A stretch of 22,824 nt of DNA from a virus. Of the stretch, positions 1-22,824 are shown one piece after another (positions within the stretch are counted from its first letter, which is position 1; the number at the start of each line of letters is the position of its first letter). The stretch is from IMG/VR virus record IMGVR_UViG_3300008259_000185, positions 1-22,824 of that record. The stretch is one strand, 5' to 3'. The translations under genes and the position numbers were made by a program. Under the pieces are notes generated by a model, which was not told the DNA's origin, searched no databases, and saw only the letters and a program-made list of their open reading frames with translations.

Positions 1-537
1 TTTTCAGGAGGTGCCGATAGCACCATTTTGTTGTATTTGTTATGTAAAGAAAAACATGACAAAAATTTATCAGTACCTATAATATGCCATGTGATGCTTA
101 AAAAGCCCAAACATATTGATGAAATTATTGAGTACATTTCAAATAAATTCTCGCAGAAAATAGATTGTATATTCTGGAGTAGAAAGTTTTTCATTCGTGT
201 ATTTGTGGAATCTATACAAAAAATATATGGGGGCGTGGTGTTTTCTGGCTGTAATAAAGTTTTAACTGAAGAATTTACTCCGTCTTTTTTCATTCTAGGA
301 GACACACCCCCTGTTCGCGGCCCTGCCTTCAATGAAAATCATATTCGTCCGTTCATTGACATAGATAAGGCAGAAATTATAAAATTCTATATAGATAATA
401 ATGAACATGTACTATTAGATAAAACCATATCGTGTGGGGCATATGATGATGAGACCGGTTCTAAATGTGGGGGACAATGTTACTTTTGTCTTGAAAGAGA
501 CTGGGCACTGAAACAACTTAATATAAATACTAGATAA
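1..537 (+). CDS. QueC-like PP-loop ATP pyrophosphatase, 5' end outside window
   Basis: The reading frame is open from base 1, so the N-terminus is missing. The visible part starts FSGGADST, the PP-loop (SGGxDS) that binds ATP in N-type ATP pyrophosphatases. Near the C-terminus DKAEIIKFYI is followed by TISCGAYDDETGSKCGGQC and YFCLER. This fits the QueC pattern of a KAEI helix and then a four-cysteine zinc site (C, then CxxxCxxC) ahead of an R-containing helix. QueC makes 7-cyano-7-deazaguanine (preQ0) from carboxydeazaguanine, ammonia and ATP. Phages use preQ0 derivatives in DNA modification, and QueC-like proteins also act in nucleobase-protein conjugation in some defence systems. The middle of the protein (VVFSGCNKVLTEEFTP) is divergent from textbook QueC, so the substrate is uncertain. 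The stop lies 21 bases before the subtilase, and a late promoter sits inside its 3' end. Confidence 0.7.
   Translation, partial: FSGGADSTILLYLLCKEKHDKNLSVPIICHVMLKKPKHIDEIIEYISNKFSQKIDCIFWSRKFFIRVFVESIQKIYGGVVFSGCNKVLTEEFTPSFFILGDTPPVRGPAFNENHIRPFIDIDKAEIIKFYIDNNEHVLLDKTISCGAYDDETGSKCGGQCYFCLERDWALKQLNINTR
522..529 (+). promoter_or_regulatory. T4-type late promoter (TATAAATA) for the subtilase gene
   Basis: An exact TATAAATA, the T4 late core read by gp55 with gp33 and the sliding clamp, lies in the last codons of the QueC-like gene. The expected transcription start is near 535. That leaves a leader of about 24 nt with a GGAG Shine-Dalgarno at about 551-554 before the subtilase ATG at 559. 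The spacing supports a real promoter and late expression of the subtilase. Confidence 0.75.
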
Positions 538-558
538 TAACAAAATTTTGGAGATTTT

Positions 559-2109
559 ATGCTGAAATATAACGTCATTTACCACTCTGATACAGATGTT
601 TCTGTATTAAAAACAACACTATCTGAAATGGGTGTTGTTGTTCACGAAGAATTTTCTGAACTGAAAGTATTAAACATTTCAGCAAATGATACGTCCTTTT
701 CAAGTGTCTCAGGCATTATCGCCTTTGAGGAAGATGTAGAAATCAGTGTCACTGCCTCCTCAACTCCTTGGCACTTATTAAGATTGTCCACTCCAATGTT
801 GCCCATGAAATCCTCATATGCTCCTAAGAATTTCGGTGAGCAGGGGGTTGTCTATTTGGTGGATTCAGGTGTAGATAGTAGCCATGAACAATTTTCAAAT
901 ACAAATATCGTAAATCTCCATAGTTATCTTGAAAATGATTTCACCGATACAACAGGCCATGGTACAGCAATGGCAAGTCTAATTGTAGGTAATACATTAG
1001 GTGCATCAAAAAATGCCACATTGAAGAATGTAAAGATTCCCATGTCAGCTAGTACTACGTTAAGTGTGTTGTTGTCAGCATTCAACAGCATTTTATCAGA
1101 CCATACATTGACATCGGGTGTTAAGGTCGTGAATTGTTCATGGACAATACCTAAGAGTCAAATACTTGACACAAAGATTCAAGAACTTCAAAACGCGGGA
1201 TTAGTTGTTGTGGCAGCAGCAGGTAATACCGGTGAAGCTGCCGACAATTTCTCTCCCGTTGGTTTAGATACGGTAATAGGTGTGGCTGCTTCAGATGCAT
1301 ATGACCGTGTTATCTCATGGGCAACAGGTGCCTCAAGTAATTGGGGCCCTGAAGTTGATGTAACAGCACCTGGCATTGATATTGAAGTGGCGTCAATACA
1401 TACTGAGTCAGGATATGCTACCTCATCCGGAACATCATTAGCGAGTGCACTTGTTTCGGGTGTAGTGTGTCAATACATCACAGCAGACCCAACATTAACC
1501 GCTGACGAAATTAAATCTCAAATTATATTACCACCATATTCTTCAACGGATATATTGTTCCGTAATGAAACCATTTATGGTACAACACCAAATCGTCTAG
1601 TACATTGTCTTTTCCTTGATGCATTAATTGAGAATATTAAAACTCCTGTAATCATCAAGGCTGGGGAAACTTCAACGTTCAATCTACAATTAACACAATA
1701 TGTAGATGCTGTTAATGTGCACAATGTTGCGATAGGAGCAAGACATCATGAAATTCCTTCTTGGGCATCGTTTGATACAGAAACCAATACATTCACATTC
1801 AATCCTCCTGCAGACATCACTACCAAGCGTATTGTTATCATGTTGGAGATATTTTTCGAAGGTGAACGATTAGGGGTTCCTGGTGTAGACCTTCGCATCT
1901 ATCACAACGATACCAATGAAGTTGAAACGGAAGAAAATTATCATTTAGTGTTACGTGGAAATGAGAGCGATGTTGTGTATATCACACCTGCTGCATGCGG
2001 AGGGGGCTGTTCCTATTGGACATATTGTAATCCAGCAAGTAGTGGAAAACAACAATGTGTTTGTAGTACCAATTGGGGCGGATACTGTTATACCGGATTG
2101 TCCGTCTGA
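559..2109 (+). CDS. Proteinase K-like subtilase (S8) with I9-like propeptide and EGF-like Cys-rich tail
   Basis: A 516-residue serine protease. Residues 1-68 resemble an I9 propeptide inhibitor and end EEDVEISVTA. They are followed by PWHLLRLS, like the PWxLxRIS at the start of mature proteinase K. The catalytic triad is visible: D102 in VDSGVD, H134 in TGHGTAMAS, S293 in SSGTSLASALVSG. N223 in AAGNTG supplies the oxyanion hole. Residues 340-470 form a beta-rich C-terminal region. The last 40 residues hold six cysteines (480, 484, 490, 500, 502, 510; spacing x3, x5, x9, x1, x7), close to an EGF-like knot. There is no signal peptide or membrane segment. It starts at ATG 559 with a good GGAG site and lies behind a late promoter, which suggests a virion-associated or lysis-stage protein. 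Its target is unknown. It is not the T4 prohead protease gp21 family. Confidence 0.9.
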   Translation: MLKYNVIYHSDTDVSVLKTTLSEMGVVVHEEFSELKVLNISANDTSFSSVSGIIAFEEDVEISVTASSTPWHLLRLSTPMLPMKSSYAPKNFGEQGVVYLVDSGVDSSHEQFSNTNIVNLHSYLENDFTDTTGHGTAMASLIVGNTLGASKNATLKNVKIPMSASTTLSVLLSAFNSILSDHTLTSGVKVVNCSWTIPKSQILDTKIQELQNAGLVVVAAAGNTGEAADNFSPVGLDTVIGVAASDAYDRVISWATGASSNWGPEVDVTAPGIDIEVASIHTESGYATSSGTSLASALVSGVVCQYITADPTLTADEIKSQIILPPYSSTDILFRNETIYGTTPNRLVHCLFLDALIENIKTPVIIKAGETSTFNLQLTQYVDAVNVHNVAIGARHHEIPSWASFDTETNTFTFNPPADITTKRIVIMLEIFFEGERLGVPGVDLRIYHNDTNEVETEENYHLVLRGNESDVVYITPAACGGGCSYWTYCNPASSGKQQCVCSTNWGGYCYTGLSV

Positions 2110-2125
2110 TATTTTCTTTTATATT

Positions 2126-2791
2126 ATGCCTACAAAAATTGTAAGTAGTAAAAATCCTGAGTTGAAATTTTGGTGGATTAAAATACCACGAACAGCAACA
2201 TATGCATATTCTAGGTTGTTTGGGTTGTATAATTCTGAATTATTACAGCAACCCAAACATACCCATGAAGCCTACTGGCAGCTAAAAGATATTGAAATGT
2301 TACCTGCATTTACTGTTGTGCGTAATCCTGTGGATAGATTTTTCTCAGTCCTATCTCATTATCTACATTTACAAGAAAGATGTAAACAAGGTAATTGTAT
2401 ATACGAAAGTCCCCCATGTATTTGGCATAGCATAAATATTCCAACTGATAGTGAACAGTCATTATATGAATTTTTCAGTGAACATTGCACTAGTAATATC
2501 GCAGATGCAAAATCACAAATGATATTAAGCGACACTATTTTCAGAACACAGACCTGGTATGCCTACCATCCCAAAGTGAAAATATTTCGTTATGAGAACA
2601 TCACAGAATTCAATGATTGGTTATCAATAGCATTAGGATATGATGTTTCACCACTACAGCGTGTTAATGAAACTCAACCAAAATTTCTTCACAATATAGA
2701 TAAACGTCATCCAGCATTCATTAAAACAGCAGAATATCTCTATAACATAGATTTTAAAACCTTTAACTACCCCTTGCAGTACTTGACATAA
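2126..2791 (+). CDS. Sulfotransferase-like protein
   Basis: A 221-residue protein with the two PAPS-binding signatures of the sulfotransferase superfamily. The 5'-phosphosulfate loop region is WWIKIPRTATYAYSRLF (about residues 16-32). The 3'-phosphate loop is FTVVRNPVDRFFSVLSHY (about residues 62-79), including R66 and S74. Family members move a sulfonate from PAPS to a sugar, lipid or tyrosine hydroxyl. The frame is open upstream to 1955, but that would overlap the subtilase by 155 nt, and the conserved region begins after the ATG at 2126, so 2126 is chosen. There is no clear Shine-Dalgarno; translation is probably coupled to the subtilase, whose stop is 16 nt upstream. The acceptor is unknown, and the only neighbouring candidates are the virion proteins and the host surface. 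Confidence 0.75.
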   Translation: MPTKIVSSKNPELKFWWIKIPRTATYAYSRLFGLYNSELLQQPKHTHEAYWQLKDIEMLPAFTVVRNPVDRFFSVLSHYLHLQERCKQGNCIYESPPCIWHSINIPTDSEQSLYEFFSEHCTSNIADAKSQMILSDTIFRTQTWYAYHPKVKIFRYENITEFNDWLSIALGYDVSPLQRVNETQPKFLHNIDKRHPAFIKTAEYLYNIDFKTFNYPLQYLT

Positions 2792-2815
2792 GGCTGTAAG
2801 GGTGTTAAGTTTAAT
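2783..2815 (+). promoter_or_regulatory. Weak candidate sigma70-type promoter ahead of the SleB/gp33/gp59 genes
   Basis: A perfect TTGACA lies at 2783-2788, across the end of the sulfotransferase gene. The best -10-like hexamer, TTTAAT (2810-2815), is 21 bp away, longer than the usual 16-18 bp. At normal spacing only a poor TAAGTT is found. It is listed because middle-type genes follow and no late motif is present here. Confidence 0.2.
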
Positions 2816-2834
2816 AGATACGAATGGAGGATTA

Positions 2835-3344
2835 ATGACGAAATTCATTAGCATACTAGTAGCATGTGTTCTATTAGCTGTGGTGCCTACCACTCTCTCG
2901 CGTGCGCACGTGCCTGTACTACCCAAAAAGCCATTCAAGGTTATTTCAGAAAAGGAATTGACTTGTTTGGCAAAGAACATAGCATTTGAAGCTCCTGATG
3001 AATCATACGAAGGAAAGTTGGCAGTAGCCACGGTTACCATGAATCGTGTGAAATCTCGGTCATTCCCTAAGACGGTGTGTGGTGTTGTCTACCAGAGAAA
3101 TCCTCGGGGATGCCAATTCTCTTGGACATGCGGTCCACGTGGACGATTGGAAAAAGACATCTATGCTGAGTCACGAAGAATTGCACGAGCAGTATTGACA
3201 CAGAATCTTCGACTCACTAGTTTAAAGAATGCCTTGTATTTTCATAATACAAGTGTGAGCCCCAATTGGAGTTTCGCTGAACCCATTAAACAAATAGGAA
3301 ATCATATATTTTATGCCCCAAGAAGAAACAACCCAACCACCTGA
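2835..3344 (+). CDS. SleB-type cell wall hydrolase with signal peptide (probable endolysin)
   Basis: A 169-residue protein. Residues 1-24 (MTKFISILVACVLLAVVPTT and a short SRA end) form a Sec-type signal peptide or a signal-anchor that could be released. Residues 41-165 match the Hydrolase_2 (SleB/CwlJ) family: the N-terminal CLAKNIAFEA with the likely catalytic E52, the YEGKLAVATVTMNRV helix, a cysteine-containing CQFSWTC segment, and a C-terminal NALYFHN...PNWS motif. Family members cleave peptidoglycan, as N-acetylmuramoyl hydrolases or lytic transglycosylases. The ATG at 2835 is chosen over 2802 because a strong GGAGG stands 4 nt upstream and the signal peptide begins there. It probably acts in the periplasm at lysis. 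The 3' end overlaps gp33 by 32 nt. Confidence 0.85.
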   Translation: MTKFISILVACVLLAVVPTTLSRAHVPVLPKKPFKVISEKELTCLAKNIAFEAPDESYEGKLAVATVTMNRVKSRSFPKTVCGVVYQRNPRGCQFSWTCGPRGRLEKDIYAESRRIARAVLTQNLRLTSLKNALYFHNTSVSPNWSFAEPIKQIGNHIFYAPRRNNPTT

Positions 3345-3603
3345 GTTAGAGAATGTTGCCCTTACGGTAACCTATCTCATTACTAGAGAATTCACAAATC
3401 CCACAGATTTCTCTATGCACATTGAAAAAGAAGCAGTGCGTAGAAAGATTGGTTACATGGAAGCCATTGTGGATTATTGTGAAGAAAATGATATTGACAC
3501 CGGGGCGTTAACTGGGTTGATTTCCAATTCTCTGAAAGAAAAAATTCGTGCCGAAGCGGAAGAAATGAATTTGCTCAAGAAAACAAGTAAACTTCCTCTA
3601 TGA
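3313..3603 (+). CDS. 33: gp33-like late promoter transcription accessory protein
   Basis: A 96-residue acidic protein. The segment YMEAIVDYCEENDIDTGALT followed by SLKEKIRAEAEEMNLL matches the conserved core of gp33 in T4-like phages. In T4, gp33 binds the beta flap of RNA polymerase and the gp45 sliding clamp and so activates late promoters with the sigma factor gp55. The presence of TATAAATA motifs elsewhere in this window fits that role. The ATG at 3313 lies inside the SleB frame, with a modest AGGAA upstream; the next in-frame Met would cut into the conserved region. The stop overlaps the gp59 start (ATGA), indicating translational coupling. Confidence 0.85.
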   Translation: MPQEETTQPPELENVALTVTYLITREFTNPTDFSMHIEKEAVRRKIGYMEAIVDYCEENDIDTGALTGLISNSLKEKIRAEAEEMNLLKKTSKLPL

Positions 3604-4184
3604 CCATTAACGAAGCCTACAAAATTTACACGGCGTTACGATTACACTTCACAACAGACAACTTTGATATACGAAATGGTGTTCCTCCCAGAGCACCTAA
3701 GACAGGTGTAAAGACGGCGTTCAGTAAAAAGCTAGAACAAATGATGAAACAGTATAATTATGATTCAGAAGCATTTGTAGGATTTCTCGTATCAAATTTT
3801 TTGTCTGGGCATGAATGGGGTGCCATTTTTGAACCCACAGGGCATGAAGTATATCTTGAATGGAAAAAAATTCAAGAAAGATTAACATATACATTTACAC
3901 AAGACATTGACTTTCTCACATTACAAGTGAATAAAGTGGATGATTTATGGAAATGTACAGGTGAACATCCGGTGATATTGAAGTCGTATTGTGGTAAAAA
4001 AAGTCGGTTGGAAACACTTGTAATTCTAAATAAATTATATAAGTTTAGAGAACAGTTAGATGAACAACTAAAAAATGACCCCGTATGGGCATCAACATCT
4101 AGACTGGTATACAAATATTCACCGTTTGTTAACATCAACAAGGAAAAATTTTCAATGATTGTAAAGAAGGCCTTCAATGAGTAA
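3600..4184 (+). CDS. 59: gp59-like loader of the replicative helicase
   Basis: A 194-residue basic protein beginning MTINEAYKIYTALRLHFTTD, as in gp59 of marine T4-like phages. T4 gp59 is 217 residues, binds forked DNA and gp32, and loads the gp41 helicase. The body is mostly helical, with aromatic and basic patches (NYDSEAFVGFLVSNFL; PVILKSYCGKKSRLETLVIL). Its position next to gp33 and close to gp32 repeats the T4 grouping of 32, 59 and 33, although the order relative to transcription is reversed. It starts by ATGA overlap with gp33 and its end overlaps the next ORF by 8 nt. Confidence 0.85.
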   Translation: MTINEAYKIYTALRLHFTTDNFDIRNGVPPRAPKTGVKTAFSKKLEQMMKQYNYDSEAFVGFLVSNFLSGHEWGAIFEPTGHEVYLEWKKIQERLTYTFTQDIDFLTLQVNKVDDLWKCTGEHPVILKSYCGKKSRLETLVILNKLYKFREQLDEQLKNDPVWASTSRLVYKYSPFVNINKEKFSMIVKKAFNE

Positions 4185-4365
4185 ACATCACGATTGGGAA
4201 GATGATGACTATCGTAGTTTCAAGAAGCCCAAAAGAGTAGAAAAAGACAAGTTCGGTAAGCATCGTAAGGCAATTTACGATATGCTTGACACTGAGTTTG
4301 ACGAAGATTATTTTAATGATGCATACTCTGATGAAGATTATGATGAGGTGGATGATAGGTATTAA
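4177..4365 (+). CDS. Small acidic protein between gp59 and gp32
   Basis: A 62-residue protein rich in Asp, Glu, Lys and Tyr. It starts MSKHHDWEDDDYRSFKKPKR and ends in an acidic stretch (DEDYDEVDDRY). No fold, membrane segment or catalytic motif is recognisable. It overlaps gp59 by 8 nt, and an AAGAAGG within the gp59 end could act as its Shine-Dalgarno, which supports real translation. Similar small proteins occupy the gap before gp32 in some marine T4-like phages. A role near the replisome is only inferred from position. Confidence 0.6.
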   Translation: MSKHHDWEDDDYRSFKKPKRVEKDKFGKHRKAIYDMLDTEFDEDYFNDAYSDEDYDEVDDRY

Positions 4366-4390
4366 TATCATGGCAGGTCCGTAGTATCAT
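4362..4390 (+). promoter_or_regulatory. Candidate sigma70-like promoter for gp32
   Basis: TTAATA (4362-4367) and TATCAT (4385-4390, five of six matches to TATAAT) are separated by 17 bp. The predicted start near 4397 would give a leader of about 40 nt that keeps the AAGGAG Shine-Dalgarno at 4424-4429. A separate promoter would fit the high early-to-middle expression gp32 needs. It rests on hexamer matching alone. Confidence 0.35.
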
Positions 4391-4436
4391 ACGTTTTACA
4401 CACTAACATACAACGCTATACGCAAGGAGTAACACA

Positions 4437-5354
4437 ATGTCTTACACAAGTTTATCCGATTTACGCAAGTCACGTGGCAATTTCGACAGTCTCATGAAGG
4501 AAGTTGAAAAGATTGCCAACCCTACAAACGAACGCCGCGAAGATGACCGTTTTTGGTCTCCTTCAGTTGATAAGGCAGGCAATGGATATGCCGTGATTCG
4601 TTTTCTTCCTCCCACAAAGGGTGAGGAGCTTCCTTGGATTCGTGTTTGGAATCATGGGTTTCAAGGACCATCAGGTCGCTGGTACATTGAAAACAGCTTG
4701 ACCACATTGAATCTTCCCGATCCTGTATCTGAATTGAATTCAGAACTTTGGAACTCCGGAATTGAGAGCAATAAGGAAATTGCTCGTAAGCAGAAGCGTC
4801 GTTTAAATTACATCGCTAACATTCTTGTTGTAAAGGACTCTGCCAATCCTCAGAACGAAGGTAAGGTGTTCCTGTACAAGTTTGGCAAGAAGATTTTCGA
4901 TAAGATTAAGGACATCATGCAGCCTCAGTTTGAGGATGAGGAGCCCATCAACCCCTTTGATTTCTGGAAGGGTGCAAACTTCAAGCTCAAGATTCGTAAT
5001 GTCGAAGGATATCGCAATTACGACAAGTCTGAATTCGAACCTGTCTCAGCCATTGCTGATTCAGATGATGACATCGAAACAGTTTGGAATCAGCAACATG
5101 CACTTCAACCCTTCGTTGATCCCAAGAACTTCAAGAGCTACGAAGAATTGAAGAAGAAGCTCGACATGGTATTGAAGGGAAGCCCGGTTGCTTCCATGAC
5201 GGCTGATAAGATTTCTGAGAGCCGGATGGATGAAGAGCCAGTTGCAGAATCTCCTAAGGTGCGTTCTGCCCCAGCCCCAACCTTCAAGTCATCAGGTGCT
5301 GACGAAGATGACGATGATACTCTAAGTTACTTCGCCAAGTTGGCTGAAGATTAA
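4437..5354 (+). CDS. 32: gp32-like single-stranded DNA-binding protein
   Basis: A 305-residue protein. Residues 9-13 (LRKSR) match the LAST-type basic motif used for cooperative binding in T4 gp32. Residues 35-245 form the OB-fold core, with the conserved stretches YAVIRFLPP, HGFQGPSGRWYIENSLTT, DPVSELNSELWNSGIESNK and FLYKFGKKIFDKI. The C-terminus (ADEDDDDTLSYFAKLAED) is the acidic tail that recruits replication proteins. It coats ssDNA in replication, recombination and repair. There are no cysteines, so the zinc site of T4 gp32 is absent, as in many cyanophage homologues. AAGGAG precedes the ATG by 7 nt. Codons favour AAG, TTC and ATC, unlike gp59, which fits high expression. Confidence 0.95.
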   Translation: MSYTSLSDLRKSRGNFDSLMKEVEKIANPTNERREDDRFWSPSVDKAGNGYAVIRFLPPTKGEELPWIRVWNHGFQGPSGRWYIENSLTTLNLPDPVSELNSELWNSGIESNKEIARKQKRRLNYIANILVVKDSANPQNEGKVFLYKFGKKIFDKIKDIMQPQFEDEEPINPFDFWKGANFKLKIRNVEGYRNYDKSEFEPVSAIADSDDDIETVWNQQHALQPFVDPKNFKSYEELKKKLDMVLKGSPVASMTADKISESRMDEEPVAESPKVRSAPAPTFKSSGADEDDDDTLSYFAKLAED

Positions 5355-5374
5355 TTCTTAGATATAGCTAAAAA

Positions 5375-5402
5375 GAAAAGGGAGCCCGAAAGCTCCCTTT
5401 TC
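5375..5402. terminator. Bidirectional intrinsic terminator between convergent genes
   Basis: A perfect 11-bp stem, GAAAAGGGAGC paired with GCTCCCTTTTC, closes a 6-nt loop (CCGAAA). The T-rich 3' arm serves transcripts of gp32. Read on the minus strand, the stem is followed by TTTTT and serves the converging tape measure operon. Confidence 0.9.
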
Positions 5403-5404
5403 TG

Positions 5405-7537
5405 CTATACTCGCGCAACTCGCTTATCTTGGAATCGAACAAAACTATTGTCTTGTATTCGTATTTCTGTGGGTCCTATTGCAGGAGCTCCACCGCCGCC
5501 TCCTGACACATTGGTGACGACCGTACTGCCACCGCCACCTGTTGGTGCTACCATGGCAGGTATTGAATTTTCTGTTGCCGTTGATACCATCCCTGCTGTA
5601 TCTCCAGGTGCGCCTTCTATGGAAGCATTTGACATATCTCTTGCTGCCAATCCGGCATCTATGGCAGCACTTGCTGCCGTGCCTATGCCAGGCACTGTTG
5701 ATGCAGCACCTGAGGCAACTTCCCCTAAGGCACCTTTCCAATCACCTGATAGTAATCGTGATGCTCCAAATCCCAATCCTGCCACTAATCCTATACCTGG
5801 TATTTTCTTTAGTAGTGATTTACCTAATGCTTTGGCACCTACTTTACCTGCTGCTCGCGCACCTAATCCACCTGCAACTCTGGACGCCAAAGGTGCTGCG
5901 CGTGATAGTAATGATCCTCCCTTGCTCATTAATCTTGAGGATCCGCGCATTAAACTTCCCCCTAATCCCTTGGTCTTTGAGAGCATTCTTCCTCCCAAGC
6001 GATCCATAATCATTTGTCCCATTCCACCACCACCTGATTGTTGTTCTGCACTGGCCACTTGTTGTGCTTCTGCACTTCCCACTTTTGCGGATTGAACAGC
6101 TTCTACTTGCCCCTTCACTTCTTCGTTGGTGAGTGTAGATTGCCCTGAATCTTCTTCACTATCACGTTCTTTATCAATTTTTGCACTAGTCCCTGTATTA
6201 TCAGCAATTTTTTCTAAGGCACTAAGAATATTGCTTTGTACTTTACCTTGTTCTTCTAATGCAGACAACAATTCAGTAGGAGCAGCAATGCTTTCCGCTG
6301 TTCTTTCTATCGGAGAAATTCTTCCTTCTTCTGCTGCCATTTGTTCCAATTCTTTTATACTGGTCTTTTTTAATTCAGAAGATGAAAGACCCAATTGTTG
6401 ATTCAATTCATCCTTACTGAACAATCCTCTGCCTGATGTGCGTGCAGTTTCTTTACTGATATACTGTCCAGTATCAGTGTCCCGATATTTACCACCCTTG
6501 TCACGTTGTAGACTACCTTCCACGATGCCACGAATTACTGATACTTCTTGTAGCAGAGATTGTAGTGTTACTAGTACAGCACTATCTTCAGATGCATTTT
6601 CTGTGGCATCACCTATTGCATCCGCCATATCAGAAGTAGTTTCAGGATTTACAGAACCTTGTTCCATTCTACCCATTAATCCTTGTAACTCCTCTTGCTG
6701 ACGCATTGCCTCACGTTCAGATTCTATGAGTTGTGCGTTACTAGGAGCTTTTTTATCAGGTTCCAATAGAACACTACCAAAGGCTTGCATGAATCCTTTA
6801 CCGGTCGTCACCTTCTTTAAGTTGCCCGTGAGCATATCTTTATATGATTGTCCTTCTTCGGGATTCCAACTTAATCCAGGTGCAAACTTTCGTAAAGCGG
6901 CTGTGGTGTCACCCTTAATGGCATCCATCATGGTAAGACGCTTTTCTTCAGGTTCTTGCATCTTGTTCTGTATTTCTTCAGACAACTTTTTCTGCGTTTC
7001 TAGAGACTTTGTTAAGCGTTCTTTATCTTTCTTCAATGTTGTTAATTCCACAACACGCGCTTCAAGGTCTCTCTTGATTTCTTCTTTTTCTTTCTCTGTG
7101 ACAGTTTTATCTTCTTGTGCCTTTTCTTGCCAGTATTTCAGATAACGAACTTCTTCTTCTTTACTTTCCACTTCTTTCTCATTGACGACAATATCCTTCT
7201 CCACCTTTTCTGTTTGCTTTTCGGTTTGTACAACCATTTTTGCAAACATGGTTCGTAATTCTTCTCTGTCTTTGGTTGTATCACCTTGACTGGTTGCCAT
7301 TTTTTTCAAGGCGTTAAGCATGTCTTGAAAAATCTTCTTCTGTTCATCTGAAAAGTCTACTTCGTTTTGAACAGATAAGTTTTCAATTATTGAACCAATA
7401 CTGGTTGACATTTGCCCAGCAAATTCCATGTTTCTTTGCAAGTTGTCAGCAGGCGAGGTTTTTAACATACTTGCCTGTAGATTTTTTGCAATCTCATCCT
7501 TTGTTTTATTTGCCTTGGGCTTACTTTTACGAGCCAT
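5405..7537 (-). CDS. Probable tape measure protein / baseplate hub (gp29 counterpart)
   Basis: A 710-residue protein with no close sequence match that I recognise to T4 gp29 (590 residues) but with the features of a tape measure. Residues 90-200 are a highly charged coiled coil. About 525-640 is a Gly/Ala-rich hydrophobic stretch (KKIPGIGLVAGLGFGASRLL, then SGDWKGALGE and TVPGIGTAAS) typical of phage tape measures. The end is Gly-rich with a short beta segment (PTEIRIQDNSFVRFQDKRVA). In long-tailed phages this gene follows the two tail assembly chaperones, as it does here after gp26 and the frameshifted ORF. It would set tail length and sit inside the tube, anchored in the hub. TAGGA stands upstream of the ATG at 7537. 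It could instead be another hub protein. Confidence 0.65.
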   Translation of the reverse strand: MARKSKPKANKTKDEIAKNLQASMLKTSPADNLQRNMEFAGQMSTSIGSIIENLSVQNEVDFSDEQKKIFQDMLNALKKMATSQGDTTKDREELRTMFAKMVVQTEKQTEKVEKDIVVNEKEVESKEEEVRYLKYWQEKAQEDKTVTEKEKEEIKRDLEARVVELTTLKKDKERLTKSLETQKKLSEEIQNKMQEPEEKRLTMMDAIKGDTTAALRKFAPGLSWNPEEGQSYKDMLTGNLKKVTTGKGFMQAFGSVLLEPDKKAPSNAQLIESEREAMRQQEELQGLMGRMEQGSVNPETTSDMADAIGDATENASEDSAVLVTLQSLLQEVSVIRGIVEGSLQRDKGGKYRDTDTGQYISKETARTSGRGLFSKDELNQQLGLSSSELKKTSIKELEQMAAEEGRISPIERTAESIAAPTELLSALEEQGKVQSNILSALEKIADNTGTSAKIDKERDSEEDSGQSTLTNEEVKGQVEAVQSAKVGSAEAQQVASAEQQSGGGGMGQMIMDRLGGRMLSKTKGLGGSLMRGSSRLMSKGGSLLSRAAPLASRVAGGLGARAAGKVGAKALGKSLLKKIPGIGLVAGLGFGASRLLSGDWKGALGEVASGAASTVPGIGTAASAAIDAGLAARDMSNASIEGAPGDTAGMVSTATENSIPAMVAPTGGGGSTVVTNVSGGGGGAPAIGPTEIRIQDNSFVRFQDKRVARV

Positions 7538-7549
7538 GGTGGATTCCTA

Positions 7550-7732
7550 TTAGTATTGTTGATTCTTTTTTTGAGCCTTTTTTTCTAAATGACGTATTAA
7601 CATACCAACGTACACATCTCTTTCCCATGGCATCATATTCTCTAGCTCAGATAAAGAATATTGATGTTCTTGCATCAATATGAAATTTGTTTCGTAATAA
7701 TTGATGACAGAATCATGAGAAAGAGTTAAACG
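7550..7732 (-). CDS. gp51-like ORF in the -1 frame, probably expressed as a gp26-gp51 frameshift fusion
   Basis: On the minus strand the frame opens after a TGA inside the end of gp26 and runs to a TAA at 7550-7552. From the predicted shift point it encodes 60 residues: RLTLSHDSVINYYETNF, then SLSELENMMPWERDVYVGML and a basic tail. The YYETNF and MPWERDVY stretches resemble gp51-type and T-domain tail chaperone sequences. There is no ATG, GTG or TTG before the conserved N-terminal part. The first ATG (7675-7673) would remove 19 of the 60 residues and has no Shine-Dalgarno. A -1 slip on the heptamer in gp26 would join 231 residues of gp26 to these 60, giving 291. T4 also places gene 51 directly after gene 26. 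The frameshift is inferred, not shown. Confidence 0.7.
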   Translation of the reverse strand, partial: RLTLSHDSVINYYETNFILMQEHQYSLSELENMMPWERDVYVGMLIRHLEKKAQKKNQQY

Positions 7733-8424
7733 AAAAAATTGACTATCTCATTGATGTTTACAATATTATTTCTTGCACACTTTGGGCATGCAAAACGAAT
7801 ATCGTGATGAATTGCTGGCATTGTGTCAAAAAACAATTTCATCATTTCAAACTGTGTACTTGTCACATTGTCAACAAATTCACGAAAATCTTCTTGTGTA
7901 GCATTTTCTCTGTTGTATACTTCTTCGTTCGTCTGAATAGTTTCAATACAGTGTGCCACCATATCGTAGATGTCATCAACCGTAGCATCTGGATTTGATA
8001 ACAATGCCAAATGTTCAATTTTTGGATATCGCATCATCACAATTAAATCTTTCGATAACTCTAACCGATTGGTATGATGTTCATTGTATAACACTTCCAC
8101 TTGATTGATATCAATTGTTGATGATGTTGAATGTTTACAATTACCACAGATGAGATTAAATTCAATGATTTCACCCACAGATTTTCCACGTATTTCTAAA
8201 AATAATTTCTGTACGTCAACCATAGAATGAGTATCACATGACACTGTTCCGTTTGTACACGCCAATACAGCTTCATTTAATGCACGCAACACGGCATTTC
8301 TATCACCACTTTCAGATGCCAATAACAATAATTTTTCTTCTCTCATGACAAACGGACGAAACGTCACTTTTTGTTTTGACACGGGTAATGTAGTTTCAAA
8401 AGTTGGTAAATGATTTATTTTCAT
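7726..8424 (-). CDS. 26: gp26-like baseplate hub assembly protein / tape measure chaperone
   Basis: A 232-residue protein of the T4_baseplate (gp26) family. Its N-terminal LPVSKQKVTFRPFVMREEKLLLLA is characteristic (about residues 13-36). Two CxxC pairs, C93/C96 (CGNC) and C213/C216 (CPKC), probably form a zinc ribbon. T4 gp26 is needed for hub assembly and is not abundant in virions. By position (before gp51 and the tape measure) it is the counterpart of the G chaperone of other long-tailed phages. Its last codons AAT TTT TTC GTT TAA contain a -1 slippery heptamer, so two products are expected: a 232-residue form and a longer fusion. An ATAGGAT site precedes the ATG, and a late promoter lies at 8461-8468. 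Confidence 0.85.
   Translation of the reverse strand: MKINHLPTFETTLPVSKQKVTFRPFVMREEKLLLLASESGDRNAVLRALNEAVLACTNGTVSCDTHSMVDVQKLFLEIRGKSVGEIIEFNLICGNCKHSTSSTIDINQVEVLYNEHHTNRLELSKDLIVMMRYPKIEHLALLSNPDATVDDIYDMVAHCIETIQTNEEVYNRENATQEDFREFVDNVTSTQFEMMKLFFDTMPAIHHDIRFACPKCARNNIVNINEIVNFFV
7732..7738 (-). other. Putative -1 ribosomal frameshift site (T TTT TTC)
   Basis: On the minus strand the gp26 codons AAT TTT TTC place the heptamer T TTT TTC in the X XXY YYZ register used for -1 slippage. It stands two codons before the gp26 stop. A slip moves translation into the gp51-like frame at CGT. Downstream I see only a short ATGA/TCAT hairpin as a possible stimulator. Confidence 0.65.
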
Positions 8425-8432
8425 AATTTATC

Positions 8433-8996
8433 CTATGTTGTAATGTTTTCAACCGTCCAATATTTATAGGCAAATCCAATATTCAAACGATGAATTCCTA
8501 CAGCAGAATATGATGTCTGCATCAAATTCATTGACTTAGGAAATGCCTCATGCAATTTCACTTTATATCGTGTTGTTTCTTTGTATCCCTGAACAGGCGT
8601 GGGACCAATGGGACCTTCATGTACAGCTTCAATAATGATGTCACCGATGATGTCTCTGTATGGTGCCACTTCACGGGAAGTGCCAATAATGGCATTCATC
8701 CAATCATCAAAAAACTTTTTCACCTTCCATTCAGAGTCTACAAAAAATGTAAAGTTGGCTGACTCTCCAAAAAAGTCAACCGCAGAAGGACGTTGAATGT
8801 TTAGATTGTGTATTCGTGCTGGTCGTGTAATAATGGTTTTACCCGGAAACGCGGCTTCTTCACAAAACAATGTGAGTAGCTGGTCAGCGGGTGCTGTAAC
8901 TATGTTGGGTTTGGAAACAATAGTTACAGAAAATTTTTCAGATTTTGCCAATCCTTTGGCACGTACTACTGTGAGAAAATTTTCTATACTAGGCAT
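8433..8996 (-). CDS. Tail-tube-fold protein, probable gp54-like tube initiator
   Basis: A 187-residue protein with the layout of phage tube proteins. An N-terminal strand (KFSVTIVSKPN) is followed by LFCEEAAFPGKTIITRPARI (residues near 43-62), where gp19-type proteins have a C/A-x-A-x-LPG stretch. Next come FTFFVDSEWKVKKFFDDWM, as in gp19's FVDW region, and a C-terminal beta pair (YKVKLHEAFPKSMNLM, LNIGFAYKYW). T4 gp19 is 163 residues and gp54 is 320. Because it lies with hub genes rather than the sheath gene, a tube initiator or hub ring role is more likely than the main tube. It overlaps the upstream gene by 8 nt. A late promoter for gp26 is embedded near its 3' end. Confidence 0.6.
   Translation of the reverse strand: MPSIENFLTVVRAKGLAKSEKFSVTIVSKPNIVTAPADQLLTLFCEEAAFPGKTIITRPARIHNLNIQRPSAVDFFGESANFTFFVDSEWKVKKFFDDWMNAIIGTSREVAPYRDIIGDIIIEAVHEGPIGPTPVQGYKETTRYKVKLHEAFPKSMNLMQTSYSAVGIHRLNIGFAYKYWTVENITT
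8461..8468 (-). promoter_or_regulatory. T4-type late promoter (TATAAATA) for gp26-gp51-tape measure
   Basis: On the minus strand an exact TATAAATA lies within the last codons of the tube-fold gene (in the codons for YKY). The expected start near 8455 gives a leader of about 30 nt with an AGGAT site before the gp26 ATG at 8424. The position just ahead of a gene supports function; coincidence with coding sequence is possible. Confidence 0.65.
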
Positions 8997-9576
8997 CTAT
9001 GTTTTGTTTGGAGAGTTGATAGACAGATGATTTAGTTTCTCCTTGGAATGATTCAACAGGAAGAAATATAGCAGCACGCCAATCTTGAGGATTTATCTCA
9101 AGGAAACGAGATTGTATATTGGGATATAGATATCGTTTCACACAAGGTTTTGCTTCTGGGAACCGAGAAAAATTCCCAATAATATTCCAAGACATACGGA
9201 GTTGTGTGGTATTTGAAATGGTGGGTTTATCCGCCAATTTCATTAGTTCATCTAACAACTTCATACGCAAGAGTGGTGGTAGATAATGTAAGTTCAATCC
9301 CAAGAACCCCCCTTTAATCACGTTGAAGGGCATCACCAAGGGAAACTCATCATAATAGGGAAGTTTTGCTGCCATTTTAGGATTATACATGAACAAGTAC
9401 ATTCGTCCAGGTTCTATGTTACTTGTCAACTTACCTATGCCCGATTCCAATGCCTTGTTCGCAGTCATGGTATTCAATCCCAACTTTCGTATTTGCGCTT
9501 GATACCATTGGTAGGATTTCACACCCTTCCCATCAGGTCTCATTTGCTCAAATGGATTCTGTTTCTTAGATTTCAT
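8989..9576 (-). CDS. Conserved structural-region protein of unknown function
   Basis: A 195-residue protein. A central block, IEPGRMYLFMYNPKMAAKLP, then YYDEFPLVMPF and GGFLGLNLHYLPPLLRMKLL (about residues 54-108), has the look of a protein I associate with structural gene clusters of marine T4-like phages, but I cannot assign a T4 gene number. The N-terminus is basic, with SYQWYQAQIRKLG. There is no membrane segment or catalytic motif. It lies between gp4 and the tube-fold gene, overlapping the latter by 8 nt, so a tail or hub assembly role is inferred. No strong Shine-Dalgarno precedes the ATG. T4 gp28 (hub distal subunit) occupies a similar neighbourhood but I see no motif linking them. 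Confidence 0.75.
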   Translation of the reverse strand: MKSKKQNPFEQMRPDGKGVKSYQWYQAQIRKLGLNTMTANKALESGIGKLTSNIEPGRMYLFMYNPKMAAKLPYYDEFPLVMPFNVIKGGFLGLNLHYLPPLLRMKLLDELMKLADKPTISNTTQLRMSWNIIGNFSRFPEAKPCVKRYLYPNIQSRFLEINPQDWRAAIFLPVESFQGETKSSVYQLSKQNIDA

Positions 9577-9658
9577 AAAGTGGTGAAATTGGGGGCTTGA
9601 CTACTACTTGACAAGGTGATAAATTCACTATGTTAGGGATGAATAGATAATTCTGTTA

Positions 9659-10126
9659 CTATTTATCTCTGTTCTGTAAAAGCCCTAAGTCTTTCTCCGT
9701 GATGAGCATAAATTCCCATCCGTATTGAGCAGCAGCTTTACGCGCCGCTTCCCATTTGGCATTGTTCACAGCCCATTGTACAACCTCACTAATAAATCGC
9801 TTCGTTTTTTTACTAGGGATTTGAGGTTCTTGCGTGAATCGAAATGGCTTCACTTCAATCAAATACTTTTTTATAGTACCATTCTTAGTTTTTACTTTGA
9901 TGAAGAAATCCACAAAATATCGGTGAATTTTATTGTCTACTGGGCTTAAATATGGGACGACAATTTCTTCTGATCCCCATTCTATTACACCTTCGTTGAA
10001 ATCACACCATTTCATAAATCGCACTTCATAACTGCTACGATAAATGATGTTTGTGACATCCCCACGATATTTGCGGGGATTTTTTGGTGTATATTTGCCT
10101 TTGTATGTATCTTTAGTATAAGCCAT
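9659..10126 (-). CDS. 4: gp4-like head completion protein (nuclease-like fold)
   Basis: A 155-residue protein close in length to T4 gp4 (150). The start, KGKYTPKNPRKYRGD, then NIIYRSSYEVRFMKWCDFNE and WGSEEIVVPY, matches the family. The spaced acidic residues in SSYE, YFVDFF and LIEVKP have the E...D...ExK layout of PD-(D/E)xK nucleases, as in TnsA-like proteins. T4 gp4 (also called gp50) acts after DNA packaging to make heads competent for tail joining. It is the first gene of the leftward block. A TCTAAATA motif 32 nt upstream on the minus strand is the likely promoter. Confidence 0.88.
   Translation of the reverse strand: MAYTKDTYKGKYTPKNPRKYRGDVTNIIYRSSYEVRFMKWCDFNEGVIEWGSEEIVVPYLSPVDNKIHRYFVDFFIKVKTKNGTIKKYLIEVKPFRFTQEPQIPSKKTKRFISEVVQWAVNNAKWEAARKAAAQYGWEFMLITEKDLGLLQNRDK
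9660..9667 (-). promoter_or_regulatory. Candidate late promoter (GATAAATA), one mismatch
   Basis: On the minus strand GATAAATA differs from the late core at the first base. It overlaps the end of gp4 and would start transcription near 9654, about 78 nt before the next gene (9576). The 82-nt gap between the two genes holds no terminator that I can see. Confidence 0.4.
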
Positions 10127-10133
10127 ATAAATA
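10126..10133 (+). promoter_or_regulatory. T4-type late promoter (TATAAATA) for the rightward baseplate operon
   Basis: An exact TATAAATA on the plus strand ends 31 nt before the gp48 ATG. Its first base is shared with the start codon of the divergent gp4. The expected transcript starts near 10139. Confidence 0.75.
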
Positions 10134-10157
10134 ATAGGTAAACGTTCTTCACGGGAT

Positions 10158-10165
10158 TATTTAGA
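10158..10165 (-). promoter_or_regulatory. Candidate late promoter (TCTAAATA) for the leftward block
   Basis: On the minus strand TCTAAATA, with one mismatch to the late core, ends 31 nt before the gp4 ATG. Its first base pairs with the A of the gp48 start codon. It mirrors the plus-strand promoter almost exactly. Confidence 0.55.
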
Positions 10166-11286
10166 TGGCGCAAATTCCATTAGCACCAAACAGAAACAGA
10201 GATGCCACACAGGATTCAAGTGTCCGCCAACAGCGCATCCCAGAAGGATACCGCGAGGCGTTAACACAAGGTGCCATTCGTCAGAATGAGTCACGAAACA
10301 CATTTCGTTCAACCCAACAACTTCGATATCCCAAAGAAACCGGATTGTTAGCAGAACAACCCCATTGGTTGAAAATTCTTATTCGCGTGCGTGAACAAAA
10401 TAGCCAAGCCACTGGAGGCAATGTTGTGGGTGGCACATATACAGAAACAAGTGCTCGTAGAGTTAGTGGTGAAAATGCTACAGCAATAGCAGCAACTGTG
10501 GGAGCGGCATCGGGAGCCTCACGCCCTACAGGGGGATTAATCGGAAAAATCCCATTACTAAATTTTGCAACTAAGGCGGTGAAGGGTGTGACGGGCGCAG
10601 CAGCAGGTGCCTTGGCAACCGCCGCATCAGGTAGTAACAAATCAACAACATTATCAACATCAATATGTTTAGGCTTACAAGAACCCCCAAAAGCTGATTA
10701 TTCTGTGGAATGGGAAGAACAAGCATTGGGTTCTGTGTTGAGTGGGGGTAGTCAAGGATTGTTTAATACGGCAAAAGGTTTGGCGGGTGAAACATTACGT
10801 AGACAGATTAATCCGGGTAAGATAGGTGAAATTGCAGGCGTTGACCAAGCGGCAGCAACTGCTGCTGTAGATAAATCGTTAGGAAAAATTCGTAATCCTT
10901 ATCGTGAACAAATTTTCAAACAAGTGAATTTTCGAGAATTCACCTTTGAGTATACATTCTTACCTGAAAGTGTGCAAGAAGCAGAACAGGTTTTAGCAAT
11001 ATTAAAAGTTCTTCGTCAAAACATGTTACCCGAAGTTGCACAAAATAGTTTCTATATGATATATCCTGCAGAATTCTCATTGTATTACATGTACAAAGAA
11101 AACATCAATCCCCATGTGCACCAATTCAGTGATTGTGTACTCACTTCAATGTCAGTGAAATATGGTGGTCAAGATTTCGTGACGTTTAAAGGGACGCCAG
11201 GATTGCCCGCTGAAGTTACCATGACATTGAAGTTTAAGGAAATTGTTCCCATCACAGGTGATAGAGTTTACGGAGAAAATCTATAA
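10165..11286 (+). CDS. 48: gp48-like baseplate tail tube cap
   Basis: A 373-residue protein; T4 gp48 has 364. The conserved part is residues 245-373: NPYREQIFKQVNFREFTFEY, then FLPESVQEAEQVLAILKVLR, YPAEFSLYYMYKE, and a final CVLTSMSVKYG with TLKFKEI, as in the gp48/gp54 tube-like family. The N-terminal 90 residues are polar. Residues 105-170 are Ala/Gly-rich and look like a low-complexity insertion. The protein caps the hub and starts tube polymerisation in T4. The stop and the gp53 start overlap (TAATG). It is the first gene of the rightward late operon. Confidence 0.85.
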   Translation: MAQIPLAPNRNRDATQDSSVRQQRIPEGYREALTQGAIRQNESRNTFRSTQQLRYPKETGLLAEQPHWLKILIRVREQNSQATGGNVVGGTYTETSARRVSGENATAIAATVGAASGASRPTGGLIGKIPLLNFATKAVKGVTGAAAGALATAASGSNKSTTLSTSICLGLQEPPKADYSVEWEEQALGSVLSGGSQGLFNTAKGLAGETLRRQINPGKIGEIAGVDQAAATAAVDKSLGKIRNPYREQIFKQVNFREFTFEYTFLPESVQEAEQVLAILKVLRQNMLPEVAQNSFYMIYPAEFSLYYMYKENINPHVHQFSDCVLTSMSVKYGGQDFVTFKGTPGLPAEVTMTLKFKEIVPITGDRVYGENL

Positions 11287-12035
11287 TGCTACGAGGACTG
11301 CCACAAATTGTTGTACCAGTTTCAACATTTACTGGAACTGATACACAACTATCCGGTGTGATTACCATCACGGAAAAGCAGATTACAGGAGTCAATACAA
11401 AGTTCATTGAAGAAATTGTAATTGGTGCTGAGTTATATGTTAATGATGTTATGGTGGGCATCATCTCTCGCATTGAATCAGATGTGTTATGTTTTCTAGA
11501 AGAACCTGCATCTGATACATATACAGGTGTTGCAACAATTCGAAATTTTCAAGTAAGTGATACAGGACGTCCAATTACAATATCAGACATCTTGTATCGC
11601 ATTGCAATCAATAAAGACTTTTCACGCAAAGCATCTTTTTTGATGCCCTATACTGTAGTTGAAGGTGATACACCTGAAATTGTTTCCTTTAAGTTTTATG
11701 GGACACCATTATATCATTGGGTAATCCTAATCATCAATGACATTGTGAATCCCCGCGAAGAATGGCCCTTGTCAGAAAAACAACTACTAGAAAAAATTGC
11801 ACTACAGTATCCTGATGATTTACCATCCGATGTGTATGAGTGGAGAGAAATAAATTATGGATACGTTGTAGATTATAACGCAGGATTGGCGGCGCAACAA
11901 CAAATATATTCTGTTTCAATCTATGATTATGAAACAGAAAAAAATGAAGCAAAGCGTACCATTAAGGTACTAGACCCCAATTTCATTACTGATTTCATTA
12001 CAGCATATTCACGAGCATATACTGATATAACATAA
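11286..12035 (+). CDS. 53: gp53-like baseplate wedge protein with extra N-terminal beta domain
   Basis: A 249-residue protein; T4 gp53 has 196. Residues 96-160 carry the wedge signature: DILYRIAINKDFSRKASFL, then the LysM-like YTVVEGDTPEIVSFKFYGTP and LYHWVILIINDI. In T4, gp53 joins gp6, gp7, gp8, gp10 and gp25 wedges and clamps them around the hub. Residues 1-85 form an added beta-rich domain (ITGVNTKFIEEIVIGAELYV, VMVGIISRIESD) of a kind seen in phage baseplate and fibre proteins. It overlaps gp48 by one base (TAATG) and ends 2 nt before gp27. Confidence 0.85.
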   Translation: MLRGLPQIVVPVSTFTGTDTQLSGVITITEKQITGVNTKFIEEIVIGAELYVNDVMVGIISRIESDVLCFLEEPASDTYTGVATIRNFQVSDTGRPITISDILYRIAINKDFSRKASFLMPYTVVEGDTPEIVSFKFYGTPLYHWVILIINDIVNPREEWPLSEKQLLEKIALQYPDDLPSDVYEWREINYGYVVDYNAGLAAQQQIYSVSIYDYETEKNEAKRTIKVLDPNFITDFITAYSRAYTDIT

Positions 12036-12037
12036 TT

Positions 12038-13450
12038 ATGGCAAATCCTATAGATGCCCCAGCGTTAAATCCTGGGTCTGTTAACATTAAAGAGGTCACA
12101 TTGTTCAAGGCGGGACAGGAATATCCATTAAAGGATTTCATTGTTGAACTATCTGTGTTTGAAGATATGTTTTCCAATACCATGTCAGCTACAATGATTT
12201 TATCTGACGGATTAAATTTGGTGGGATCACTTCCTATTACAGGCGGTGAGATTATTAATATTTCATATACTGTACCAGGATTTGAAGATTCACAAATTTT
12301 TGGTCGTGCCTTTTATGTGTTTGCTGTTCGTGATAGATTTCCCTCAAGCACAGACCGTCAACAAATGTACATGTTATCTCTCATGTCATTGGAAGCAGCT
12401 GTAGATTCTGTTACTGTTGTTTCAAAAAAATATACAGGTAAACCTAGTGAAATTGCAAAACAGATATTTGATGAATATCTTTCAATGCCTCGTTTTTGGA
12501 GCAAAGAGTACGATATGCCTGCTGGATTAAGTGACGAAGAAACATTGACACGTCCTGCATGGAAAAAATCAGTACCGCAGCAAAATAGAACATCATTACA
12601 ATTGATGCCAAACTCAGAGTCTAAAAATAAAGTTACCTGGGTTGTACCCATGTGGAGTCCAATGAAGTGTATCAATTGGTTGGCAAATCGTCATCTCGAT
12701 GAAGGTAGTAAAGCAGCCAACACCTTGGCATGGGAATCATCACAACAATTTTATTTTGCGACTGTTGATAGCATATTCAAAGCTCAAGAAAATGTGAATG
12801 AGCGCAAGGTGTATTATTACGGATTTGATGATGCCATGATTGAACGTATTACAAAAAATAATTCTACAAAAAATACGTTGATAGAAGGATACAAGAAGGT
12901 GGAAAATGTTGCCATACCCACAAACTATGACATTCTTCGTAGTCAAGAAATGGGACATTATTCATCAACAATGCACGTGTTCGATGTGGTCACTAAAAAG
13001 TATGATGAATATGTGTTTGATTACATCAACAACTATTCACAGTTTGAACACTTACATGGCAAAACAAATCCCACGTTTCCGTCACAACAACTACGAAATG
13101 TTCATTCATATGTAACATTCCGTCCTAAGCATAAGAAAATTTTCAATGATTTTGAAGACCCAAAATTTGAAGATTGGGTTCTACAGAGAACAAGTTTACT
13201 ATACGATATTAGTAATTTGAAAATTGAAATCACAGTTCCTGGTTTGGCAGGAACACAGGCAGGTGAAGTTGTACAATTCTATTATCCAAAAATGGCAGCA
13301 AAGGGTAGTGATGAAAATGTTGAGAATTTGATTGATAGATATCTATCAGGAAGTTATCTGGTGACTGCTGTACGTCATATTATTGCGCGAGATAAGTATA
13401 CAATGAAATTGGAAATGGTAAAAGAATCACTTGCTTCAGGATTAGGATAA
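12038..13450 (+). CDS. 27: gp27-like baseplate hub subunit
   Basis: A 470-residue protein in the gp27 position, just before the gp5 OB-fold gene. Residues 15-110 (NIKEVTLFKAGQEYPLKDFI, VFEDMFSNTMSATMILSDGL, then GEIINISYTVPGF) match the start of tail hub proteins with two tube-like domains. WSPMKCINWLANRHL (about residues 206-220) and the C-terminal TVPGLAGTQAGEVVQFYYPK with GSYLVTAVRHII are also typical. The gp27 trimer links the sixfold tube to the threefold gp5 needle. The stop overlaps the next start (TAATG), so translation is coupled with its structural partner. Confidence 0.85.
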   Translation: MANPIDAPALNPGSVNIKEVTLFKAGQEYPLKDFIVELSVFEDMFSNTMSATMILSDGLNLVGSLPITGGEIINISYTVPGFEDSQIFGRAFYVFAVRDRFPSSTDRQQMYMLSLMSLEAAVDSVTVVSKKYTGKPSEIAKQIFDEYLSMPRFWSKEYDMPAGLSDEETLTRPAWKKSVPQQNRTSLQLMPNSESKNKVTWVVPMWSPMKCINWLANRHLDEGSKAANTLAWESSQQFYFATVDSIFKAQENVNERKVYYYGFDDAMIERITKNNSTKNTLIEGYKKVENVAIPTNYDILRSQEMGHYSSTMHVFDVVTKKYDEYVFDYINNYSQFEHLHGKTNPTFPSQQLRNVHSYVTFRPKHKKIFNDFEDPKFEDWVLQRTSLLYDISNLKIEITVPGLAGTQAGEVVQFYYPKMAAKGSDENVENLIDRYLSGSYLVTAVRHIIARDKYTMKLEMVKESLASGLG

Positions 13451-13935
13451 TGCATACAAATGTATATAATAATGGGGGCTTCTATTGGTTCATGGGTGTT
13501 GTGGAAGATAGACAAGACCCTGAGGCACTAGGAAGATGTCGTGTTCGTATTGTGGGATATCATAATCCCGACAAAACTATTTTGCCTACTGAAGATTTAC
13601 CGTGGGCAATACCTCTTATGCCCATGACATCAGCTTCTATTTCAGGAACAGGACATGCACCTGTGGGTCCTGTAGAAGGAACATGGGTAATGGGATTTTT
13701 CCTTGACGGTGATGAATGTCAGTTGCCTGTCATGTTAGGCACATTCCCGGGACGTGCTGAGCCGGTCAACTTGGTAACATTACTACAAAAACTTGCCGAA
13801 GCATTATCAAAAACTCTTACATTACCTACAACTGGGTTGTCCAGTTTGGCAATTCCTACTGTGAATGTATTGGCCACCAATGAGACTCAACGAAATGATG
13901 CCTTAAATAACAGCGTTACGGTACAAGAATCATGA
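13450..13935 (+). CDS. 5: gp5 N-terminal OB-fold protein as a separate gene
   Basis: A 161-residue protein carrying the OB-fold found at the start of T4 gp5 and in gpV-type spikes: FYWFMGVVEDRQDPEALGRC, RVRIVGYH, LPWAIPLMPMTSA, then GPVEGTWVMGFFLDGDECQ and LPVMLGTFPG (residues 10-101). It mounts the spike on the gp27 ring. After residue 105 there is only a linker-like tail. The lysozyme and needle parts of T4 gp5 are absent here, and the needle is in the next gene, joined by an ATGA overlap. No obvious frameshift signal is seen at the junction, so the two genes appear to be separate proteins. Confidence 0.85.
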   Translation: MHTNVYNNGGFYWFMGVVEDRQDPEALGRCRVRIVGYHNPDKTILPTEDLPWAIPLMPMTSASISGTGHAPVGPVEGTWVMGFFLDGDECQLPVMLGTFPGRAEPVNLVTLLQKLAEALSKTLTLPTTGLSSLAIPTVNVLATNETQRNDALNNSVTVQES

Positions 13936-16892
13936 TAGATAGACGTTTAATTATCAATGAAATACAACGACAGTTTCCGAAAGATAATGATAATAGTATT
14001 GAATCATTATTGCGTATTTCACCCACCTTACGTGGATTAATTGAATCAGAAGAAGGCGCCGAAACTTTCACAACAACATTTGGGACATTTTCTCTCCCCC
14101 AATTTCTAACTCCTTCCATTATTAATCAGATTGTTCGTGAAATTGCGGAAGCACGAAATGTTGATGGCACCTCAATTAACAGTGTTAATGCATTGTCAGC
14201 GTTAACTGAAGTTTTGCAGATTGCTCAATCTCAAAATCCATTCACAGTAACACCTGATGACATTTACGCTGCGTCACAATATGAAAATTATGAAGATATC
14301 CCATTACAAGAAAATACATTATTAACGACATTTGATGGTGATGTATTCATTGACCCAACAACAGGAGCATTGGCATTAGCACCCACTCCTAATTCTCGTA
14401 TTCTTGCACCAGAAAAAAGTCCCGAAGGACACATTGGACCATTAACTCCTGAAGATGTTGAAATTTTTGCTTTGTTGCTCGAAGATGAAATTCGTCAAGA
14501 ACGTGTGGCACAAGGATCACCTCATGGGTTAGATGTCATTGATGAAAATGAAAAAATGGGTTTATATGGATTGACGGTTCCTGATTTAGTCTCAATTGGT
14601 GTCGTAAGTCAAGGAGCCATTGATGATTGGAACTCCATCCCTGAAAATGCACGTGAAGATTATGCCAAACAAGCTGTATTGGCAGGCGTCATCTCATTGG
14701 CATTTTACAATAACATCCCATATATTCTACGAACATCATTAAGTTGGTATGTCATGGCGAATGCTCGCTTTTGGCTTGAAAGACTTATTGGTCCTAAAAA
14801 CTTCATGACGTTACAAAGAATACAGCGTTTGTTAATGTATCGTCATGTATTGCGTCAGTGGAAAACAACGTTTGCATATTTTGTTAAAAATCTCATCACA
14901 CGCAAATCACAGATATTAGGACATTTATTGGCGGCACGATTAGTGGGTGAACGTGCTGCACGTGCATTTGGATTAGGTGGGCAATTCGCCTCGGTGATTG
15001 GAAGAACAGCGGAAGAAATTTATAATCGAGGTGTGAAGGCAGTAGAAAGTGGTATACGAAATCCTACGTCAGCAGCTCAAATTGACCAAGCGGCTCGTAC
15101 AGTACCAACACCACCCACACCTCGTCCAACAACATCTCGCAAATATAGATTCTTCCCTAACATCCTGCAGCAAAACACGAATGAACCTTTACGCCGAGTC
15201 CCAGATAATCAAGGATTCTATGACCCCAATCGTGTATATCCGCGTGTCACACATATAGGTGAACCTGATACAAATCGGTTGGCACGTAATCATAAAATTA
15301 AGGACACGATTGTACAAACAAAGGATGAAGAACGCATACTTGATGTTCCTGTTGCACGAAAATCATCTCCCACCAAATGGAGTCAACCCAAGTCCCCATA
15401 TAACACAAAATATCCTTACAACCATGTGTATGAGTCTGAATCTGGACACGTAATTGAATATGATGACACACCAAACAATGAACGTATGCATTGGTATCAC
15501 CGTGAAGGCACCTTCATGGAAATTGATAGAAATGGTACTATGGTGCGTAAAATTGTGGGTGATGGTTATGAAATATGGGAACGAGATGGGTATGTATACA
15601 TTGGGGGCAAGTGCAATGTAACCGTAGAAGGTAATTGTAATCTGTATGTGAAGAACAATGTGAATCTTCAAGTTGACGGAAATCTTACTGCCGATGTTCA
15701 CAAGACAGTGACTTTCAATGTTGCCAAAGATTTCAATGTTACAGCAGGCGGCACAATTAATTTGAAGGCCAAGAAAAATGTCAACGTGGAGTCAGGTGCC
15801 ACTATTAATGCCAAGGCGAAAAACAACTTTAATGCGTCAGGCAAAAATGTCAACATCCAAGCTCAGGCAGTAATGAAACTGTCAGGTAAGTTGAAGGCTT
15901 CATTGGCAGCACCACAGGGACAAGCATTATTACTATCAGGTGCGGGTACGGTTGTTGTGAACGGTACAGGATTGGCATTGCTACCATTGCCAGGTGCCGC
16001 TGCGGCAACTTTGGCTAAATCGAATGAAGCATCTACCGCAGGATCTGCTGATATTGGTGATCCTCCAGGTGAACGTAATCCCCGCGAGCCTCAACTTGTA
16101 CCTTTGACATTGGAAGATAGAGTTGATGAGTGGGCGTCATCATTGTCTACATTGGCGGAAAATCCTGAAGATAATCGGGACGCCATTAATGCCTTGAAGA
16201 AGAAAGGCGTTGATGAAGGATTAGTCACAAATGAAGATTTGAATCGCCCATTGGCAGAAGGAACAAGAGATGAAACACCACCTCCGGCAGCGAGACCGGC
16301 GGCAGTTGCCTCATGTCAGCTCATCTATTCACAATCTTCATTCCCAAGTTCATATAGTTTAACTCCGAATGTTACATTAGGATCCCTGCCCGGATATAAT
16401 GTACTTCGCGGACAATATGGATTAACTGTACAGGACATGGTGTGTAATTTACGTCAATTGGCAGTAAATGTCATAGAACCCATGTTTGAATTAGTTGGGA
16501 AGGGTAACATCATCATCACCTCGGTGTTTAGAACTCCTGAATCTGTAACTGGATCCTTGAATCCACCCCGAGGCGTATCATTCCATCAACAAGGTCTGGG
16601 TATTGATGTATGCTTCCATAGAAAAAACTTCTCAGAATACTATAACATTGCTGTCCAATTGAAAAACTCCATTCAGTACGATAAACTACTTCTTGAATAT
16701 CGTTTAGGAAATGTTCGTGGGGTGTCATCATATAAACCTTGGATTCACATACAATGGCAACAACAGGGTATTAATTTAGCGAATGGGAACAAGGGAGGAC
16801 AGGCTAGATTACAAGCATTTACTCTCAAAAATGATAGAACATATTCTCAGACACTTGTTAACCTATTACCAGACTCCACATTAAGATATTAA
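13932..16892 (+). CDS. gp5-type needle protein with C-terminal M15-like peptidase
   Basis: A 986-residue protein. Residues 1-390 are mainly helical, with a hydrophobic and basic stretch near 245-345. Residues 390-500 are a Pro/Arg-rich linker. Residues 500-680 start HVIEYDDTPNNERMHWYHRE, followed by short repeats (CNVTVEGNCNLYVKNNVNLQ; FNVTAGGTINLKAKKNVNVE), the gp5/VgrG beta-helix needle. Residues 800-950 look like an M15 D,D-peptidase: TSVFRT (R867), SFHQQGLGID (H885, D892), LLLEYRLG (E922) and WIHIQW (H939) give the zinc ligands and catalytic acid. It would pierce the outer membrane and cut peptide cross-links. T4 gp5 instead carries a glycosidase domain ahead of the needle. Confidence 0.85.
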   Translation: MIDRRLIINEIQRQFPKDNDNSIESLLRISPTLRGLIESEEGAETFTTTFGTFSLPQFLTPSIINQIVREIAEARNVDGTSINSVNALSALTEVLQIAQSQNPFTVTPDDIYAASQYENYEDIPLQENTLLTTFDGDVFIDPTTGALALAPTPNSRILAPEKSPEGHIGPLTPEDVEIFALLLEDEIRQERVAQGSPHGLDVIDENEKMGLYGLTVPDLVSIGVVSQGAIDDWNSIPENAREDYAKQAVLAGVISLAFYNNIPYILRTSLSWYVMANARFWLERLIGPKNFMTLQRIQRLLMYRHVLRQWKTTFAYFVKNLITRKSQILGHLLAARLVGERAARAFGLGGQFASVIGRTAEEIYNRGVKAVESGIRNPTSAAQIDQAARTVPTPPTPRPTTSRKYRFFPNILQQNTNEPLRRVPDNQGFYDPNRVYPRVTHIGEPDTNRLARNHKIKDTIVQTKDEERILDVPVARKSSPTKWSQPKSPYNTKYPYNHVYESESGHVIEYDDTPNNERMHWYHREGTFMEIDRNGTMVRKIVGDGYEIWERDGYVYIGGKCNVTVEGNCNLYVKNNVNLQVDGNLTADVHKTVTFNVAKDFNVTAGGTINLKAKKNVNVESGATINAKAKNNFNASGKNVNIQAQAVMKLSGKLKASLAAPQGQALLLSGAGTVVVNGTGLALLPLPGAAAATLAKSNEASTAGSADIGDPPGERNPREPQLVPLTLEDRVDEWASSLSTLAENPEDNRDAINALKKKGVDEGLVTNEDLNRPLAEGTRDETPPPAARPAAVASCQLIYSQSSFPSSYSLTPNVTLGSLPGYNVLRGQYGLTVQDMVCNLRQLAVNVIEPMFELVGKGNIIITSVFRTPESVTGSLNPPRGVSFHQQGLGIDVCFHRKNFSEYYNIAVQLKNSIQYDKLLLEYRLGNVRGVSSYKPWIHIQWQQQGINLANGNKGGQARLQAFTLKNDRTYSQTLVNLLPDSTLRY

Positions 16893-16898
16893 ATTTAA

Positions 16899-16906
16899 TA
16901 TAAATA
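16899..16906 (+). promoter_or_regulatory. T4-type late promoter (TATAAATA) immediately before gp25
   Basis: An exact TATAAATA ends only 5 nt before the gp25 ATG at 16912. T4 late transcripts start about 6 nt after this motif, so the start would fall on or next to the A of the ATG. No Shine-Dalgarno is present between them. Confidence 0.75.
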
Positions 16907-16911
16907 ATGTC

Positions 16912-17301
16912 ATGACCATACCTAATAGAATTTACCAAGATTTAGACTTAACATTTAGCGTTACTGCAACAAAAGATGTTGCAAAACGTTTGGATGTTAA
17001 TGCTGTCAAACAATCCATAAAAAATCTCTTGTTTATTCGGAAGGGAGAAAAGTTATTTCGTCCTGAAATTGGTTCAGATTTGCAAAGAATTTTGTTTGAA
17101 CCTATGGATTTTTTAACTGTAGACTTACTTCGTGACGTTATTAGTGAAACGATACAGAAATTTGAACCGCGTGTTCGCATAGAAAATATTGAGATTATTC
17201 CTGACTATGACACCAATTCATATGATTTAACATTGTATTTTTATGTGATTGGCATCTACACACCTGTTACATTTAATCTAACCTTACAGAGACTTCGCTA
17301 A
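16912..17301 (+). CDS. 25: gp25-like baseplate wedge / sheath initiator
   Basis: A 129-residue protein; T4 gp25 has 132. It aligns over its length: IYQDLDLTF, VKQSIKNLLFIRKGEKLFRP and IGSDLQRILFEPMD, with the conserved EPR motif at residues 85-87 (FEPRVRIENIEI). gp25 joins the wedge to the first sheath ring and is kept in most contractile systems. The start at 16912 is the only Met ahead of the conserved region. A late promoter lies so close that its transcript would be leaderless, and no Shine-Dalgarno is visible. The stop overlaps the gp6 start (TAATG). Confidence 0.93.
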   Translation: MTIPNRIYQDLDLTFSVTATKDVAKRLDVNAVKQSIKNLLFIRKGEKLFRPEIGSDLQRILFEPMDFLTVDLLRDVISETIQKFEPRVRIENIEIIPDYDTNSYDLTLYFYVIGIYTPVTFNLTLQRLR

Positions 17302-19172
17302 TGGCCGAACTAAGAGTCACGGAACTAGAATTTCAACAAATCAAAGAGAATTTAATTCGTTATTTAGGTGCATCTGAACAGTTCTCAGATTACAATTTCG
17401 AAGGTTCAGGTATCAGTAATTTATTGGATGTGTTGGCATATAACACACATTACAATGCCATATTGGCACATCTACAAGCTAATGAAATGTTTATTGATAC
17501 GGCTGTCAAGCGTTCATCTGTTGTATCTATTGCAAAAACACTAGGATACACACCCAGAAGTGTTATCTCCCCTAAGGCGAGAGTTAATGTCACAGTGGCA
17601 AGTGCTCAGGCAGGACCTTTATCACTACCTGCAAATACAAAATTTTCAGCATCAGTTGATGGACAAAGTTTTACATTCGTATCATTAGTTGAGCATATTG
17701 CAACAAAAGTTGCCGGATCATTCACATTTAGTAATGTTGATATTGTTGAAGGTGTTGTCATCTCACAACAACAAACAGTCACATCTGACATTGTGACAGG
17801 TCCCATCACTATTAAAAATAGTAACATTGATTTGTCCACATTGGCCGTCACTGTTCAAAATAGTCAAGCAGATTTAACAACAACAGCATGGAAACGTTCA
17901 GAAACCGTTATTGATATTACAAGTAGTGATACGGTGTATTGGGTGGAAGAAGGTCAAGATGGATATTATAAGTTGTTTTTTGGTGACAACATCATAGGTA
18001 AAAGTTTGACATCAGGAAACATTGTTAACATTCAATATGTGGCATCGTTGGGTGATAGTGCAAATGGTGCACAAACCTTCTCAATTCAAACAACACTAGG
18101 CGGCGGATCTCCAATCACAACGTTAGTGCATGCTGCTTCAGGTGGTTCTGACAGAGAAAACATTGATAGTATTCGTTTTAACGCACCTCGGTATAATGCC
18201 ACACGCGGCAGAGCTGTTACTGTTGAAGATTACAAGTCATTAATTTTAGCAAACTTTGATAAAGCAAAATCTGTTGCCGTTTGGGGCGGTGAACAAAATG
18301 TTCCTCCCATTTATGGCAAAGTATTCATGTCAATTGATCCTAAAGAAGATTACATCATCACTGAATCTGACAAAGACAACATCATTAACAGTGTAATTCG
18401 TCCTCGTAGTGTATTGTCATTACAGCATGAATTTGTTGATCCTACATATCTTCATGTTGGAATGGATGTGAAAGTTTCGTATAATCCTAAAATTACACCA
18501 TACACATCCAATCAAATTTCAAGTTTAGTGGCAGGGGAAATTCGTCGCTACTTTTCTAATGAATTGTCAACATTGGATAAGAAATTCTATTATGGTCAAT
18601 TGATTAATAGAATACAAACTTCACAGCGTTCCATCTTAGGAACATTGGTGGATTTACGCTTGCAACGTAGACTTGTTCCCATTTTAAATGTCCCTGAATC
18701 ATTGAATGTGTATTTCACAACAGCCATTGAACCCAACTCGTTTAAGAGTACAAATTTCAAGACCACAATTCAAGGTGTTCAATACACCGCCTATATTCAA
18801 GATTATCCAGATGAAACTCCGCCTTCACGTACAGGAACGGGCACGTTAAAACTTCTGGATGCATCAACCAATAGAATCATTGATAACAACTACGGTAAAA
18901 TTTACTATAGTGATTCAGGGTTATTTGTTATCAACCGTTTATTGGTTACACAATTAATTGCAGGCGCATTTGATGTCCGTTTTTCTGCGTTACCACAAGA
19001 TTTAAATAAAGATTTAGCACCCACCATTGTAAGAACTACTCCTATTGTGGAACGTGCTGTTTATCCCTATCCTTCACAAAACATTGTGGTTGTGTTAGAT
19101 GATAGTCAACAAAATAAAGCCCTAGGAACATTGTCTGGTTTAACCGTTACAGCACAACCATTTGAAGGATAA
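17301..19172 (+). CDS. 6: gp6-like baseplate wedge protein
   Basis: A 623-residue protein; T4 gp6 has 660. The N-terminus has the typical LGASEQFSDYNFEGSGISNL with LLDVLAYNTHYNA, and the stretch SRRTLGYTP-like segment here reads SVVSIAKTLGYTPRSV. The middle has the J-like pattern: INSDR-type position GGSDRENIDSIRFNAPRYNA, GRAVTVEDYKSLILANF, and GGEQNVPPIYGKVFMSI near residues 325-345. gp6 dimers form the inner ring of the baseplate and, with gp25 and gp53, the wedge core. It overlaps its neighbours on both sides by one base (TAATG), so gp25, gp6 and the next gene are translationally coupled. Confidence 0.93.
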   Translation: MAELRVTELEFQQIKENLIRYLGASEQFSDYNFEGSGISNLLDVLAYNTHYNAILAHLQANEMFIDTAVKRSSVVSIAKTLGYTPRSVISPKARVNVTVASAQAGPLSLPANTKFSASVDGQSFTFVSLVEHIATKVAGSFTFSNVDIVEGVVISQQQTVTSDIVTGPITIKNSNIDLSTLAVTVQNSQADLTTTAWKRSETVIDITSSDTVYWVEEGQDGYYKLFFGDNIIGKSLTSGNIVNIQYVASLGDSANGAQTFSIQTTLGGGSPITTLVHAASGGSDRENIDSIRFNAPRYNATRGRAVTVEDYKSLILANFDKAKSVAVWGGEQNVPPIYGKVFMSIDPKEDYIITESDKDNIINSVIRPRSVLSLQHEFVDPTYLHVGMDVKVSYNPKITPYTSNQISSLVAGEIRRYFSNELSTLDKKFYYGQLINRIQTSQRSILGTLVDLRLQRRLVPILNVPESLNVYFTTAIEPNSFKSTNFKTTIQGVQYTAYIQDYPDETPPSRTGTGTLKLLDASTNRIIDNNYGKIYYSDSGLFVINRLLVTQLIAGAFDVRFSALPQDLNKDLAPTIVRTTPIVERAVYPYPSQNIVVVLDDSQQNKALGTLSGLTVTAQPFEG

Positions 19173-21772
19173 TGTCAAACTTAAAGAACAAGTTACAGCA
19201 TTTAGTTGAAGGACAGATACCTGAATATCTTCGCGTATCATATCCTAGATTTGCTTCGTTCATTAAAGAGTACTATACATTTCTTGACACCAATCGTCAA
19301 GCCAATGCAGTACTTCTTAATTCTAACACTTGGACAGACGTTGATTTAACATTAGATTTATTTGTGGATGAAATGCGTAAGCAACATGCTTATGATATTT
19401 CCTCAGAAGCCTTAACTGAACAGCGTCGTTTAATTAAGTTTATCAATCAATATTACGAAGCAAAGGGAACAGAAAACGCTGCGGAATTGTATTTCCGCAT
19501 GATGTATAATGATACCGCAACTATAAAATATCCCGGTGATTATGTTCTACGTGCTTCTGATGGCGTTTGGCAGTCGAAAAAAACACTGAAGATTGATACT
19601 GATTTCACACAAATTGATCCTGCCTCATTAGATTTAGCGCCCGCTGATTTACGCGAAAATGCTAGTGATGTATTTTCTCTGAAAGAAAAAACAATATATT
19701 TAAAGTATCATCGTCGTGAACCTACCGGATTGAAACTATACTCACATGAATTGGGGTGTGTTGAGGTTGGTCGTATCATTACAAACAATGATATTTTTGA
19801 ACTAGAAGTTGACGTTCCTAAAACCATTAACGTAAAAGATTTCAATGAAGCTTTAGCAACCTTATCATATTATGATACGGTATGGGTTACAGCATTTGTT
19901 AATGGTGTTGAATATGTGTATGGTTTTTTGACACAGCAACTTATAGGATACACCATTCTTTCCGGCGGTGAAAATTTCCGCCGCCGTGATACCTTCACAG
20001 TAGAAGTGGAAGAAAGTCCGTTATATCCTATCCCAGGACAAGAAAATAACAATGGCATCATTCGTGTAACAAGTGTAACCAAAAAAGATGTTGAAGAATA
20101 TTTTGCGTCTGATTATGTTTCAATAGGTTCAGAGTATGCTGCTAGTGATACTGAAGGTGTCATTAATAACTTTCGTTTCATTTCTACCGGACATCGCTTT
20201 GATGTCACGGGTGATTACTTTGCAGAATTATATAATGAAGATGACGATTACACAACATATAAAGATTTCACCCGCGTATTAGAAAATCCCAGAAAAAGTA
20301 GATTCTCTACATTAGTAACAGGTGATTATTTTGAAGAACGCGAAGGTGTTACATCATACATGGAATTCAATGATGACCGAGGTTATACTGATTTCAATGA
20401 AACAATATATAATCTCAGTTCTGCCACAGTACGATTCGAAGTAGGATACATTTACGAACATCCCGGTGCATGGAAAAATAATGCTGGCTTCTTGTCAGAT
20501 ATCAATAAATTACAAGACAACTATTATTATCAGGCATATTCCTATGTGGTACAAACTAAAAATGTACCATATGAAACTTGGAACACCTTATATAAAAATA
20601 GTGCCCATCCTGCAGGGTTCATTGTGTTTGGTGAATTACTTGTTGAAAATGACATTACATTTACACCGATAGATATTACAAGTACACAATACATTATCAA
20701 CAATTTTGATGATGGTGTTCAACCAGTTGATACTGTTGCAAAACATGTTGCAAAACCTGTTACTGATACTTTCTCTGTAAGTGAAAATTCCATATACAAT
20801 TTCAATAAGTCGTTGACTGATACGGCGGTTGTAGATGACGTATCAGGATTGGAGTTAAATATTCAACCAGTCTTTAGTGATATTGTAGTATCGTCTGATA
20901 TCCTTGCGAAAGACATTAACATTGCCAATATTACTGATGGTGTTGTTACCTCAGAAACATTCTTTGCAGAAATTACTATTGAACGTTCATTGGAAGATAC
21001 AATAATTACTAGTGATACAGTATCCACAAAGAATGTTAGTAAATTAGTGGAAGACAACACCTCTAGTAGTGATATTCTTTCATACTCTCTCACGAAAACA
21101 AATATAACTGACTCAGTTAATACCTTAGATTCGGTTGAAAAAAATATCAGTATACAAATTGATGGTAATACGTATAATATAGAAAATTTCTTTGAAGAAG
21201 AATATGTAAGTGATAACGTGGTTACTGTGTCGGATGAGTTTTTACTTACCCGTACATATTTCTATACCGATACAGTTACAGTAGATGATACACCTTCTGT
21301 AAATTTACAACTTAATAAAACAGAAGATGTTGAGACAACTGATACTGTGGATACTATTTTCATCGAAAAAAATATTGCCGATTCTGTTATTGTCAGTGAT
21401 ATAAAAAATATTGTCTTTTCACAAGAAGATGATGTAACAAGTGATTTGACTGAACAAGTGTCTATAACTGATAGCATAGAAATTTTCAGAGCATATTCTA
21501 CAGATGAAACGGTAAATATCAATGACTCAAATGTTCTTCTTGTTGGAAAAAATGTTTCAGATAGTGTATCTTCATCAGAAACTATAAACACGTTTGATGT
21601 CGATAAAAACATTATTGATACTGTGTTAACAGGTGAAATTGTAATTCGTGATTTCGAAAAGTTTTTCAATAACACAACATCATTGTCTGATTTGATTTGT
21701 ATCGCCCTAGACGATTATATTGCAACAGGGTATGTTGATATAGGATATGCAGGAACGGTCAACTGTACTTAA
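19172..21772 (+). CDS. Baseplate wedge protein in the gp7 position with a C-terminal repeat region
   Basis: An 866-residue protein between gp6 and gp8. Residues 10-125 (IPEYLRVSYPRFASFIKEYY, LIKFINQYYEAKGTENAAEL, YFRMMYNDTATIKYPGDYVL) form a conserved module of marine T4-like phage baseplate proteins. Near residues 430-495, LQDNYYYQAYSYVVQT and HPAGFIVFGELL form a second recurring module. From about residue 520 to 850 the protein consists of degenerate units of about 19 residues starting D-T/S-V and containing S-D. It ends with GYVDIGYAG. By position it replaces T4 gp7, but I see no direct sequence match to T4 gp7. The repeats suggest an elongated, fibre-like part. It overlaps gp6 by one base. 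Confidence 0.75.
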   Translation: MSNLKNKLQHLVEGQIPEYLRVSYPRFASFIKEYYTFLDTNRQANAVLLNSNTWTDVDLTLDLFVDEMRKQHAYDISSEALTEQRRLIKFINQYYEAKGTENAAELYFRMMYNDTATIKYPGDYVLRASDGVWQSKKTLKIDTDFTQIDPASLDLAPADLRENASDVFSLKEKTIYLKYHRREPTGLKLYSHELGCVEVGRIITNNDIFELEVDVPKTINVKDFNEALATLSYYDTVWVTAFVNGVEYVYGFLTQQLIGYTILSGGENFRRRDTFTVEVEESPLYPIPGQENNNGIIRVTSVTKKDVEEYFASDYVSIGSEYAASDTEGVINNFRFISTGHRFDVTGDYFAELYNEDDDYTTYKDFTRVLENPRKSRFSTLVTGDYFEEREGVTSYMEFNDDRGYTDFNETIYNLSSATVRFEVGYIYEHPGAWKNNAGFLSDINKLQDNYYYQAYSYVVQTKNVPYETWNTLYKNSAHPAGFIVFGELLVENDITFTPIDITSTQYIINNFDDGVQPVDTVAKHVAKPVTDTFSVSENSIYNFNKSLTDTAVVDDVSGLELNIQPVFSDIVVSSDILAKDINIANITDGVVTSETFFAEITIERSLEDTIITSDTVSTKNVSKLVEDNTSSSDILSYSLTKTNITDSVNTLDSVEKNISIQIDGNTYNIENFFEEEYVSDNVVTVSDEFLLTRTYFYTDTVTVDDTPSVNLQLNKTEDVETTDTVDTIFIEKNIADSVIVSDIKNIVFSQEDDVTSDLTEQVSITDSIEIFRAYSTDETVNINDSNVLLVGKNVSDSVSSSETINTFDVDKNIIDTVLTGEIVIRDFEKFFNNTTSLSDLICIALDDYIATGYVDIGYAGTVNCT
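20729..21715 (+). repeat. Degenerate ~57-nt (19-residue) tandem repeats in the gp7-position gene
   Basis: About fifteen units can be lined up by protein, for example DTIITSDTVSTKNVSKLVE, DSVSSSETINTFDVDKNII and DSVIVSDIKNIVFSQ. The loose consensus is D-T/S-V-x-x-S-D followed by about eight residues, often K or N, and three to four more. An insertion interrupts the array near 21150-21215. At DNA level the units are strongly diverged. Confidence 0.7.
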
Positions 21773-21777
21773 AGTAG

Positions 21778-21785
21778 TATAAATA
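21778..21785 (+). promoter_or_regulatory. T4-type late promoter (TATAAATA) for the 148-residue structural protein
   Basis: An exact TATAAATA is followed by a 33-nt AT-rich stretch and a TAGGAG Shine-Dalgarno (21807-21812) before the ATG at 21819. The expected start is near 21791. This is the cleanest promoter and ribosome site combination in the window. Confidence 0.85.
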
Positions 21786-21818
21786 CTAATAACAACTTTT
21801 ACTTTTTAGGAGAAAGAA

Positions 21819-22265
21819 ATGCAAGAAAACATCAAGGCAACAGGTAAGTTGAACATTGTTCTTCGTGATGAAAATGGTAACATCAAAGAAGAACACACCC
21901 ACGACAACTTAGTTGTAACAACAGGTTTACAACACATTGCATCCCGTATGGCAGGCACATCACAAGGCGTCATGTCACACATGGAAGTGGGTACAGATAA
22001 CACCGCAGCATCAGCCGGGCAAACTGGATTAATCGCAGGCGGTTTAACAGCTGGTCGTCAAGGTCTTGACTCATACACAGCCTCAGGTGCAACTGTAACT
22101 GCCGTTGCAACTTTTGCTGCAGGTGAAGGCACAGGCGCATTGACAGAAGCAGGCATCTTCAATGCTAGTTCATCAGGCACCATGTTGTGCCGTACAGTGT
22201 TCCCAGTAGTTAACAAGGGATCATCTGATAGTATGTCAATCACTTGGACCATCACCATCTCATAA
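21819..22265 (+). CDS. Conserved virion structural protein, probably abundant
   Basis: A 148-residue protein. The N-terminus (ATGKLNIVLRDENGNIKEEH, then DNLVVTTGLQHIASRMAG) is followed by MSHMEVGTDNTAASAGQTGL, an Ala/Gly/Thr-rich middle, GALTEAGIFNASSSGTMLCR and a final beta strand, SMSITWTITIS. Proteins of this layout are common in tail and baseplate regions of many phages and are usually listed as structural. It may form part of a fibre or a surface decoration. It has its own late promoter and a strong Shine-Dalgarno. Its codon choice is richer in C-ending codons than the flanking genes, as in gp32. Together these suggest high expression. No catalytic motif or signal peptide is seen. Confidence 0.75.
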   Translation: MQENIKATGKLNIVLRDENGNIKEEHTHDNLVVTTGLQHIASRMAGTSQGVMSHMEVGTDNTAASAGQTGLIAGGLTAGRQGLDSYTASGATVTAVATFAAGEGTGALTEAGIFNASSSGTMLCRTVFPVVNKGSSDSMSITWTITIS

Positions 22266-22282
22266 TTCAGTAAGTAAACAAT

Positions 22283-22824
22283 ATGGCTAACCTGATTCCT
22301 GCTCAAACCAGGCACGAAATTGCTCGGTCAATTTATCGTGACATCATTACAGGACATGACTTTTTCTATGTTTTCGCAGGAAAATCATTTGAAGAAGCCG
22401 ATACTCCTGTAGATACCCGACACTACATTTCCGACGTACATAGAAATATGTTGTTGGCAAAACGTGTCGTACCTGGTCCTTATGATGTGGTTTATATGAT
22501 TCGTCGTAAGGATTGGGAATCAGGGACCATATATGTTGAATATAGTGATTATGAAGAATTGGCATATGATGACGACGGTGTTTTTGTTGTAGAAGATTTT
22601 TATGTAATGACTGACGAATATAATATTTACAAGTGTATTCGTGTCGGAAGAAACAGTCAAGGTGTTGCCATTGCCTCAACTATAAAACCAACATCAACAA
22701 CTCCTGAGCCTGTGGTATTAAGTGATGGGTATTGTTGGAAGTTCATGTATGAAGTTCCTGTCATTGATAGAATTAAGTTTCTTACAACAGATTATATTCC
22801 TGTGCGAAATGTATCTGACGGTGT
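22283..22824 (+). CDS. 8: gp8-like baseplate wedge protein, 3' end outside window
   Basis: The first 180 residues are visible; T4 gp8 has 334. The frame begins MANLIPAQTRHEIARSIYRD. It contains the gp8 landmarks DFFYVFAGKSFEEAD, YMIRRKDWESGTIYVEYS, YNIYKCIRVGRNSQG and DGYCWKFMYEVPVIDRI, which correspond to the RRDWG and DGYVWEYLFEIP stretches of T4 gp8. gp8 dimers bind gp7 and gp10 in the wedge. It follows the 148-residue gene after 17 nt without a promoter motif or a strong Shine-Dalgarno, so it is probably read from the promoter at 21778. Confidence 0.9.
   Translation, partial: MANLIPAQTRHEIARSIYRDIITGHDFFYVFAGKSFEEADTPVDTRHYISDVHRNMLLAKRVVPGPYDVVYMIRRKDWESGTIYVEYSDYEELAYDDDGVFVVEDFYVMTDEYNIYKCIRVGRNSQGVAIASTIKPTSTTPEPVVLSDGYCWKFMYEVPVIDRIKFLTTDYIPVRNVSDG

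Follow-up and report, generated by a model that had tools for sequence, protein, structure and literature searches.

The pairs G/GT of phage lambda and E/E' of phage P2 are reportedly tail assembly chaperones (Levin 1993; Christie 2002; Xu, Hendrix and Duda 2004). A review covers the gpG/gpGT mechanism in lambda and describes wide conservation of the G-T frameshift among long-tailed phages, 'except T4' (PMC5009743). For T4 itself, gp51 has been listed as essential and of unknown function (Leiman et al. 2010, PMC3004832). More recently, T4 gp26 and gp51 were described as short and long tail assembly chaperones (Vladimirov, Gautam and Davidson 2022, Virology 566:9-15, as cited in PMC10885494 and PMC12846349), and later papers refer to the same study for poly-T signals of T4-like phages. 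Going by these citations, the two-gene arrangement of T4 is already known, and poly-T frameshifting in some T4-like phages probably is too. For the gp26/gp51 junction of cyanophages as such, a literature search yielded no paper. Here we analyzed such a junction in a stretch of 22,824 nucleotides (hereafter the window; a 22.8-kb virus fragment, IMG/VR record IMGVR_UViG_3300008259_000185), where both tail assembly chaperones very probably come from a single gene, through programmed -1 ribosomal frameshifting. What is new is the scale of the comparison, the test of rival explanations, the stimulators and a map of three arrangements.

Anatomy of the gp26 junction in the window

The window carries a T4-like set of genes, including those for a late promoter regulator, helicase loader, ssDNA-binding protein, DNA end protector, head closure, tail tube and baseplate proteins. 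Its gp26 matches the Pfam family PF12322 (T4_baseplate, E = 3e-55) and phrog_150 (baseplate hub, E = 1.3e-57), and the ORF overlapping the gp26 end in the -1 frame matches model positions 58-115 of phrog_634 ('baseplate hub assembly catalyst', E = 1.9e-24). Both domains of the gp26/gp51 family (PF12322 plus phrog_634) are thus present by sequence at one junction (Table 1).

Table 1. Features at and around the gp26 junction, in window coordinates
Feature	Position	Strand	Basis or remark
gp26, short tail assembly chaperone (TAC-N like), 232 aa	7726-8424	-	normal termination product
Slippery heptamer T_TTT_TTC in gp26 register	7732-7738	-	read directly; stop codon one codon further
gp26 0-frame stop TAA	7726-7728	-	passed over in the -1 frame
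-1 frame open stretch including stop, gp51-like C-terminal domain	7550-7747	-	phrog_634 and codon-position pattern
Post-slip coding part of the -1 frame, 60 aa	7732-7550	-
-1 frame stop TAA	7552-7550	-
Upstream TGA closing the -1 frame	7748-7750	-
Weak Shine-Dalgarno-like GAGATAG 5' of the slip site	7743-7749	-	dG -2.7 with anti-SD; relatives typically -5 to -10
First ATG/GTG/TTG of the -1 frame (TTG)	7678-7676	-
ATG immediately after this TTG	7675-7673	-
Hairpin within the C-domain	about 7658-7682	-
Tape measure protein candidate, 710 aa	5405-7537	-	position and low proline
Tail tube family gene, directly 5' of gp26	8433-8996	-	phrog_45 tail tube, E = 7e-23

On rereading the sequence, the initial annotation proved exact to the base in describing the gp26 end with its in-register T TTT TTC, the -1 ORF opened by a TGA, and the fusion that a slip would produce. 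The last 0-frame codons of gp26 on the minus strand are GTC AAT TTT TTC GTT TAA, and the predicted fusion joins 231 gp26 residues to 60 new ones, making 291 aa. Because the TGA closes the -1 frame, no earlier start of the -1 ORF is possible. The annotation had also claimed that ATG, GTG and TTG are absent before the conserved start of that ORF, which stands, as the first such codon is the TTG lying 20-21 codons inside the conserved domain. The distance of 12 nt from the end of the -1 ORF to the start of the tape measure candidate was likewise given correctly. In-frame T_TTT_TTN is rare in the window, with only 6 occurrences in the 6,964 codons of its 21 listed genes, and the chance of one falling in the last three gp26 codons is therefore about 0.3%.

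The tape measure identity of the 710-aa ORF is proposed from its position. Pfam and PHROG searches gave no tape-measure family match for it; in relatives, the longest nearby ORF, usually >400 aa, begins within about 40 nt of the -1 ORF end. An AlphaFold2 model of gp26 (pLDDT 87) showed strong and widespread matches to the gp26/gp51 family in BFVD, which added no link to G/GT, and among solved structures the HK97 TAC 2ob9 came at rank 7 with a non-significant E of 1.9. A profile search of PDB sequences returned nothing relevant and matched no solved chaperone, and Rfam gave no match within the window.

Elsewhere in the window, a gp5-type baseplate hub protein is split over two plus-strand ORFs, 13450-13935, which matches the start of phrog_430, and 13932-16892 (986 aa), which overlap by ATGA in a -1 frame relation. 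In the 986-aa ORF the remaining OB domain is found only at residues 425-470, followed by Gp5_C repeats, and no slippery heptamer was seen at the ATGA overlap. Also on the plus strand are a subtilase-family protease with a Cys-rich C-terminal end (559-2109; PF00082, E = 6e-26), an ORF weakly matching a galactose-3-O-sulfotransferase PHROG (1955-2791; E = 6e-6) and a QueC-like queuosine synthesis gene truncated by the window edge (28-537).

Conservation of the slip site and its surroundings

Loci for comparison were drawn from viral contigs, by a gp51 consensus query and by gp26 queries, and from individual phage records. Two of the gp26 queries stop short of the slip site. As the gp51 consensus query is biased towards FFR, one of these two is the fairer test; the loci it retrieved gave the same result. 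In 195 of 197 gp26-bearing loci, window included, T_TTT_TTN stands at the gp26 end and the -1 frame holds the gp51 domain. The heptamer is T_TTT_TTC or T_TTT_TTT in 194 and T_TTT_TTA in one (L106), which was rejected as an exception, its heptamer being slippery too. Further fitting records are the KVP40-like R10Z, Vibrio VmeM-32, Aeromonas AS-zj, Ochrobactrum ORM_20 and Pseudomonas Astolliot, together with Rhizobium AF3, where the heptamer is T_TTT_TTG. Among the Straboviridae, the site is present in phiAS5, AS-zj, VmeM-32, S13 and R10Z. Kyanoviridae as a rule have this putative slip arrangement, and so does a large part of Straboviridae, T4 and its allies excepted. It also appears to be used by several phages of Rhizobium, Pseudomonas and Vibrio. 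In L095 and L189-L195, gp26 continues for eight codons past the slip site before its stop, giving the short form an extra tail.

The two non-conforming loci are Limestone1 (Ackermannviridae) and IME-SM1. The latter (L024), with gp51 in another frame, was also discarded as an exception: its run is of five T, against six in Marzo, a close relative that fits, and in megablast the spans of the other relatives listed are likewise one base longer. A single missing base probably makes the 280-aa gp26 annotated in IME-SM1 an artefact. This case, a one-base error or a real deletion, lends some colour to the idea that the split frames of the window reflect a sequencing error in the six-T run, as the initial annotation had considered, or the decay of a gene that was once fused. 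That 195 loci from many assemblies are configured alike refutes the idea and leaves it a vanishingly small probability; the arrangement can therefore be ascribed neither to chance nor to sequencing error.

We then examined which part of the junction is conserved, in a non-redundant set of 121 loci (<85% identity). The residue before FF varies (S in 68, A in 27, D in 13, N in 12 and G in 1), and yet its codon ends in T in 121/121, against a gp26 background of 38-79% for these residues. The corresponding log10 P of about -27, calculated from gp26 codon usage with loci treated as independent, is overstated because the loci share ancestry. The first Phe codon is TTT in all 121, compared with 66% elsewhere, and the A-site codons seen are TTC, TTT, TTA (L106) and TTG (AF3). 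Given the varied residue before FF and the A-site TTA and TTG, which encode Leu in gp26, it is the nucleotides and not the gp26 residues that are kept. Third-position variation in the -1 frame begins directly after the slip, with mean entropies of 1.02, 0.77 and 1.44 at the three codon positions of the post-slip codons before codon 16. Between the window and its relatives L005 and L006, the stretch before any possible start contains 8 synonymous codon differences and 1 replacement.

Most loci share features around the heptamer as well. A Shine-Dalgarno-like pentamer lies 5' of it in 102 of the 121 loci and ends 8-9 nt before it in 100 of these 102. Glu at codon -5 is encoded by GAG in 74/98 cases versus 36% in gp26 (P = 1e-15), and hybridisation with the anti-SD reaches -7.1 kcal/mol versus -5.6 in synonymous resampling. 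On the other side, the 60 nt beginning 5 nt after the heptamer have a mean folding z of -2.66 against synonymous-codon controls, with 70% of loci below -2, whereas z is only -0.2 to -0.5 further downstream. P-SSM2 is a clear case, in which a stem forms 5 nt after the heptamer by pairing of AGTATGGCTCA with TGAGTCATACT. Most relatives carry the classical bacterial -1 cassette of heptamer, internal SD and predicted stem-loop.

The clade of the window has a weak SD (dG about -3; L007 excepted, at -7.2) and no strong structure downstream (z -0.34). The 82-nt fold of the window itself has a z of -2.2, but the stable hairpin (ATATTGATG/CATCAATAT) is about 50 nt from the slip site. Since a strong SD and stem are missing there, slipping in this clade may be weaker, or stimulated otherwise.

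The frame could in principle be changed by RNA polymerase slipping on the T-run instead of the ribosome, and a run of at least six T is indeed present in almost all loci. Six T is, however, short for bacterial RNA polymerase slippage, the phase of the run is fixed relative to the codons, and an SD with a downstream stem are ribosomal stimulators. Transcriptional slippage is therefore extremely unlikely.

A different reading is found in public records. None of the frameshift-type records examined annotates the fusion as a joined gene; gp51 is absent, or begun 3' of the slip, as in S-RSM4 (44 aa) and P-SSM2 (57 aa). Read this way, gp51 would be a separate short protein made by reinitiation or from an internal or non-standard start after gp26, and the T-run would be incidental. 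It would suit this reading that many relatives have an ATG 5-6 codons 3' of the slip in the -1 frame, and that the heptamer is missing from Limestone1 and Vibrio phage D506, which have a TAATG overlap. However, the start position varies while the heptamer is kept: the first ATG, GTG or TTG is at codon 16 or later in 26/121 loci, the window clade among them, and a -1 frame start codon 5' of the slip is present in only 3/121. In the window clade, constraint on the -1 frame is already present ahead of any start, in relatives the SD and stem stand at distances suited to frameshifting, and gp51 of T4 is a full-length fusion in one frame. We therefore rejected a separate gp51 gene, whose start is not conserved, as very unlikely, in favor of programmed ribosomal frameshifting.

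These comparisons bear out the -1 frameshift proposed in the initial annotation. Its suggestion that gp51 exists in this phage only as a frameshift product is supported too, except that this is not special to the phage. The alignment of relatives that it called for showed the heptamer and the -1 overlap to be kept, while the absence of a start codon is not general; relatives with a possibly separate gp51 and no heptamer do occur, namely Limestone1 and D506, beside the great majority that keep the slip site.

Other arrangements in T4 and its relatives

In T4, genes 26 and 51 lie on opposite strands. T4 gp26 matches PF12322 alone, whereas in T4 gp51 the PF12322 match (residues 1-201, E = 4e-52) is succeeded, in one and the same frame, by the phrog_634 C-domain. 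T4 gp26 and gp51 therefore constitute a two-gene short/long pair, which agrees with the earlier proposal that gp26/gp51 are the counterparts of G/GT. The two-gene plan is also found in Aeromonas Aes012 and Acinetobacter W16. An unrooted N-domain tree places the 26 and 51 proteins of the T4 type together (85/86), as one duplication predicts, and T4 and its allies apparently make both proteins from genes 26 and 51 after such a duplication. Vibrio phage TDDLMA (L208, 1311-2653) has a tandem pair of PF12322 genes, the second with the C-domain; the pair joins the tree on long branches with unsure placement and is perhaps an independent duplication. Finally, the TAATG overlap of Limestone1 (L022) and D506 (L202) is shared by gp26 and the C-domain ORF and may be a third route to the pair.

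Because the tree is unrooted, we took the direction of change from how widespread the slip is. It is rather likely that the single slip gene is ancestral in the T4-like superfamily, that the T4 lineage duplicated it once (TDDLMA perhaps independently), and that Ackermannviridae moved to an overlapping start. If so, the cyanophage gp51 'genes' are fragments of a frameshift product and not proteins.

Proposed mechanism and comparison with known systems

To explain the arrangement, we propose that most ribosomes would terminate at the TAA at 7728-7726 and release the 232-aa gp26 as the short form, while some would slip back one base on T_TTT_TTC, enter the -1 frame and make the 291-aa gp26-51 fusion as the long form. 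That slipping takes place in the window phage itself, and in what proportion, is an inference. By analogy with lambda G/GT, the short form may act on the tape measure, coating or binding it, and the rare long form may use its C-domain to recruit tail tube subunits. Such a lambda-like role fits because T4 gp51 is required for assembly yet absent from the particle (PMC3004832). A short/long pair also gives a reason for the pairing of gp26 with gp51. It fills in the 'except T4' exception, as T4 relatives within its own family appear to use the slip, and the gp51 entries of cyanophages should probably be re-annotated as the C-terminal portion of a fusion.

Like lambda G/GT and P2 E/E', the window gene lies between a tail tube family gene and a tape measure candidate, has a putative -1 slip site near its 3' end and would yield a short form and a C-terminally extended long form, of 232 and 291 aa by its anatomy. 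It differs from lambda, as is generally known of that phage, in its heptamer, and from the lambda/P2 type in that gp26 matched none of the solved chaperones by sequence, and none significantly by fold. The combination of internal SD, heptamer and 3' stem-loop in many relatives resembles the well-known E. coli dnaX cassette; in dnaX, however, the heptamer is A_AAA_AAG and the slip yields the shorter product, and in the window both SD and stem are weak. Phage Adele (Vandenendeviridae/Andersonviridae, PMC12846349) likewise has a poly-T slip site where its short chaperone gene ends, 5' of the tape measure gene. Its motif is GTTTTT and it belongs to another phage group; the likeness drawn here is one of arrangement. 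T4 gp26 and gp51 are homologous to the window proteins, with PF12322 in both and the C-domain in gp51, but are encoded by two genes on opposite strands, against one gene with a -1 overlap in the window. Slip, two genes and overlapping start thus offer a natural comparison, as settings of the same two-protein ratio.
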